From the NCBI GenBank assembly GCA_017614995.1, contig JAGAAX010000018.1, forward strand, positions 1 through 58,188: a stretch of DNA of 58,188 nucleotides, read 5' to 3'. Shown in pieces: positions 1 through 58,188 of the stretch (positions are counted from its first letter, which is position 1; each line of letters opens with the position of its first letter). The notes under the pieces are model-generated. The model was not told the DNA's origin, did no database searches, and was given only the letters and a program-made list of their open reading frames with translations. The translations under genes and the position numbers were made by a program. The stretch is from Spirochaetaceae bacterium. GTDB taxonomy: Bacteria; Spirochaetota; Spirochaetia; Treponematales; Treponemataceae.

Positions 1-206
1 CGATCCGGGTGCGTTGAACACCGTTCTCCTATTCGCGGTACTGGAGTATTGGCTCCAGGCCGCTCCTTGTTATACGGTGGCCGGCTTTGACAAAAACTTA
101 GGGTCGAGCTTTTTAATCTCACTAACTCCCGCTGCCTTCCACCGGCTCTCCAAGTCCGTCAACTTAGAGTACAACTTTTCTTCGGATTATTTAATCGTAA
201 CAACTT
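1..206. other. Unassigned sequence at window edge
   Basis: I see no convincing gene here. A frame stays open through this stretch and into the following lipoprotein gene, but its translation has no recognisable motif and turns into Arg/Trp-rich sequence where it crosses the glycine codons of that gene. The stretch is richer in G+C than typical intergenic DNA of the window and contains a short inverted repeat (CTGGAG..CTCCAG near 42-60). It could be the edge of a structured RNA or a decayed gene. It matches no tRNA, 5S, tmRNA or RNase P core that I can recall. Confidence 0.3.
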
Positions 207-1025
207 ATGAAAAGGGTAAAATGGTTTGGCGCGGTAATTATCGCAGTTGGTTTGGCAGTAGCACTCGTCTCTTGCGGTGGTGGCGGAGGCGGCGGCGGAG
301 GAGGCGGTGGCGGCGGAAGCACGACCACTGGCGGCTCTTCCAGTGGTGGAAGTGCAGCCTCTGCTTCTGGTTCATATTCAGGTTCATTTAGTGTGAGCGG
401 AACAAGTTATAACACTCTGGTTATGTCTAACGGTTCATTCAATATTGCCGGTAATGATGGTAGTGATTTAACAGGTAGTTATGCAGCAGATACTTCATCT
501 GCAAATGCAATACCAGACGGAAAATATATCTTAACATGTCCTCTAGGCACATTTACAGTAACTATAAATGGTAATAACATCACATTAAGTAAAGGTACCG
601 GCACACTTAATGCAAGCGGTAGTGGCTCATCATTCCCAGCATCAGGCTGGTGGAAAGGTACGGGTAACAGCCCTCAGAATGCTGGCAGACCTTTTGTACA
701 ATATGTGCATGTTTATGCTTCAGGTAGCAGCGGGTATGTAAGATATGTATTTATTGATAATGGCACATTTTACGATGACTACACTATTCCTGTTACAATA
801 TCTGGAAGTACAATTAGCTTTAATACAGCTAATAAGACAGTTAATTATCGTCGACTTACTACTCCTTTTGTAGATTACCAAGCAAGTTTCAATTTTGCCG
901 TAAGCGGCTCAAATTTGACTGTTTCTAACTTGAATATAGTAGGATCATCAGATCATTATTTTGACAATGGTCGGACAACAATGACTTATACTAGAATTTT
1001 TAATAATCGTCCAGTTAATCCATAA
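207..1025 (+). CDS. Poly-glycine lipoprotein, hypothetical
   Basis: A 272-residue protein with a lipoprotein signal: a basic N-terminus (MKRVKW), a hydrophobic core and the lipobox VALVSC, with Cys23 as the predicted lipidated residue. A run of 14 glycines follows the Cys directly, then a Ser/Thr/Gly/Ala-rich linker to about residue 55. The rest is polar, rich in Gly, Ser, Thr and Asn and looks like beta-structure (repeated short strands such as GSYSGSF and TVTINGNNITL). No catalytic motif is visible. It is probably a surface or periplasmic lipoprotein with a flexible tether. The glycine run is coded by mixed GGN codons. The Shine-Dalgarno sequence is weak. An intrinsic terminator follows. 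Function unknown. Confidence 0.75.
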   Translation: MKRVKWFGAVIIAVGLAVALVSCGGGGGGGGGGGGGGSTTTGGSSSGGSAASASGSYSGSFSVSGTSYNTLVMSNGSFNIAGNDGSDLTGSYAADTSSANAIPDGKYILTCPLGTFTVTINGNNITLSKGTGTLNASGSGSSFPASGWWKGTGNSPQNAGRPFVQYVHVYASGSSGYVRYVFIDNGTFYDDYTIPVTISGSTISFNTANKTVNYRRLTTPFVDYQASFNFAVSGSNLTVSNLNIVGSSDHYFDNGRTTMTYTRIFNNRPVNP

Positions 1026-1044
1026 CAGATTTGTCTAGGCTTAT

Positions 1045-1074
1045 GGGGCTGTCCAAATCGGGCAGCCCTTTTTT
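1045..1074. terminator. Intrinsic terminator, convergent genes
   Basis: GGGCTG pairs with CAGCCC (arms 1046-1051 and 1063-1068), followed by six T on the plus strand. It lies between the convergent lipoprotein and thioesterase genes and probably ends the plus-strand transcript. Confidence 0.85.
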
Positions 1075-1082
1075 ATGCGCGG

Positions 1083-1835
1083 CTAAAAATACAGCACGCT
1101 CTCAAAGCAGACGTTCTGTTCCTGTTTGCCGGTTATTGTAATGGTGTTCTGCGCTTTGTCTTCTGAGGAGAAAAGCTGTAAGGTCTGCCCTGATGTTGCT
1201 TCTTTGGCGTAGTTCAGACGGAAATCTTTGAGCTGCCTTGAGAGCTGCTCTTCTGAAAGGCAGTCTGTGATATAGTCGCCGTATCTTGAGTTGTTTACAT
1301 GGCTGTTGCCGTCAAGGTCGCTCGGGCGCACTTTGCGCTCTTCAACAAAGGCAGCATTTTCAGTCTGCTGAATTTTGCCACATTCAAGTGTGTTGAGCGT
1401 AGTAGTAAAGTCTGGAGCTTCTCTAAGCGTAAAGTTTGCAGGCTTTATAATGCGCCTTGTCGTGGGGTTTACCACAAGCCACGAGCTTGTGCCAGAAACA
1501 AGCTTTTCGCCGTCTTTGCCCGTAATCTCGTATTTTCTAAAAAGCTGAAGCCCCTGCGGTGCTTCTTCCCAAGTGTGTACGGCAATTATGTCGTTTGTCT
1601 TTGGCATTTTATGTATTCTGAACGCAAGGCGCGAAAGCAGAATGGCGGTGTCGTGCTCTGCAAGAAATTTCCATGAAAGCCCGCGCTCGTTAAAGTCCTC
1701 TACAGCCGCGTCAGAAGTTATCGCAAGAAGCTCCGAAAGCTTAAGCCTGTGAAACTGGTCGCACTGGCTGAACGAAAGCTTCATTTCTCTATGAAAAGCC
1801 ATTTTTTCGTCGTGATATTGTCTGAATGAAATCAT
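1083..1835 (-). CDS. Acyl-ACP thioesterase family protein
   Basis: A 250-residue cytoplasmic protein of the acyl-ACP thioesterase family (FatA-like, double hotdog fold). It hydrolyses acyl-ACP to free fatty acid and ACP. The N-terminal hotdog half contains the family-typical stretches SELLAITSDAA, ERGLSW and AVHTWEEAP; the second half has the conserved DLDGNSHVNNSRYGDY segment around residues 170-190, where this family carries its Asn/His active-site residues. Length fits bacterial members. The start ATG at 1835 has a GGCAGGG-like ribosome site just upstream. It is followed 21 bp upstream by coaX on the same strand, so the two may be co-transcribed from the coaX side. Confidence 0.85.
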   Translation of the reverse strand: MISFRQYHDEKMAFHREMKLSFSQCDQFHRLKLSELLAITSDAAVEDFNERGLSWKFLAEHDTAILLSRLAFRIHKMPKTNDIIAVHTWEEAPQGLQLFRKYEITGKDGEKLVSGTSSWLVVNPTTRRIIKPANFTLREAPDFTTTLNTLECGKIQQTENAAFVEERKVRPSDLDGNSHVNNSRYGDYITDCLSEEQLSRQLKDFRLNYAKEATSGQTLQLFSSEDKAQNTITITGKQEQNVCFESVLYF

Positions 1836-1856
1836 TTTTGCCCTGCCTTATTGAAT

Positions 1857-2627
1857 CTATATATTCTGTTCAAGGATTTTTTGAAGCCCAATCAGTACAA
1901 GCTCCGGAATAAAGACGTCAAAAAGTTCGGTGCCTTCAAAAAGATTTGCGATGCCGCCTGTGGCTATTATGTAAGACTTTTTCTTGTTGAAAATCTCTTT
2001 CTGGAACATTCTGCAAATTTCTTTGATTGCGCCTGCCTGACCGTAATAAATGCCCGACAAAATTGCTTCGCCGGTTGTTGTGCCGTAAACTTTTGCAGGG
2101 CGCTCTATTTTTATAGACGGAAGCTTCGCTGTGCCCGATGCAAGCGCCTGCGCCGAAAGACTAAGCCCCGGAATAATTGTGCCGCCTGCAAATTCTTTGC
2201 CTGCAATCACCGCGTCTATGGCTGTCACTGTGCCCATGTCAACAACTATAAGATTTTTGCCCGGCATAATAGAAGCTGCGCCTGTTGCAGCCGCAATTCT
2301 GTCTGCACCCACGTTTTTTTCAGGCTTGCAGTTTATTTTGATGTCCGAAAGAATATCAGACTGTAGAAACCATGTTTCAATGTCAAAATACTGCCTTATA
2401 ACAGCCTTGATAAGAAAGTTCATTTCAGGAACAACGCTGCTGCAAATTGCGCGCGTAATTTCTCTGCTTTTATAGTTCTTTTCGTATATGTTTTTGTGAA
2501 AAAGCGAGGAAAAATCTTCGAGTTTTAAGCCGTTGTTTGTGTTTATCTCAAAGACAGAAAGCAGAGTTCTGGTTGAAAAAAGCCCGAACTTAATTGTCGA
2601 ATTTCCAATGTCAATTACTAAATCCAT
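1857..2627 (-). CDS. coaX: Type III pantothenate kinase
   Basis: CoaX phosphorylates pantothenate, the first step of coenzyme A synthesis. The protein (256 residues) has the ASKHA-fold signature at its N-terminus (MDLVIDIGNSTIKFGLF, phosphate-1 motif DIGNS), the GADR segment (NVGADRIAAATGA, about 100-112), the phosphate-2 motif VVDMGTVTAIDAV and the C-terminal glycine motif IIATGGIA. I chose the ATG at 2627 because AGGAG lies eight bases upstream and family members start with M-x-L-x-x-DIGN; the frame stays open 18 bases further upstream to 2645. It diverges from ribD with about 94 bp between them. Confidence 0.95.
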   Translation of the reverse strand: MDLVIDIGNSTIKFGLFSTRTLLSVFEINTNNGLKLEDFSSLFHKNIYEKNYKSREITRAICSSVVPEMNFLIKAVIRQYFDIETWFLQSDILSDIKINCKPEKNVGADRIAAATGAASIMPGKNLIVVDMGTVTAIDAVIAGKEFAGGTIIPGLSLSAQALASGTAKLPSIKIERPAKVYGTTTGEAILSGIYYGQAGAIKEICRMFQKEIFNKKKSYIIATGGIANLFEGTELFDVFIPELVLIGLQKILEQNI

Positions 2628-2684
2628 TTTGGCTGCTCCTCTCAAAAAAGTATATGAAATGAAACTGATTTATTCAATATTTAG

Positions 2685-2713
2685 TTGATTTAAAAAATGG
2701 TTTGATGTATAAC
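2685..2713 (+). promoter_or_regulatory. ribD promoter, possibly leaderless
   Basis: TTGATT (2685-2690), a 17-bp spacer, then TATAAC (2708-2713). The start codon of ribD lies only eight bases after the -10 box and no Shine-Dalgarno sequence fits between, so the transcript would begin at or within 2 nt of the ATG. No FMN riboswitch fits in the short intergenic space. Confidence 0.6.
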
Positions 2714-2721
2714 TAATTCGT

Positions 2722-3822
2722 ATGAAAAATGATTTGGTATCAAACTACATGAGAGAAGCCATTTTTTTAGCCAAAAAAGGTGCGGGTTTTGTGAATCCGA
2801 ACCCTTTGGTAGGGGCTGTTATCGTCAAAGGTTCAAAAATAATCGGGCGCGGCTGGCACGAAAAATTCGGCGGTCTTCATGCTGAACGAAACGCCATAAA
2901 CGATGCAATACGCTCGACAAACAACCCTGACATTTGCCGCGGCGCTTCGCTTTTTGTTACGCTTGAGCCATGCTGTCACCAGGGCAAGCAGCCGCCATGC
3001 ACAGAAGCTGTTATAAGCCACAAATTTTCAGAAGTGTACATCGGCTCTTATGACCCGAACCCGCTTGTAAACGGAAAAGGCATACAGGCTTTAGAAGCAG
3101 CCGGAATTACTGTGCATGAGCAGGTTCTTAAAGACGAATGTGACAGCTTAAATCCGTTTTTCTTTCATTTTGTAAAGACTAAAACGCCATACACAATCTT
3201 GAAATACGCAATGAGCATAAACGGCGTTTCAATAATCAAAAAAGGCTCAAAAGTAATTTCCAATGCGGAATCTCACGAGGCGGTTCACAGAATGCGCGCC
3301 GCTGTAATGGCTGTGCTTGCAAGCGTAAAAACCGTAAACGACGACGACTGCCTGCTTACGTGCCGCCTTGACTACGGCTCTCACCAGCCGCACCGCATAA
3401 TTCTAGACAGAAAACTTACCCTAAAGCGAAACCGCAAAATCTTAGACACTACGGACATATCGCCTGTAATCATATTCTATTCAAAAGGTTCGCCGCTCAA
3501 GCAAAAATTTTTAGCGGGCAAAAACGTGACGCTTGTTCAAGTGCCTTCAAAAGGGCGGCACTTAGACTTAAACGCCGTAATGCAGAAACTCGGCAGCATG
3601 AACTATGATAGCGTGCTCATCGAAAGCTCAGGCAGGCTTGCAGAAGCCTTTTTGCGCGGCGGCTTAATCCAAAAAACAGAAGTTTTTATCTCGCCGTCGT
3701 TTATCACCAAAGGCGGCAGCCGCATACCGGTAGGTTCAGTCTGCAAATTGAATGAATGTGCCGGCGATATAAGCGTTTCTTACACCGCACCGCAGAAGGG
3801 GGCGCAATGTTTACAGGCATAA
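2722..3822 (+). CDS. ribD: Riboflavin biosynthesis deaminase/reductase RibD
   Basis: Bifunctional diaminohydroxyphosphoribosylaminopyrimidine deaminase and 5-amino-6-(5-phosphoribosylamino)uracil reductase, 366 residues. The N-terminal cytidine-deaminase-like domain (about 1-145) has the zinc ligands in GLHAERNAI and EPCCHQGKQPPC. The C-terminal reductase domain (about 150-366) is the DHFR-like RibD_C fold with a MSINGVSI-type start and ESSGRLAEAFL near its end. It is the first gene of the rib operon and its last 16 bases overlap ribE. Expression seems to start from the promoter immediately upstream. Confidence 0.95.
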   Translation: MKNDLVSNYMREAIFLAKKGAGFVNPNPLVGAVIVKGSKIIGRGWHEKFGGLHAERNAINDAIRSTNNPDICRGASLFVTLEPCCHQGKQPPCTEAVISHKFSEVYIGSYDPNPLVNGKGIQALEAAGITVHEQVLKDECDSLNPFFFHFVKTKTPYTILKYAMSINGVSIIKKGSKVISNAESHEAVHRMRAAVMAVLASVKTVNDDDCLLTCRLDYGSHQPHRIILDRKLTLKRNRKILDTTDISPVIIFYSKGSPLKQKFLAGKNVTLVQVPSKGRHLDLNAVMQKLGSMNYDSVLIESSGRLAEAFLRGGLIQKTEVFISPSFITKGGSRIPVGSVCKLNECAGDISVSYTAPQKGAQCLQA

Positions 3823-4409
3823 TTGAAGAAACCGGAACAATTGTGCGGATTCAGAAATATGGTCAGTCTATGACGCTTGTTATACGCACAGCCAAAGTTG
3901 CAGAAGACTTAAAGCCGGGCGACAGTCTTGCAGTTGACGGCGTGTGCCTTACAGTAACGCAGATTCACAGCGACAAAACCGTTTTTGCTGACGTTACGCC
4001 AGAGACTTTTTCAAAGACAAATTTCAGCGCTTTGATTCCCGGCAAGAAGGTCAATTTGGAGCGCGCAATGCCTGCAAACGGCCGCTTTGGCGGTCATATT
4101 GTTACCGGGCACATAGACGGCACTGCAAGGCTTGCTTCTAAAGTGCAGAACGGCAATTCAATTGAATATACATTTGCTGTGCCGGAAAATCTCTCGGTTT
4201 TTATAGTGCAGAAAGGTTCAGTTGCGGTCAACGGCATTTCGCTTACGGTTGCAGAAATAAACGGAAATATGTGCAGGGTTGCGGTCATTCCGCACACGCA
4301 AAAAAATACGACACTTCAGTTTTTAAAAGATAATTCACTTGTAAACTTAGAATGTGACATTTTGGGCAAGTACGCCTTAAAAGGGGGAACTTATGGACAA
4401 TGTCTTTGA
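3807..4409 (+). CDS. ribE: Riboflavin synthase alpha chain
   Basis: Converts two molecules of 6,7-dimethyl-8-ribityllumazine into riboflavin and 5-amino-6-ribitylaminouracil. The 200-residue protein begins with the family signature [12 protein letters not shown] and shows two repeated lumazine-binding barrels (about 1-95 and 97-190), including VDGVCLTV in the first and VNGISLTV in the second. The start at 3807 is set by the MFTGII signature and a GGGGG/AAGG-type ribosome site; it overlaps the end of ribD. Its 3' end overlaps ribBA by 17 bp, so translation of the operon is probably coupled. Confidence 0.95.
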
Positions 4410-5598
4410 TTCTGTGGAAAAGGCAATTGCAGATTTGAAGCAGGGCAAATTGATAATTGTAACGGACGACGAAGCGCGCGAAAATGAGGGCGATTTTATC
4501 TGTGCCGCTGAATTTGCCACGCCGGAGAATGTCAACTTTATGGCGTCGCATGGCAGGGGGCTAATCTGTATGCCGGTTTCGGCAGAAATCGCAAAGCGGC
4601 TTTCGCTTTTTCCGATGACAGAAACAAATACAGACAACCACGAGACGGCTTTTACAGTCAGTATAGATTCTGTTGAAACTTCAACAGGCATTTCTGCATT
4701 TGACCGAAGTCTTACGGCAAAGAAGCTTGCCGCTAAAGACGCAAAGCCTGAGGACTTTAGAAGACCGGGCCACATGTTTCCGCTTGTTGCTGTTAAGGGC
4801 GGCTTGACTAAAAGGCAGGGGCACACCGAAGCCACAGTTTCTGTCTGTGCGCTCGCCGGTCTTGAAAAGGCAGGGCTTTGCTGCGAGATTCTCTCTGAAG
4901 ACGGAACAATGGCGCGTCTGCCGGAGCTGCGTTCAATTGCTGATAAATACAGCCTTTCTATGATTAGCATAAAAGACCTTGCAGAATACGAGCGGCGGCG
5001 CAAAATTATTACGCGCTCTTCGCAGGCGACTCTGCCCACAAAATACGGAATCTTTACGATTACAGGTTTTACAAATATTGAGACAGGCGTTGAGCACGTC
5101 GCGCTCTCTGTCGGCGACATAACCAAAGGCAACACGCTCTGCCGCATTCATTCTGAATGTATGACAGGCGACACTTTCGGCTCGCTCAAATGCGACTGCG
5201 GAGACCAGCTTGCCGCCGCGCTTGAGCGCATTCAAAAAGAAGGCGAGGGTGTGCTCGTGTATCTCCGCCAGGAGGGCAGGGGAATCGGGCTTGTAAACAA
5301 GATTAAGGCTTATGCCCTGCAAGAGCAGGGCTACGACACTATTGAGGCGAACATCAAGCTTGGGTTTAAGGCAGATTTGCGCGATTATACCGAAGGAATT
5401 CAGATTTTGCAGGATTTGGGCGTTACTTCAATAAGGCTTATGACAAACAACCCAGACAAAGTAGATTCTTTTCAAGTTGAAAAGGGCGGCATAAGAATAA
5501 CGGAGCGCGTTCCGATTGAAATTAAGGCAAACCCGCTTAACTTGAATTATCTTCAGACCAAAAAGCTTAAAATGGGACATCTTCTCACAGTTGTCTGA
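4393..5598 (+). CDS. ribBA: Bifunctional DHBP synthase/GTP cyclohydrolase II
   Basis: A 401-residue fusion supplying both riboflavin precursors. Residues 1-200 form 3,4-dihydroxy-2-butanone-4-phosphate synthase with the acidic motif [11 protein letters not shown] and HGRGLICM. Residues 205-400 form GTP cyclohydrolase II with zinc cysteines in [20 protein letters not shown] and the catalytic RQEGRGIGL segment. Both domains look intact. The start codon lies inside the end of ribE, with AAGGGGG upstream. The gene is followed by a 146-bp gap to ribH that holds a dispersed palindromic repeat. Confidence 0.95.
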
Positions 5599-5638
5599 TT
5601 AAATTTGATAATCTTATTTTTTAAGCTTTATAAAACAG

Positions 5639-5717
5639 TGTCATTCCCGCGCTTGACGCGGGAATCTCGTTAGTAATTTTGCAAAGAAAGATTGTCGGGT
5701 CACGCCCGACAATGACA
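5639..5717. repeat. Dispersed palindromic repeat, ribBA-ribH gap
   Basis: About 79 bp bounded by TGTCATT and AATGACA. Two internal hairpins: CCCGCG..CGCGGG and TTGTCGGG..CCCGACAA. A near-identical copy lies at 35216-35287, and related pieces occur at 17451-17840, 18845-18917, 41985-42061 and 43743-43879. It interrupts the rib operon upstream of ribH. Confidence 0.85.
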
Positions 5718-5744
5718 AATAATTTGGGCTAAAAGGAGTATAAA

Positions 5745-6209
5745 ATGAACGTAATAGAAGGAAATATCGTTGCTTCTGAAAACTTTAAGATTGGAATCGT
5801 GGCTTCACGCTTTAACGACTTTGTTGTTGGGCGGCTTGTAGAGGGTGCGCTTGACGGCTTGAAACGCCACAACGTAAAAGACGAGAACATAACGCTCGCC
5901 AAAGTGCCCGGCGCATTCGAGATTCCTGTCGTTGCAAAAAAAATGGCAGCGTCTAAAAAATTTGACGCTGTAATCTGTCTCGGCGCGGTTATCCGCGGTG
6001 CAACATCGCACTATGATTATGTCTGCAACGAAGTTTCAAAAGGAATTGCGCAGGTTTCGCTTGAATATGGAATGCCTGTTCTGTTCGGTGTTCTGACGAC
6101 GGAAAATATTGAGCAGGCAGTGGAGCGTTCAGGCTCAAAAGCAGGCAACAAAGGCACAGAATGTGCCCTTGCCGCCATCGAAATGATTCAGGTGCTCAAG
6201 CAGCTTTAG
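5745..6209 (+). CDS. ribH: 6,7-dimethyl-8-ribityllumazine synthase
   Basis: Lumazine synthase (154 residues) condenses 5-amino-6-ribitylaminouracil with 3,4-dihydroxy-2-butanone 4-phosphate, the step before RibE. Signature segments: [16 protein letters not shown] near the N-terminus, [15 protein letters not shown], and [22 protein letters not shown], which carries the catalytic histidine. Length is typical. A good AAGGAG ribosome site precedes the ATG. It is the last gene of the riboflavin operon, separated from ribBA by a palindromic repeat that may affect read-through. Confidence 0.95.
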
Positions 6210-6230
6210 GCTTGGCAAAGAACCTCGCCG

Positions 6231-6258
6231 GTCATTCCGAACTTGTTTCGGAATCTCC
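6231..6258. repeat. Short palindromic repeat after ribH
   Basis: GTCATTCCGAACTTGTTTCGGAATCT type: TTCCGAA pairs with TTCGGAA around ACTTGT. It has the same core as the repeats near 17805 and 18850. It lies between the convergent ribH and sulP genes. Confidence 0.7.
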
Positions 6259-6269
6259 GGCTGTTCATG

Positions 6270-7976
6270 TTATTTAACCAGCTCGCGTGCTCGGTTTAGC
6301 GCGGCTGTAATGTTGTCAAAGATGTTCTCGTGACCGAGCTTGTCAGCCATGCCGGTTTTTTCAAGCAGCATAAAAGGCTGTGTGTGGATTCCGCTGATTA
6401 CAATCGTAATGTTCTTGCGGCGGCATGCAGCCATACACTGCTCAAGAGCCTTGATTCCACCGGCATCAAGATAGATTGTGTTTCTCATGCGCAGAATCAA
6501 AACCTTGCAGCTTGCCTGCGCACGCTCTGTAGCAAGCTCAAATTTGCGCACTGTGCCAAAAAAGAGCGGGCCTTCAATTTCATAGACAAAGCAGCCGTCC
6601 GGAATGTCGAGGTTTTCTGCCGGCTGGTCAGTCTTAATACCGCCTGTCAAAGTTTCCCTCTGGTTCTGAACTTCTGAAAGATCAATCATCTTCTTGATAA
6701 AGAAGAACGCCGCAAAGCCCAAGCCAACTTCAATTGCGACAGTCAAGTCTACAAATACGGTAATAAGGAACGTAACCAGAAAAACTGTAATGTCTGATTT
6801 CTGGCCTTTTAAGAGCGCACGTATCGCCGGAAAACCTGCCATGTTCCATGCTACGTTGATAAGCACAGCAGAAAGTGCTGCCATAGGAATATAGGCGGCA
6901 TATTTGCCTGCAAACAGAAGAATGAGAAGCAGCGTCAGCGCGTGGATAATGCCCGCAACCGGAGTGCGTCCGCCGTTCTTAATGTTTGTTGCTGTTCTGG
7001 CAATTGCTCCCGTTGCAGGAATGCCGCCGAAAAGCGGAGAAGCGATATTTGCCACACCCTGCGCAACAAGCTCCATGTTTGAGTCGTGTTTAGAGCCAAT
7101 CATACCGTCTGCGACAACCGCAGAGAGAAGCGATTCAATTGCGGCAAGAACTGCAATAGAAATTGCTGTCGGGAACAGCGTTGTAATTGTTCTAATGCTG
7201 AAATCTGGAAGCTGCGGTTTCGGCAGTGTCGTCGGAATTATGTAGTGTTCCGAGCCGTTTGCAAAATGGCCGATTGTATCGGTGTGAAGACCGCATTTGC
7301 TTTCAAGAATAAGATTAACCGCAGTTGCGGCGATGATTACGACAAAAGAGCCTGGAATCTTTTTGATGAATTTTGACCAGATAAAGATAAACGCAAGGCA
7401 GATTGCAGCCATTGCGAAAGAATACCAGTTGATTGTCGCTGCCGAGCGGATATAGACAATCATCTTTGGCAGAAAATCGCCCGGCATTTTAGAATATTCT
7501 TCGCCGAGAATCATCATCGGTGTAGAGAAATCCGGGCGCAGACCGAAAAAGTCGCCGAGCTGACCGGCTGCAATTGTAACTGCAATTCCGGCCGTAAAGC
7601 CTGTAACAATCGTATATGGAATAAACTTTACGAGACCGCCCATCTTGAACACGCCGAGCAGAATGAGCAGCACACCTGCCATAACAGTGGCTGTGGCAAG
7701 GCCGCTCATGCCGTACTGTGCAACAACACCGTAGACGATTACGGCGAATGCGCCTGTCGGGCCGCCAATCTGAACGCGGCTGCCGCCAAATGCGCTGATA
7801 CAAAAACCTGCGATAATAGCTGTAAAAAGTCCGGCAGCAGGGTTTACGCCGGAAGCAATGGCAAAAGCGATGGCGAGTGGAAGTGCAACAATTCCTACAA
7901 TGATACCCGCAATAAAATCGCTTACAAATTTTTTGGCATCATAGCCATTAAGTGAATTTAATAATTCTGGTTTCAT
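6270..7976 (-). CDS. SulP family inorganic anion transporter with STAS domain
   Basis: About 568 residues. An integral inner-membrane transporter of the SLC26/SulP family, which moves sulfate, bicarbonate or related anions. Residues 1-400 carry many hydrophobic segments with family motifs (FVSDFIAGIIVGIVALPLAIA, then GVNPAAGLFTAIIAGF and GGSRVQIGGPTGAF). The C-terminal STAS domain (about 440-560) shows LILRMRNTIYLDAGGIKAL. The substrate cannot be read from sequence. I prefer the ATG at 7976; a GTG nine bases upstream is also in frame and neither has a clear ribosome site. The region directly upstream is one end of the direct-repeat-flanked Rpn locus, so the native promoter may have been displaced. 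Confidence 0.9.
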   Translation of the reverse strand: MKPELLNSLNGYDAKKFVSDFIAGIIVGIVALPLAIAFAIASGVNPAAGLFTAIIAGFCISAFGGSRVQIGGPTGAFAVIVYGVVAQYGMSGLATATVMAGVLLILLGVFKMGGLVKFIPYTIVTGFTAGIAVTIAAGQLGDFFGLRPDFSTPMMILGEEYSKMPGDFLPKMIVYIRSAATINWYSFAMAAICLAFIFIWSKFIKKIPGSFVVIIAATAVNLILESKCGLHTDTIGHFANGSEHYIIPTTLPKPQLPDFSIRTITTLFPTAISIAVLAAIESLLSAVVADGMIGSKHDSNMELVAQGVANIASPLFGGIPATGAIARTATNIKNGGRTPVAGIIHALTLLLILLFAGKYAAYIPMAALSAVLINVAWNMAGFPAIRALLKGQKSDITVFLVTFLITVFVDLTVAIEVGLGFAAFFFIKKMIDLSEVQNQRETLTGGIKTDQPAENLDIPDGCFVYEIEGPLFFGTVRKFELATERAQASCKVLILRMRNTIYLDAGGIKALEQCMAACRRKNITIVISGIHTQPFMLLEKTGMADKLGHENIFDNITAALNRARELVK

Positions 7977-8019
7977 GATTTGCACAGTTTAATGACTTGC
8001 CGCCTTTTGCTCAAGCAGA

Positions 8020-8032
8020 TGCGCAAAATTGA
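8020..8032. repeat. 13-bp direct repeat, left copy
   Basis: TGCGCAAAATTGA, identical to 9170-9182. The two copies bracket the Rpn-family gene, as a target-site duplication or recombination repeat would. Confidence 0.55.
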
Positions 8033-8102
8033 TGCAAAGACCTCGCGGTGACTCCATTCGGGGGCAAGGCGAGGTTGTCCTACAGAAAGCCATTCTGCTG
8101 AG

Positions 8103-9083
8103 TCATCTGCTTCCGGCGCTTTCTGTTTTAAGTTCTTCAGCAAGCTGCTGCACTGTTTCAAGAGGAAGACCTGTATATTCAGATATATCTTCAAGACTAA
8201 GCAGGTTTTTAGAAAGCATATTCCGCGCTGCTTCAAGCTTGGCTTCTGTGCGTCCAAGTCCTTTGCCGCGTTTCTCACCTCTAGCTTCTCCGATGGCGAT
8301 ACCTTCAGATTTAGCAGCACTTAAGCCTGAACGATAATCGCGCTCAAACATTTCTTGGCGGAACTGCTCAACCCATAAGTCTTGGTTTGCACTTATTGAA
8401 GAAAGTGACTGTTTTGCGTTCATAAGTCCTGCCTCCTGTTCGGTCAGTTTCTGTATAACCCCTGTCTTTTTAGGATTATCAGCTTCTTTCAAGAAAATAG
8501 CCCAGTTTTCTAAAGCTGTGTTCTTTTCAATACTGTTCTCAAGCTTGGTGACTTTGGGCAACTCAATAAAAATGATGTTGAGTGTGTTTGAAAGCTCCCG
8601 GTTGTCCGCTGTGCGCATTGCATAGCGGCTGACTGCTTCGGTGCTTGTTTTGTCAAACACAAAATCAAGCACCGTAATCTGATAGACTTTCGGAGCTTTT
8701 TCCCAAGTGTCGCCTTTCTTGAGATACGTTGTTTCAAGCCTTGCAACTTGATACTCTGCGCGTTTGCCGTAATCGTATTTCTGGTTAAACGCCATCATCT
8801 CAAGATTTGCAGACTGCCCGTCATCAAAAATGCACAGAATGTCATAGCTCACACCGCGCTGCTTTTCAAATGCTATAGGTGCTTCATTTGCCGTAAGCTC
8901 TACTGACTGAATCTTCCGCTCTGTGGCAGCTTCCAAAAACGAGTGCAGTGCGTTCCGCGATTCTTCTGTTGGCTGTGTGAATAGTGCCTTAAAAGTCGAA
9001 TCTATGCGCGGGTTAAGCAGCGCGCCGCTTTTCATCTGTGCGAGATATTCTTCTTCGCTTAAGAATTTGTTGTTCTGTTTCAT
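8103..9083 (-). CDS. Rpn family recombination-promoting nuclease (PD-(D/E)XK)
   Basis: A 326-residue protein of the Rpn/YhgA-type transposase-like nuclease family. The N-terminus has the family opening (NPRIDSTFKALFTQP), followed by a PD-(D/E)XK-like core: SYDILCIFDDGQSANLEMMAFN supplies the Asp and the E-x-x motif around residues 90-110, and YGKRAEYQVARL follows. The C-terminal part is helical (LEAARNMLSKNLLSLEDISEYTGL), as in many family members. Such proteins cut DNA and promote RecA-independent recombination in E. coli. I place the start at 9083 (MKQNNKF); a longer frame runs upstream but lacks the family N-terminus. TATACT and TATAAT lie immediately before the ATG, so the transcript may be nearly leaderless. 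The locus is flanked by 13-bp direct repeats. Confidence 0.8.
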   Translation of the reverse strand: MKQNNKFLSEEEYLAQMKSGALLNPRIDSTFKALFTQPTEESRNALHSFLEAATERKIQSVELTANEAPIAFEKQRGVSYDILCIFDDGQSANLEMMAFNQKYDYGKRAEYQVARLETTYLKKGDTWEKAPKVYQITVLDFVFDKTSTEAVSRYAMRTADNRELSNTLNIIFIELPKVTKLENSIEKNTALENWAIFLKEADNPKKTGVIQKLTEQEAGLMNAKQSLSSISANQDLWVEQFRQEMFERDYRSGLSAAKSEGIAIGEARGEKRGKGLGRTEAKLEAARNMLSKNLLSLEDISEYTGLPLETVQQLAEELKTESAGSR

Positions 9084-9169
9084 ATTATAGTATATAGATT
9101 CAAAATGCAAATTCTTGTACTTTTTCGCGGGAAATATTGCAGATTTTACAAAATTTACAGAAAGAAGCC

Positions 9170-9182
9170 TGCGCAAAATTGA
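9170..9182. repeat. 13-bp direct repeat, right copy
   Basis: TGCGCAAAATTGA, a perfect copy of 8020-8032, about 90 bp upstream of the Rpn start codon. Confidence 0.55.
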
Positions 9183-9191
9183 CAGGTACAG

Positions 9192-9224
9192 ACTGTCAGT
9201 TTTTGTGAAACAAAAACTGACAGT
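9192..9224. repeat. Perfect 15-bp stem hairpin
   Basis: Arms 9192-9206 and 9210-9224 (ACTGTCAGTTTTTGT and its exact complement) with a GAA loop. It lies between two minus-strand genes. No T-run follows on the minus strand, so a simple terminator role is doubtful. A second, imperfect palindrome with GAATTAGA/TCTAATTC arms lies at 9249-9283 and overlaps the end of the next gene. Confidence 0.7.
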
Positions 9225-9271
9225 TTTCGCCGGATAAGCTTTAATATAGAATTAGACTATCGCGAAAAGCG

Positions 9272-10285
9272 CTATTCTAATTCAGAAATTGGCAAATTTC
9301 TTACGATTCGGATACTAATGGTATTATTTTTGTCATACATGGAAATTGCATGAATAACTTTTTCTTTTACAGAATTATTCATTTCATTATCAGAATAACA
9401 GCCAAACGCACATAGCAAAGGTTCTTTTTCTGTGTCATCAATCAGACCGTTTACAACAAAAGCAGTAGCTTTATCATTTGGAGTGTATTTTTCTGGTCCA
9501 TAAGGATTTTTTTCACAATCGGAATAATCATATCCATTTAGATAATAATCATTGCAGTATTGTGGAAGATTTTTAAGTAAATCATATATGCCGTATCTGT
9601 TCTTTTTTCCTTCATACACAGAAAATGGTTCTTTTTCTTCAAAAGTATCCTCATATTCTTCTATTGAAATCTTGCCTTCAAAATCGGAAAGAATTATCAG
9701 TTCCCTTATATAAGGCAGTCTATAACCATTAGCATTTCTGTTTATTACTATTTTATCAAAAAAATCATGGCTATATACAGGCTGTAAGTTTTCCCTCATG
9801 CTTAACCAGTTGCAATACTCGGTCGCAGATTCCCATGATATAAAAAATATAGGCCAATCATCTTGAAAACCTCTTCCATTAGCCCATTCAATTACGTCGT
9901 CTGCCCATTTCTTAAAATATGATTCTCCACTTGGCTCTGCCTGGAGTAGATAATCCTTGTATTCTTCAACGGTCACTAATGTTTCAGAAATTTCCAAATT
10001 AAGATTATGCTTTTCATCGTGAATTTCTATCATTTTTGGATAAATGGGCTTTATAGTTTCTTCTTCATTAGAGCCACATTCATCATTTGAAAGCGTTCTG
10101 ATATATTTTGGGCTGGAATTATTAAAGCCGGCATCAGGTACCAAATCTGGAAATATTTGAATACCCTCTTGTTCATGCAGCTCAATTTTTGGTACTTCAG
10201 CAGCAGCCTTTTGTTTTGTACAAGATAAAAAAAGCATCTGCATAAAAAGCTGTATTAAAGACAGCAGAGCATATCTTTTTTTCAT
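9272..10285 (-). CDS. Lipoprotein with degenerate FGE/SUMF1-like domain
   Basis: A 337-residue lipoprotein: basic start MKKRY, hydrophobic core, lipobox LFLSC. From about residue 90 on it resembles the formylglycine-generating-enzyme (SUMF1, FGE-sulfatase) fold: VTVEEYKDYLL matches the T-x-x-E-Y start, FISWESATEYCNWLSMRENLQPVY and NGYRLPYIREL match the core, GIYDLLKNLPQYCNDYY replaces the usual Y-D-M-x-G-N-V-x-E-W-C, and the end SIRIVRNLP matches the family G-F-R-x-V-R. Several conserved positions are changed, so binding or a structural role is more likely than Cys oxidation; this is inference. The start at 10285 has AGGAGAG upstream; the frame stays open for 78 more codons that look non-coding. 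Confidence 0.7.
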   Translation of the reverse strand: MKKRYALLSLIQLFMQMLFLSCTKQKAAAEVPKIELHEQEGIQIFPDLVPDAGFNNSSPKYIRTLSNDECGSNEEETIKPIYPKMIEIHDEKHNLNLEISETLVTVEEYKDYLLQAEPSGESYFKKWADDVIEWANGRGFQDDWPIFFISWESATEYCNWLSMRENLQPVYSHDFFDKIVINRNANGYRLPYIRELIILSDFEGKISIEEYEDTFEEKEPFSVYEGKKNRYGIYDLLKNLPQYCNDYYLNGYDYSDCEKNPYGPEKYTPNDKATAFVVNGLIDDTEKEPLLCAFGCYSDNEMNNSVKEKVIHAISMYDKNNTISIRIVRNLPISELE

Positions 10286-10329
10286 AGTCTCTCCTTTTGC
10301 TTTTTGATACTGCCCTGTTACACAATCCC

Positions 10330-10358
10330 TCAAGTTTTCGCGTAGCGGAAACTTGGCA
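10330..10358. repeat. Hairpin repeat between lipoprotein genes
   Basis: TCAAGTTTTCGCGTAGCGGAAACTTGG region: CAAGTTTTCGC pairs with GCGGAAACTTG. A similar hairpin is at 12641-12665, and related stems occur near 17695-17760. It lies in the 100-bp gap between two minus-strand lipoprotein genes. Confidence 0.55.
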
Positions 10359-10386
10359 GTTTCACCAGTTTGTCTATTATCGAAGA

Positions 10387-11637
10387 TTAATCTACAGGTG
10401 AAACGCCTTCTTCTGCCTTTTTGGCGTCGGCGACGGCTAGGGCTTCGTATAAAAGCTTTTTCAGGTCTACGGAGATGAAGCCGGCGCGCGCGGTCTGATA
10501 GAAGAATTCTTCTTCCCATGCGGCGTACAAAATGTTGCCCGAAATTACAAAGTCGTTGTAGATAAAGCCTTTAGGCAGTTTTGGCAGTCTGAAAACGACA
10601 GGCTTTCCGTTGCGGAGAATGTAGGTGTTTGGAAGCGCGCCTGAAAAGTATGTTGTACCGTCCTCAAAAAGCGAGATGACGCAAGTGCCGAAGTCTTTTA
10701 CAGTGCCTTTGAAAAGCAGAGCATTTTCAGCAGCGCCCTGACGGACGTAATTTACCGGTGTGCCGGATTTTTCATTGCTGTAGTTCAAATCCAGAGAAAA
10801 TTTCTGCGGAATCTGTACGAGAAGCTTTTTAACTCTTTCCGGGGCTTTTTCAAATTCATAGTTGCAGACAATCTGCTTGAACAAATCAATAGAAAGCTCC
10901 TGCTTTTGAATCTGTTCAGGCTTCGGCACGCTTGTAAGCGAAATCAGCGGCTCGTAAGAGAAAAACTGCAAATAGTTAAAATCAATCTTTTCTTTTGTAG
11001 AAGTCTTGAACGCAGCCGTCCAAGAGCTTCCGTCGTACATAAGATGAACGGTTTCGGCAGTAGGGTTCAGTTCAAGGTCAGTTACGCGCAGAAGCGGAAA
11101 GAATATCTTGTTTTCGGTTCTGTACTGAATAAGAAACGGCAGCGGCGATTCAGAAGCCTTGCTGTTAAAGAAGCTGTTTCTATAAACATGAAAAACCGGA
11201 TTGTTCTCGACTGAAACCAGATTGCTAACGGTTGTGTCCGTAAAGTACATTGCATCTGTAATCAGCTCAGGCTGCTTTTCAAGAGAATCTGGAAGCAGTA
11301 AAAGTCCGAGCCTGTTAATGAGAAAATACGAATTATTGCTGATTTTTGCCGCGCCTGCAACGCGCAGAGTTTCTGTCCATGGGCGGAAAATCGTAGCAGG
11401 AACATCGTAAGGAGATTCGATTTCTTCGATTCCGTCTTTTGTAAAGCATGACCAGCGGAGAACTGGAATATATTTTACAGTTTCTTCAACAGGAGTTTCT
11501 GTAATTTCGGTTGTCTGCTCTTGTTCAGATTCTGGTTTTTCAGCCTTTTTGCAAGAATAAAAAGTGAAAAACAGCATTACAGAGAGAATCGTAATCAAGC
11601 TAAATGAAACAACGCTGGTATTTTTAGATGACGCCAT
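10387..11637 (-). CDS. Hypothetical lipoprotein
   Basis: A 416-residue predicted lipoprotein. The N-terminus MASSKNTSVVSFSLITILSV leads into a hydrophobic segment and lipobox TFYSC (Cys29), then a Glu/Thr-rich linker (about 30-52). The mature part has repeated beta-strand-like stretches (FLINRLGLLLLPD, VHLMYDGSSWTAAFK, FGTCVISLFEDGTTYFSG) that could suggest a propeller-like fold; no catalytic motif is seen and I do not recognise the family. It begins nine bases after the stop of the upstream lipoprotein gene, so the two form an operon. Probably periplasmic or surface exposed. Confidence 0.7.
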   Translation of the reverse strand: MASSKNTSVVSFSLITILSVMLFFTFYSCKKAEKPESEQEQTTEITETPVEETVKYIPVLRWSCFTKDGIEEIESPYDVPATIFRPWTETLRVAGAAKISNNSYFLINRLGLLLLPDSLEKQPELITDAMYFTDTTVSNLVSVENNPVFHVYRNSFFNSKASESPLPFLIQYRTENKIFFPLLRVTDLELNPTAETVHLMYDGSSWTAAFKTSTKEKIDFNYLQFFSYEPLISLTSVPKPEQIQKQELSIDLFKQIVCNYEFEKAPERVKKLLVQIPQKFSLDLNYSNEKSGTPVNYVRQGAAENALLFKGTVKDFGTCVISLFEDGTTYFSGALPNTYILRNGKPVVFRLPKLPKGFIYNDFVISGNILYAAWEEEFFYQTARAGFISVDLKKLLYEALAVADAKKAEEGVSPVD

Positions 11638-11646
11638 AAGACTAGT

Positions 11647-12468
11647 TTACTCTGCAAGTTCAGTTATGACAAGTGCATTTTTTGAACTGGCTTTCTTTTC
11701 TATAAAGACTGTGCCCCTGCTGCTTAGATAAATCTTTTTTGACAGCGCAAAATACGCGCTTTCTCCTGAATAAACCGGCTTTGCCTCTCCGTAAGGCGCG
11801 CAAACCCATTCAACTGTGTCAGACTGAAAAACGTCCGCGTAAGTTTTTTCTTCTTTTAAGACAGAAACCGAAAAAGAGCCTGTACAAATCTTGGCTGCAA
11901 TCTTGTTTTTGTCTACAAGCCATGGTTCGTCAACGCGCTTTGCAAATTCTTCCTGAAATTTCTGCCAGTTAAAGTAATTGCACAAATGCTGCGTGTCTGC
12001 CTGCGGTTGCTCTGTTTTTGTAAGAATCTGCATAAGCACTTCTGCGCTTGTGCCGTTAATCCATGTGGCGGCGAGTGTGTTTCCGCTTTTGTTTGTGGGG
12101 TAGACTGCGCCTGCCGGCAGAATGTGCTCTTTTCCGTTTACTGCAAGATAAACTAGAACCGGCGTCGCGCGGTTTTTGGCAAATTCTATTGAGACGGTCT
12201 GAGGCGTGTCTGCAAAGTCAATCCGCTTTGTTTCAAGCTTTCCTTCCGGCGTGAGCCACTTGATGTGCCAGTCTAAAGCCACGCCGCCCTGCCGCGCCAT
12301 TAACAGACTGACAAACTCCGCATTTGGTACAGGCGTTGTAATGCAGCACGTTTCAGTTTGAAGCGGCGTCATTTCGTTCAAAGACTGAATACCGCCGCCA
12401 CCGCCAGCCCCGCCACAGCTTAAAAACACCAGAACTGATAAAGCCAAAAAAATTGTAAGAATCTTCAT
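11647..12468 (-). CDS. Hypothetical lipoprotein, first gene of pair
   Basis: A 273-residue lipoprotein with signal MKILTIFLALSVLVFLSC followed by a Gly-rich stretch (GGAGGGGGIQ). The body has no recognised motif; it contains a beta-rich central part (VALDWHIKWLTPEGKLETKRID, PVLVYLAVNGKEHILPAG). The start at 12468 is chosen because the lipoprotein signal begins there; the frame continues 31 codons upstream through AT-rich DNA with no signal-like residues. It is transcribed ahead of and probably with the 416-residue lipoprotein gene, and diverges from the gene at 12814. Confidence 0.7.
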   Translation of the reverse strand: MKILTIFLALSVLVFLSCGGAGGGGGIQSLNEMTPLQTETCCITTPVPNAEFVSLLMARQGGVALDWHIKWLTPEGKLETKRIDFADTPQTVSIEFAKNRATPVLVYLAVNGKEHILPAGAVYPTNKSGNTLAATWINGTSAEVLMQILTKTEQPQADTQHLCNYFNWQKFQEEFAKRVDEPWLVDKNKIAAKICTGSFSVSVLKEEKTYADVFQSDTVEWVCAPYGEAKPVYSGESAYFALSKKIYLSSRGTVFIEKKASSKNALVITELAE

Positions 12469-12558
12469 ACAATTTATATGCGCGGAAAAGTTGTTTTTTC
12501 TGTACCAAAATGCAGAATTTTCTGCAAAAAAATGCACAAAATTTCCAAGAATATTACT

Positions 12559-12719
12559 CAAGAGTTTGCTCTACGCGGGTCCCAGCTACGGCATTTCGCA
12601 AGAGATTAATCTTTAGTTTAGAAATTATCTAGCGAAATGCCAAGTTTCCGCAAAGCAGAAACTTGTAACAGGTGGCGCCCTTCCTAATTTTCCCCTGCGT
12701 CCCGCGTAGACCAGCTCTT
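12559..12719. repeat. Nested inverted-repeat element
   Basis: The 345-bp gap between divergent genes holds a 160-bp nested palindrome. The outer arms contain TCTACGCGGG (12570-12579) and CCCGCGTAGA (12701-12710), extended by CAAGAG/CTCTTG. Inside are GGCATTTCGC (12590-12599) with GCGAAATGCC (12632-12641), and a hairpin CAAGTTTC..GAAACTTG (12641-12665). It carries no ORF. It resembles a miniature mobile element or a structured RNA. The remaining bases up to 12813 should contain the promoter of the next gene, but I cannot define it well. Confidence 0.6.
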
Positions 12720-12813
12720 GCGTGTGTATGCTTGTGCATGTACAATAAAAGGGATTGTTCTAGAATGAATTATAAGGCAAAAACAGACAGCTTTAAGTTT
12801 TAAAGAGGTTTTG

Positions 12814-13644
12814 ATGAAACAAAAAAGTATATTTATATTCTTGTTTGTTATTCTGACTAATCTATTCGCAGATGGTAATTACCTTAATCAGAAATTTCAT
12901 TATATTTCAGAATATGCCACAGTAATTATCTCGAAAGATTACATTGAATTTGATACAGGAAAGGAAAAAGGTCAATTTCTTGAATTTCCAAAATTCGATA
13001 TGTTTAAAGGCGAAAAACGTAACTATATAATATTGAATTGTACGATAGAAGAAGATTTTATACTGACTCTTTTATATAAAACTGGTAAGAATTTCTATAG
13101 ATACAGTGAATGGGAAGAACAGTATTCAAAAGTTTCTAACAAACTTCATTCAAGTGCAGCCTTACAGGCTTTTCAGACTGTCAAAACAAGTTCATATATT
13201 ACAGAAACAGACAAATTCAATGAAGAAATTGAATATACACCTCATGGTAGTTTATTTAACCGCGCAAATAATCCATGGGCTGTTTCTGAAACAGCAAAAG
13301 AAAAGTACATAATAATTGCACCTAGAAAATACAGAGTGGAAGGATTCTCTTATGCGCCTATAAACTATCTGGTCTTTTTGAACGGATTTGTATGTGCGGA
13401 TAAAGATTATCTATATGAGCAGAATTCAAGAGCAAGAAAAATTAGAATTTCGTATAATGATGTTACTTTTGATATTGAATTGCAGGATATTGGAAATTAT
13501 CAATCCATAAAACTGCCTTCTCCTATAGATCCATTATTAAATACAGAAATCAAGATTGAAATTTTGGACAGTTACAAAGGCTCAAAATATTCAGATATTG
13601 TAATATCTGGAATTTATTATCTTGATGCTGTCTTAAAAGATTGA
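12814..13644 (+). CDS. Exported protein, NADase-type glycan-binding-like C-terminus
   Basis: A 276-residue secreted protein with a Sec signal (MKQKSIFIFLFVILTNLFADG) and no lipobox Cys. The middle is unassigned. The last ~65 residues (VTFDIELQDIGNYQSIKL, then IKIEILDSYKGSKYSDIVIS) resemble the discoidin-like module found at the end of many spirochaete and other bacterial exported proteins (NADase-type glycan-binding domain, with its I-x-S-x-Y-x-G-x-K-Y-x-D pattern). It may bind surface glycans or peptidoglycan. The ATG at 12814 has GAGG seven bases upstream; the TTG just before it is an alternative. The gene is more AT-rich than its neighbours. Confidence 0.6.
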   Translation: MKQKSIFIFLFVILTNLFADGNYLNQKFHYISEYATVIISKDYIEFDTGKEKGQFLEFPKFDMFKGEKRNYIILNCTIEEDFILTLLYKTGKNFYRYSEWEEQYSKVSNKLHSSAALQAFQTVKTSSYITETDKFNEEIEYTPHGSLFNRANNPWAVSETAKEKYIIIAPRKYRVEGFSYAPINYLVFLNGFVCADKDYLYEQNSRARKIRISYNDVTFDIELQDIGNYQSIKLPSPIDPLLNTEIKIEILDSYKGSKYSDIVISGIYYLDAVLKD

Positions 13645-13677
13645 GCGTCAGTTGCATAACACAAAAATCTGGCGATG

Positions 13678-13707
13678 TTGTCTTTTAGTTCCATTAGCTA
13701 CTATAAT
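13678..13707 (+). promoter_or_regulatory. Promoter of methyltransferase gene, leaderless type
   Basis: TTGTCT (13678-13683), 18-bp spacer, TATAAT (13702-13707). The ATG at 13714 starts six bases after the -10 box, exactly where transcription would begin, and there is no ribosome-binding site. Confidence 0.55.
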
Positions 13708-13713
13708 AGCTTT

Positions 13714-14709
13714 ATGGCAGAATTTGTTTCTTCTTTTATTACGGGATTTGAAAAAGTTGTTGAGCGCGACCTCGCGGAGAGGCTGCCTAAGCTCAAGATA
13801 CTCAACCTTTTTGACGGGCTTGTGCACTACAAATATGACGCAGATTCGCGCGACCTTGAAAAAATCAGTTACTTCAACAATACATTTTTTGTGCTGAAAA
13901 CAATGAAGGGCAGGGCGCTTAACTTTGCGCAGCTTGTCAATTCAGTCTGTTCTGGCAAAAACTATTTTCTGGTCAATAAGGGAAGCTTCCGCATCCGCTT
14001 TATAAACGAAAACCAGTTTGCCAAAGTTGACAAGAACCTTACAAGACGCGCCGAAGAGTATGTGCTTAAAAACTCAAAGCTTGTGCTAGACAGACTTTCG
14101 CCGACAAACGAAGTCTGGTTCAGTATCCGCCGCGAAGGTTTTGCATTCTGCGGCGAGCTTATCTCAAAGCGCGAATTTACGGAAAAAAATCTGAACAAAG
14201 GCGAGCTGCGCCCGGAGATTGCGTACCTCATCTGTGCTTTTGCCGCTATCAGCAGAGAAGATACAGTGCTTGAGCCGTTCTGCGGCTTCGGCTCGATTCC
14301 GGTTCAGCTTGCAAAGCATTTTGCTTGCAAAGAATTGTACGTTTCTGACATTGACGGCGAAAAGACCGCGCTTGTGGCAGCCAAAAAATTTGCCGCTGCG
14401 CCTAATGTGCATGTCTCAAAGGCAGACGCATTTGTGCTTGACGGCGTTGCGGACAAAAGCATAGACACTGTTGTTACAGATCCGCCATGGGGCTTGTGGG
14501 AAAATATCGAGGACATCGGGGCTTTTTACGCCAAAATGTTTGTCTCGTTTAAGCGTGTGCTTAAGCCGCAGGGCAAAGTTGTGGTTCTTACCGCCAGAAA
14601 AGAAGAATTTGAAAAAGCGGTGCAGGACGCCGGCTTTAAAATCCAAGATTTGCTCCATACGCTTGTGAACGGCAAAAAAGCTGGTCTTTACTCGTGCGCG
14701 GTGCAATAA
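13714..14709 (+). CDS. THUMP-like domain RNA (guanine-N2) methyltransferase
   Basis: A 331-residue SAM-dependent methyltransferase of the Trm11/TrmN/RlmL class. Residues 1-165 look like the RNA-binding ferredoxin-like plus THUMP region (SFRIRFINENQFAK, then VWFSIRREGFAFCGEL). The catalytic Rossmann domain follows: RPEIAYLICAFA, the SAM loop LEPFCGFGSIP, acidic strand end VSDIDGEK, and the active motif TDPPWGLW (about residue 255), typical of amino-group methylation of guanine in tRNA or rRNA. The target base cannot be told from sequence. Start ATG at 13714; upstream codons read through the promoter. Confidence 0.85.
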   Translation: MAEFVSSFITGFEKVVERDLAERLPKLKILNLFDGLVHYKYDADSRDLEKISYFNNTFFVLKTMKGRALNFAQLVNSVCSGKNYFLVNKGSFRIRFINENQFAKVDKNLTRRAEEYVLKNSKLVLDRLSPTNEVWFSIRREGFAFCGELISKREFTEKNLNKGELRPEIAYLICAFAAISREDTVLEPFCGFGSIPVQLAKHFACKELYVSDIDGEKTALVAAKKFAAAPNVHVSKADAFVLDGVADKSIDTVVTDPPWGLWENIEDIGAFYAKMFVSFKRVLKPQGKVVVLTARKEEFEKAVQDAGFKIQDLLHTLVNGKKAGLYSCAVQ

Positions 14710-14758
14710 GTGTTGGCTCAAACATTAATTGAGAAATCTAAAAGTATTTGGAGATATT

Positions 14759-15979
14759 ATGAAATTAAAAGTCTGTATTGCATTTGTTGCCGCTGTTTTT
14801 GTGGCTGTACCTCTTTGTGCCCAAGAACTTGGGGATAAAATCCAAAAAGAATTTACCGTCAATGGCGAAAAAGTTACCCGCATGGTGGAATACACTGCTT
14901 TTTCTGAACATGATTCCAACGGGAAACAGATTCATTTTAAAAGAAGTAATGGATTCGAAAAATGGACAGAATACGATTCAAATGGTAATAAGATTCATTA
15001 TAAAGATAGTAACGGTAAAGAGGATTGGTCTGAATATGATTCAAAAGGTAATCAAATTCATCATAAAAAAAGTGACGGCTACGAAGAATGGGTTGAATAT
15101 TATTCAAATGGTATGAACGTCCATTATAAACAAAGCGATGGGTTAGAAGTATGGCGTGAATTTGATTCAGGTAACAGACCTATTCGCTATAAAGATAGTT
15201 CTGGTCTTGAAGGATTTAACGAATACGATTCCGCTGGAAGACTAATTCATTGGACACTTAATGATATAGAACACTGGACTGATTATGATTCAGAAGGAAG
15301 ACAAATCCATTATAAAAAAAATGAACCAGAGGAGAATTTGGAATATTGGATTGAATATGATTCAAACGGTAATCAAATTCATTACAAAAAAGATGATGGG
15401 TATGAAGCATGGTGGGAATTTAACTCAAGTGGTGAATTGATTCATACCACAACTAATGATGGTAAAGAATCTTGGTATGAATACGATTTGAATGGCAGAC
15501 AAAATCATTTAAAAAAAAGTGACGGTTTTGAATCTTGGTATGAATACGACTCAAACGGAAAAGTGATTCATTTTAAAACAACGAATGGTTACGAAGAATG
15601 GTCTGAGTATGATGTAAATGGTAATCGGATTCATTATAAAAAGAATGATGGTTACGAAGAATGGTCTGAATATGATGTAAATGGTAACAGGATTCATTAT
15701 AAAAAAAATGATGGGTATGAAGAATGGAAAGAATATGATTCAGACGGTAAAGTAATTTCTTTTAAAGATAATCAAGGTAATGAAACTTGGAATAAAGATA
15801 ATCATATTTATGCCAAATCTAGTGACGGTTTGGAATATTTGATGGAATTTGATTCAAAAGGGCTTAGAAAATATTCTAAGTTTTATAAAGATAATATATG
15901 GCATGAATTTTGGTTTGAATACACTTATTGGGAAAACGGCAAAATAAAAACGATGAAGGAATTTTCTGCTGTTGACTGA
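14759..15979 (+). CDS. Exported YD-like repeat protein
   Basis: A 406-residue secreted protein: signal peptide MKLKVCIAFVAAVFVAVPLCAQ cut after AQ, a short linker, then about 15 copies of a ~21-residue repeat from residue ~45 to ~375. The consensus is roughly W-x-E-Y-D-S-N-G-x-x-I-H-Y-K-K-S-D-G-Y-E, related to the YD/RHS and MORN-like repeats that form beta-strand ribbons. Two neighbouring units (about 15594-15656 and 15657-15719) are nearly identical 63-bp copies, showing recent tandem duplication. The ribosome site is GGAGA. Likely a surface or periplasmic binding protein; the ligand is unknown. Confidence 0.75.
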   Translation: MKLKVCIAFVAAVFVAVPLCAQELGDKIQKEFTVNGEKVTRMVEYTAFSEHDSNGKQIHFKRSNGFEKWTEYDSNGNKIHYKDSNGKEDWSEYDSKGNQIHHKKSDGYEEWVEYYSNGMNVHYKQSDGLEVWREFDSGNRPIRYKDSSGLEGFNEYDSAGRLIHWTLNDIEHWTDYDSEGRQIHYKKNEPEENLEYWIEYDSNGNQIHYKKDDGYEAWWEFNSSGELIHTTTNDGKESWYEYDLNGRQNHLKKSDGFESWYEYDSNGKVIHFKTTNGYEEWSEYDVNGNRIHYKKNDGYEEWSEYDVNGNRIHYKKNDGYEEWKEYDSDGKVISFKDNQGNETWNKDNHIYAKSSDGLEYLMEFDSKGLRKYSKFYKDNIWHEFWFEYTYWENGKIKTMKEFSAVD

Positions 15980-16251
15980 AATATCAAATGAAATTTGCCT
16001 GCTTTTCCCATTTTGAACGAATTATCAAATGAAATTTGGCTTCTTTTTCCATTTTGAAGGAAATATCAAATGAATTTTGCTTCCTTTTTGAATTTTGAGC
16101 GAAATATCAAATGAATTTTCCTTCCTTTTGTCATTTTGAACAAAATATCATTTGATATTTGGCTGAAAGTTTTATTTCCAATCAAAAATCATTTGAAATT
16201 TTACTGATTGTTTTGTTTCCAATTAAATATCAAATGATATTTGCCTTTGTG
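15978..16251. repeat. 41-bp tandem repeat array with palindromic cores
   Basis: Four regular 41-bp units start at 15978, 16019, 16060 and 16101, followed by three more diverged units. Each unit opens with an AAATATCAAATGA-type core and continues with a TTTTCC..ATTTTGA tail. In later units the core is a full inverted repeat, AAATATCA/TGATATTT, around 2 bp. The array starts one base before the end of the preceding stop codon and fills most of the 359-bp gap before the next lipoprotein gene. Confidence 0.85.
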
Positions 16252-16338
16252 CAAATATGCCCAAAAATCTGAACCCGCACCTATTCTAAATTGTATTCAT
16301 GTATTACAATGAATTAAAGTGAGAAGGTGGGGAAAACG

Positions 16339-17445
16339 ATGAAAAAAGTTTTTTGGGCGTTAATTGCGGTTTTTGTCTGCGTTTCGTTTTTTAGCTGCGG
16401 AAAAAAACTGAATCCTGTCAAAATTGAAAAAATCTCGGCAAAGAGCGGCTTTATAACGGTTGAAGCGTCGCCAAAATATGAGCTTATGTCTGTTTTGTGC
16501 CATGTTGCAGGCTACGAGGACGCTGCCGAAGAGAACGAGCTTACAAAGTTTGTAGACATCTGGTTTGACGAGTACCGTTCGCATAAAGCGGTCAAGCTGA
16601 TGAACGAATACCGCGAAAAATACGGAATGAACCTTGATACGGCTTTTTCGCTGCTGCTCTGCGTTGCAGATGATTTGTCATGCTACACCGAAAACTTGAA
16701 AGATAAGCCTTATTTTGTGGACGAACGCTGGTACAAGATAGACACAAACAAGTTTTTAAAGGCTTTTAACGATTTTGCGGTTGAGACCAAATTCCACAAG
16801 TTCTATATGCTTTATCAGTCTTATTACAGGCAGGCGGTCTTGAGCATTACAAACGTGCTTGATAAAGGCAGCGTATGCGCGTGGCTCGACGACTTTTATT
16901 TCCGCGGGCAGACGCAGAATGTGGTTATTCATACTTCACAGAATTTATGCGGAAACAACTTGTGGTATTCTGCCGCAAAGAGTGACGGGCTGCTTTATTT
17001 GAACTGCATTCCGCCGATTTACGAAAAGCAGAACGAGTACCACCTTGCGTACAGAATTGCGCAGAACTTTATCACGTCTAAAATTGATTTAATCTGGTCT
17101 TTGAACGGCGACTTTCTTTCGGGCATGATTGACAATATAAAGCAGATGCGCGGCGAAGCACCGGCTGATATTTCGCAGAAATACTCGTTTGTTATAGCCG
17201 ACCTGCTTCAGTTTGACCTCTGCGATTTTGTCCGCCGCTTCAATTCAGAAGAGATTTATCAGATTTATGTTGAATCGCTCAAGCAGATTGCGTCTGAGGA
17301 GCTTCTTGCAAAATACACTGATTTAGTCAACGATTATGTGCTCAACAAAGACAAGTACCCGACCTATCAGGATTTTATTCATGTTGAGACAAACTGGCTC
17401 TTTGAGCTTTATGCGTCTATGACCTGGGGCAGCGCATTCAAATAA
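16339..17445 (+). CDS. Hypothetical lipoprotein (DUF4932-like)
   Basis: A 368-residue lipoprotein: MKKVFWALIAVFVCVSFFSC with lipobox FFSC. The mature domain is mixed helical with features such as PKYELMSVLCHVAGY and FVDIWFDEYRSHKAV, similar in tone to DUF4932 proteins of Bacteroidota and spirochaetes; the match is from memory and tentative. No metalloprotease HExxH motif is visible. The start ATG at 16339 has AAGGTGGGG upstream; a GTG at 16327 is in frame but lies in that ribosome site. The gene sits directly after the 41-bp repeat array, whose palindromes could control it. Confidence 0.7.
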   Translation: MKKVFWALIAVFVCVSFFSCGKKLNPVKIEKISAKSGFITVEASPKYELMSVLCHVAGYEDAAEENELTKFVDIWFDEYRSHKAVKLMNEYREKYGMNLDTAFSLLLCVADDLSCYTENLKDKPYFVDERWYKIDTNKFLKAFNDFAVETKFHKFYMLYQSYYRQAVLSITNVLDKGSVCAWLDDFYFRGQTQNVVIHTSQNLCGNNLWYSAAKSDGLLYLNCIPPIYEKQNEYHLAYRIAQNFITSKIDLIWSLNGDFLSGMIDNIKQMRGEAPADISQKYSFVIADLLQFDLCDFVRRFNSEEIYQIYVESLKQIASEELLAKYTDLVNDYVLNKDKYPTYQDFIHVETNWLFELYASMTWGSAFK

Positions 17446-17450
17446 ACTTG

Positions 17451-17840
17451 TGTCATGGATTGCTTCGCTACGCTCGCAAAGACGTGCAGTTTGTGTCATT
17501 ATCGGGCACAGAATCCGCCCCGTCATTGCGAGCCGGAAGGCGAAGCAATCTGTGAGTGTTTGTCATTATTAGGTGGTATGTGTCATTATCGGGCTTGACC
17601 CGATAATCTCGGGTCTTGTCATGCTGAACTTGGTTCAGCATCTCAGGTTTGCATCAAGCTTGTTTAAAAGGCTAGTTTGTTCGACAAACCCTGCCAGTTT
17701 TCATAAAACGAAAACTGGATTTAGTCTTTGTAGTTTTAGCGAAAGTGGAAACTACGCGTTTCGCCAATTGCACTTAAATTTTAGATTAAGCCATCGTGAA
17801 ACGCAGATTCCGAAACAAGTTCGGAATGACATTATTTAAG
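17451..17840. repeat. Composite cluster of dispersed palindromic repeats
   Basis: About 400 bp without a gene, built from several repeat units: TGTCATGGATTGCTTCGCTA with its inverted partner GCGAAGCAATC (17544-17551 area); TTATCGGGCTTGACCCGATAA (near 17587-17607); CATGCTGAACTTGGTTCAGC (near 17619-17640); hairpins CCAGTTTT..AAAACTGG and GTAGTTTT..AAACTAC (17694-17756); and a final TTCCGAAACAAGTTCGGAA (17808-17826). An 88-codon open frame across it is repeat-derived and is not called as a gene. Confidence 0.8.
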
Positions 17841-17850
17841 GAGAATCAGT

Positions 17851-18819
17851 GTGGAAAGAAAAAACATAAAATTCTATTCGCTGCTTTATGTGCAGAAAGG
17901 TGCGGAAAATCTTGCACAGAATTTTGGCGCGGCTTCGTCTAAACCGCCCAAAATCAAAGACTTGGAGCTTTACACAAAGTCTTGCAGCAATCTTAAAAAG
18001 TCGCTTGAGGCGCAGGGCTTCTGCTATTCAGTTCTGACAAATCAGCCGGAACTTCTGAAAAAAATGCAGCCCGAACTTGACGTAAAAGAGATTGACTTTT
18101 CGCTTAACGTGCCTGAAGGCATCAGCTTTTACGGCGCGCACTTTAAGATTGATACATTCAAATGGTTTGCGGCTCAAAAAGACGATTATTCAATCTTGCT
18201 TGATATTGACGAAGTGTGCATTAACCCAATGCCCGAAAACCTGTGCGCGGCAATAAAGCAAAATCTGCCTGTCTATTACGATATAACTGACCAGATGTAC
18301 CCGGACGCAGGGCGTGCGCGCCTTATCGACGACTTGAAGCTTTTCTGCCCGGAAGCAGATTTGGGAATTTGGGCTGGCGGCGAATTTATAGGCGGTGACT
18401 CTGCCTTTTTTAAGAAACTTTACAAGAAAATTGACGCAATAAGCGCGGGCTATTTTGCCTCGCAGCAGAAGCTTTTCCACAAAGGCGACGAAAGCCTTAC
18501 GACCGCGGCTTTGCAGTGCCTTCTAAAAGACGGCACGCCGATGGTGAATGCCGGCGGTTTTGGAGCGGTTGTGCGCTATTGGAGCTGCGGCACGCGCCAT
18601 ATTCAGAAGCCTTTTGCCGCGGTCAAAGACTGCTTTCTGCTTCATCTTCCGGCAGACAAACGCTTTCTTGCAGAAAATTCTTATGATTCGGGATTTATTC
18701 AGAAATACGAGAAATATCTTAGAAGCGAAAAGTCTGTCGATACTAAGGCTGTGTTTCCAAAGCTTTTCTGGCAGCGCGTAAAGAACAAACTTCTTCGCCT
18801 TGCAAAGCTGAAACGATAA
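17851..18819 (+). CDS. Putative glycosyltransferase (GT-A, GT8-like)
   Basis: A 322-residue cytoplasmic protein. It has GT-A features: an early strand FYSLLYVQ, an acidic nucleotide-sugar motif YSILLDIDEVCINP (DxD type, about residue 113-120), then YDITDQMYPDAGRARLID and GGEFIGGDSAFFKKLY, and TPMVNAGGFGAVVRYW in the later half. This order resembles family 8 or related sugar transferases; the donor and acceptor are unknown. The start is GTG at 17851 with a strong AAGGAG nine bases upstream. No membrane segment. It is isolated between repeat clusters. Confidence 0.6.
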   Translation: MERKNIKFYSLLYVQKGAENLAQNFGAASSKPPKIKDLELYTKSCSNLKKSLEAQGFCYSVLTNQPELLKKMQPELDVKEIDFSLNVPEGISFYGAHFKIDTFKWFAAQKDDYSILLDIDEVCINPMPENLCAAIKQNLPVYYDITDQMYPDAGRARLIDDLKLFCPEADLGIWAGGEFIGGDSAFFKKLYKKIDAISAGYFASQQKLFHKGDESLTTAALQCLLKDGTPMVNAGGFGAVVRYWSCGTRHIQKPFAAVKDCFLLHLPADKRFLAENSYDSGFIQKYEKYLRSEKSVDTKAVFPKLFWQRVKNKLLRLAKLKR

Positions 18820-18824
18820 AAAAA

Positions 18825-18934
18825 GGCTGCCAAAAAGAGTAGAATGTCATCCCGAACTTGTTTCGGGATCTCAAAACTGCATCCAGTGCAGATGCTGAAA
18901 TAAATTCAGCATGACATCTCTTTTTTCGGCAGCC
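18825..18934. terminator. Terminator split by a palindromic repeat
   Basis: GGCTGCC plus AAAAAGAG (18825-18839) pair with CTCTTTTT plus GGCAGCC (18918-18934), a normal bidirectional terminator stem between convergent genes. The loop holds a ~78-bp insertion, the palindromic repeat at 18845-18917. Confidence 0.65.
18845..18917. repeat. Palindromic repeat inside terminator
   Basis: Starts TGTCATCCCGAACTTGTTTC, which folds as ATCCCGAA/TTCGGGAT, and ends with GATGCTGAA..TTCAGCATGACA. Same family as the repeats at 5639, 17451, 41985 and 43743. Confidence 0.75.
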
Positions 18935-18956
18935 CCTTATTCAGACAAATAAAAGC

Positions 18957-19529
18957 TTATTTGTCTTTTGCGCGCTCAACAAATGAACCGTCGCGTGTAT
19001 CGATAACGATGCGGTCATCTGTGTTGCAGAACAACGGTACTTTTACTTCGATTCCAGTATCAAGTGTTGCCGGTTTTGTTGATTTGCCAGAAGTATCGCC
19101 TTTTACGCCTGGTTCACAGTATGTGATTGTGCGTGTAACGTTTACAGGCAGTTTTACACCAACCGGCTTGCCTTCGTAGTATGTGATGAAGATGTCATAA
19201 TCATCATCTGGAGAGATGTAACCGGCATTGTCGCCGAGGTCTTCTTTTGAAAGAAGAACATCTTCGTATGTTTCCTGATCCATGAAGTGGAAGTCATCGC
19301 CGTCAATGTAAGAAAGCTTTACTGTCTTTTCTTCAAGATCTACTTCGTCAAATTTTTCGCCTGCATCAATACCGAGATCCTGTGTTCCGCCTGTAGCAAT
19401 GTTCTTTACGCGGAGTTTTACTGTAATACCCTGACGTCCGCCCTGCTGACCGAGCTTCTTCTGAACGATGAAAGGGTTTCCTTCAAACATGAATGCCGAA
19501 CCAACTTTAATTTCGCTTGTAGCTATCAT
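18957..19529 (-). CDS. efp: Elongation factor P, Arg32 type
   Basis: EF-P (190 residues) relieves ribosome stalling at polyproline. Three OB-like domains: KOW-like N-domain (1-65), middle (66-130) with ISPDDDYDIFITYYEGKPVGVKLP, and a C-terminal domain with the family signature CNTDDRIVIDTRDGSFVERA at its end. The tip loop reads QQGGRQGITV, putting Arg at position 32, where EF-Ps modified by rhamnose carry Arg instead of Lys. The upstream gene encodes the matching transferase EarP, 34 bp away. The start has AGAGGAATT upstream. Confidence 0.95.
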   Translation of the reverse strand: MIATSEIKVGSAFMFEGNPFIVQKKLGQQGGRQGITVKLRVKNIATGGTQDLGIDAGEKFDEVDLEEKTVKLSYIDGDDFHFMDQETYEDVLLSKEDLGDNAGYISPDDDYDIFITYYEGKPVGVKLPVNVTRTITYCEPGVKGDTSGKSTKPATLDTGIEVKVPLFCNTDDRIVIDTRDGSFVERAKDK

Positions 19530-19563
19530 TGTAATTCCTCTAATTAATAAACTGACTATAACT

Positions 19564-20700
19564 TTATATCAAACTCGATAAAAACTCAAGTAAGTGTTGC
19601 GCCATGTTGCCTAGAGATATAAGTTTATCTGAAATTCCTTTGAAAGCTGAGCGCAGATTTTCTTCGTTTTTTAAGAGCCTGTACGCAAGTTCTTCAAGTT
19701 CTGTGTCATTGGCGGTGCTGGCTTCTGCGCTGTTTTCGCCGCCGTTGTACAAAAGCGAGAATCTGTTGTAGGTTTCTGACGCGCCAAGCTTTTTGTGGAA
19801 TGCTTCAAGCTTTACAAGGTGATAGTCTTTTTCCTGTTTGTAGATGTGCCAGACAAAAGGCTTGCCGCAAAGACACGCCCTGCTGAAAGAGTCCTCTCCG
19901 CGCACAAACGAAAAATCCATTAATGTTAAAAGCGCGTCCCATTCTTCCTGCTGAAGGTAGGGCAGCTTCTCAAACTGAAAAGCCGCGCTGCATTTTTGGC
20001 ATGCGTCTAAAAACGGCTGTGTGCAGATTCCGTTTGCAATATAGACTTTGACTTTTTGGGTTTTGTTCAGTCTGTTGCAGGCTTTTACCAGAAAGTCAAA
20101 ATTGCGCGGGTAAGAAAACACCAGAATATTGAAAAAATCTTTTGAAACGCAAAGTCCGGCGGCTTCAATTTTTTTGAGCGCGGCGTCTCTTGAGTTTTTG
20201 GCTTCCATAAAGCTTGAGTCGAGCACAAGCCCGCCTGTTTTTTCAGTAAAGCCCGGCATGAATATATGCTTTTTCACGTTTATAGAGCGCGTGCCTGACT
20301 TTATAAGATGAAACTCTTCTGCCCAGTCTTCCGCTGTAAGATATTCTACATCAAGCGAATTAACTGTTCTGTCAAAGTCTTTTGCAAAGATAATGTCCTC
20401 AAGCCAGTCAGGTCTGCCGCATTGAAAGCATTCAAGCAGAAACATCGGCGGCTTTTCAGAAAAAGCTTTTTTGCAGACTTCCGCATTATTCCACTCGTAA
20501 ATCTGCCAGCCGCGGAAAGTCTGAAAGGGCAGAGCCGGATTAATTCCGTCTGCCATCGCCGCAAAAGATTCAAGATTGCTTACAACAAGGCGCAGCTTTA
20601 TGTCACTTGAAATTTCTGAAAACGAGCGGCACAGCCTGAAAACAAAGCCGATGTCGCCATAGTTGTCCACAACCTTGCATAGCACAGTCAAATCTAACAT
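19564..20700 (-). CDS. earP: EF-P arginine rhamnosyltransferase
   Basis: EarP (378 residues) transfers rhamnose from dTDP-rhamnose to Arg32 of EF-P. The N-terminal catalytic signature VVDNYGDIGFVFRLCRSF has the two Asp (12 and 16) known to be essential in Pseudomonas EarP. Other family segments: LLECFQCGRPDWLE, VEYLTAEDWAEEFH, and the donor-site region VRGEDSFSRACLCGKPFVWH in the C-terminal GT-B half, which carries the conserved Glu. It lies directly upstream of efp in the same direction, a classic pair. Start ATG at 20700. Confidence 0.93.
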   Translation of the reverse strand: MLDLTVLCKVVDNYGDIGFVFRLCRSFSEISSDIKLRLVVSNLESFAAMADGINPALPFQTFRGWQIYEWNNAEVCKKAFSEKPPMFLLECFQCGRPDWLEDIIFAKDFDRTVNSLDVEYLTAEDWAEEFHLIKSGTRSINVKKHIFMPGFTEKTGGLVLDSSFMEAKNSRDAALKKIEAAGLCVSKDFFNILVFSYPRNFDFLVKACNRLNKTQKVKVYIANGICTQPFLDACQKCSAAFQFEKLPYLQQEEWDALLTLMDFSFVRGEDSFSRACLCGKPFVWHIYKQEKDYHLVKLEAFHKKLGASETYNRFSLLYNGGENSAEASTANDTELEELAYRLLKNEENLRSAFKGISDKLISLGNMAQHLLEFLSSLI

Positions 20701-20817
20701 AAGCTAGAAAATACCAGTCAAAAACCTCAAAGTCAATCCCAGATTCGCCCAGCTTCCTCATACGGCTTCCCTCTAATTAAAGATTTTGCTTGGCGAAAAT
20801 CCGTTACTTGCGTCCGA

Positions 20818-20850
20818 CGTACTGCTCGCATGGCAAGCCATGAGGCAGTC
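20818..20850. repeat. Strong hairpin in long intergenic region
   Basis: ACTGC and CATGGC pair with GCCATG and GCAGT around an AA loop. It lies in the 535-bp gene-free region 20701-21235, which also holds the structured element at 20910-21005 and otherwise no recognisable gene. Confidence 0.55.
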
Positions 20851-20909
20851 CGCGTCCGCAATTCACTACTTTCCGCCAGAAAAATACAATTATACAGATG
20901 TACACATAC

Positions 20910-21005
20910 AAGAACCTGCGTAGGCAGATTTTGTGATGCGAATTACATGAACACCGAAGGTGTGAATCTAATTCGCGGAACGAAATATGCCGAGAGCAGG
21001 TTCTT
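20910..21005. ncRNA. Covarying hairpin element, copy A
   Basis: A 96-bp element with nested stems: outer AAGAACCTGC/GCAGGTTCTT (20910-20919, 20996-21005); GGCAGATTT/AAATATGCC (20923-20931, 20983-20991); GCGAATTA/TAATTCGC (20938-20945, 20969-20976); tip ACACC-GAA-GGTGT (20951-20963). Copy B at 24013-24100 has the same plan with compensating base changes. Between the stems TTTGTGA and GGAAC are unchanged. It lies 231 bp upstream of the diguanylate cyclase gene. It may be a structured RNA or a small hairpin-type mobile element; strand is not certain. Confidence 0.6.
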
Positions 21006-21235
21006 ACATGGTACAATTTCTAAATTGCTTTTCATGCTGATGTCGTGCCCCTAAAAAAGATTTTGCTTTTCAAAATTAGGATTGTGGTTTATAATTAGAT
21101 ACATTTTTACAAATTAAATAACAGATTTGTTAATTTTCAACAGCTAAAAAGTCAGTATTACTAAATCGTTAAAAAATTGATGTTTTGAATTTTTGCATGA
21201 AGAACTCAAAGGAGAGTCGTTGAAGACAGACTGAC

Positions 21236-23929
21236 ATGGAGCATAATGCTGTTTTTCTGGATTTAATATTACAAAAGATGCCTGGTTATGTTCTGCTTTT
21301 TGAACTTAATCAGAAGCGTATGCCTGTATTCGACATTAACGACGATTTGCTCGAAAAACTCAACTACGATAGAAATTCGTTCTTTAAAGAATTCAGACGT
21401 TCAAGCTTATCACTTTTTTCAGAAGAAACTCTGTCCTTAATAAAACCATGTTTTGCAGATGCGTGCAAAGACAAAGACTCGCAGGATATTGAGATTCAGC
21501 TTAAAACAAAAGACGGCTTAAAAATTTGGTTTAGCTGCCGGCTTACACTGCTCAGAGATTTTCAGCCTGAACCGCTTGTTCTTGCCGTCTGCGAGGACAT
21601 AAGCTCAATAAAAGAAAAACAGGCAAAAGTAGACGCACAGTCTTCGCTTATCTCAAAGACAAAAGTAGAGCTTATACAAGAGCTTGAATACGAGCGCTTC
21701 TTAAAGCAGATAACCAACGAGTTTTACGAGCACATTTTTGAGGCAGATTTAACAAACAACAAGCTTTTAACGCACGGCTCGCTTCACGATTTCGGCATAA
21801 AGCCCAATTCAGTTGAAAACTACGATGCTTATCTGAAATTTCTTGTGCAGAACACGATTGTGCCAAAGTCAAGAAAGGAATGTCTCAAAACATATTCGCG
21901 CGAGCATCTTATTCAAGAATACAAAAACGGAAAATCACAGCTTTCGCTTCAATGCCTTGCTTCAGACCAGACCGGCAAAAATACGTTCTGGCTTGAGATA
22001 AACAGCCGCGTTTTCTTGAACCCGGCGACAGATACTTTGCGGTGCATTATTTACTGCCGCAACATCGACGAGGCAAAGCGCCACGAAATCGGGCTGCTTG
22101 AAAAAGCGCAGCAGGACTCTCTCACAATGCTGTTCAACAAGCGCACAGTCGAAACGCTGATTGACGAGCTTTTTGTGTCGTCGCCGAAAAATGCGAAGCA
22201 CGCGCTTATAATGCTAGACCTTGACAACTTTAAGAAGGTCAACGACTCGCTCGGCCATGTTTTCGGCGACAAAGTGCTTGTCGAATTCAGCCAGGAAATG
22301 CGCAAGGCGTTCCGCGAGGACGATATAATCGGAAGAATCGGCGGCGATGAGTTTGTTATTCTTGTTAAGAATTACGGCAGCATAGACACGCTGCAAAACC
22401 GTGTAAAGCAGCTTTGTGCCCGGCTTGTAAAATCTTATGACAGTTATCTTGAAAAATATTCGGTTTCGGCAAGTATTGGTGTCGCGCTTTTTCCAGATGA
22501 CGCAACAAATTACAAAGAGTTGCAGAAAAAAGCCGACAACGCGCTTTATTTTTCAAAAGGACATGGCAAGAACACATACACGTTCTTTAAGAAAGAACTT
22601 GCCTACGACAATTCGTATATTTTCCATGAGAGAGACATTGACGCGCTTATCAATTCGTCTACAGACGGAATCGGTAAATACGCTTTTGATGAGAATCTTT
22701 CGATTTTGTACTATAACAGCAGACTGCTTGAGCTTTTCGGTTTTGACGACCGCGGCCTGTCGCAGGAACAGCTTACAAACACTTTGCAGAATGTCTACAT
22801 AGAAGACAGGGCTGAGCTGCTCACTGTGTTGCGCGGTGCACTGTCGCACAAAAGCATTTTCTCTCATACTTACAGAATCGTTCATCAGCATGACGGACAT
22901 CTGGTTCATGTGCGCGTCAAAGGCATGTACACAGAAGAGCTGCACAACAGCAAATATCCGGTTTTTTATCTTCTGTATACCGATGTTTCAGACTTGGCAA
23001 GGCAGAACGAAATTATTGCCATGCAGCAGAAAGAAATGGCGATTGTCAATGACATGACGATTGACCTTATTTACGAATATGACATTGCTTCGGGCAAATT
23101 CTCAATGCTCGGCAACGATGAAGCTGATTTGACAAAGGGCATTATCCCGGAAACAAGCGTATTCAGTCATTATGTGCACCCGGATAATTTGCGCGAGTCA
23201 AACCAGAAGCTCGTTTTTGATTTATTCGATTTGCCGCAGGAGACTTTTGTTAAAGAGCTTGTTCTGCGCCATAACGAGCGCGGCGATGTTCCGGTTGTTG
23301 TTTACGGAAAGCACATTGCCGGTAAAGACGGAAAAGACGAAAAAATTGTGGGAAAAATTGCAAGCCGCGAAGCTGAAGTTAAGGCAAAGCAGGAGCTTGA
23401 CGTTACCAAGCGCATTATGGCAAGTCTTAACACAATTGCCACGCTGCTAATATCTTCTGAACTCGGCACTTTTGATGAGCGGCTTGTAAAGGTACTTGCC
23501 GTTATTGCGTCTTCGCTTAACCTTGATTCTGTTGCAATATGGCGCATTGACAGCAACGACAAGAACGAAGTGTACTCAACCTGTCTTTATTCTTGGGCTG
23601 TTGCCGGTATGCCTAAGAATAATCTTATAAGACAGAAAGGCGACCTTTCTAAAGAAGAAGGCGCGCGCTGGTATGACACAATGAAGAAAAACCGCTCGTT
23701 TACTGCAAGCATTAATACGTTAAAAACTGAAAAAGACAAAAATGCTTTGCAGCGCTACGAATTTTTCTCGATTTATATGCTTCCGATTCATATCGACGGC
23801 TCATTGTGGGGTTATCTTGAACTTGGCGACGCGACACAAGAACTTGACTTCTCAGAACAGCAGATTGGGCTTTTGAAGATGAACGCCCAACTGATAAGCC
23901 TAAGCATCCAAGAACGCCTAAAAAAATAG
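21236..23929 (+). CDS. Diguanylate cyclase with PAS and GAF sensors
   Basis: An 897-residue cytoplasmic signalling protein that should make cyclic di-GMP from GTP. Order: PAS (about 10-130), a second PAS-like region (about 150-275), GGDEF (about 284-445), two further PAS-like regions (about 460-580 and 590-700), and a GAF domain (about 725-890). The GGDEF core is intact: LTMLFNKR, LDLDNFKKVND, GRIGGDEFV (motif at 369-373), and an inhibitory I-site R-E-D-D five residues upstream. No EAL or HD-GYP domain and no membrane segment. A central GGDEF with sensors on both sides is less usual than a C-terminal one. The ATG at 21236 is preceded by AAGGAGAG some 26 bp upstream and is only moderately certain. 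Confidence 0.88.
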   Translation: MEHNAVFLDLILQKMPGYVLLFELNQKRMPVFDINDDLLEKLNYDRNSFFKEFRRSSLSLFSEETLSLIKPCFADACKDKDSQDIEIQLKTKDGLKIWFSCRLTLLRDFQPEPLVLAVCEDISSIKEKQAKVDAQSSLISKTKVELIQELEYERFLKQITNEFYEHIFEADLTNNKLLTHGSLHDFGIKPNSVENYDAYLKFLVQNTIVPKSRKECLKTYSREHLIQEYKNGKSQLSLQCLASDQTGKNTFWLEINSRVFLNPATDTLRCIIYCRNIDEAKRHEIGLLEKAQQDSLTMLFNKRTVETLIDELFVSSPKNAKHALIMLDLDNFKKVNDSLGHVFGDKVLVEFSQEMRKAFREDDIIGRIGGDEFVILVKNYGSIDTLQNRVKQLCARLVKSYDSYLEKYSVSASIGVALFPDDATNYKELQKKADNALYFSKGHGKNTYTFFKKELAYDNSYIFHERDIDALINSSTDGIGKYAFDENLSILYYNSRLLELFGFDDRGLSQEQLTNTLQNVYIEDRAELLTVLRGALSHKSIFSHTYRIVHQHDGHLVHVRVKGMYTEELHNSKYPVFYLLYTDVSDLARQNEIIAMQQKEMAIVNDMTIDLIYEYDIASGKFSMLGNDEADLTKGIIPETSVFSHYVHPDNLRESNQKLVFDLFDLPQETFVKELVLRHNERGDVPVVVYGKHIAGKDGKDEKIVGKIASREAEVKAKQELDVTKRIMASLNTIATLLISSELGTFDERLVKVLAVIASSLNLDSVAIWRIDSNDKNEVYSTCLYSWAVAGMPKNNLIRQKGDLSKEEGARWYDTMKKNRSFTASINTLKTEKDKNALQRYEFFSIYMLPIHIDGSLWGYLELGDATQELDFSEQQIGLLKMNAQLISLSIQERLKK

Positions 23930-24012
23930 CCCCGAACTCTCGCCCCGACGTAGAACCGAACCAGCCGCGAAAAAAAGAAAAGACGATAAAAGGTTTAGTG
24001 CAAATAAGAAAG

Positions 24013-24100
24013 CCTGCGCAGACAGATTTTGTGACAGAAATTGCATGAACACCTCAGGTGTGAATTAATTTCTGGAACTGAATCTGACTGCGCAGTTTTT
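24013..24100. ncRNA. Covarying hairpin element, copy B
   Basis: Same plan as copy A: AGACAGATT/AATCTGACT (24020-24028, 24081-24089), AGAAATT/AATTTCT (24036-24042, 24067-24073), tip ACACC-TCA-GGTGT (24049-24061), with CTGCGCA near both ends. It shares CAGATTTTGTGA, CATGAACACC, GGTGTGAAT and GGAAC with copy A. It ends in TTTTT, so on the plus strand it could also terminate the cyclase transcript. Confidence 0.6.
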
Positions 24101-24122
24101 GTATTAGTCTAAAATTCTGTCT

Positions 24123-25607
24123 TTAGTTTTCTTTCTTTTTGAAGAAGAGGCACATTCCGCATATAAGTGCCGCACCTACAATCAGCGGAACAACAGCATT
24201 GTGTACAAAGCCCGCGATGATGTAGCAGACAAATGAAATTGCCGCTGTGCTTAGCGCATAAGGCAGCTGGGTTGAAACATGGTTTACGTGGTTGCACTGT
24301 GCGCCCGCGCTTGACATAATCGTGGTGTCGCTGATTGGTGAGCAGTGGTCGCCGCAGACAGCACCAGCCATACATGCCGAAATCGAGATGATGCGGATTG
24401 GGTCTGCAACATTCGGGAAAGCGGCAATACAAATCGGAATGAGGATTCCGAATGTACCCCAAGAAGTGCCTGTCGCAAAAGCAAGGCCACAGGCAATAAT
24501 AAAGATAATTGCCGGCAAAAAGCTCTTTAAGCCCTGTGCGTTTGTTACAAGACCTGCAACATATTCTTTCGCGCCAAGCGAATCAGTCATTCCCTTTAAA
24601 GTCCATGCAAGAACAAGAATCAGAATTGCCGGAACCATCGCCTTAAAGCCCTCTGGAATGCAGCCCATTGCAGCAGAGAACGAAAGCACTTTTCTAAACA
24701 TATAGAAGAAAACCGTAATGATGAGCGCACCAAAAGAGCCGAGCGCAAGACCGACAGAAGCGTCGCTGTTTGAGAAGCCTTCTATAATGTTAAGATATGC
24801 GCCGTCTTTGCTGAAGAAGCCGCCCGAATAAAGCATACCGATTACACAGCTGATTATCAGAATAAGAATAGGAACAACAAGGTCAATTACCTTGCCTTTA
24901 GATTCTAGTGTAGCAGCTTCATCGCTGTTGATTATCTGCGCAGCTTTTTCAAACTTAGCCATTGAGCCGAATTCAACCTTCATAAGTACAAGCGCAAACA
25001 TCATTATAATAGTAAGAATTGCGTAGAAATTGAATGGAATTGCCTTGCAGAAAAGCGTAAAGCCGTTCTCGCCTTCGCCTGCAAAACCTGCAACGGCGGC
25101 AGCCCAAGAACTTACAGGCGCGATAATGCAGATAGGAGCTGCGGTTGAGTCTATAAGATAGGCAAGCTTTTCTCTAGACAAGCCGTGTTTGTCTGTAACA
25201 GGGCGCATAACAGAGCCGACTGTCAGACAGTTAAAATAGTCATCGATAAAGATTAAGATACCAAGAATAATTGTCGCAATCTGCGCCCCGGCTTTTGTCT
25301 TTATGTGCTTTTTAGCCCATTCGCCGAATGCCGCCGAGCCGCCTGCCTTGTTCATCAGAACTACCATAATTCCTAGAACAACAAGAAAGATAAGGATTCC
25401 GGCATTATAAGAATCCGAAAGCTGTGCAACCAGACCGTCGTTAAAGACGTGTGTCAGAAAACCTGTAAAGCCTGTTGCTGTAGAAACTGCATAAAAAATG
25501 CCGCCGATTAAAATTCCTGCAAAAAGCGAGGAATAAACCTCTTTAAAGATTAATGCCAGCGCGATAGCAAGAATTGCCGGTATTAACGCCCAAAATGTTC
25601 CAATCAT
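24123..25607 (-). CDS. nhaC: NhaC family Na+/H+ antiporter
   Basis: A 494-residue integral membrane protein of the NhaC ion-transporter family. It has about 11-12 hydrophobic segments, the family-typical LFAGILIGG near the N-terminus, the motif ILGILIFIDDYFNCLTVGSVMRPVTD with paired Asp in a helix, and the late segment GTSWGTFGILIPI followed by MAGAVCGDHCSPISDTT. Likely exchanges Na+ and H+ or a Na+-coupled organic solute such as malate/lactate; some homologues do the latter. The ATG at 25607 has AGGAG upstream. Monocistronic by context. Confidence 0.88.
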   Translation of the reverse strand: MIGTFWALIPAILAIALALIFKEVYSSLFAGILIGGIFYAVSTATGFTGFLTHVFNDGLVAQLSDSYNAGILIFLVVLGIMVVLMNKAGGSAAFGEWAKKHIKTKAGAQIATIILGILIFIDDYFNCLTVGSVMRPVTDKHGLSREKLAYLIDSTAAPICIIAPVSSWAAAVAGFAGEGENGFTLFCKAIPFNFYAILTIIMMFALVLMKVEFGSMAKFEKAAQIINSDEAATLESKGKVIDLVVPILILIISCVIGMLYSGGFFSKDGAYLNIIEGFSNSDASVGLALGSFGALIITVFFYMFRKVLSFSAAMGCIPEGFKAMVPAILILVLAWTLKGMTDSLGAKEYVAGLVTNAQGLKSFLPAIIFIIACGLAFATGTSWGTFGILIPICIAAFPNVADPIRIISISACMAGAVCGDHCSPISDTTIMSSAGAQCNHVNHVSTQLPYALSTAAISFVCYIIAGFVHNAVVPLIVGAALICGMCLFFKKKEN

Positions 25608-25800
25608 TTCGTGTTACTCCTGTTAGGGGCAGCCCCATAAATTTTCTCTCTTCATGTTATTTTAGCACGAAAATGCTGAACGTTGTGGTTATTTTTTTAA
25701 TGTGTCAGGCAAAAGCTTATAAAGAAAGTTACAAGATAGTTGAACAAATCAACTACACTATAGTAGAATAGAGATATTATAGCTTTTATATGGAGGATTT

Positions 25801-26760
25801 ATGAAAAAGCTTATTTCACTTACAGCAGCTGTTTTGTTGGCTTCGGTTATATTGGGCGGCTGTTCAAAAGCCAATGCAAAGAAAGACTACATCCTGGCTA
25901 CTGGTGGTACAAGCGGTACTTATTATCCTTTTGGCGGTGCAATTGCCAATATCTGGAATTCTAAAATTGCTAACATGAATGTTACAGCACAGGCAACTGG
26001 TGCTTCTGCTGAAAACCTTCGTCTTATCAATAAAGGTGAAGCTGAATATGCTATCGTTCAGAATGACGTTATGGACTACGCTTATAACGGCAAAGACTTG
26101 TTTGACGGTGAGAAGCTTCCGAACATTATGACAATCGGAACATTGTATCCTGAAGTTGTTCAGATTGCAGTTTCTAAAGACAGCGGCATCAAATCAGTTG
26201 CTGATTTTAAAGGCAAGCGCATTTCTGTAGGCGATGCAGGTTCAGGCGTAGAATTCAACGCAAAACAGATTATGGAAGGCTACGGCATTACATTTGACGA
26301 CATCAGAAAGAGCAACCTTTCATTCAAAGAGTCTGCTGAAGCAATTCAGAACGGCACACTTGACGGCTGCTTTATCACAGCAGGTGTTCCAAACTCAGCA
26401 TTGCAGGAACTTGCTTTTACAGCAGGTCTGCTTCTTATTCCTGTTGACGGTGCTGCTGCTGACGCAATCTGCGCAAAATACGGCTACTACACAAAGACTG
26501 TAATTCCTGCTGACACATACAAAGGCACTACAACAGACACACCGGCTCTTGCTATTAAGGCTACACTTGCAGTTAATTCTAAACTTGACGAAGAAACTGT
26601 TTACGAGATGACAAAAGCTTTATTTGACAATCTGCCAACACTTGGAACAGCACATGCAAAAGGCAAGGAAGTTTCTTTGGAAAGCGCTGTTACAGGCGTT
26701 TCTGTTCCGTTCCATCCGGGTGCAGTTAAATATTTCAAAGAAAAGGGTTTGATGAACTAA
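25801..26760 (+). CDS. TAXI family TRAP transporter solute-binding lipoprotein
   Basis: A 319-residue lipoprotein (MKKLISLTAAVLLASVILGGC, lipobox LGGC). It belongs to the TAXI class of TRAP substrate-binding proteins: ILATGGTSGTYYPFGGAIANIW opens the mature domain, followed by VTAQATGASAENLRLI, AEYAIVQNDVMDYAY, GKRISVGDAGSGVEFNAKQIM and LDGCFITAGVPNSALQEL. It binds a small organic acid or amino acid (glutamate-like ligands in some homologues; not determinable here) and hands it to the fused permease encoded two genes downstream. The ribosome site is GGAGG. Confidence 0.95.
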   Translation: MKKLISLTAAVLLASVILGGCSKANAKKDYILATGGTSGTYYPFGGAIANIWNSKIANMNVTAQATGASAENLRLINKGEAEYAIVQNDVMDYAYNGKDLFDGEKLPNIMTIGTLYPEVVQIAVSKDSGIKSVADFKGKRISVGDAGSGVEFNAKQIMEGYGITFDDIRKSNLSFKESAEAIQNGTLDGCFITAGVPNSALQELAFTAGLLLIPVDGAAADAICAKYGYYTKTVIPADTYKGTTTDTPALAIKATLAVNSKLDEETVYEMTKALFDNLPTLGTAHAKGKEVSLESAVTGVSVPFHPGAVKYFKEKGLMN

Positions 26761-26791
26761 GCTGCAAAACTTAGTCGTTTTAATTTGAAAG

Positions 26792-26834
26792 GCATACACT
26801 GTTTTGCAGAACATGCAGAACAGCGTGTGCTTTT
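26792..26834 (+). terminator. Attenuator-like hairpin after binding-protein gene
   Basis: A 17-bp stem (26792-26808 with 26814-26830; two G-U pairs, one mismatch) followed by TTTT. It sits inside the TRAP operon and probably lets some transcription stop after the abundant binding protein. Confidence 0.6.
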
Positions 26835-26844
26835 ACCAAGGCAT

Positions 26845-26868
26845 CTCTAAAAACTGAACTTTTTAGAG
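26845..26868 (+). repeat. CTCTAAAAA hairpin repeat, copy 1
   Basis: CTCTAAAAA pairs with TTTTTAGAG around CTGAAC; a nearly identical hairpin is at 27512-27537. Each copy lies just ahead of the next operon gene. Confidence 0.65.
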
Positions 26869-26887
26869 GTTCCTATCAGTTCAGGTT

Positions 26888-27439
26888 ATGATAAAAAAAG
26901 TATTGATTGTTTTTTTGCTGGTTTTTGCCGGAGTTTTGTTTTTTGCTCCGATAAAACCTGTTCTTTCTATCAGTTGTAGAAAAAATAATTCCGAAAAGTA
27001 TTTTATAAGCACTGCCAGAATGGAAGGCTTTGAAATTGCCTATACACATTCAGTCAATAAGGGCAGGGTTCACGATTTTTATGATATACACAAAAGCGAA
27101 GGGCTTCTGCTTACGGGCACACATTTTGTTTCCTATGGAGCCGGAATACCTGAGCCGGGGGAAATGCCCGGCAGTCAGTTCCGGGTTACAGACGACGGCT
27201 ACGAAATAGTGAATATCAACAGAGAAGTAGACCGGCTTGTTATGGCAGTTGGCTTAATTGCAAATCATACAATTACGTTTTGGACTTATAAAAAAGATAA
27301 AGAGCCTGCCGCGCACAAATACAAAATGGCTGATTTGTTCCCGCCGCAGACGAGCATAATTTTGGAAAAAAAGAGAGTATCTCTGCTTTCATACATATTT
27401 CATAAGCTAAAGGTAATTTCTAAAAACTCACTGGCGTGA
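26888..27439 (+). CDS. DUF1850 protein of TAXI-TRAP system
   Basis: A 183-residue protein with one N-terminal membrane segment or uncleaved signal (MIKKVLIVFLLVFAGVLFFAP). The domain contains the DUF1850 pattern: FEIAYTHSVNKGRVHDFYDIH, then THFVSYGAGIPEP and a late VGLIANHTI. This family is found almost only beside TAXI-TRAP transporters and is thought to be an accessory component; its role is unproven. It lies between the binding protein and the fused permease. The ribosome site is poor (CAGGTT). Its last bases form part of a 15-bp hairpin. Confidence 0.82.
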   Translation: MIKKVLIVFLLVFAGVLFFAPIKPVLSISCRKNNSEKYFISTARMEGFEIAYTHSVNKGRVHDFYDIHKSEGLLLTGTHFVSYGAGIPEPGEMPGSQFRVTDDGYEIVNINREVDRLVMAVGLIANHTITFWTYKKDKEPAAHKYKMADLFPPQTSIILEKKRVSLLSYIFHKLKVISKNSLA

Positions 27440-27493
27440 CTTTTTAGAAATTACCGCCGAGTTGTAAATCGCTAAAATGGCGCGATTTACAAC
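27412..27493 (+). repeat. Two perfect hairpins in TRAP operon gap
   Basis: First stem: 15 bp (27412-27426 with 27441-27455), overlapping the stop codon of the DUF1850 gene. Second stem: 12 bp, GTTGTAAATCGC with GCGATTTACAAC (27461-27472, 27482-27493). Neither has a following T-run. Confidence 0.7.
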
Positions 27494-27511
27494 ATCGCAT
27501 TTTCAAAGTTA

Positions 27512-27537
27512 CCTCTAAAAACTGAAGTTTTTAGAGG
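27512..27537 (+). repeat. CTCTAAAAA hairpin repeat, copy 2
   Basis: CCTCTAAAAACT pairs with AGTTTTTAGAGG around GA, 20 bases before the start codon of the permease gene. It shares sequence with copy 1 at 26845-26868. Confidence 0.65.
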
Positions 27538-27557
27538 TTCACTTAAAGGAGACATGA

Positions 27558-29612
27558 GTGGAAGATTTAACCCAGACACAGACAAATGGGCAGGAAGTGC
27601 AGCCTTCAAGCGGCGCAATTGAGAATATACTTCCTACATCAAATGAAGAAGAAATCAAAGAATTAATGCAGAATCTTGACCGTGAGCAGGCTTACCGCGA
27701 GCACAAATGCTGGCGTCAGTACATCACTGTTATTATTTCTGTAGTTTTTGTTTTTTTTCAGCTTTATGCAACTTTATCTGGAAAAATAACTGCCCAGATT
27801 CTCCGCGCAACTCACCTTGCTTTTGTTCAGCTTCTGGCGTTTCTGCTTTTTCCGGCAACAAAAAAAATGCCGCGGAATACCCTGCCGTGGTATGATGTTC
27901 TGCTTGGTCTTGCCGGTGCCGCCTGCTGGATGTATATCGTTATCAATTTTCAGGATCTTGTACGCCGCTCAGGCAACAACACTGTTTTAGATATTGCAAT
28001 AGCCATAACCGGCATTATCATTCTGTTTGAAAGCTGCCGCCGTATTGTCGGGCTTCCGATTATGATTATCGCAGGCGTTTTTGTGCTTTACGCTTTTGGC
28101 GGCAAAATGCTGCCGGGCTTTCTGCACCACCGCGGCTATTCGCTTCAGCGTGTTGTGTGCCATCTTTTCTATAATACAGAAGGAATTATGGGAACGCCGA
28201 TTGGTGCGTGCTCTACGTTCATCTTTCTGTTTATTCTGTTCGGTGCGCTTCTTGAAAAAACCGGAATAGGTCACTTTTTTATTGAAGTGTGCAACTCAAT
28301 AGCAGGCGGTGCTTCGGGCGGTCCTGCAAAAGTTGCTGTTCTTTCAAGTGCGCTTCTCGGCACAGTTTCGGGCAGTTCTGTTTCAAACACAGTCGGCTCG
28401 GGCAGTTTCACAATTCCTATGATGAAAAAGCTCGGCTACAAGCCTGAATTTGCCGGTGCAGTTGAGGCAACTGCTTCTACAGGCGGACAGCTTATGCCTC
28501 CGATTATGGGCGCTGCCGCATTCCTTATGGCAGAAAGCATCGGTGTTTCGTATGTTACTATCGTAAAAGCTGCCATTGTTCCGGCTATTCTGTATTTTGC
28601 AGGAATTTTCATCACAGTTCATCTTGAGGCAAAAAAGCTTGGGCTTAAAGGTTTGCCGCGTGAGGAACTGCCGAAATTCCTTCCGCTTTTCTTGAAGAAA
28701 GGCTACATGATTCTGCCTTTGTTCGTTATCGTCTACTTCCTCTGTGCCGGAAAAACTGCTGTTTTTGCTGCATTAATGGGAATTGTTGCATGCCTTGTTA
28801 TTGGAGTTGCTGTTTCTATCGTAGACCTTGCATGCGGCAGAAAACCGACTTTCGGCTCAAAAGACTTGATTGATGTAATGAGCGCCGCGGCAAGAAACAT
28901 CATCAGTGTTGCAATCGCATGTGCCATGGCTGGAATTATCATCGGAATTGTTACGCTTACAGGCATAGGCTTAAAGCTTGGCGCTGGTCTTGTTTCGCTT
29001 GCACATGGAAAGCTTCTGCTTACTTTGATTTTCACAATGCTTGCTTCAATTATTCTTGGAATGGGCGCGCCGACAACAGCCAATTACCTTATTACGTCAA
29101 CAATTACAGCCGGTGCGATTATTACATGTCTTTACGGCGGCGCAGATATTCAGCCTGTTATGATGCTGCCTGCCCACATGTTTGCGTTCTATTTCGGTAT
29201 TATTGCCGACGTTACGCCGCCTGTAGCGCTTGCGGCTATAGCGGGTGCGGCGATTGCGAAAGGCAAGCCGATGAAGACGGCTGTAAATGCAACAAAGCTA
29301 GCAATCGGCGCGTTTATCATTCCGTATATGTTCGTCTACAATCCGCAGATGCTTATGATAAATGCTACAGTGCTTTCTGTTATTTTCATTTGTCTTACGG
29401 CTTTAATCGGAATGTTCGGCATAAGTATTGCACTTGAAGGCTACGGATTTAGAAGTGCTTCAATTATCGAGCGGCTTCTGTTTGCGGCTGGCGGTTTTCT
29501 CTGCGTTATCCCCGAAACAAAAACCGACGTTATCGGCCTGATTTTGATGGCAGCATTAATTACCTATCAGATTTTGCGCAATTCAATTGAAAAGAAGCGC
29601 GCTGTAAACTAA
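27558..29612 (+). CDS. TRAP transporter fused permease (DctQM-like)
   Basis: A 684-residue membrane protein joining the small (DctQ-like) and large (DctM-like) TRAP subunits. The N-terminal ~60 residues are cytoplasmic, then about four hydrophobic segments, then the long DctM half with repeated Gly-rich helices: GASGGPAKVAVLSSALLGTVSGSSVSNTV, ATASTGGQLMPPIMGAAAF and GMGAPTTANYL. These are hallmark segments of TAXI-type fused permeases. It uses a Na+ or H+ gradient to import the ligand delivered by the TAXI protein. I chose the GTG at 27558, six bases after GGAG; an ATG four bases earlier is in another frame. Confidence 0.93.
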   Translation: MEDLTQTQTNGQEVQPSSGAIENILPTSNEEEIKELMQNLDREQAYREHKCWRQYITVIISVVFVFFQLYATLSGKITAQILRATHLAFVQLLAFLLFPATKKMPRNTLPWYDVLLGLAGAACWMYIVINFQDLVRRSGNNTVLDIAIAITGIIILFESCRRIVGLPIMIIAGVFVLYAFGGKMLPGFLHHRGYSLQRVVCHLFYNTEGIMGTPIGACSTFIFLFILFGALLEKTGIGHFFIEVCNSIAGGASGGPAKVAVLSSALLGTVSGSSVSNTVGSGSFTIPMMKKLGYKPEFAGAVEATASTGGQLMPPIMGAAAFLMAESIGVSYVTIVKAAIVPAILYFAGIFITVHLEAKKLGLKGLPREELPKFLPLFLKKGYMILPLFVIVYFLCAGKTAVFAALMGIVACLVIGVAVSIVDLACGRKPTFGSKDLIDVMSAAARNIISVAIACAMAGIIIGIVTLTGIGLKLGAGLVSLAHGKLLLTLIFTMLASIILGMGAPTTANYLITSTITAGAIITCLYGGADIQPVMMLPAHMFAFYFGIIADVTPPVALAAIAGAAIAKGKPMKTAVNATKLAIGAFIIPYMFVYNPQMLMINATVLSVIFICLTALIGMFGISIALEGYGFRSASIIERLLFAAGGFLCVIPETKTDVIGLILMAALITYQILRNSIEKKRAVN

Positions 29613-29625
29613 GCCGATAATTGAT

Positions 29626-29655
29626 AAAGCCCCGTAGCTTGATGCGGGGCTTTTT
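29626..29655. terminator. Intrinsic terminator, convergent genes
   Basis: AAAGCCCCG pairs with CGGGGCTTT, followed by T on the plus strand and preceded by A, so it can act in both directions. It ends the TRAP operon and overlaps the stop of the ANTAR gene. Confidence 0.88.
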
Positions 29656-30223
29656 ATTTTTCATACATCTTGATTATTTCTTGGGCAACATCAATTTTTT
29701 TACGGCAGCTGTTCATCGCCTCTTTTTCAATATGATGATGTGCCTGTTCTTCGGTTAAAGAAAGATTCTGCATTATCAGCAGTTTTGCGCGGTTGATAAT
29801 CCGTATTTCTTCCATTTTGTTTTTGAGTTTCATTGTCTGGCTTGAAAGAATCTGGACTTTATACTGAACGGCAATCGCAATTTTAATCATGTTATAGAAA
29901 TAGAACTGGTCAAACGGGCTTGAAATTGAAAGCACGCCGAATATTTCTACTTTATAGCTTATCTGGTCAAATTGCGCGGCAGGCACAAGAAGAAGAATTG
30001 TGCTGGTTGATGACGAAATATCAGTCGCAAAATCTACACCCGCGCCGTCGGCGTAATCAACAATGACAATGTTGTAAACCCTTTCTGAAAAGCGGCGGCG
30101 TGCTTCGTTAAAATCACCGGCAATATTCAGTTCAAATACCGGCGGAATCAGCATCGCGCTTATTTGAGAGGAGATTTTGCTGTCTTTTGTTACAACCAAT
30201 ACGCTGTGGATATCTTCTGCCAT
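29654..30223 (-). CDS. ANTAR domain RNA-binding response regulator
   Basis: A 189-residue regulator. The N-terminal receiver-like domain (1-115) keeps an Asp at the phosphorylation position (VIVDYADG, Asp56), but the usual Lys-Pro before the last strand reads Ser-Pro (SISSPF), so phosphorylation control may be lost, as in AmiR-type proteins. The C-terminal ANTAR domain (about 130-185) has the helical pattern MEEIRIINRAKLLIM, LSLTEEQAHHHIEKEAM and RKKIDVAQEII. ANTAR proteins bind paired RNA hairpins and prevent transcription termination, often in nitrogen genes. It starts two bases after glnA ends, in the pyrG-glnA-ANTAR operon. Confidence 0.88.
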   Translation of the reverse strand: MAEDIHSVLVVTKDSKISSQISAMLIPPVFELNIAGDFNEARRRFSERVYNIVIVDYADGAGVDFATDISSSTSTILLLVPAAQFDQISYKVEIFGVLSISSPFDQFYFYNMIKIAIAVQYKVQILSSQTMKLKNKMEEIRIINRAKLLIMQNLSLTEEQAHHHIEKEAMNSCRKKIDVAQEIIKMYEK

Positions 30224-30224
30224 A

Positions 30225-31415
30225 TTAGAATCCGAGCGCTTCCTTTATAAAGGTGCTTGATTCTGCAATTTTTCTTGCAGAGTCAAGTGTGTCGGGTAGA
30301 GTAGCGGTTTGAATCTCTTTGCCGGAATCTGTATCCCCGTCATTTTTGAAAAGATTTATCTTGATGTCTTTTGGCGGTTCAAGCTTATTTTTGATTCCGT
30401 CAAGTGCGGCGTAAATCAGAAGCGTAAACACAATGTACACGTTACATTCGCTGTCCGGGGTTCTAATCTCTATGCGGCTTGCGTCATCGCTTGTTGTAGA
30501 CGGCACGCGGATAAATGTAGAGCGGTTTTCATAGCCCCAAGCAATATAATTCGGTGCTTTATAAGAGCCGAGCCTGTTGTAAGACGCTTCTGTGCAGTTC
30601 ATGTAGTAGGTAAGCTCTTCGGCGTGTTTCAGAACGCCTGCGAGGACGTTTTTCATTTTAGAATTGTCTGAGCATGAAATATTTATATGAAAACCGCTGC
30701 CTGCTTTGTCATCAAGCGGCTTCGGCGAAAAGTCTGCATAAAGCCCGGCACTTGCAGCCTGTGTGCGGACAATCCACTTGAATGTTGCGGCGTTGTCAGC
30801 GGCAGTAAGCGCGTCTGAATAATGAAAGTCAATTTCGTGCTGTCCCGGGCCTTCTTCGTGGTGGCTTGATTCAGGCTGTATGCCCATTTCTTCAAGGGTA
30901 AAGCAGATTTCGCGGCGGATATTTTCGCCCTTGTCTTCCGGCGCAATATCCATATAGCCTGCATTGTCAAACGGAATCTTGGTAGGCTCGCCTTTTTCGT
31001 TGAGCTTGAAAAGGTAAAACTCTATTTCAGTGCCAAAGCTGAATTCTACACCGAATTCATCGCGGGCTTTTTTTACAGCATTAGAAAGCAGTGTGCGGCA
31101 GTCTTTTTTGTATGGTGTTCCGTCCGGGTACGAAATTGTACAGAACATGCGCACAACTTTTCCGGTGTTTGGTCTCCAGGGAAGAATCGAAATTGTGGTT
31201 GGATCAGGATGCAGAAACAGGTCAGATTTTTCTGGTGTTTCAAAGCCATAAATTGCTGAAGCATCAAAACTTACGCCGTTTTGAAAAGCAGATTCAAGCT
31301 GTCCTGCCATAATCGAAATATTCTTCTGTATGCCGCGTAAATCAAAAAACGCAAGGCGCACAAATTTTACGTCTTCTTCTTTTACATAATCCAAAACATC
31401 AGTTTCTGAATACAT
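30225..31415 (-). CDS. glnA: Glutamine synthetase type I
   Basis: Makes glutamine from glutamate, ammonia and ATP. The protein (396 residues, shorter than the usual ~440-470) has the beta-grasp N-terminus (VRLAFFDLRGIQKN), the metal-binding GTEIEFYLF, EEGPGQHEIDFHYSDAL, the ATP-site FSPKPLDDKAGSGFHINIS, and YENRSTFIRVPS with RIEIRTPDSECNVYIVF. There is no adenylylation tail. It lies 25 bp after pyrG and immediately before the ANTAR regulator, all on one strand, so all three genes probably depend on the pyrG leader. A second, type III enzyme is encoded at 48319. Confidence 0.93.
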   Translation of the reverse strand: MYSETDVLDYVKEEDVKFVRLAFFDLRGIQKNISIMAGQLESAFQNGVSFDASAIYGFETPEKSDLFLHPDPTTISILPWRPNTGKVVRMFCTISYPDGTPYKKDCRTLLSNAVKKARDEFGVEFSFGTEIEFYLFKLNEKGEPTKIPFDNAGYMDIAPEDKGENIRREICFTLEEMGIQPESSHHEEGPGQHEIDFHYSDALTAADNAATFKWIVRTQAASAGLYADFSPKPLDDKAGSGFHINISCSDNSKMKNVLAGVLKHAEELTYYMNCTEASYNRLGSYKAPNYIAWGYENRSTFIRVPSTTSDDASRIEIRTPDSECNVYIVFTLLIYAALDGIKNKLEPPKDIKINLFKNDGDTDSGKEIQTATLPDTLDSARKIAESSTFIKEALGF

Positions 31416-31440
31416 TGTTTTACCTCGTTTTTAGTATATA

Positions 31441-33033
31441 TTACCTGTTGCACGCTTTCAAGAACTCTACAAATAAAGCCCCGGCGTTGTTCGGGCGGCT
31501 CTTGAATTCAGGGTGAAACTGCACGCCTACATGGAACTGGCCTGCAATTTCTACAGCTTCAACCAGCGTACCGTCCGGCGACATGCCGCTTATTGTAAGA
31601 CCGGCTGATTTCATCTGCGCACGGTAGTCGTTGTTGAACTCGTAGCGGTGGCGGTGGCGTTCATTTATGAGGCTTGCTCCGTAAGCCTTTTCAAGAATTG
31701 TGCCCGGTGTAACCACGCAGGGATAAGAGCCAAGACGCATTGTGCCGCCCTTAATTACGCCTTCCTGATTTTTCATAAGGTCTATAACCGGATGCTCGCA
31801 GACTTCGTCAAATTCGCGGCTGTTAGCATCTTCATAGCCCAAGACACTGCGCGCAAATTCAATTACAGCAATCTGCATTCCAAGGCAGATGCCGAAATAC
31901 GGCATTTTGTGGGTTCTTGCATAACGGCACGCACAGACCATGCCTTCAATTCCGCGGTGACCAAAGCCGCCCGGAAGAATTATGCCCGAACAGTCTGCAA
32001 AAATCTCCGGCGCGGTTTCGTCTGTTACTTTGTCGCTGTCAACCCATTTGATTTTTACGTTTTTGCCCACAACAAAACTTGCATGGTTCAAAGATTCAAC
32101 AATACTGAGATATGAATCGTGAAGCTTTACGTATTTGCCTACAAGCGCAATTTGAATTTCGCCCTTGCGTGCATGAATCATCTCAATCATCCGCGACCAT
32201 TCAGCAAGAGAAGGGTAGTCTGTTCCCTTTTCAATGCCCAAATCGCGGCATACAACGTCGTCCATGTTCTGGGCATGCAGCATGAGAGGCACTTCGTAAA
32301 GGCTCTTGCAGGTTGTGTTGTTGATTACGCAGTCTTCGCCGACGTTGCAGAAAAGCGAAATCTTTTTGCGGATATCGTCAGGAATAACCTCGTCACAGCG
32401 TGCAACTATAATGTCCGGGTGAATTCCGACAGCCATCAGCTCTTTTACAGAATGTTGTGTCGGTTTGCTCTTGAATTCGTCGCTGCCCGAAATATAAGGC
32501 ACAAGGCAGACGTGAATAAACAGGCAGTTGCGCCGTCCTACTTCAATTGCGAGCTGGCGTATCGCCTCAAGAAAGGGCTGGCTTTCAATGTCACCGATTG
32601 TGCCACCTACTTCGACAATGCTTACGTCTGCCTGTGAGACTTCTGCATTTTTAAGGATAAAGTCTTTGATTTCGTTTGTAACGTGGGGAATAATCTGCAC
32701 AGTCTGACCGAGATATTCGCCCTGCCGCTCTTTATTCAGAACATTCCAATAAACGCGGCCGCTTGTCAGATTTGAATAGCGCGTTAAATTTTCATCGATG
32801 AAGCGCTCGTAATGTCCGAGGTCAAGGTCTGTTTCTGCGCCGTCGTCTGTAACAAAAACTTCGCCGTGCTGAAAAGGGCTCATTGTGCCTGGGTCTACGT
32901 TCATGTAAGGGTCAAGTTTCTGCGATGCAATCTTTAATCCGCGGCATTTCAGCAGACGACCCAGTGAAGCTGCAGTAATTCCTTTTCCCAAGCCAGAAAC
33001 TACACCGCCTGTTACAAAAATGAATTTACTCAT
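31441..33033 (-). CDS. pyrG: CTP synthase
   Basis: Converts UTP to CTP using glutamine as amino donor; 530 residues. The N-terminal synthetase domain opens with KFIFVTGGVVSGLGKGITAASLG (Walker-like P-loop) and has the LDPYMNVDPGTMSPFQHGEVFVTDDGAETDLD region; the C-terminal class I amidotransferase domain (from ~290) has the nucleophile in GICLGMQ and the catalytic VQFHPEF. The start at 33033 is set by the MSKFIFVTGG signature and AGAGG upstream; 14 further in-frame codons upstream are not likely to be translated. A promoter and leader terminator precede it. Confidence 0.96.
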   Translation of the reverse strand: MSKFIFVTGGVVSGLGKGITAASLGRLLKCRGLKIASQKLDPYMNVDPGTMSPFQHGEVFVTDDGAETDLDLGHYERFIDENLTRYSNLTSGRVYWNVLNKERQGEYLGQTVQIIPHVTNEIKDFILKNAEVSQADVSIVEVGGTIGDIESQPFLEAIRQLAIEVGRRNCLFIHVCLVPYISGSDEFKSKPTQHSVKELMAVGIHPDIIVARCDEVIPDDIRKKISLFCNVGEDCVINNTTCKSLYEVPLMLHAQNMDDVVCRDLGIEKGTDYPSLAEWSRMIEMIHARKGEIQIALVGKYVKLHDSYLSIVESLNHASFVVGKNVKIKWVDSDKVTDETAPEIFADCSGIILPGGFGHRGIEGMVCACRYARTHKMPYFGICLGMQIAVIEFARSVLGYEDANSREFDEVCEHPVIDLMKNQEGVIKGGTMRLGSYPCVVTPGTILEKAYGASLINERHRHRYEFNNDYRAQMKSAGLTISGMSPDGTLVEAVEIAGQFHVGVQFHPEFKSRPNNAGALFVEFLKACNR

Positions 33034-33059
33034 AAAAACCTCTTTTCCCCGTTTAAAAA

Positions 33060-33115
33060 TAAAAAAGACGCTCATTCCATCAGACGACTATTAGCCGTCA
33101 AATCGAATGAACGCC
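33060..33115 (-). terminator. pyrG leader terminator (attenuator)
   Basis: GGCGTTCATTC (33115-33105) pairs fully, with two G-U pairs, with GAATGAGCGTC (33077-33067). An inner stem GACGGCT/AGTCGTC closes an AAT loop, and a T-run follows. It lies between the promoter and the ribosome site of pyrG. The first arm is preceded by GAACAAA, identical to the carA leader. Confidence 0.85.
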
Positions 33116-33135
33116 TTTGTTCAAAATATAGGTTC

Positions 33136-33164
33136 ATTTTATCCACTTGAAGCAGTGCTGTCAA
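33136..33164 (-). promoter_or_regulatory. pyrG-glnA promoter
   Basis: TTGACA (33164-33159), 17-bp spacer, TAAAAT (33141-33136), reading on the minus strand. Transcription should begin about 15 bases before the leader hairpin. Confidence 0.8.
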
Positions 33165-33328
33165 TAATAGGCGCGGGCGAAAAAAGTGCATAGAACAAAC
33201 TGAAAAGCCCGAAAATTCAGAATTTACAGAACAAAATCTGTGCTTTTAGAAAATTTTTCGTGGAAATTTCACAAAAGATGATAAATAATATATGTAACAC
33301 TTTAGCTTGAACTTTTTAGAGAGGTTTT

Positions 33329-35149
33329 ATGAGAAGGCAGAAATCTGTTGCTCTTTTTATTGAGATCATAATAGCAGTTGGTCTTATTGTTTACACAGTG
33401 ATTATAGACGGTGTTGTTTCAAACCGGCTTGATACCGGGCTCAAAGCTTACTTTATGGAAGAAATAAAGGATCTGTCAGTTTCTTTTTCAGATGAATTTA
33501 ACAGTGAGCTTAATGAGATTAAATTGTACGCGGTCAGTGCAAAAAACTCCTATGAGTTTGCGCTGAAGAATCAGGTTGAAGAAACAGTTGCGGCAGACAG
33601 TGTAAGTGCAAATCTTGTTGCAGGTTTAGGTGCAGATGATGCCGCGGTTTTTGACAGCAGAGGAAAAAAGATTTCTTCAGCCAGTTATGACAGTTCGCTT
33701 GAAGCGGCAATTATTCAGTCTGCTCTTCAGGGAACAGGCGTTGCAGATTTTATAAAAGACAACGACAAGATTTTTGCCGTTGCTGCCGAGCCTGTGAAAA
33801 ATGGTAACAGCATCGTTGGTGTTGTAATTGTAAAGAAAAATGTAGCTGTTCAAAAAATGGTGGATAAGATAAAGACTGCAACTTGTTCAGAAGCTACAAT
33901 ATTTGACGGCTACACACGCCTTGTAACAACAATTGACGGCATGAAGGGTACAAAACTTGCAAACCCTGAAATCATAGACAGAGTAAAAAAAGAATGCCGC
34001 CCGATTTCAGTAATAAACAAAATCGGTTCAAAAGATTCTATTTCATGTTATTTTCCGCTTTTAAATAAGCAGGGCGCGTTTGTAACAACGCTTTATCTTG
34101 GAAAACCGCTTACAGTTGTAGAGCTTGTTTCAAAAGCTATTTTCACGCCGCTTCTCATTGTTTCGCTTATTTCTTTGATTGTGGTTGTTCTTCTGTTCAT
34201 TATTTTGATTAAACGGAAAATTTCAAGGCCGCTTTTCCTTATAAACGCCGCTGTAACAAACCTTTCTTCCGGCGATGCAGATTTGACTTACAGACTGCCT
34301 GAAGACGGAAACGACGAGTTTACGCAGGTAACCCGCGGCGTAAACAAATTCATTGCGCTTTTGCAGGCAACAATTGTTAAGGTTCAGTACATCGCTGATG
34401 AAGTTATGAAAGGAAGCGCGCAGATCAGCAGCTCAAGCCAGTCAATTTCTGCCGGTGCTTCTGAACAGGCAGCTTCTACAGAAGAAATGTCTGCAACAAT
34501 GGAAGAAATGGCTTCTAGCATCGGGCAGACGGCTGAAAATGCAGAGCAGACACGCACTATTGCGCTTGCTACATGCAATGACGGCAAAGACGGAAGCAAC
34601 GCTGTAACTGCTGCTGTAGACGCTGTAAAGAAGATTACAACCAAAATTGAGGTTATTCAGGATATTACAAGCCAGACCAACCTTCTTGCGCTCAATGCCG
34701 CAATAGAAGCTGCCCGCGCCGGTGATGCCGGAAAAGGTTTTGCCGTTGTTGCAAACGAAGTAAGAAAGCTTGCTGAGCGCACAAAAGATGCTGCTGCTGA
34801 CATAATTGAGCTTTCAAAAGAAACGCTTGTTGCTGCTGACAATGCAGGCGGCAAAATACAGAATGTTGTTCCTGAAATTGAAAAGACGACAGGACTTATT
34901 GAAGAAATTTCTGTTGCCTGTCATGAACAGACTTTGAGTGCATCTCAGGTAAGCACTGCTATCCAGCAGCTTGATTCTGTTGTTCAGCAGAACGCCTCTT
35001 CTTCAGAAGAGCTTGCCGCAATGGCAGAAGAGCTTTCTGCAAGTGCCCACGAGCTTGTTTCTGTAGCCGGCATTTTCAAAGTTGCTGAAACAGATGCTGT
35101 TGTTACAAGACCCGCTCCTCTTGCACTAGAGTCAAAGCTGGCTGACTAA
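33329..35149 (+). CDS. Methyl-accepting chemotaxis protein
   Basis: A 606-residue chemoreceptor. One N-terminal membrane helix (about 8-28), a periplasmic Cache-type sensor (about 30-265), a second helix (about 268-294), HAMP (about 295-350) and a cytoplasmic signalling coiled coil to the end. The hairpin tip reads [22 protein letters not shown] with EVRKLAERT after it, the standard CheA/CheW interaction region. Methylation-type Glu/Gln/Ala helices flank it. The ligand is unknown. It starts 295 bp from the divergent pyrG start. An AGAGAGG ribosome site precedes it. Confidence 0.95.
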
Positions 35150-35150
35150 A

Positions 35151-35186
35151 AAAAAGCCCCCGTGCGTTCTGCATCGGGGGCTTTTT
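35151..35186 (+). terminator. Intrinsic terminator after chemoreceptor
   Basis: AAAAAGCCCCCG pairs with CGGGGGCTTTTT, followed by T. It lies directly after the stop codon and can act in both directions. Confidence 0.9.
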
Positions 35187-35215
35187 AGGTAAAAAGTCGA
35201 TTTGTCTAATATGTG

Positions 35216-35287
35216 TCATTCCCGCGCTTGACGCGGGAATCTAGTATCAAATTGGTACAAAAGATTGTCGGGTCACGCCCGACAATG
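35216..35287. repeat. Dispersed palindromic repeat, copy of 5639 element
   Basis: Starts TGTCATTCCCGCGCTTGACG and ends with GGGTCACGCCCGACAATGACA, like the element at 5639-5717; only the middle spacer differs. It lies between convergent genes. Confidence 0.85.
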
Positions 35288-35310
35288 ACAAATTCCAGCC
35301 TGTAACACAA

Positions 35311-35811
35311 TTATCTAAGGCCGTTGGCTTCAGCTTCTGTTGCTGATGTCCAGAACTGGCTGCGTCCAAATGGGCCGACTTCGCCGCGCATTTCAAGTGT
35401 ATCAGACTTGTATTTCTTGCCGTCGGCTTTGTGGAATGTAATGCGGCACTTGTAGCGTTTGCCGTCATTCGGGTCAATAATATAACCGTTTGACCATTTT
35501 CCTTCACCGTCTTTTGACAAGCCCCAGATCCATGAAGTGCCTACAGAAGGCAGTGTACCTACATCTACGCCGTTCATAAAGTTGTCGTAGCTTTTGCCTT
35601 TTCCGCCGTCTGCAATTACGTCCTGCGGTTTCCCTGCAACAGAAAGAATCTTACCGTTAAGTTTTCCGTTCTGTTCCCAAATCTGCCATCCGGCAGTAGG
35701 CTGATTGGTTTTTTCATCTACGCTGATCCAGAAACCTTCTGTTGGATCCGCTGCAAAGCACAAACCACCAATCATGATGAGCGCTGCAATTAAAATGCTC
35801 AATTTCTTCAT
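35311..35811 (-). CDS. DUF2147 family exported protein
   Basis: A 166-residue secreted protein with signal MKKLSILIAALIMIGGLCFA cut near AD. The mature domain matches DUF2147: an opening EGFWISVDEKTNQPTAGWQIW, the IWGL segment, GYIIDPNDGKRYKCRI (the family G-x-I-x-D-P-x-x-G-x-x-Y) and a final strand with LEMRGEVGPFGRSQFWT. The family is a small lipocalin-like beta-barrel of unknown role, often in the periplasm. Good ribosome site GGAGAAAT. Monocistronic. Confidence 0.88.
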   Translation of the reverse strand: MKKLSILIAALIMIGGLCFAADPTEGFWISVDEKTNQPTAGWQIWEQNGKLNGKILSVAGKPQDVIADGGKGKSYDNFMNGVDVGTLPSVGTSWIWGLSKDGEGKWSNGYIIDPNDGKRYKCRITFHKADGKKYKSDTLEMRGEVGPFGRSQFWTSATEAEANGLR

Positions 35812-35892
35812 TTGATTTCTCCAAAATTATGAATATTATTGAAAAGTCCATTATATTGTAACGCACACTTTGTTATTGTGCAATCTCAGTGT

Positions 35893-38800
35893 TTATAAAT
35901 CTGCGTTAATATCCACAAGACTTGTGTTGCCGAGCGTATAAGAGCTTGCAAGACAGTCTGCCATTGCGTTTGCCGTATCAATTGCGGTAAAGCAGTCAAT
36001 GCCGTGCTCAACCGCAAGGCGTCTTAGCTTTACACTTTCAGCTTCAGGGTTTCTTCCTTTTGCAGAAGTGGAAATAACGTAATCGATTTTCTGGCTTTCA
36101 AGCAGCGTCATAACATTGTCATTGTGATTTTCATGCACTTTGGCAACGTGCGTAACCTGAATGCCTGAACGCTCAATAGTGCTTGCGTTGCCGCTTGTAG
36201 CATAAAGCTTAAACCCAAGGTCTGCATATTTCTTTGCGAGGGCAGGCAGTTCAGGCAGGTCGCTTTCACGTACACTGAAAAGCACAGCTTCAGGGCGTTC
36301 CTTATTTGTTCCCGGATTTATCATGTTCCAGCCGGCGGCGCACATGCCTTTATAGATTGCTTCTTCTGGCGTCGGCGCAATACCGAGAACTTCGCCGGTG
36401 GACTTCATTTCAGGGCCGAGGTGCGTGTCTACGTCCATGAGCTTTTCAAAGCTGAAAACCGGAACTTTGACCGCGTAATAAGACGGCCGCCTGTACAAGC
36501 CTGTGCCGTAGCCCATGTCGCGAACTTTTTCCCCGAGCATGGCGCGCGTTGCAAGCTCTACCATAGGAACGCCGGTAACTTTGCTTAGATAAGGCACAGT
36601 GCGGCTTGAACGCGGGTTTGCTTCAATTATGTTGAGCTGACCGTTGTAGAAAAGCCACTGAATGTTTACAAGCCCTTGCGTACCCAGCGCGAGCGCCATG
36701 TCTGTTGATTTTTTCACGATTTCGTCGGTCATTTCCTGCGTAAATTTGAACGGCGGATACACCGCAATTGAGTCGCCCGAATGAATGCCTGTTCTTTCAA
36801 TATGCTGCATAATTCCCGGAATAAGCACGTCTTTTCCGTCGCAGATGCAGTCAATTTCAAGTTCCAGACCTTCCATGTATTTGTCTATCAAAATCGGGTT
36901 TTCGATTTTCTGTGCAAGAATAATCTTCATGTATTCTTTGACGTCCGCGCTGTTTCGCGCAATAATCATATTCTGACCGCCGAGAACATAGCTTGGCCTT
37001 AAAAGCACCGGATAGCCGAGGCGTGCGGCAGCTTCAAGCGCTTCAACTTCTGTGAGAACCGTCATGCCTTTAGGGCGGTTTACATTGAGCCGCTCGCAAA
37101 GCTCTTCAAAGCGCTCGCGGTCTTCCGCAAGGTCAATTGAATCAGCAGAAGTTCCAAGAATCTTAATGCCCTGCTTGTCAAGGAATTTAGTCAGCTTGAT
37201 TGCAGTCTGACCGCCGAATGCAACAACTACACCGAGCGGCTTTTCAACAGCAAGCACGTTCATCACATCAACTGGAGTGAGCGGCTCAAAATAAAGCCTG
37301 TCCGCAGTGTCAAAGTCTGTAGAAACTGTTTCCGGGTTGTTATTGATAATTGCAACTTCATAGCCCAGCTTTTTCAAAGCCCATACGCACTGAACTGAAG
37401 CATAGTCAAATTCAATGCCCTGACCAATCCTGATTGGCCCCGAACCAAGAACAACGATTGTGCCCTTTGAGCTGCGCTTTCCGTTTGCAGAAAGTTCTTC
37501 TAAATAAGCGGCTGCCTCGTTTTCTCCGCTTGTGCATGAATAGAAATACGGTGTCTCTGCGTCAAACTCGCCGGCACATGTGTCTACCATTTTGAAAGAG
37601 CGCGGCGGATACGGCATAGACGCTGAAACAAGTTCAGCATGAGAGCCGCCATTGCCGTCACCCTGAACTAGTTTCAGGGTCTCTTTCTCCGCGTTCACAA
37701 TGTTTTCAAGCTTGCACAAAAACCATTCGTCAATCTTGGTAACTTCGTGAATCTCTTTTACGCTCATAAGACCGCGTTTTAAAGCCTGATAAATTGCAAA
37801 AATTCTCTGGTCTGTGCACTGACTTACCCGCTGTATTATTTTTTCATTTGATTCAGAGGCAAAAACCGCAAGATTCAAATCTTTTGTGCCAAGCTCTGCG
37901 CCACGCACAGCCTTGAGAATTGCTTCTTCAAAGTTCTGCCCGATTGCCATAACTTCGCCGGTTGCCTTCATCTGCGTGCCGAGCTTGCGGCTTGCATAGA
38001 CAAATTTTTCAAACGGAAACTTCGGCATTTTTACAACAACATAATCAAGAACAGGCTCAAAGCAGGCCTTTGTCTTTTTAGTAACAAAGTTCGGAATCTC
38101 GTCAAGATTGAAGCCGACGGCAATGAGCGCGGCAACTTTTGCAATAGGGTAGCCCGTAGCCTTTGAAGCCAGCGCCGAAGAACGCGAAACACGCGGGTTT
38201 ACTTCGATTACGGCATATTCAAAAGTTTCCGGGTTGAGCGCGAACTGGCAGTTGCAGCCGCCCTCAATTTCTAGCGCGCTGATGATGTTGAGTGCCGCCG
38301 AGCGCAGCATCTGATATTCTTTGTCCGCCAGTGTTACAGTCGGCGCAATTACAATTGAGTCTCCTGTGTGAACGCCGACCGGGTCAAAGTTTTCCATTGA
38401 ACAGACTGTAATTACATTTCCGGCGCCATCGCGCATTACCTCAAATTCAATTTCTTTCCAGCCTGAAATACATTTTTCAACAAGAATCTGGTGAATAGGC
38501 GAGCGGTGAAGCCCGTTGTGTGCAATTTCATCAAGCTCGCGCTCGTTGTTCACAATGCCGCCGCCTGTTCCGCCGAGTGTAAATGCCGGGCGTATAATTG
38601 CCGGAAATCCGATTTCGTTGTGCACAAAATCGGCGGCGTCTTGGTAAGTTGTTACAACCTTAGAAGGAATACAAGGCTCGCCAATCTGTTCCATTGTGTC
38701 TTTGAACATCTGGCGGTCTTCTGCCTTGTCAATTGTAAGCGGCCGCGCGCCAAGAAGCTGCACATTATGCTCTTTTAGAAAGCCTGACTTTGCAAGTTCC

Positions 38801-39099
38801 ATGCTCAAAGTTAAGCCGGTCTGTCCGCCGAGCGTTGAAAGCAGGGAATCAGGTTTTTCTTTTTCTATAATTCTCTGGAGGGTTTCGAGTGTGAGCGGTT
38901 CAAGGTAAATCTCGTCTGCCATTGAATGGTCGGTCATAAGCGTTGCCGGATTTGAGTTTACAAGACAAACTTCAAGGCCAAGCTGCTTTAAGGCTTTGCA
39001 TGCCTGATTTCCGGCGTAGTCAAATTCTGCTGCCTGACCAATTATAATTGGCCCAGAACCGATAATCATTACTTTGTGGATATTTTCGTTTAGTGGCAT
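35893..39099 (-). CDS. carB: Carbamoyl-phosphate synthase large chain
   Basis: Makes carbamoyl phosphate for arginine and pyrimidine synthesis together with CarA; 1068 residues. Two homologous ATP-grasp halves: GSGPIIIGQAAEFDYAG at the N-terminus and GSGPIRIGQGIEFDYA in the second half, plus VNPRVSRSSALASKATGYPIA and ANPRSSRTVPYLSKVTGVP. The C-terminal MGS allosteric domain starts near 925. Odd: residues about 470-496, in the oligomerisation region between the halves, are coded by a dispersed palindromic repeat (translation contains SHAELVSASMPYP) in place of the longer helical segment of other CarB proteins. Start ATG at 39099 with TTGGAG upstream. Confidence 0.95.
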   Translation of the reverse strand: MPLNENIHKVMIIGSGPIIIGQAAEFDYAGNQACKALKQLGLEVCLVNSNPATLMTDHSMADEIYLEPLTLETLQRIIEKEKPDSLLSTLGGQTGLTLSMELAKSGFLKEHNVQLLGARPLTIDKAEDRQMFKDTMEQIGEPCIPSKVVTTYQDAADFVHNEIGFPAIIRPAFTLGGTGGGIVNNERELDEIAHNGLHRSPIHQILVEKCISGWKEIEFEVMRDGAGNVITVCSMENFDPVGVHTGDSIVIAPTVTLADKEYQMLRSAALNIISALEIEGGCNCQFALNPETFEYAVIEVNPRVSRSSALASKATGYPIAKVAALIAVGFNLDEIPNFVTKKTKACFEPVLDYVVVKMPKFPFEKFVYASRKLGTQMKATGEVMAIGQNFEEAILKAVRGAELGTKDLNLAVFASESNEKIIQRVSQCTDQRIFAIYQALKRGLMSVKEIHEVTKIDEWFLCKLENIVNAEKETLKLVQGDGNGGSHAELVSASMPYPPRSFKMVDTCAGEFDAETPYFYSCTSGENEAAAYLEELSANGKRSSKGTIVVLGSGPIRIGQGIEFDYASVQCVWALKKLGYEVAIINNNPETVSTDFDTADRLYFEPLTPVDVMNVLAVEKPLGVVVAFGGQTAIKLTKFLDKQGIKILGTSADSIDLAEDRERFEELCERLNVNRPKGMTVLTEVEALEAAARLGYPVLLRPSYVLGGQNMIIARNSADVKEYMKIILAQKIENPILIDKYMEGLELEIDCICDGKDVLIPGIMQHIERTGIHSGDSIAVYPPFKFTQEMTDEIVKKSTDMALALGTQGLVNIQWLFYNGQLNIIEANPRSSRTVPYLSKVTGVPMVELATRAMLGEKVRDMGYGTGLYRRPSYYAVKVPVFSFEKLMDVDTHLGPEMKSTGEVLGIAPTPEEAIYKGMCAAGWNMINPGTNKERPEAVLFSVRESDLPELPALAKKYADLGFKLYATSGNASTIERSGIQVTHVAKVHENHNDNVMTLLESQKIDYVISTSAKGRNPEAESVKLRRLAVEHGIDCFTAIDTANAMADCLASSYTLGNTSLVDINADL
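37621..37690. repeat. Palindromic repeats inside carB
   Basis: Two adjacent units: GCTGAAACAAGTTCAGC (37621-37637) and CCCTGAACTAGTTTCAGGG (37662-37680). They are in frame within carB and match the GCTGAACTTGTTTCAGC cores of intergenic repeats near 17625 and 43827. Confidence 0.8.
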
Positions 39100-39109
39100 T
39101 TAAAACTCC

Positions 39110-39148
39110 AAAAAAAAAGACGGCACCGCTAATAAAACCGATGTCGCC
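39110..39148 (-). terminator. carB leader terminator (attenuator)
   Basis: GGCGACATCG (39148-39139) pairs with CGGTGCCGTC (39128-39119), then nine T and GGAG for the carB ribosome site. The predicted transcript start is only about six bases before the hairpin. Confidence 0.82.
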
Positions 39149-39161
39149 TTTGACTTAAATC

Positions 39162-39190
39162 ACTATAACGAAATAATAAAACTTTGTGAA
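39162..39190 (-). promoter_or_regulatory. carB promoter
   Basis: TTCACA (39190-39185), 17-bp spacer, TATAGT (39167-39162) on the minus strand. Confidence 0.7.
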
Positions 39191-39222
39191 GTACTAAAAC
39201 TATGTATTTTTCAGTGCTGCTG

Positions 39223-41339
39223 TTACTCCACAACAGTCATTGACTGAATTATTGCGTCCTGACCCATTAAGAATAAGGCGTTTGAGTTTTCGATTATCTT
39301 TGCGGTTTCTGAATCTATTTCAACAGTAAATGTTGTTTTGCTTGGTATAACATTACCGTCTAACAGTCTTCCGCCTTTAATCTTTTTTGCTGTTCCAGGT
39401 ATTTTGTGCCACTGGAAATTTTCATCTTCCCAAGTTATTTGAATCGTTGGAGATGAGCCTGTTTTCTTTATAACGAATTCAAGTTTATAATTTTCTGGAA
39501 CAGAACGCAAAAAAATGTCGGAGTTTATTCTATAATTTTCGCCCCATTTCTTTGTGTCAAACGGTTCATTTATAAGATTTTTGCCGACTATGCTTTCAAC
39601 CTTTGTTTCATTGTTCTTAAGGAATTCCTCGCTCAAAGGATATTCTTTGCCTTGCGCTCCGTAGAAAACCGTATCAAAGTATTCAGACTTTTCATTCCAT
39701 TTTATGTTCCAAGGGTCAAAGTCATGAGAGTTATTTTGATAATCATCGGCAGGATGCAGGGTTATGGCACATGAGCGTCCGTCTTTTGCCACTTCTGACA
39801 TAAAATCTTTCATACAGTTGATCCTTTCCATAACCGGAATGCCCAAAGGCCCTCCGCAGACTTCTGAAAGATAAACAGGAACATGCTTTTTGAAATACGT
39901 TTTATCCAGCGCATCAAACATGGCGTTTATTTCTTTTCTAACGCCTTCCGTATAAAATATACTGCCGAATCCTCCGGGGGCGGTAGCTAGTGTAAAGCCC
40001 ATCGGAAGCTTCTGTGCGGTAGGAATCAATCTGTCTTTTGTTTTGTCCGTGGGCATTTTAAAAAGAGAGTTTGTTATACTCTTCCACTTTCCGCCAATCC
40101 CTTCAACCATGATAAAGCGCTTTGCGTTGTTTCCGCCTGTGGAACGGATTGTGTCAACGATTATCTGGTTGTACTCATTCATAATGGCATAGTCTTTTTT
40201 GCAGACAGCGCAGTCGCTTATTGGATCCCATGCATGTTCATGAAAAATATGTGTCGGATTATTTATAGTCTCAAAAATCAAACGCTCGTCGTAAGAATTG
40301 TTAAAGGCCGTCGCATATTGCTTCCAAATTGCCTTTAGCAGCGCCTCTGTAGTTTTCTTATAATCTTCGCTTACGCTCAAGGCTTCAAAATGGACGCTCT
40401 CTTTTACTTTTTTTTGGAAAGTTTCATTTAGTTCCATAAATTCAGGAACAGACCCGCAGATAATAACATACATATCTTCTTCGATTATCCAGTCAACAAC
40501 TTCTTTTAATGCCTTAATATAGCGCGGATCAATAGTGTAGTTTTCATCGAGAAGATGCCCTCCGTTCGGACTTGTTTGAAGTCGGATTGTCTTAAATCCT
40601 TTTTCTTTTATAAAATGAATTATTTCTTTAGAAGGCTTTTTAAATCCCCAGAAATGAAAACAGTCCATCCCATAATCAAGCGAATCTTCACAAGTTGCAA
40701 ACGACTGATATTGAAAACCTACTCCAAGATTTTTAACATAATCCCACGCGCTTATTTTGTCGTCAAACTTTCCGCTTGTTGCCTTATCTATTACAGGCGG
40801 CTCGTTGCTTGCATAAACATCAGTTAATTTAGGATTATCTACTTTTTCAAAAGTAACAGACTCTATCACAAACTGCTCATAAGGAACATTCCATGTGCCT
40901 GCTGCATTAATGCCTTTCAATCTTCGCTGGTTGCTTTTAAGAGGAATAATCATTTCATTAAGATATGACGGACAATATGTTGATTTGTCATAATTCCAAT
41001 CCAGCGTATTATCATCATAATCCAGGGTAAAATGAAAGCCGTAATCGCCAATAACCTTGTACTTAACGCGCGCAATGTTGTAACTGCTTATATCAAGATT
41101 ATTGAGCCAAAGATAAATACCCTTGCTGCCGCCATATTGCAGCTTGTCATTGGCTGTAACCGTTACTGTTTTAGTTGTCTTGTCAAAAGCCGCCGTTTTG
41201 TCATCATTCACAGCAGGGAATTTGTTCAAGTCAACTTCGTATACATTCTGTGCAAAGGCAGAAATTGAAGCAATAAAAAGAAGGGCTGCAATTAATAAAA
41301 GCCTTTTACCCCCCCCATTCTATACATAGTAATTTCCAT
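39223..41339 (-). CDS. GH5-like secreted glycosidase, frameshifted at poly-G tract
   Basis: A secreted protein with a glycoside hydrolase family 5-like barrel (residues ~155-530, counted from the TTG at 41229) between beta-sandwich, carbohydrate-binding-like regions (about 1-140 and 560-668). A ribosome site GGAGG (41349-41345) and ATG (41339) start a frame that meets eight G (41316-41309) and then stops. One more G would join it to a perfect signal peptide (KRLLLIAALLFIASISAFAQ) and a 705-residue protein. In the frame as given, an upstream TAG blocks any ATG start. The nucleophile position looks kept (VYLSEVCGG, Glu456), but the usual Asn-Glu-Pro reads Asn-Asn-Pro (323-325) and the usual His pair after the fourth strand is missing, so activity is doubtful. 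Confidence 0.75.
41309..41316 (-). repeat. Eight-G homopolymer in GH5-like gene
   Basis: Eight C on the plus strand, eight G in the sense direction, overlapping an in-frame ATG after the real start. The tract length sets the reading frame of the signal peptide: nine or six G would give an open gene, eight closes it. Confidence 0.85.
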
Positions 41340-41412
41340 AGATACCTCCATTTGTACCATAAACATGAAAATTATAGCATGGAGTTTTTGGAGTTGTCAA
41401 AAAAGGCTGTGC

Positions 41413-42552
41413 TTAAAGCATTGAGAGAAACTCGTCGAACAAAAAGTTTGTGTCGTGAGGGCCGCCGCAGGCTTCGGGGTGAAACTGCACACTGAATGCC
41501 GGAATGTCGTTGTAGCGTACGCCTTCGCAAGTGTTGTCGTTCACGTTGAAAAAGCTCATTGTGGCAAAAGAGGGCAGTGTGTCTGCTTCAACAGCATAGC
41601 CGTGGTTCTGGCTTGTAATGTAGACGCGGTTTGTAGCTGTGTCTTTTACCGGGTGGTTGCCGCCGCGGTGTCCGTACTTGAGCTTGCTGGTTTTTGCACC
41701 TCTTGCAAGCGCAAGCATCTGGTGTCCAAGGCAGATGCCAAAAACCGGCAGTTTGCCAAAGTCGCAGATTTTGCGGATTTCTTCTATTATTTGGGTATTA
41801 TCAGCCGGGTCGCCGGGGCCGTTAGAAAGCATCAGACCGTCTGGCTTAAGGGCAAGAATCTGGTCTGCGCTTGTGCCGCAAGAAACAACTGTTACCTTGC
41901 AGCCGCGCTTTTCAAGCTCACGCTGAATATTTGCTTTTGCACCAAAATCCCATAGAACAATGTGATGGGTGACATTTCCGTTTGTGTCATTGTCCGGCTT
42001 GACCGGACAATCTGCAACCGGCTGTGATGTGCAGATTCCCCCATCAAGTGGGGGAATGACAGTATTTGACTGTACGCTTTCTACAGCCTGCACTATTTTG
42101 TAGTCTTTGATTTCTTTTAGAAGAGCGTCGGTAACGTCGGGGCATTTTTCTTCGCCGCTGATGATCATTCCGTTCATAACGCCGGATTCGCGGAGTTTTT
42201 TGGTGAGCGCGCGTGTGTCAATGCCGCAGATTCCGATGATTCCCTGTGTTTTTAGAAAATCGTTCAGTATACCGCCGCATCTAAAGTTAGAAGGCTCGTT
42301 GCAAAGCTCGCGCACAACGTAGCCGCGCACGTGGCATTTGCGGCTTTCAAAATCTTGGGGAATAACACCGTAGTTTCCGATGAGCGGAAAAGTTTGTGTT
42401 ACAATCTGGCCGAAATAGCTTGGGTCGGTGAGCGTTTCAAGATAGCCGGTCATTCCGGTTGTAAAAACTGTTTCACCGGTTGTTCTGCCGGTTTTTCCGA
42501 TAGAAGTTCCTTCAAAAATTGTGCCGTCTGCAAGAATCAGCCATGCTTTCAT
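41413..42552 (-). CDS. carA: Carbamoyl-phosphate synthase small chain
   Basis: The glutamine amidotransferase subunit supplying ammonia to CarB; 379 residues. N-terminal domain: ADGTIFEGTSIG, GMTGYLETLTDPSYFGQIV, and GIDTRALTKKLRE. C-terminal class I GATase domain: LSNGPGDPAD, nucleophile in VFGICLGHQML, and SVQFHPEACGGPHD. Start at 42552, set by MKAWLILADG and the GGAG upstream; an extra 12 in-frame codons overlap the leader terminator. Odd: about residues 164-189, in the linker before the GATase domain, are coded by a 77-bp palindromic repeat. carA is separated from carB by the GH5-like gene. Confidence 0.95.
   Translation of the reverse strand: MKAWLILADGTIFEGTSIGKTGRTTGETVFTTGMTGYLETLTDPSYFGQIVTQTFPLIGNYGVIPQDFESRKCHVRGYVVRELCNEPSNFRCGGILNDFLKTQGIIGICGIDTRALTKKLRESGVMNGMIISGEEKCPDVTDALLKEIKDYKIVQAVESVQSNTVIPPLDGGICTSQPVADCPVKPDNDTNGNVTHHIVLWDFGAKANIQRELEKRGCKVTVVSCGTSADQILALKPDGLMLSNGPGDPADNTQIIEEIRKICDFGKLPVFGICLGHQMLALARGAKTSKLKYGHRGGNHPVKDTATNRVYITSQNHGYAVEADTLPSFATMSFFNVNDNTCEGVRYNDIPAFSVQFHPEACGGPHDTNFLFDEFLSML
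41985..42061. repeat. Palindromic repeat inside carA
   Basis: 77 bp bounded by TGTCATT and AATGACA, with hairpins TTGTCCGG..CCGGACAA and TTCCCCCA..TGGGGGAA. The same boundary bases and layout occur in the intergenic copies at 5639 and 35216. It is read in frame as part of carA. Confidence 0.85.
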
Positions 42553-42566
42553 GATTACGTTTACTC

Positions 42567-42624
42567 CAAAAAAAAGACGCTCATTCAATCAGAGGACACT
42601 AAGTCATCAAATTAAATGAACGCC
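42567..42624 (-). terminator. carA leader terminator (attenuator)
   Basis: GGCGTTCATTT (42624-42614) pairs with GAATGAGCGTC and is followed by nine T, then GGAG of the ribosome site. The first 17 bases GAACAAAGGCGTTCATT are identical to the pyrG leader. Confidence 0.85.
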
Positions 42625-42637
42625 TTTGTTCTTCTTT

Positions 42638-42666
42638 GTTATACTGTGTTTGAAAAATTGCGTCAA
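42638..42666 (-). promoter_or_regulatory. carA promoter
   Basis: TTGACG (42666-42661), 17-bp spacer, TATAAC (42643-42638) on the minus strand. The transcript should start about six or seven bases before the leader hairpin. Confidence 0.8.
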
Positions 42667-42744
42667 TAGACCTTTTCGGAAACTTTATGGAAAAAATCCG
42701 TCATTGCGATGGCGGCGAATTAGTGGTATTTATTAGAACTACTA

Positions 42745-42773
42745 TTGACATTTTTTTATTTTCAAGTTAAAAA
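42745..42773 (+). promoter_or_regulatory. dapF promoter
   Basis: TTGACA (42745-42750), 17-bp T-rich spacer, TAAAAA (42768-42773). Confidence 0.65.
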
Positions 42774-42786
42774 AAACTAACGGCAA

Positions 42787-42836
42787 AGAGGTCGTAGATA
42801 TGTTTCTGGGGAAATTTGTCTACGGCCTCTTTTTTT
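42787..42836 (+). terminator. dapF leader terminator (attenuator)
   Basis: AGAGGTCGTAGA (42787-42798) pairs over 12 bp, with one G-U, with TCTACGGCCTCT (42819-42830); seven T follow, then GAGG and the dapF ATG. The start ACGGCAAAGAGGTCG resembles the glnN leader. Confidence 0.88.
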
Positions 42837-42847
42837 GTGAGGTAAGC

Positions 42848-43768
42848 ATGAAGTTTACAAAGATGCATGGTTGTGGAAACGACTATATTTATTTTGACTG
42901 TATCAAGAGTGATTTTCCGGGTGGGGCTGAAGGCGAAAAGCAGGCGGCTATAAAGCTTTCTGACCGTCATTTTGGAATTGGCGGAGACGGAATCATCATC
43001 ATCAAAAAGGGCACTAAGGCTGATTTTGAGATGGTGATGTACAATGCCGACGGAAGCCGAAGCCAGATGTGCGGCAACGGAATCCGCTGTGTGGGAAAAT
43101 ACGTATATGATGCGGGCTACGCTAAGAGCCGCGAGTTTACTGCTGAGTCTATGGGCGCGGTGAAAATTCTGAAAGTGGAAGAGGGCGAGCCGGGCGACAA
43201 GGTGACTAAGCTTTCTGTTGATATGGGCAGCCCGATTCTGGAAGCTGGGAAAATACCAGTAAGTACGGTGGTTGCGGTCCCTGAGCTTGTCGAAGGGGGC
43301 GAAATCACTGCAGAGTCGCGTGTAATTTCCTACCCTCTGACAATTGGCGGTGTTGAATATAAGACAACCTGCGTGTCTATGGGAAACCCGCATGCGGTTG
43401 TGTTCATTGACAAAAAGCCGGCTGAATTTCCGGTTTGTGAAATAGGCCCGCTGTTTGAAAACGACAAATTTTTCCCGGAGCGCACCAATACTGAGTTTGC
43501 TTATGTAGAGGACAGGCGCACTATCTGGATGCGCGTGTGGGAGCGCGGCACCGGCGAGACGCTTGCCTGCGGTACAGGCACTTGCGCAACTGTTGTTGCC
43601 GCAATCCTTAACGGACTTGTTGATGCAGGCGAGAAAATCACTGTGCATCTGCTTGGCGGAGATTTGGAGATTCAGTGGAGCGGCAGCGAAGCAGACAGCG
43701 TATTTATGACCGGCTCTGCTGAGACGGTGTTTACCGGTGAAGTGTCATTACCCGGCTTGACCGGGTAA
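42848..43768 (+). CDS. dapF: Diaminopimelate epimerase
   Basis: Interconverts LL- and meso-diaminopimelate for lysine and peptidoglycan; 306 residues. Family motifs: MHGCGNDYIYFD at the N-terminus, MYNADGSRSQMCGNGIRCVGKY with the first catalytic Cys, VSMGNPHAVVF, and RGTGETLACGTGTCA with the second Cys. Start at 42848 with GAGGTAAGC upstream. Odd: residues about 137-157 (containing VPELVEGGEITAE) look like a repeat-derived insertion after the VDMGSP strand, and the C-terminus VSLPGLTG plus the stop codon come from a palindromic repeat. It is followed by dapL. Confidence 0.95.
   Translation: MKFTKMHGCGNDYIYFDCIKSDFPGGAEGEKQAAIKLSDRHFGIGGDGIIIIKKGTKADFEMVMYNADGSRSQMCGNGIRCVGKYVYDAGYAKSREFTAESMGAVKILKVEEGEPGDKVTKLSVDMGSPILEAGKIPVSTVVAVPELVEGGEITAESRVISYPLTIGGVEYKTTCVSMGNPHAVVFIDKKPAEFPVCEIGPLFENDKFFPERTNTEFAYVEDRRTIWMRVWERGTGETLACGTGTCATVVAAILNGLVDAGEKITVHLLGGDLEIQWSGSEADSVFMTGSAETVFTGEVSLPGLTG
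43274..43300. repeat. Short repeat-like insertion inside dapF
   Basis: Contains CCCTGAGCTTGTCGAAGGGG, in which CCCTGAGCTTGTCGAAGGG has near-palindromic arms (CCCT/AGGG). This core is a common form of dispersed bacterial palindromes. It is in frame and lies in a loop region of DapF. Confidence 0.5.
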
Positions 43769-43879
43769 TCTGGATAAATACAGTTTTGTGCAGATTGTCG
43801 GGTCACGCCCGACAATGACATGTCATGCTGAACTTGTTTCAGCATCTGCCAGTAGATCCCGAAACAAGTTCGGGATGAC
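43743..43879. repeat. Three palindromic repeats at dapF 3' end
   Basis: Unit 1: TGTCATTACCCGGCTTGACC, with TTACCCGG/CCGGGTAA; it supplies the dapF stop. Unit 2: ATTGTCGGGTCACGCCCGAC. Unit 3: TGTCATGCTGAACTTGTTTC with GCTGAA/TTCAGC, then ATCCCGAA..TTCGGGAT ending near 43879. Confidence 0.85.
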
Positions 43880-43903
43880 GTTATTTAGGAGGATAAAACC
43901 GCT

Positions 43904-45103
43904 ATGAAAATCAATAAGAATTTTTTAGACCTTGAGGCGAGCTACCTCTTTTCTACAGTAAATAAAAAGACCCGCGAGTTCATCGCTTCGCACCCGGGTG
44001 CAGACGTAATCAAGCTTTCGATTGGCGACGTTACAAAGCCAATCTGCCCGGTTGTAATTGACGCAATGCACAAGGCGGTTGACGAAATGGCTGACGAAAA
44101 GACTTTCCGCGGTTATCCGCCGGAGCAGGGCTATGACTTTGTGCGCGAAAAGATTCTGGAATGGGATTACACAAAGCGCGGAATCAGTCTTAAGCTTGAT
44201 GAGATTTTTCTTTCTGACGGTGCAAAGTCTGACTGCGGAAACATCGGCGATATTTTTGCAACTGACAACACTGTTGCAATCTGCGACCCGGTTTATCCTG
44301 TGTACATAGACACAAATATTATGAACGGCAGAAAGGATAAAATCATTATCATGCCTTGCTCGGCTGAAACAGGCTTTCTGCCGGAGCTGCCGGAAGAAGG
44401 CGCGCCGGTTGCAGACATCATCTACCTATGTTTCCCGAACAACCCGACAGGTGCGGTTGCGCCCAAGAGCTATCTTAAAAAATGGGTTGATTATGCAAAC
44501 GCCCATCACAGCCTGATTCTTTTTGATTCTGCTTATGAGGCTTTTGTTACAGAGCCCGATGTGCCGAAGTCAATTTACGAAATTGAAGGCGCAAAGACCT
44601 GCGCAATTGAGCTGCGCTCGTTCTCAAAGACTGCGGGCTTTACGGGCTTGCGCTGCGGCTACACTGTTGTGCCTCACGAGCTTATTTTTGACGGCACTGA
44701 ATTGAATGCGCTCTGGATGCGCCGCCAGTCTACAAAGTTTAACGGCGTTTCTTATATTACCCAGTGTGGCGCTGCTGCAATTTATTCAGAAGAAGGTCAG
44801 AAGCAGATTCAGGAAAACTTGAGCTTTTACCGCGAAAATGCGCGGCTCATTTTTGAAGGCGTAACTGCTGCCGGCTTTAAGGCTTTTGGCGGAAAGAATT
44901 CGCCTTATGTGTGGATGCAGATTCCTGCCGGCTATACAAGCTGGAGCTTTTTCGATGAACTGCTGGAAAAATGCCAGGTTGTTGGAACACCGGGAAGCGG
45001 CTTTGGTGCTAAAGGCGAGGGCTATCTCCGCTTAACCGGCTTTGGCAGCCGCGAGCGCACAATCGAAGCAATCGGGCGCATCAAAAAGACTTTTGGAAAA
45101 TAG
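43904..45103 (+). CDS. dapL: LL-diaminopimelate aminotransferase
   Basis: Converts tetrahydrodipicolinate directly to LL-diaminopimelate with glutamate as donor; 399 residues, PLP fold type I. Segments: LSIGDVTKPICPVVIDAM, YPPEQGYDFVREKI, LSDGAKSDCGNIGDIF, CFPNNPTGAV, FDSAYEAF, and the PLP lysine in ELRSFSKTAGFTGLRCGY, typical of DapL. It pairs with dapF upstream, giving the DapL route of lysine synthesis. AGGAGG precedes the ATG. The repeat cluster between dapF and dapL does not include a clear terminator. Confidence 0.95.
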   Translation: MKINKNFLDLEASYLFSTVNKKTREFIASHPGADVIKLSIGDVTKPICPVVIDAMHKAVDEMADEKTFRGYPPEQGYDFVREKILEWDYTKRGISLKLDEIFLSDGAKSDCGNIGDIFATDNTVAICDPVYPVYIDTNIMNGRKDKIIIMPCSAETGFLPELPEEGAPVADIIYLCFPNNPTGAVAPKSYLKKWVDYANAHHSLILFDSAYEAFVTEPDVPKSIYEIEGAKTCAIELRSFSKTAGFTGLRCGYTVVPHELIFDGTELNALWMRRQSTKFNGVSYITQCGAAAIYSEEGQKQIQENLSFYRENARLIFEGVTAAGFKAFGGKNSPYVWMQIPAGYTSWSFFDELLEKCQVVGTPGSGFGAKGEGYLRLTGFGSRERTIEAIGRIKKTFGK

Positions 45104-45114
45104 CAGCTAAAAAA

Positions 45115-46518
45115 TTAAAGAAACCAGGTGTTCATAATGCCTTTGCCTTTTACGTCAACTTGGGCAGATTCTTTGTAGTCAAATGCGTGCTTTGTATAAA
45201 AGTAGGTCGGCTCAGAAACGTGAATGCGCATCGGCTCGCCTGTGCTTTCCATACGGCTTGCCACGTTTACGGTGTCTCCCCAGACATCGTAGATGAACTT
45301 TGTTTTGCCGATTATGCCCGCCACAAGCTCGCCTGAGTTTATACCGATGCGGATCTGTATCTGCACAGGAAACAGTTTGTTGAATTTCCGCACGTCCTCC
45401 AAAAGACCCTGCGCAAAGCGGCACATCTTTTCAGCGCCGTCGTTCGCGGCATCTTCTGTTAGTCCTGTTGCTGCCATATAGGCATCGCCGATTGTCTTGA
45501 TTTTTTCGATGCCTTCTTTTTCAGCACGCTCGTCAAAAAGCGATATTATCTTGTTGAGCATTCTTACGGTCTGTTCTGCGCTCATTGTGCTGCTCATTTT
45601 GGTAAAGCCTACAATGTCGGTGAACAGCACCGTTACATTCGGGTATTTTCTCGAAATTGTGCGGCCGGGGTTCTCGGTCAGCTCGCGCGCAATATCTTCA
45701 GGCAGAATGTTCAAAAGCAGCCGTTCAGCCTTTTCGTTTGCAATGCGCAGCTCGCTTGTACGCAGCTCAACAGTCCGCTCAAGCTCTTTCTGATATTGCT
45801 CCATCATTGCAATCTGCATTTGATGCGCCTTTTCGACTGTCTCATTCATTTCTTGAATTGTAAAGACATAAAGCACAATTGCCATGCCTACAATTGACGT
45901 GTCTACAAACGGAATGTCGTGGACTACAAACTGAACTAATGTCGCCGCAAGTGGAATCAGCGTAAAAAGCAGAATCGGAATTCTAATCCGTCTGGTAAAT
46001 CTCTTATAATATTGAAGAATACAAGAAAGCTGCAAAAGCAGAATAATCAGCGGAATAATATAGGCGATAACCCGTCCCTGATGCCGGATATAGTTATTTG
46101 CACCGTCAAAAGTGTAATAAAGCCCGGTAATCTGCGATATTGTAAGACATATAAAGAGCACAGCCACAAAAAACTCTGAAACTCTGATTCTTTTGGGCGG
46201 CTTTTTTAGCGCAGCTTCATTTGTAAACAGTGTCTTAAGATAAATAGTAAACGAATACAGAATCAAGCCCACAAAAAAGTGGTTGCAGAACTTTGCGATT
46301 CTTGCCGCCCACCATGCAAAAGTTCCTGCTGTGCCTACGTAAGTGCGGAAAACAAGGTCTGAAATAAGAAGCATTGCAGAGCTTGTTTCCATGAGAATAA
46401 TCGCGATTTTTCGTGATTTTGAAAGATTTTTTGTAAATGCAGTCATAAATGCCAGAATCCAGCAGATGCCCTGCATTACAAGCATTGTACTTTGCAGAAA
46501 TTGTTCTGAAATTTCCAT
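45115..46518 (-). CDS. Membrane-bound class III adenylate/guanylate cyclase
   Basis: A 467-residue protein with about seven N-terminal hydrophobic segments (residues 10-235), a short coiled coil (about 240-280), and a class III cyclase catalytic domain (about 290-460). The catalytic region shows NILPEDIARELTENPG, VTVLFTDIVGFTKMSS with the metal-binding Asp, KTIGDAYMAATGL, GINSGELVAGIIGKTKF and YDVWGDTVNVASRMES. Lys and Asp substrate-specifying positions (KTIGD, YDVWGD) favour adenylate cyclase. The product is most likely cAMP. Convergent with dapL. Confidence 0.9.
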   Translation of the reverse strand: MEISEQFLQSTMLVMQGICWILAFMTAFTKNLSKSRKIAIILMETSSAMLLISDLVFRTYVGTAGTFAWWAARIAKFCNHFFVGLILYSFTIYLKTLFTNEAALKKPPKRIRVSEFFVAVLFICLTISQITGLYYTFDGANNYIRHQGRVIAYIIPLIILLLQLSCILQYYKRFTRRIRIPILLFTLIPLAATLVQFVVHDIPFVDTSIVGMAIVLYVFTIQEMNETVEKAHQMQIAMMEQYQKELERTVELRTSELRIANEKAERLLLNILPEDIARELTENPGRTISRKYPNVTVLFTDIVGFTKMSSTMSAEQTVRMLNKIISLFDERAEKEGIEKIKTIGDAYMAATGLTEDAANDGAEKMCRFAQGLLEDVRKFNKLFPVQIQIRIGINSGELVAGIIGKTKFIYDVWGDTVNVASRMESTGEPMRIHVSEPTYFYTKHAFDYKESAQVDVKGKGIMNTWFL

Positions 46519-46635
46519 AAGCGTTCTTTAGTCAATTATATATTTGCAAATGCGTATTTGCAAGCTGAAATACAAAACAGCGGAATGGGAATTTTGTATA
46601 AAAAAATCAGACACAGATTTACAGATTTATCTGAC

Positions 46636-46768
46636 AAAATCTTGAAGAAATGCACTTTTTCTTGCGCTAAAATCTTGAAGAACTGCACAAAATGCCGTAT
46701 TATAACTTTGAAGAATTACACTTTTTGTGGTGTTATAATCTTGAAGAACTACACTTTTTTGAGGTGTG
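46636..46768. repeat. 33-bp tandem repeats upstream of ATPase
   Basis: Four units start at 46636, 46669, 46702 and 46735 (33, 33, 33, 34 bp), sharing AATCTTGAAGAACTRCAC followed by a T-rich segment. The last junctions contain TATAAC and TATAAT. The array ends at the ribosome site of the ATPase gene. The open frame through it reads as 11-residue repeats but has no ribosome site. Confidence 0.75.
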
Positions 46769-46771
46769 AAA

Positions 46772-48112
46772 ATGTATTTTCAAAGAAAGGCTTACAAAAA
46801 ACTTGCAGAATGGAAAGCAAAGTATGCAGACAAATATGCTGTTCTTCTTGAAGGTGCACGCCGTGTAGGTAAATCTACTATTGCAGAGCATTTTGCAAAA
46901 AGCGAATACAAGTCATATATTCTGATTGACTTTTCAAAAGAAAATGATGAATTGCTTTCGTGCTTTAATGATATAACCGATCTTGATGTGTTTTTTCTCA
47001 GACTTCAGACAATCAAAAAAACAGAATTGTACGAACATGAATCTGTTATTATTTTTGACGAGATTCAGCTTTTCCCAAAAGCACGCCAGGCAATAAAGCA
47101 TCTGGTTAAAGACGGCCGCTATCACTACATTGAAACGGGGTCTTTAATTTCAATTAAAAAGAATGTTAAAAATATTTTGATTCCTTCTGAAGAAATGAAA
47201 ATTTCTATTTATCCAATGGATTATGAAGAATTCTGTGATGCAACAAAAAGCAGTTTTTCTATTTTGGGCAAGCTTTATGATAATAAAAAAAGTATAGGTC
47301 AGCAGGTAAACCGCAAACTTATGAGAGATATCCGCATTTATATGGCAGTAGGCGGAATGCCTCAGGCTGTAGAAGCGTATGTAAATGGCAAAAGTTTTGC
47401 CGCAATTGATCAAATAAAACGTCAGATTATTCTTCTTTATGAAGATGATTTTAAGAAACTTGATCCGTCTGGAGAATTAAGTACAATTTACCATTCAATT
47501 CCGGCTCAACTTTCAAAAGGAACTAAGCGGTTCCGGCTTGGTGTAGCAACGGGCAGACGGAGAACTTCAAAATCCGATAAGCTTATTTACAATTTGATTG
47601 ATTCAAAAACAGTTCTTCCTTCATTTAACTCGACTGACCCGCGTGTAAGTCTTTCTCTTACAAAAGATTTGGAAAGTTATAAGCTGTATATTGCCGATAC
47701 CGGGCTTTTTATTACGCTCATGTTTATAGACAGACCGGCAGCTGAAAACGAGATTTATGCAAAGCTTTTGGCTGATAAGCTGCCTGCAAATCTTGGATAT
47801 TTATATGAAAATCTTGTAGCACAGATTATTGCCGCTTCAGATCATGAGCTGTTTTATCATACTTGGCAAAAGCAGGGCAGTACGCATTATTACGAAATTG
47901 ACTTTTTGATTTCCAACGGTTCAAAAATTTCTGCTATAGAGGTAAAATCTTCTGGAATTGGAAATCATGAATCTATTATAGAATTTCAGAAGAAATATTC
48001 TCAGCATATAAAAGAGTGCCTAATTGTTTCGCAAAAAGATATAGACAGAAAGGACGGGATAACTTATCTTCCTGTTTATTTAATGCCGTTTTTGCTGATG
48101 GATAATAACTGA
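46772..48112 (+). CDS. AAA ATPase with DUF4143 domain
   Basis: A 446-residue member of the large ATPase family with an N-terminal AAA domain and C-terminal DUF4143 region. Walker A is LEGARRVGKSTIAEHFA (near 30-45), Walker B is SVIIFDEIQLFPKAR, sensor-like YIETGSLIS follows, and IYPMDYEEFCDA closes the ATPase part. The DUF4143 part (about 215-420) includes LYIADTGLF and FLISNGSKISAIEVKS, a restriction-like fold. The biological role of this common accessory family is unclear. ATG at 46772 has GAGG seven bases upstream; GTG at 46766 is an alternative. Codon use is more AT-rich than the neighbouring core genes. Confidence 0.85.
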   Translation: MYFQRKAYKKLAEWKAKYADKYAVLLEGARRVGKSTIAEHFAKSEYKSYILIDFSKENDELLSCFNDITDLDVFFLRLQTIKKTELYEHESVIIFDEIQLFPKARQAIKHLVKDGRYHYIETGSLISIKKNVKNILIPSEEMKISIYPMDYEEFCDATKSSFSILGKLYDNKKSIGQQVNRKLMRDIRIYMAVGGMPQAVEAYVNGKSFAAIDQIKRQIILLYEDDFKKLDPSGELSTIYHSIPAQLSKGTKRFRLGVATGRRRTSKSDKLIYNLIDSKTVLPSFNSTDPRVSLSLTKDLESYKLYIADTGLFITLMFIDRPAAENEIYAKLLADKLPANLGYLYENLVAQIIAASDHELFYHTWQKQGSTHYYEIDFLISNGSKISAIEVKSSGIGNHESIIEFQKKYSQHIKECLIVSQKDIDRKDGITYLPVYLMPFLLMDNN

Positions 48113-48133
48113 GATTTTTTTTATTTTTTGCTC

Positions 48134-48162
48134 TTGACAATTTTTTTCCGAAACTGTATAAA
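48134..48162 (+). promoter_or_regulatory. glnN promoter
   Basis: TTGACA (48134-48139), 17-bp spacer, TATAAA (48157-48162); a near-consensus promoter 22 bp after the ATPase stop. Confidence 0.85.
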
Positions 48163-48182
48163 GAGAACATCAAACGGCAATG

Positions 48183-48216
48183 AGGTCGCAGAAGTAATAC
48201 TTTTGCGACCTTTTTT
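48183..48216 (+). terminator. glnN leader terminator 1
   Basis: AGGTCGCA (48183-48190) pairs with TGCGACCT (48204-48211), with an inner AAGT/ACTT stem and AAT loop, then six T. The transcript start lies about 14 bases before it. Confidence 0.85.
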
Positions 48217-48240
48217 CGTTTTAAACTGAATTTGGCAAAG

Positions 48241-48291
48241 ACGCCGCAAATTTTTCTGGAGGACGCTCCGGAAAATTCTGCGGCGTTTTTT
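48241..48291 (+). terminator. glnN leader terminator 2
   Basis: ACGCCGCA (48241-48248) pairs with TGCGGCGT (48279-48286), with AATTTTTC/GGAAAATT inside, followed by T. It lies 17 bp before the ribosome site of glnN, so two terminators stand in series. Confidence 0.85.
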
Positions 48292-48318
48292 GTTTTAAAG
48301 CTGAAACAGGAGATTTTT

Positions 48319-50424
48319 ATGGACGAAGTAACACCAATCTTTGGCGAAAACGTTTTTAACGAAACAGTAATGAAGGCTCGGTTGCCAAAAGAAACTTTTA
48401 AGCAGCTGATGAAGACAATCAATGACGGAGAAAAACTCAATCCGGCAGTTGCCAATGTTGTTGCAAATGCCATGAAAGAATGGGCCTGCGAAAAAGGTGC
48501 AACTCATTTTACACATTGGTTTCAGCCATTGACTGGAATTACAGCTGAAAAACACGACAGCTTTATTACTCCGACAAGCGACGGAAAAGTTATCATGGAG
48601 TTCAGCGGTAAGGAACTTGTTCAGGGTGAGCCTGATGCTTCTTCTTTCCCGAGCGGCGGAATCCGCGCAACTTTTGAGGCACGCGGCTACACAGCATGGG
48701 ATCCGACATCTTATGCTTTCATCAAAGACGGAACGCTCTGCATTCCGACTGCTTTCTGTTCTTACACTGGTGAAGCACTTGATAAAAAGACTCCATTGCT
48801 TCGCTCTATGCAGGCAATCAGCAAGCAGGCTGTCCGCGTACTCAAGCTTTTTGACGGCAACGAGGACGTTACATCTGTAAAAACTACAGTTGGTCCAGAA
48901 CAGGAATACTTCCTTGTAGATAAATCAGTTTACGACAAACGCGAAGACTTGATTTACACAGGCCGTACTTTGTTTGGTGCAAAAGCTCCAAAAGGTCAGG
49001 AACTTGAAGACCACTACTTTGGCATGATTAAACCTCGCGTTCAGGAATTTATGAAGGACTTGAACAAAGAGCTCTGGAAGCTTGGTATTCTTGCTAAGAC
49101 TGAACATAACGAAGTTGCTCCTGCACAGCACGAGCTTGCTCCAATTTTCAGCACAACAAACCTTGCCTGCGACCACAACCAGCTCACTATGGAAATGATG
49201 CGTAAGATTGCTGCAAAACATGGAATGGTTTGTCTGCTTCACGAAAAACCATTTGCCGGTGTAAACGGAAGCGGTAAACATAACAACTGGTCAATCAGCA
49301 CTAACACTGGAAAGAACCTGCTTGACCCTGGTGCAACACCAGATCAGAATGCACAGTTCCTCCTCTTCCTCTGCGCAATTATTAAGGGTGTTGATGAGTA
49401 TCAGGACTTGCTCCGTATTTCTGTTGCTTCGGCTGGTAACGATCACCGCCTTGGAGCTAACGAGGCGCCTCCAGCAATCATCTCAATCTTCCTTGGTGAC
49501 GAACTTTCAGCTATCCTCGACAGCATCGAAAAAGGCGTTCCATACGGAAAGCATGAAAAAGAAAAGATGCAGATTGGTGTAACTGTTCTGCCAGACTTCA
49601 ACAAGGATACAACTGACCGTAACCGTACTTCCCCATTTGCATTTACCGGAAACAAGTTTGAGTTCCGTATGCTTGGTTCAAATGAATCAATTGCCTGTGC
49701 AAACGTATTCTTGAACACAGTTGTTGCCGAGGAATTGAGCCAGTTTGCAGACCAGCTTGAAAAAGCAAAAGACTTCAAGGGCGCTCTCCATGACCTGATT
49801 TTGAAGACAATCAAAGAGCACAAGAGAATTATTTTCAACGGAAACGGTTATGATGATTCTTGGGTTAAGGAAGCAGAAAAACGCGGACTTTACAACCTCA
49901 AATCTACACCAGAAGCTTTGCCACATATTCTTGATGAAAAGAACGTCAAGGTATTTGAAAAATTCGGTGTTTACAGCAAGGTTGAGCTTGAAAGCCGCTT
50001 TGAGATTCATAACGAAAACTACTCAAAGATTATCAACATTGAAGCAGAGACAATGCTTGAAATGGCAAAGAAAGATATTCTTCCTGCTGCCAGCAAATAC
50101 GCTAACAAGCTTGCCCAAACTATCGGTCTGAAAAAGGCTGCCTGCGGCGAGTGCGACACAACTTACGAAAGCGCAATGCTTAAAAAAGTTTCTGCACTTA
50201 CAAGCAGCATCTACAGCAAGACAGACAAGCTTGAAAGCGAAGTTCTTGCTGCCAAGAAAACTGCTGATGCAGGCGATTCAAGCAAGACCGCATTCTTCTA
50301 CCGCGAGCATGTATTTACCGCAATGAACGAACTGCGCTTGTGTGCTGATGAACTTGAAACAATTACACCAAAAGAGCTCTGGCCATTCCCAAGCTACGGT
50401 GATTTGTTGTTCAGCGTTCGCTAA
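48319..50424 (+). CDS. glnN: Glutamine synthetase type III
   Basis: A 701-residue GSIII enzyme, the large form found in Bacteroidota, cyanobacteria and spirochaetes. Family segments: [88 protein letters not shown] and [18 protein letters not shown]. The ATG at 48319 follows ACAGGAG; a frame open from 48232 runs through the leader terminator and lacks a ribosome site, so I reject that start. It is the second glutamine synthetase of the window, with its own promoter and a double-terminator leader. An intrinsic terminator follows. Confidence 0.96.
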
Positions 50425-50455
50425 AACTGACAGACAAATACGCTCTTAAAGCGAG

Positions 50456-50487
50456 GGGCTTCTCTAAAATGGAGAAGCCCTTTTTTT
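50456..50487 (+). terminator. Intrinsic terminator after glnN
   Basis: GGGCTTCTC (50456-50464) pairs with GAGAAGCCC (50472-50480), followed by seven T. Confidence 0.92.
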
Positions 50488-50550
50488 GTTTCTGCTTTGT
50501 TTCTGCTCATCGGAGCTTGTGCGCCTTAGTTGTGCACCGCCTGTCAGCCA

Positions 50551-51153
50551 CTATTTTTCAGTCAGCTTTTTTCTTGGTTCGCCCCATTTGCCGAAATATC
50601 TTCCGTCAATTGATTCGTACGTAGTTTCGCCGCAGGTAATTACAGGCGAGGCTTTTTTAAGCCGCTCAATAAAAGGCACGCTCTTATCGAGCAAAGATTC
50701 TTCAACAGAGACATTGCAAATCTCGCAGACAAACAAATCAGATGCTTCTGCAAGATGAATCTCTTTGCGCACCTTGAGCTCATAAGTGACAGGGCTTTCG
50801 GCAATTGTAGGCACATCGAGCACCTTGCCCTGTTCCACTGTCGGCATGAATTTCATCTTGTCTTTTGTGTTGCGTCCGGAAGTTGTGCCGTAATAATCAG
50901 CAAGCGGCAGCAGCTTTTCTGTTACAAGATTTGCCGAGAACACGCCGTTCTTTCTGATGAGGTCTTTTGTCAGCTTGTCCTCGCCGATACATGCCATAAC
51001 GCCAAGATGCGCGCCGCCCTCGGCCTCTGTGTGTATGTAGCTGAACCAGCAGAAAAGCCCGAAATCGGGAGTGCCGTCCTCTTTTTTTGTGCCGTACAAA
51101 AACAATGTCTGCGGACAAAAATCGTTGTGGTAGTTATGATTTACCTTTGCCAT
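50551..51153 (-). CDS. Flavin reductase-like FMN-binding protein
   Basis: A 200-residue protein of the flavin reductase/flavoredoxin family with a split-barrel FMN-binding fold. Visible features: CPQTLFLYGTKKEDGTPDFGLFCWFS at the N-terminus, HLGVMACIGEDKLTKDLIRKNGVFSANLV (the conserved strand-helix-strand of the family), and GKVLDVPTIAESPVTYELKV. Such proteins use NAD(P)H-derived electrons to reduce flavin or bind FMN as electron carriers; the exact partner is unknown. AGGAG lies before the ATG. It is on the strand opposite to glnN. Confidence 0.8.
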   Translation of the reverse strand: MAKVNHNYHNDFCPQTLFLYGTKKEDGTPDFGLFCWFSYIHTEAEGGAHLGVMACIGEDKLTKDLIRKNGVFSANLVTEKLLPLADYYGTTSGRNTKDKMKFMPTVEQGKVLDVPTIAESPVTYELKVRKEIHLAEASDLFVCEICNVSVEESLLDKSVPFIERLKKASPVITCGETTYESIDGRYFGKWGEPRKKLTEK

Positions 51154-51192
51154 TTTCTACTCCTGTGTCTGGTTTTTGTAAATTGAATTTTC

Positions 51193-52497
51193 TTAGAAAT
51201 TGATGCGGCTGTTTTCTATTTCGTAATATTCCTTGAGCTGAGGAAAGCAGGCTTTGAAAACGCTGAACAAGTGAGGATCAAAATGAGTTCCCATGGATTG
51301 TTCAATAATCAGTGAAGCTTCTTCAGGCGTCTGCGGCTTTTTGTAAGGACGTTCACTGCACAAGGCGTCAAAAACGTCTGCAATAGCCATAACCCGCGCC
51401 TCAACTGGAATTTCGTTTCCCTTAAGGTGAGAAGGATAGCCCGAACCGTCAAAACGCTCGTGGTGATATTTTGCGATGTTCTTTGCAATTGTTAAGAATT
51501 CTTCAGTTTCAATGCCTTTTAAGACCTGGTCGATGATGTCAACGCTTTTTTGCGAGTGCGTTTTGATTATTTCAAATTCTTCAGGCGTAAGTCTTGCAGG
51601 TTTTCTAAGAATGCTGTCAGAAATGGCGATTTTTCCAAGGTCGTGCATTGGAGCGGCTTTTATTACAGCATTCCAGAACGAAGTAGAATGTTTCCTGTCA
51701 GTTTTCATTATTTCCAAGGCAAGAATTCTTACGATATCGCTTGTGCGCTTAACGTGGCTGCCTGTGCTTGTATCTCTGTTTTCTATAAGGTTTGCAACTG
51801 AAAATAAAATATTATCTTGAATGATGTTAAGCTCTGTTGCACGCGAACGCAGCCCCTCGTTGCGGCTTCTGTTTACCATGAGAACAATAATGCTGAAGCT
51901 GGCAATAGTCAGAGCGTGTGGCAGCCCGTAAAAGAACGTGAAACCGAGAGCCGGCGTAAGCGGAAGCGTTTCAATGTATTCATCAACAGCCTTTGAGCCT
52001 GAAATGTATTCCGGCTTTAGCATCTTGAAAAGATAAACCAAAAAGGTTGAGTCAAAAGTTTTGATCTTTATCGAAATTATAGGCGCAATAACGGCAATTA
52101 CACATGAAGCTATGGCAGACAGCCTTAGAATGCCCTTTGAGTGGTAGTGTGTGGCAAGCAGAAGCGGAAAAAGCAGGAACAATGTTGCGTGCACGCTTAA
52201 AAGACTGACATCAACCAGTGTAATAAGCAGAATGTGGGCTGTAATAAGATATTTGATGCTTTCAGGCTTTACGTACTTTGGAAAAGCATAGTAAAACCAT
52301 GGAGTTATTGAAAGAACAAAAGAAATAATTAAGCAGATTCTGAATAGATTTTTGTCTATATGAAAAATATTAAGCTCGTTTAAAATCCATGAAACAATCA
52401 GAAAAAGAAAATTTGCTGAAATTGTAATGAGAACATATCTGTTTGAGATTTTTTCATCAGCCTGTCTTAATGCCTGTAATTCTCTTTCGACTTCCAC
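51193..52497 (-). CDS. Membrane HD-GYP phosphodiesterase
   Basis: A 434-residue protein with about six membrane segments (20-215) and a C-terminal HD-GYP domain (about 225-420), predicted to degrade cyclic di-GMP. The HD motif is MHDLGKIAISDSILRKPARLT; the GYP motif is YHHERFDGSGYPSHLKG; further metal ligands lie in ADVFDALCSERPYKK. The membrane part has no named domain and may sense an unknown signal. It counterbalances the diguanylate cyclase at 21236. The ATG at 52497 has no strong ribosome site. Confidence 0.9.
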   Translation of the reverse strand: MEVERELQALRQADEKISNRYVLITISANFLFLIVSWILNELNIFHIDKNLFRICLIISFVLSITPWFYYAFPKYVKPESIKYLITAHILLITLVDVSLLSVHATLFLLFPLLLATHYHSKGILRLSAIASCVIAVIAPIISIKIKTFDSTFLVYLFKMLKPEYISGSKAVDEYIETLPLTPALGFTFFYGLPHALTIASFSIIVLMVNRSRNEGLRSRATELNIIQDNILFSVANLIENRDTSTGSHVKRTSDIVRILALEIMKTDRKHSTSFWNAVIKAAPMHDLGKIAISDSILRKPARLTPEEFEIIKTHSQKSVDIIDQVLKGIETEEFLTIAKNIAKYHHERFDGSGYPSHLKGNEIPVEARVMAIADVFDALCSERPYKKPQTPEEASLIIEQSMGTHFDPHLFSVFKACFPQLKEYYEIENSRINF

Positions 52498-52548
52498 GAG
52501 GTGTAATTATACAACACAATCTGTCAGTTGACACTAAAAAAATGCAGC

Positions 52549-52585
52549 CTTTATAAGAAATCAACAAACCGTTGTATTCTTTTTG
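52549..52585 (+). promoter_or_regulatory. Shared 37-bp upstream element, copy 1 (GH27)
   Basis: CTTTATAA, then CAAC-N5-GTTG (52562-52574), then GTATTCTTTTTG. 30 of 37 positions match the element at 54030-54066 upstream of buk. TTGTAT (52572-52577) and TATAAG (52593-52598) form a possible promoter with a short 15-bp spacer. Confidence 0.65.
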
Positions 52586-52608
52586 CGGACAATATAAGAT
52601 AGAAGAAA

Positions 52609-54000
52609 ATGAGCTATTATGACAAAAACGCTGTTGCAAAAGAACCGCCTATGGGCTGGAACAGCTATGATTATTACAACACAATGGTGAATGAAGCGCA
52701 GGTTCGCGCAAATGCAGACTACATGGCGAAAAACCTGAAAAAGTACGGCTGGAAATATGTTGTTATCGACATTCAGTGGTCAGACCCGGACGCCGGAAAG
52801 CGCAACAAAGAAGGAATCCAGTACATTCCGTTCAGCCGCTTCTGTATCGACGAATATTCGCGCCAGATTCCGGCTGTCAACAGGTTTCCGAGCAGTGCAG
52901 ACGGAAAAGGCTTTAAGCCGCTTGCAGACTATGTTCATTCGCTAGGACTGAAATTCGGCATTCACATAATGCGCGGAATTCCGCGTTTTGCAGCCCATGA
53001 GCATAAGCCTATAAAGACGCATGACGGTGCGGCTGTAACTGCCGACATGGTTGCAAATCCTTATTCAATCAGCCGATGGAACCCGGACATGTACGGCGTT
53101 GATGCGGCGCGGCCTTATGCGCAGGATTATTATGATTCAGTTTTTGAACTTTATGCAGAATGGGGCGTTGACTTTGTAAAGGTTGATGATATCTGCAATA
53201 CGAACATGTATCCGCAGAACCCGTATTCGGCTGAAAAAGAAATCGAGATGATTGCAAAGGCTATCGAAAATTCCGGTCGCGCAATGGTGCTTTCGCTTAG
53301 TCCGGGGCCTGCCTTAATTGAAAAAGCCCATCATTACGAAAGCTATGCAAACATGTGGCGCATCACAGACGACTTTTGGGACGACTGGAAACTTCTAAAG
53401 GCGATGTTTGAGCGCTGTGAAGTCTGGCAGAAACATACAGGCGGCGGCAACTGGCCGGACTGTGATATGCTTCCGCTTAACGTGCTTGGCTACGGCTGGG
53501 CAGATCCGGATGCGCCGGAAGAATCAAAAGCAAGAAAGAGCAATTTTACACAGGAAGAAACGCGCACAATGATTACGTTGTGGAGCATTTTCCGCGCGCC
53601 GCTTATGATTGGCACTGACTTGGTTCAGCTTGACGGTTTCAGTTTAAGCCTTTTGACGAACGAAGAAATAATCGCAATGAACAAATGCCCGAATCAGGCA
53701 AAGCAGCTTTCGCCGTCTTTGGGCGGCAGCAATATTGTCTGCTGGTATAACTTTATAGGCTTTGACGAAGCAGGTTGTGCACACGCATATTACGCATTAT
53801 TCAACTTAACCGATGAGGAGCAGCCGCTTACGTTCAACGCCAGGCTTGCTGCTGAAACAGCCGGCGCAGAAAAGGCTGCCTCAGATTCAGCTTTTGAAGC
53901 ACAAGCTCCGGTTATCCGCGATTTATGGGCGCGCAAAGATTTGGGCAGCAGTGTAAAGACTGTTCTTGCACCTCATTCATGTTGCGCCTTCCGCGTATAG
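52609..54000 (+). CDS. Alpha-galactosidase-like GH27 enzyme
   Basis: A 463-residue glycoside hydrolase of family 27, cytoplasmic (no signal peptide). The N-terminus has EPPMGWNSYDYYN, the usual GH27 opening; YVVIDIQWSDPDAG follows; the nucleophile Asp lies in VDFVKVDDICN and the acid/base Asp in WRITDDFWDDW. The (beta/alpha)8 barrel ends near 370; the C-terminal beta domain completes the protein. It should release terminal alpha-linked galactose or a related sugar from imported oligosaccharides. The start codon is close behind the predicted -10 box, so the leader is very short. Confidence 0.9.
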   Translation: MSYYDKNAVAKEPPMGWNSYDYYNTMVNEAQVRANADYMAKNLKKYGWKYVVIDIQWSDPDAGKRNKEGIQYIPFSRFCIDEYSRQIPAVNRFPSSADGKGFKPLADYVHSLGLKFGIHIMRGIPRFAAHEHKPIKTHDGAAVTADMVANPYSISRWNPDMYGVDAARPYAQDYYDSVFELYAEWGVDFVKVDDICNTNMYPQNPYSAEKEIEMIAKAIENSGRAMVLSLSPGPALIEKAHHYESYANMWRITDDFWDDWKLLKAMFERCEVWQKHTGGGNWPDCDMLPLNVLGYGWADPDAPEESKARKSNFTQEETRTMITLWSIFRAPLMIGTDLVQLDGFSLSLLTNEEIIAMNKCPNQAKQLSPSLGGSNIVCWYNFIGFDEAGCAHAYYALFNLTDEEQPLTFNARLAAETAGAEKAASDSAFEAQAPVIRDLWARKDLGSSVKTVLAPHSCCAFRV

Positions 54001-54029
54001 TAGATTAGCCGAAATTATTCTCATTTTTT

Positions 54030-54066
54030 CTTTATAAAGAAGCAACAGGTCGTTGTATTCTTTTTG
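54030..54066 (+). promoter_or_regulatory. Shared 37-bp upstream element, copy 2 (buk)
   Basis: Same layout as 52549-52585: CTTTATAA, CAAC-N5-GTTG and GTATTCTTTTTG, with TTGTAT (54053-54058) and TATAGA (54074-54079) at the same 15-bp spacing. Confidence 0.65.
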
Positions 54067-54100
54067 AGTGTTGTATAGAATAACGGCAGGAGAATTAGAT

Positions 54101-55225
54101 ATGTCAGCAGACGAAAAAAAATATAAGTTATTGATTATCAATCCGGGTTCAACCTCAACAAAGGTTAGCCTTTTTGAGAATGAAACCTCAGTATTTGAAA
54201 AAAGTCTTTTCCATGATGCAGATGTACTGCTTTCGTTTCCGCATGTAAATGACCAGATGCCTTTCCGTTATGAAGTCATTATGAATATGCTCAAAGATGA
54301 AGGCTACAAGGCTTCTGAAATCGATGTGTTTGTCGGCCGCGGTGGCTCTGCATGTACACAGCCGGGCGGCATCACAAAGATTGACCAGAAACTTTACGAC
54401 GACACTGTGGCGGCGGTGGGCGGCAGCGAGCATCCGGCTAAGCTTGGCGTAATGCTCGCATGGAAATTTGCACAGGAATTCAACAAGCCGGCATTTACGC
54501 TGAACCCGACCAATGTTGATGAATACGGCGATTATGCCCGCCTGACCGGCATCAAGGGCATTTACCGCGTTTCTCATTCGCATGTGCTTAACCAGAAAGC
54601 TGTCGCAGAATACCATGCCGAGCACGTGCTTAAAAAGCGCTACGAGGACTGCAATTTTGTTGTTGCACATATTGACGGCGGAATTACAGTAAGCGCGCAC
54701 GACCATGGCAAAATGGTAGACGGCAACATGGGCGCAGATGGCGAAGGCGCATTTACACCGACAAGAATCGGCAGTGTGCCAGTGCTTTCGCTTCTTGACT
54801 ATATCGAAAAGCACTCAATTGCAGATGTGCGCCTCCGCTGTTCACGTGCGGGCGGCTTTGTAGACCTTTTCGGTACAGCAAATGCAGACACAATCCACGA
54901 GCTTTTGGAAAAGGACGACCGCAAGGCTGATCTTGTGTGGAACACAATGCTCTATCAGATTTGCAAGATGATCGGCGAGATGAGCTGCGTTCTTTGCGGT
55001 AAGGTAGACGGAATTCTTCTGACGGGCGGGCTTCTGCGCTTTGCCGACGTAAAGGCAACTGTTGAAAAGCGCTGCGGCTGGATTGCCCCGATTTTCGATT
55101 ATCCGGGCGAGATGGAGCAGGAGGCGCTGGCTTTGCCTGCGCTCAAAGTTATGCAGGGCAAAATTACGCCGCTTACATATTCAGGAAAACCTGTCTGGAA
55201 CGGCTTTGAAGGTTTGGATTTATAA
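54101..55225 (+). CDS. buk: Butyrate kinase
   Basis: A 374-residue acyl kinase of the ASKHA superfamily making ATP and a carboxylate from an acyl phosphate. It has the butyrate-kinase pattern: [19 protein letters not shown] with phosphate motif 1, [38 protein letters not shown] and [10 protein letters not shown]. These fit butyrate kinase better than acetate kinase. The start at 54101 has GGAG eight bases upstream; the frame is open a further 33 bases through the promoter. It lies 11 bp ahead of pta. Confidence 0.9.
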
Positions 55226-55236
55226 GGAGAAATAAC

Positions 55237-56232
55237 ATGAGCATGATTGAAAAAATCAAGAACAAGGCACGCGCCAACATAAAAACGATTGTACTGCCGG
55301 AAGGCGATGAACCCCGTACAGTAAAGGCAGCAGCAGACATAGTAAAAGAAAAGCTTGCAACACCTATTCTGCTGGGCAACCCTGATAAAATTGCGGAAGT
55401 AGCAAAAAAGCAGGGCGCAAATATTTCCGGCATTAAAATAATTGACCCGGCAGCAAGTGAAAAAGCTGCTGAATATACAAAAGTGCTTTTTGAATTGAGA
55501 AAAGCAAAAGGCGTAACAGAAGAAGACGCCAAAAAGCTTGTCGCTGACCCGATGTATTACGGCATTATGATGGTCAAGTGCGGCGATGCAGACGGTCTTG
55601 TTTCTGGTGCAGTTCACACAACCGGCGACATGCTGCGCCCTGCATTGCAGATTATCAAGACAAAACCCGGCATGAAGGTTGTATCAAGCAGCTTTCTTAT
55701 GGATTGCCCGAACAAAAGCCTGGGCGAAGACGGACTTTTGGTGTATGCAGACTGTGTCGTAATGCCTTGTCCTACAGCCGAAGAACTGGCACACATCGCC
55801 GTATCGGCTGCTGAAACAGCAAGAGTTCTCTGCGGTGTGCAAGAACCGCGCGTAGCACTTCTTTCGTTTTCTACAAAGGGCAGCGCAAAACACGAGCTTG
55901 TAAGCAAGGTTCAGGAAGCTGTAAAGATTGCACATGAATTTGCGCCCGATTTGCTTTTGGACGGCGAAATGCAGTTTGACGCGGCTTTAGTGCCTGAAAT
56001 TGGAGCTTCAAAAGCGCCGGGCAGCAAAGTTGCAGGCCGCGCCAATGTACTTGTTTTTCCCGACCTTCAGGCTGGAAACATCGGCTACAAGATTACGCAG
56101 CGCATTGGCGGTGCAGAGTGTTTCGCCGTCCTTCAAGGACTTGCAAAGCCGTGCAATGACCTTTCGCGCGGCTGTTCTGTTGAGGACATTGTAAACACCG
56201 TAGCGATGACCGCCGTACAGGCAACCTGCTGA
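55237..56232 (+). CDS. pta: Phosphate acetyltransferase
   Basis: A 331-residue enzyme of the short Pta class, which interconverts acyl-CoA and acyl phosphate. Segments: [86 protein letters not shown] and [17 protein letters not shown]. These belong to Pta rather than phosphotransbutyrylase, yet the gene is coupled to buk, so the true acyl group is open. AAGGAG precedes the ATG. Confidence 0.88.
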
Positions 56233-56246
56233 AAAAGGACAAGCAT

Positions 56247-56279
56247 GGCAAAGTTGTAGCCATGCTGTCAAATCCGAAT
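56247..56279 (+). pseudogene. Remnant of antitoxin gene
   Basis: 33 bp identical to 56448-56480 in the antitoxin gene (sense GGCAAAGTTGTAGCCATGCT and on), with weaker similarity downstream. It lies between pta and the antitoxin and looks like a leftover of a partial duplication or recombination. Confidence 0.7.
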
Positions 56280-56360
56280 TAGGCAGAAAAGTAAAGTTAA
56301 AAGACAGCCGAAGTGAAAATTTTGTAAAAGCATGATATACTGTTTAGCAAGGAGGCAGAC

Positions 56361-56576
56361 ATGGCAATAACAACAGAAGAACTTCAACAAAATCTGTCAA
56401 AATATATTATCATGGCAGAAAACGAGCAAATCTTAATTACTGCAAACGGCAAAGTTGTAGCCATGCTGTCAAATCCGAATCAGGACAGAATAGAAACAGC
56501 AAAATCGCTTTTTGGAATACTACCCGACGATATTACGCTTGAAGATGCCAACAAAGAGAGACTTTCTGCCTTATGA
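56361..56576 (+). CDS. Phd/YefM-type antitoxin
   Basis: A 71-residue antitoxin. The N-terminal part ITTEELQQNLSKYIIMAENEQILITANGKVVAMLSN is the Phd/YefM DNA-binding and dimer domain. The C-terminal tail (AKSLFGILPDDITLEDANKERL) would wrap the toxin. It overlaps the toxin gene by four bases (ATGA), so translation is coupled. AAGGAGG precedes the ATG; a TATACT box lies at 56335. Confidence 0.88.
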   Translation: MAITTEELQQNLSKYIIMAENEQILITANGKVVAMLSNPNQDRIETAKSLFGILPDDITLEDANKERLSAL

Positions 56577-56983
56577 AAATTCTGGTAGACACTTGCGTTA
56601 TAATTGATGCATTGCAAAACAGACAGCCGTTTGCATCAGACGCACAAAAACTGTTTCTTGCCGTAGCAAATAGAAACTGCACTGCCTGTATTTCTGCAAA
56701 AGCAGTAACAGATATTTACTACATTACTCACAGACAAACCCATAGCGACGAACAGACCAGAATTATTTTGAAAAAACTGTTTTCATTGTTTGACGTTGTA
56801 GATACTTTTGGAATTGACTGCATAAATGCAGTTACATCGCAAATGGGTGATTATGAAGATGCCGTAATGTCTGAGACCGCAGAGCGTAATTCTATTGATT
56901 ATATAGTAACAAGAAACATAAAAGATTATTCCAAATCAAAAGTTCAGGTAATAACACCTACAGTTCTTTTAGGCTTATTGTAG
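56573..56983 (+). CDS. PIN domain toxin (VapC-like)
   Basis: A 136-residue PIN-domain ribonuclease. Acidic residues are in place: MKILVDTCVIIDALQN (Asp6), a mid-protein AKAVTDIYYI helix, DYEDAVMSETAER with Asp/Glu, and IVTRNIKDYSKS near the end. It belongs to the PIN_3-like group commonly paired with Phd-type antitoxins. It probably cleaves tRNA or another RNA when freed from the antitoxin. A 4-bp overlap links it with the antitoxin. Confidence 0.88.
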   Translation: MKILVDTCVIIDALQNRQPFASDAQKLFLAVANRNCTACISAKAVTDIYYITHRQTHSDEQTRIILKKLFSLFDVVDTFGIDCINAVTSQMGDYEDAVMSETAERNSIDYIVTRNIKDYSKSKVQVITPTVLLGLL

Positions 56984-57112
56984 ATAAACCTTAAAGCTTG
57001 TGACATGTCTTATATCGCGCTAAAAGTCATTCTGTTCGGCTCTATGCCTAGAATGCGGATGCAGCTTATATGGGGTAAGATGCTTCCAAAAGTGCCGTAT
57101 ACTGGGATATTA

Positions 57113-57565
57113 TTATTCTATACTGTTCTCACAAACAATTAATTCTCCAAGCATATCCCAATCCGCTTTGTTCATCCCACTAAAATAATGACCTTTAAAA
57201 TAGCATGGTTCATATCTTACACCATCAATATGATATGAGAGATGTAGAGAACCACAACAAGGGTGACAATGCTCACATTCTTTTGTTCCGGTTATTATTT
57301 TTTTTATGGAATCGGAACATTTGTTTATTTTATCAATATAATTATCAATGTGTAGTATGTTTGCTTTTACAAGCAATGAGTTATCTGATACTTCCATCCA
57401 AAACAAAACCTTCTTATTACTCTTTTTATTAAAGATTGCTCTGTATCCGACTGTTCTTTTTTTATAGACAATTTTGCATCCAAGCTCCTCTCCTATGTTG
57501 AATAATGTTTTTGCAATATTGTACTGCTCTTCTGGTAATACACTAAAAGAATCAAGCTGATTCAT
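57113..57565 (-). CDS. Hypothetical cysteine-rich protein
   Basis: A 150-residue protein I do not recognise. Its second half has a CEHCHPCCG cluster followed by YHIDGVRYEPCYFKGHYF, which could bind a metal. The first half has LPEEQYNIAKTLFNIGEELG and repeated beta-strand-like segments. No signal peptide. I place the start at 57565, where AAAGGATG lies upstream; 13 extra in-frame codons upstream run into a C6/A7 stretch. Confidence 0.6.
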   Translation of the reverse strand: MNQLDSFSVLPEEQYNIAKTLFNIGEELGCKIVYKKRTVGYRAIFNKKSNKKVLFWMEVSDNSLLVKANILHIDNYIDKINKCSDSIKKIITGTKECEHCHPCCGSLHLSYHIDGVRYEPCYFKGHYFSGMNKADWDMLGELIVCENSIE

Positions 57566-57631
57566 TTGACCACATCCTTTCTGAAGTCGGTTGACGCCCC
57601 CCAAAAAAATTGCAGGGTGTTATACCATATA

Positions 57632-58042
57632 TTACTTTTCTTTTGTGCTGCCTATTTCAAGCAGGTTACCTTCTGGATCTGCAACATAAAAATTTCGAAT
57701 ACCGAAAGAAAATGTTTTTGGTTCTCCAGTTGGAAATCGCACACCCAGATTTTGAAGTCGCTTATATTCTACATCTACATCATTAAAACATGGCAACCAG
57801 AGAGCAATTTCAAATGTTTGATTAATTCCTTTTGGCGGTGTATAAGTTTCACCAATTGCCTCTACAAAAGCTTTTCTACTGTACATGAAAAATGATAGAT
57901 ACCCGCTCGCAGTTTCAAATTCTGCGAAATCGCCACCATCCCATTGAGTATGGAAGCCTAATATATCTCTATAGAAATGAACCATATTTTTCATATCTTC
58001 AGCATATATGCATGCGCCGACCTTTACATTTTTTCCAATCAT
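57632..58042 (-). CDS. VOC family (glyoxalase-like) protein
   Basis: A 136-residue vicinal-oxygen-chelate protein. The domain pattern fits: VKVGACIYAEDMKNMVHFYRDILG at the N-terminus, FAEFETASGYLSFFM, GINQTFEIALWLP with FNDVDVEYKRLQNLG, and the closing IRNFYVADPEGNLLEIGS with the metal Glu. VOC proteins include glyoxalases, dioxygenases and antibiotic-binding proteins; no specific role can be assigned. The start at 58042 has GGGAG upstream. Confidence 0.82.
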   Translation of the reverse strand: MIGKNVKVGACIYAEDMKNMVHFYRDILGFHTQWDGGDFAEFETASGYLSFFMYSRKAFVEAIGETYTPPKGINQTFEIALWLPCFNDVDVEYKRLQNLGVRFPTGEPKTFSFGIRNFYVADPEGNLLEIGSTKEK

Positions 58043-58092
58043 AATCATTCTCCCATAAAAAATCAACGAGCAGTCGACTTTCTAAGATTTAA

Positions 58093-58188
58093 TTAAGCGG
58101 GAAGATTTTGTTCTGGAAAATGAATCGGCGTGTAAGTACCTCGCATTTTCTCTGAATCAAAATCGGTTTTGGAGCTGAGCAACGCCCA
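58093..58188 (-). CDS. 3' end of a gene running off the window
   Basis: An open minus-strand frame enters from the window edge and stops with TAA at 58095-58093. The 31 visible codons end with KMRGTYTPIHFPEQNLPA. It has no start in the window; the family cannot be told from this fragment. Confidence 0.4.
   Translation of the reverse strand, partial: WALLSSKTDFDSEKMRGTYTPIHFPEQNLPA

Follow-up and report, generated by a model that had tools for sequence, protein, structure and literature searches.

Two hairpins beside a diguanylate cyclase gene are copies of a family-wide, strand-specific structured repeat that is probably the core of a mobile element

Two hairpins of similar fold lie on either side of a diguanylate cyclase gene in a Spirochaetaceae bacterium, which raises the question of whether they form a unit with the gene they bracket or belong to something more widespread. 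We analyzed the 58,188-nucleotide stretch on which they reside (positions 1 to 58,188 of contig JAGAAX010000018.1, assembly GCA_017614995.1; hereafter the window), in which a first-pass annotation had proposed two copies of one element, A and B, related by compensating base changes. Both hairpins are present at nearly the positions proposed, both on the plus strand (Table 1), and the differences between their stems quoted in that annotation are compensating changes that keep the pairing. Copy A is built from a 10-bp outer stem, a GUA/GAGA internal loop, a middle stem, a GA/GA internal loop, an inner stem, GA/GA mismatches and a tip stem closed by a GAA loop. Copy B, which is 76% identical to A over 75 nt, is located between convergent genes and has the 3' end CAGTTTTTG and no terminal inverted repeats (TIRs) around its core. 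In the relative G006 the corresponding site carries its ortholog (L125), in which the base changes are compensating. When the plus strand is folded as RNA, the predicted energies are -56.2 kcal/mol for A and -47.1 kcal/mol for B, and none of 200 shuffled sequences folded as well as either (z-scores in Table 1).

Table 1. Features of the cyclase locus, in coordinates of the window
Feature	Position	Strand	Evidence
Composite MITE-like element containing copy A	20763..21047	+	Alignment with L002, L005, L006 and L021; left TIR degenerate, left end approximate
Second palindrome (TTGGCGAAAATCC...TTTCCGCCAG)	20790..20879	.	Conserved beside the core in many copies of this genome
Hairpin core, copy A	20909..21006	+	Fold z -10.3; covariance model match 111.7 bits on the + strand, 50.3 on the - strand; covariation
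Right TIR (TTTCATGCTGAT) around copy A	21030..21041	+	TIR pattern match 21030-21042; TIR and direct-repeat analysis of other copies
Diguanylate cyclase gene (PAS, GGDEF, PAS, GAF)	21236..23929	+	Pfam GGDEF, E 2.8e-39
Hairpin core, copy B (diverged)	24007..24102	+	Fold z -8.0; covariance model match 76.7 bits; site alignment

A BLAST search with A and B against the whole genome returned dozens of copies, and a covariance model made from 21 of them found 32 cores in this genome, each on its own plus strand, in addition to copies with longer inserts and partial copies. The covariance model search of genome and relatives that the first-pass annotation had suggested uncovered further copies, and their stems are kept by paired changes. 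Matches occur in 6 of the 8 genomes of the genus. A second model, built from 44 copies, matched 76 of the 274 genomes in the family, the highest count in one genome with this model being at least 15; overall, genomes that have the hairpin carry anywhere between one copy and more than 30. When 392 genomes were sampled evenly across the phylum, 18 matched, every one of them from the same bacterial family, with no match outside it, and collections of phages and plasmids contained no match except one among 2.9 million viral contigs. Rfam yielded nothing for the region of the copies, either at the gathering score or at E<=10, and for relatives only two weak matches below gathering, lying away from the core or touching only its edge; literature searches on palindromic repeats or RNAs of treponemes turned up nothing matching. 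The hairpin is a genuine structured, strand-specific, dispersed element that has no Rfam entry.

The cyclase gene itself is kept in the near relatives G001, G006 and G007. Hairpin B, however, is missing at its site in G007 and G001, and at site A G006 carries the second palindrome only and G001 nothing similar (the G007 contig starts just past site A, which it does not cover). By estimate, about 38 copies in 3 Mb would be expected to give one or two neighbouring pairs this close. Because the relatives keep the cyclase without one or both hairpins, the comparison of sites indicates that the gene is inherited normally and that its flanking by a hairpin pair is a coincidence. The proposed tie between the pair and a gene producing c-di-GMP is not supported, nor is the suggested excision of the 3.2-kb segment, the cyclase being present in relatives that lack one or both hairpins.

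How far the structure is maintained was apparent from three alignments. Among the 21 main copies of this genome, 19 of 38 base pairs have changed on both sides, with 94.4% of cells pairing; with relatives from the genus added, the values are 30 of 38 and 93.6%; and in a distant set of 42 copies, taken from 26 genomes that do not belong to the genus, two-sided changes affect 35 of the 38 pairs, including all 10 of the outer stem, while 89.7% of cells pair compared to 63.8% after shuffling. Sliding the partners by 1-3 bases in the distant set reduced pairing to 48% or less, and in none of the three alignments did any of 500 shuffles reach the observed values. Fitting the alignments to the covariance model biases them towards the structure, yet the slid and shuffled controls fall too far short for model fitting alone to be the reason.

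The unpaired bases are more constrained in some positions than in others. True constancy is limited to the internal loop that separates the outer from the middle stem (G-N-A over G-R-R-A), the GA mismatches below the tip and the GNA loop of the tip. The middle letters of the first internal loop covary, U occurring with A 43 times and G with G 22 times (shared ancestry inflates the p-values). TTTGTGA and GGAAC, described at first as unvarying, are identical in A and B and almost invariant in the main subtype of this genome, whereas other subtypes and species have GGGA/GGCAC or GGCG/GTGAC instead. The tip stem, likewise thought to be constant, also changes across the family with its pairing kept. 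In eight loci (L017, L020, L022, L026, L027, L030, L057 and L060), the inner stem has been swapped for unrelated, longer palindromes without loss of the outer stem, a pattern that looks like insertion of palindromes at the tips of hairpins, and the second palindrome nests likewise.

Arm-to-arm repair acting alone would produce G-T and A-C mismatches equally often. In this genome, GT/TG mismatches outnumber AC/CA mismatches by 57 to 2, the A-C cells being confined to 2 pair positions, and at the well-paired positions of the distant set G-T outnumbers A-C by 46 (16 positions) to 7 (4 positions). Of the two strands, the plus strand has the stronger fold in 42 of 44 and in 39 of 42 copies, and covariance model scores reach about 110 bits on it as opposed to about 50 bits on the minus strand. 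This asymmetry of mismatches therefore places selection on the fold of the plus strand, as RNA or as single-stranded DNA. We conclude that the fold of one defined strand is under selection and that arm-to-arm repair does not explain the mismatch bias; together with the covariation, the excess of G-T over A-C strongly supports the earlier suggestion that single-strand structure is what is selected. That suggestion had left the choice between RNA and folded DNA undecided, and both remain readings of the selected plus-strand fold, with RNA favoured.

Many copies in this genome, A included, sit inside inverted-repeat composites, the clear ones measuring 284-432 bp, with TIRs of the form CTTCAGCATGAAA / TTTCATGCTGAAG, a pattern that matches 62 times in this genome versus 3 times for a control pattern. 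Direct repeats of 9-15 bp lie just outside the TIRs in 6 of 15 composites versus none of 210 mismatched pairings. The composite of copy A has no clear flanking duplication, hairpin-only copies (B among them) have flanking direct repeats no longer than those of mismatched controls, and the flanking duplications of elements in G165 do not exceed controls. The second palindrome is also dispersed by itself, as at site A of G006. Other species surround the core with outer inverted repeats of their own: those of G165 are AGGGCNAATGTCGAGTTT-like, G079 has two kinds and G208 has ACGGAAATCAATTTT. Terminal repeats therefore vary from species to species, and even inside a single species; with termini this different between species, one transposase cannot serve all. 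Loci L252 and L253 on the one hand and L255 on the other, from different species, have exactly the same core, but its direction is reversed with respect to arms of about 30 bp, and the intergenic site between patatin-like and hsp20 genes holds the core in opposite orientations in G002 and G004; the core can thus flip or insert in either direction.

Other repeats occur in the window. A palindromic sequence of about 60 nt, GACGCTCATTC...GAATGAACGCC, is found in two copies (33061-33122 and 42570-42631; 85%) that differ in their middles and may represent a further hairpin family, and an inverted pair of a CAGCATGACAT-type repeat (18888-18930 and 43807-43849) is apparently another dispersed palindrome. 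CCTCTAAAAACTGAA.TTTTTAGAGG appears twice (26829-26872 and 27497-27540), around a small gene adjoining TAXI/TRAP-like transporter genes. Tandem repeats of 63 nt (14835-15806) encode repeats of about 21 residues rich in EYDSNG, and just downstream are 41-nt tandem repeats based on ATCAAATGAAATTTG (15972-16258).

On these grounds we regard A and B as, probably, copies of a family-wide structured core of about 100 nt that belongs to a non-autonomous, MITE/REP-like mobile element and is read as a single strand, most likely RNA. Mobility is supported by the TIRs, by the flanking direct repeats, by the empty site B of two relatives and by the absence of the core from site A in G006 and G001. The composite unit would be moved in trans by a transposase that is absent from the assembly or unrecognised in it. 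The core would act when its plus strand becomes single-stranded, the likeliest form being RNA transcribed across the insertion. This strand would form a rod, and a trans-acting protein may bind or cut it at the purine internal loops and the GNA tip; the effect could be to stabilise the transcript, to process it or to terminate it, or it could lie in the movement of the element itself.

Bacterial MITEs such as NEMIS/Correia, ERIC and MITEAba12 resemble the element in being short, non-coding, dispersed in intergenic DNA and equipped with inverted repeats, and the composite form in this genome has both TIRs and target-site duplications; hairpin-only copies such as B have no target-site duplication. 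The difference is that conservation across species falls here on the folded core of a single strand instead of on the termini, and that among the enzyme families searched (Y1/HUH, DDE_Tnp_1 and reverse transcriptase) no parent transposase was found. The draft assembly, which is about 95% complete and may have lost repeats, encodes no Y1/HUH transposase (PF01797), no IS4-type DDE_Tnp_1 (PF01609) and no reverse transcriptase (PF00078), and a search for an autonomous copy with the TIR pattern in four relatives revealed no recurrent transposase-like ORF beside the TIRs. Mobilisation by RAYT/IS200 and a retro-element served by a resident reverse transcriptase were accordingly rejected for this genome.

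A first alternative is that the core acts as single-stranded DNA, folding on the lagging strand or in the course of transfer, and that the enzyme reading the hairpin is an HUH transposase, as in REP/IS200 systems, or a recombinase, as with attC sites. The fold is strand-specific and, computed as DNA, still well beyond what shuffled sequence gives (z -8.8 for copy A, -6.4 for copy B), and GNA loops and GA mismatches are stable in DNA. Dispersal is REP-like as well: the GTAG-tagged REPs and REPINs that go with RAYT (PMC3733652) are also palindromic, intergenic and strand-specific, and the GYAG that immediately precedes the middle stem in this genus is reminiscent of the REP GTAG tag. The hairpin is nevertheless 100 nt long as compared to 20-40 nt in REPs and shows no REPIN pairing, the tag reads GGAG, GGAA or GTAA in other species, and Y1 transposases are lacking in this genome despite its 32 copies and likewise in G004 and G006, whereas the two genus members that have one contain few or no hairpin copies. 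Like attC sites, the core has variable arms and a conserved strand-specific fold, but the 7-bp cleavage boxes (RYYYAAC/GTTRRRY) are not found at the base of the stem, where 10 of 10 outer-stem pairs vary on both sides, nor do copies alternate with cassette genes. Relative to GC skew the count is 24 of 38 copies, which is no clear bias towards one replication strand. We consider a single-stranded DNA core rather unlikely. RNA is favoured over it on two grounds, namely that the kinds of hairpin-reading DNA enzyme searched for were all absent and that the bias among codirectional copies follows transcription; both arguments are weak, and RNA is the more probable form of the core.

Copies are dispersed in intergenic DNA and their placement relative to gene direction varies. 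By simple open-frame gene calls, 14 of the 38 copies in this genome lie between divergent genes and 4 between convergent genes, while next to codirectional neighbours 15 copies are in sense and 5 in antisense orientation, a weak bias that is not evident in relatives. Across 70-odd loci no convincing recurrent neighbour protein emerged: setting aside ORFs that lie in the repeats themselves, recurrence was limited to ABC ATPases and two hsp20 sites, and these were judged to reflect chance or local synteny.

More doubtful is the idea that a structured RNA or single-stranded DNA hairpin is common across the family to MITE shells with unrelated ends and that the folded core is itself needed for spread; if true, it would make this a DNA mobile element that moves by a conserved nucleic-acid fold rather than by conserved termini. 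A stand-alone small or regulatory RNA with a cellular function, copied around by MITEs, strikes us as improbable. It would account for covariation beyond shuffles on one strand that is as strong as in known RNA families, for constant internal-loop bases of the kind that define Rfam families, for the covarying non-canonical loop bases (UA/GG) and for the excess of sense copies in this genome; the hairpin, known here from DNA sequence, differs from Rfam RNAs in matching no Rfam family and in being multi-copy and mobile, and against a cellular role stand its patchy distribution and variable copy number, the lack of a conserved neighbour gene, the opposite orientations at the patatin-like/hsp20 site in two species and the failure to see a common promoter or terminator. 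It is very improbable that the copies are ordinary bidirectional intrinsic terminators, or neutral palindromes with arms homogenised by repair, and as a full account this is refuted by the strand asymmetry: many copies in related species do have A-rich 5' and T-rich 3' arms and B ends in a manner and place that would suit a terminator, but termination has no need of constant unpaired bases and copies between divergent genes exceed those between convergent ones.

The usual explanations for dispersed palindromes are conserved ends or neutral repair between arms. Here, covariation of 35 of 38 pairs across genera and strand-biased mismatches demonstrate selection on a single-stranded fold in a repeat that has no known enzyme. 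The covariance model is ready for use in finding what reads the fold, and the copies provide a natural series of compensated mutants for distinguishing RNA from single-stranded DNA.

Follow-up and report, generated by a model that had tools for sequence, protein, structure and literature searches.

The locus and the start region of the GH5 gene

The window, by which is meant the whole stretch of 58,188 nt of DNA that was analysed, belongs to a 3.05 Mb draft genome in 64 contigs, which may itself be a metagenome assembly and whose host is a gut or rumen Treponema relative. Between the intact genes carA and carB lies, on the minus strand, a gene for a predicted secreted protein of the GH5 family with an uninterrupted run of eight G near its start. 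The features are as follows, those of the start region having been read from the sequence:

35893-39099: carB, intact, neighbour of the GH5 gene
39226-41308, minus strand: frame of the predicted secreted GH5-family protein, with signal peptide, N-terminal beta-sandwich, GH5 barrel and C-terminal beta-sandwich (Pfam, PDB, predicted model)
39862-39864, minus strand: GAA (Glu), predicted GH5 nucleophile, conserved
40258-40260, minus strand: AAT, encoding Asn where GH5 has its acid/base residue (NNP for NEP)
41292-41294, minus strand: TAA closing the leader frame in the present (OFF) register
41309-41316, minus strand: uninterrupted poly-G of 8 G, the proposed switch
41317-41339, minus strand: module leader ATGGAAATTACTATGTATAGAAT with in-frame ATGs at 41339, 41327 and 41318
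41345-41349, minus strand: Shine-Dalgarno sequence GGAGG, 5 nt 5' of the ATG
41371-41400, minus strand: predicted sigma70-type promoter (TTGACA 41400-41395, 18-nt spacer, TATAAT 41376-41371)
41413-42588: carA, intact, neighbour of the GH5 gene

Both hexamers of the predicted promoter are perfect matches and are located just 5' of the start region; they would provide the GH5 gene, between carA and carB, with a promoter of its own. The spacer of this promoter contains no G run, the poly-G being located 3' of the start codon. A role of the tract itself as promoter spacer, as in the relative L023 (see below), was considered and rejected, because a suitably spaced -35 is lacking and another promoter is located upstream.

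The first start codon (ATG, 41339-41337) is followed by seven further codons and then by the tract, whose first base is the G of the abutting ATG at 41318. In the present register the frame opened at 41339 ends after 15 codons at the TAA 41294-41292. The long frame, which carries KRLLLIAALLFIASISAFAQ, extends over 698 open codons as far as 39226, with its stop at 39225-39223; it is shut on the upstream side by the TAG 41322-41320, and in this register there is no ATG, GTG or TTG in it ahead of the signal peptide. Judged from its reading frames, the gene is OFF as sequenced (8 G), and the product from 41339 would have 705 residues once the frame is restored. The earlier note had seen here eight G that put a GH5-like frame out of register with a GGAGG and ATG, one extra G that would join the start at 41339 to the signal peptide and a 705-residue product, a TAG at 41322 that blocks an upstream ATG, and no further lesion in the gene; coordinates and reading frames agree with it on each of these points.

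The GH5 protein encoded after the tract

The assignment to GH5 is based on a match to PF00150 (E = 1.3e-30), on 4nf7 as the best match in a PDB sequence search (E = 2e-31) and on a Foldseek comparison of the predicted model with the GH5 fold (probability 1.00). The model, which was built with nine sequences and has a mean pLDDT of 74, consists of a beta-sandwich, a barrel and a second beta-sandwich, and its barrel resembles that of GH5_4-type endoglucanases. With Cel5C of Butyrivibrio proteoclasticus (4nf7) and the GH5_4 enzymes, which are rumen relatives, the window protein shares the GH5 barrel and the nucleophile Glu, but it differs from them in having Asn in place of the acid/base Glu and in its additional N- and C-terminal beta-sandwich domains.

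Only one of the two catalytic Glu of GH5 is thus present: the nucleophile is kept and the acid/base residue is Asn. The motif NNP is found in the window protein and in the 84% identical L018, and NEP in most other homologues. The Asn makes the activity of the window protein doubtful. The protein may not be an active enzyme, and it is possible that it and L018 are non-catalytic, glycan-binding GH5 proteins. Of the GH5-like enzyme gene that the earlier note had named, the GH5 match therefore stands, whereas the label enzyme is uncertain owing to the Asn, which the paralogues do not have at this position.

Homologues in related genomes

Homologues of the window gene are present in 18 of the 274 genomes of the family, and the register could be tabulated for the 31 GH5 family members whose 5' end is readable. 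In 11 of the 31 the leader contains a G8 or G9 without interruption, 5 of these members being ON and 6 OFF, whereas all 19 members with an interrupted, short or absent tract are ON (Fisher p = 7.8e-4). The difference between the two groups is the strongest argument for a switch, since a wrong choice of start codon, errors or decay would be expected to put members with a broken-up tract out of frame as well, and 0 of 19 are.

The length of the tract also differs between close relatives. For example, L021 and L022, which are colinear orthologues from sister species and 93% identical over 5.2 kb, have no mismatch in the 36 nt of the flanks, and yet the tract has 8 G (ON) in one and 9 G (OFF) in the other. 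Among pairs of near-identical cassettes (at most 4 mismatches per 36 nt) tract length is unequal in 24 of 39, these comparisons being between species rather than between strains.

These data bear on the most obvious objection, namely that the true tract has 9 G, that the gene is simply ON and that the count of eight G is an assembly or sequencing error. Homopolymers are error-prone and one more G indeed restores the frame, but independent assemblies share the architecture with the three registers near-equally frequent (see below), errors of frame at the same place number 0 of 19 in members with an interrupted tract, and the enrichment of G8 behind start codons is not what errors would produce. 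One wrong base at the window site would, moreover, leave the switch standing. We consider an error as the explanation very improbable.

A point against the switch is that L018, the closest relative of the window gene (84% identical), no longer has the tract, its frame being fixed ON. The dN/dS ratio between the two is 0.225 over 555 codons, and other intact pairs of the family have ratios of 0.14-0.32, OFF and ON alike; being OFF has not led to a relaxation of the frame. By this measure the OFF window gene is under purifying selection.

In one of the 31 members (L023, from another species) a G9 is located between the -35 and the -10 of a TTGACA-18-TATAAT promoter (L023:2940-2948), which is the T. 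pallidum type of promoter poly-G, and in L091 an interrupted version of this promoter tract is found (GGGGGTAGG). The GH5 family of the window gene has in this sense two levels of switching, a leader tract and the L023 promoter tract. It should also be mentioned that the upstream flanks of L018 (1414-2867) and L026 (1-1454), which come from two species, are 98% identical and the GH5 genes behind them 67%; the gene body seems to have been swapped at this locus. A scan of viral contigs for the exact module with 7 G yielded no match, and hence no independent allele of the window species.

Copies of the module in the window's own genome

Pattern searches revealed 17 runs of at least eight G in the genome as compared to 1.5-6 expected under Markov models of orders 1-4 fitted to the window; within the window itself there is a single run of 8 and no run of 7. 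Of these 17 runs, seven are parts of the same module of Shine-Dalgarno sequence, ATG, leader and poly-G (AGGAGG...ATGAAAGATACTATGTATAGAATG(n) or close variants), and all seven stand before GH5 genes, which are of two types. Two modules are ON and five OFF; four of the latter are followed by long intact frames, and the frame of the fifth (L007) is cut by the contig end. The 30 nt 5' of the tract are identical among L007, L010 and L011 (30/30), similarity beyond them being that of chance; the agreement is 23/30 between these three and the window and 29/30 with a fourth locus. On the 3' side of the tract L010 differs from L007 and L011, which indicates that the module is more conserved than what stands behind it.

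It could be argued that the window gene is a pseudogene, an OFF copy decaying after a frameshift. Its frame is closed, and a paralogue (L010/L043, contig C47) has two further stops in its body and is probably a real pseudogene. This paralogue is, however, in the ON register, so OFF state and decay are uncoupled; five of seven module copies being OFF, with a long intact frame behind four of the five, likewise does not fit decay, nor do 698 open codons without any other lesion and a dN/dS of 0.225, in which selection is seen. Decay is thus a highly unlikely explanation. Loss of mismatch repair as the cause of slippage was ruled out by the presence of MutS-family genes in the genome, and high slippage rates are therefore not given by such a loss.

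Three further observations were made in the same genome. First, a second family, of long lipoproteins (L003, L012, L013, L014 and L016; 543-833 codons after the tract), has a G8 or G9 directly 3' of the lipobox Cys (ITSC-GGGG); four of these loci are in frame with 8 G, and the 9 G of L012 put its frame out of register. Second, in L001 (contig C3) a G10 ends another signal peptide, and the leader and the downstream frame of 306 codons are out of register. Third, an inverted-repeat element, ATTCCGAACTTGTTTCGGAAT, is repeated about 35 bp 5' of the modules of L004 and L010 and in part at L008.

The wider set in the family

A search for the pattern Shine-Dalgarno-ATG-G8 gave matches in 98 of the 274 genomes of the family. 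In the genera g1 and g17 there were 76 matches versus 17 in the reversed control (p = 4e-10), and in the other genera of the family there was no excess (18 versus 20), pattern and control having both been counted in the direction in which no site scores more than once. From the controls a minority of the matches is by chance. From g1 and g17, 70 sites were fetched, L001 included, of which 66, the majority from Treponema species within this family, have a hydrophobic segment 3' of the tract and 50 of these 66 a lipobox. Tract length in the 66 ranges from 8 to 14 G, and the registers are ON in 23, +2 in 23 and +1 in 20 (chi-square p = 0.87 against equal thirds), where it should be noted that most of the genomes compared are metagenome assemblies, in which the homopolymer consensus could err at single sites. 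The targets include GH5, InlB-type and List_Bact repeats, Big_2, FGE-sulfatase, Lcl_C and BspA-type LRR.

The even registers have a bearing on two other explanations of the tract. In the first, programmed frameshifting or transcriptional slippage would yield a constant minor product from an OFF allele, and length would not be a switch. Slippage on long G runs is possible during transcription as well as translation, and an OFF allele may plausibly leak to some extent. But a programmed event needs a fixed register, against which three equally frequent registers argue, and the lengths differ between near-identical cassettes; this explanation is quite improbable. In the second, the run would merely encode a glycine spacer needed by the leader peptide, for ON frames read GGG ahead of the basic n-region and locked-ON members often retain one or two Gly. 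Two thirds of the sites are, however, out of frame, which refutes the spacer as a full account, and many locked-ON members are without any Gly there. GGG is also rare among the Gly codons elsewhere in the gene: in the body, 31 of the 40 are GGC or GGA, so that a pure GGG run is not codon bias. The spacer is extremely unlikely to be the explanation.

Some side observations concern these sites. Bases resembling GTATA, GTACA, TATAC or TATAG occur in various codon frames in the 12 nt before the tract, with a loose match at 52 of the 70 sites. In one genome a reverse transcriptase domain (G128:C20:179632-180405) is encoded about 5 kb from two lipoprotein modules (185552 and 187237), and the FGE-sulfatase and Lcl_C folds among the targets recall DGR target proteins; a presence check found reverse transcriptases in some relatives and none in the window genome.

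The proposed switch

We propose that the poly-G run is a contingency switch, that is, that the gene undergoes translational phase variation by slippage, and give this a probability of about 0.87. The homopolymer is uninterrupted and lies in the first part of the coding region, after the ATG and before the signal peptide; a change by one base toggles between the full frame and an early stop, with alleles of both kinds among the homologues; its length varies between close relatives with conserved flanks (L021/L022); and the OFF gene is intact and, by its dN/dS of 0.225, under purifying selection. The phase-variable layout suggested in the earlier note is supported by each of the tests made: the tract is kept in homologues in mixed registers and differs in length between near-identical orthologues, interrupted tracts are always in frame, and the relatives have neither 9 G throughout nor a degraded downstream frame, either of which would have spoken against it. 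Most of that interpretation was correct, and the pattern extends further than its author saw.

The gene would be transcribed from its own promoter. At a fitting tract length the ribosome would read MEITMYRMGGG into the signal peptide, resulting in a secreted three-domain protein; in the other two registers it would meet a stop after a few codons, the signal peptide then being without a preceding start codon. The switch would be part of a small reusable start module (Shine-Dalgarno sequence, ATG, about seven codons and G8 or more), and equivalent modules ahead of many lipoproteins and secreted proteins of related gut and rumen Treponema would leave each cell with a random subset of them. Start codons and expression are predicted in all this, and we infer that slippage is the cause, that expression really goes ON and OFF, that the protein is secreted and that there is a benefit. 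More tentatively, and at somewhat less than even odds, the module may be a portable unit of about 45 bp (Shine-Dalgarno sequence, ATG, leader and poly-G) that is copied by recombination before unrelated genes for exported proteins, giving random combinations of glycan-active and adhesin-like proteins, a large phase-variable surface repertoire of commensals whose targets would be plant glycans, competitors or phage and not host immunity.

Homopolymer phase variation has mostly been studied as immune evasion of pathogens, and the same layout stands here before secreted GH5 proteins and dozens of lipoproteins of treponemes that are mostly known from assemblies. If the proposal is correct, fibre-degrading and surface functions are bet-hedged in gut and rumen treponemes, standard gene calling misses or truncates roughly two thirds of the module genes per assembly, and switching can be measured directly from existing metagenome reads.

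Comparison with known systems

In the opa genes of Neisseria, a single adhesin family, a pentamer repeat lies in the region coding for the signal peptide, and the paralogues switch independently. The modules described here are similar in that several paralogues have a repeat where their signal peptide is encoded, and differ in that the repeat is a mononucleotide tract and stands before several unrelated protein families.

In T. pallidum, poly-G phase variation is known for tprL, tprE/G/J and tp0126, with tract lengths that are reported to vary within isolates; the tracts studied are in promoters and act on transcription (PMC7864442). Common to both systems are a poly-G of about 7-11, a treponeme as host and a position at the 5' end of genes whose products are exported. 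The window tract, in contrast, separates the start codon from the signal peptide and affects the reading frame, the promoter form being found here only in L023, and the genes concerned encode GH5 proteins and lipoproteins in species of commensal type. The parallel with T. pallidum drawn in the earlier note hence applies to the kind of switch and not to its place, which is a promoter there and a translated leader here.

Translational contingency loci with poly-G or poly-C are known from Neisseria (hmbR, hpuAB) and from the poly-G genes of Campylobacter jejuni (PMC3786947, PMC4965091). As in the window, a G/C homopolymer inside the frame has three registers and a one-base ON/OFF change. Unlike in these loci, the tract lies here within a near-identical short module that is repeated before different genes, and the targets include GH5 proteins.

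A homopolymer count has been published for T. ruminis (PMC8049484), and nothing was found on the start module in the open-access literature, absence from which is no proof of novelty. The mechanism itself is already known, from the promoters of T. pallidum (PMC7864442) and from the frame tracts of Neisseria and Campylobacter (PMC3786947, PMC4965091); what seems to be new, within the open-access literature, is a shared switch-bearing start module before many secreted proteins, including GH5, of gut and rumen Treponema.
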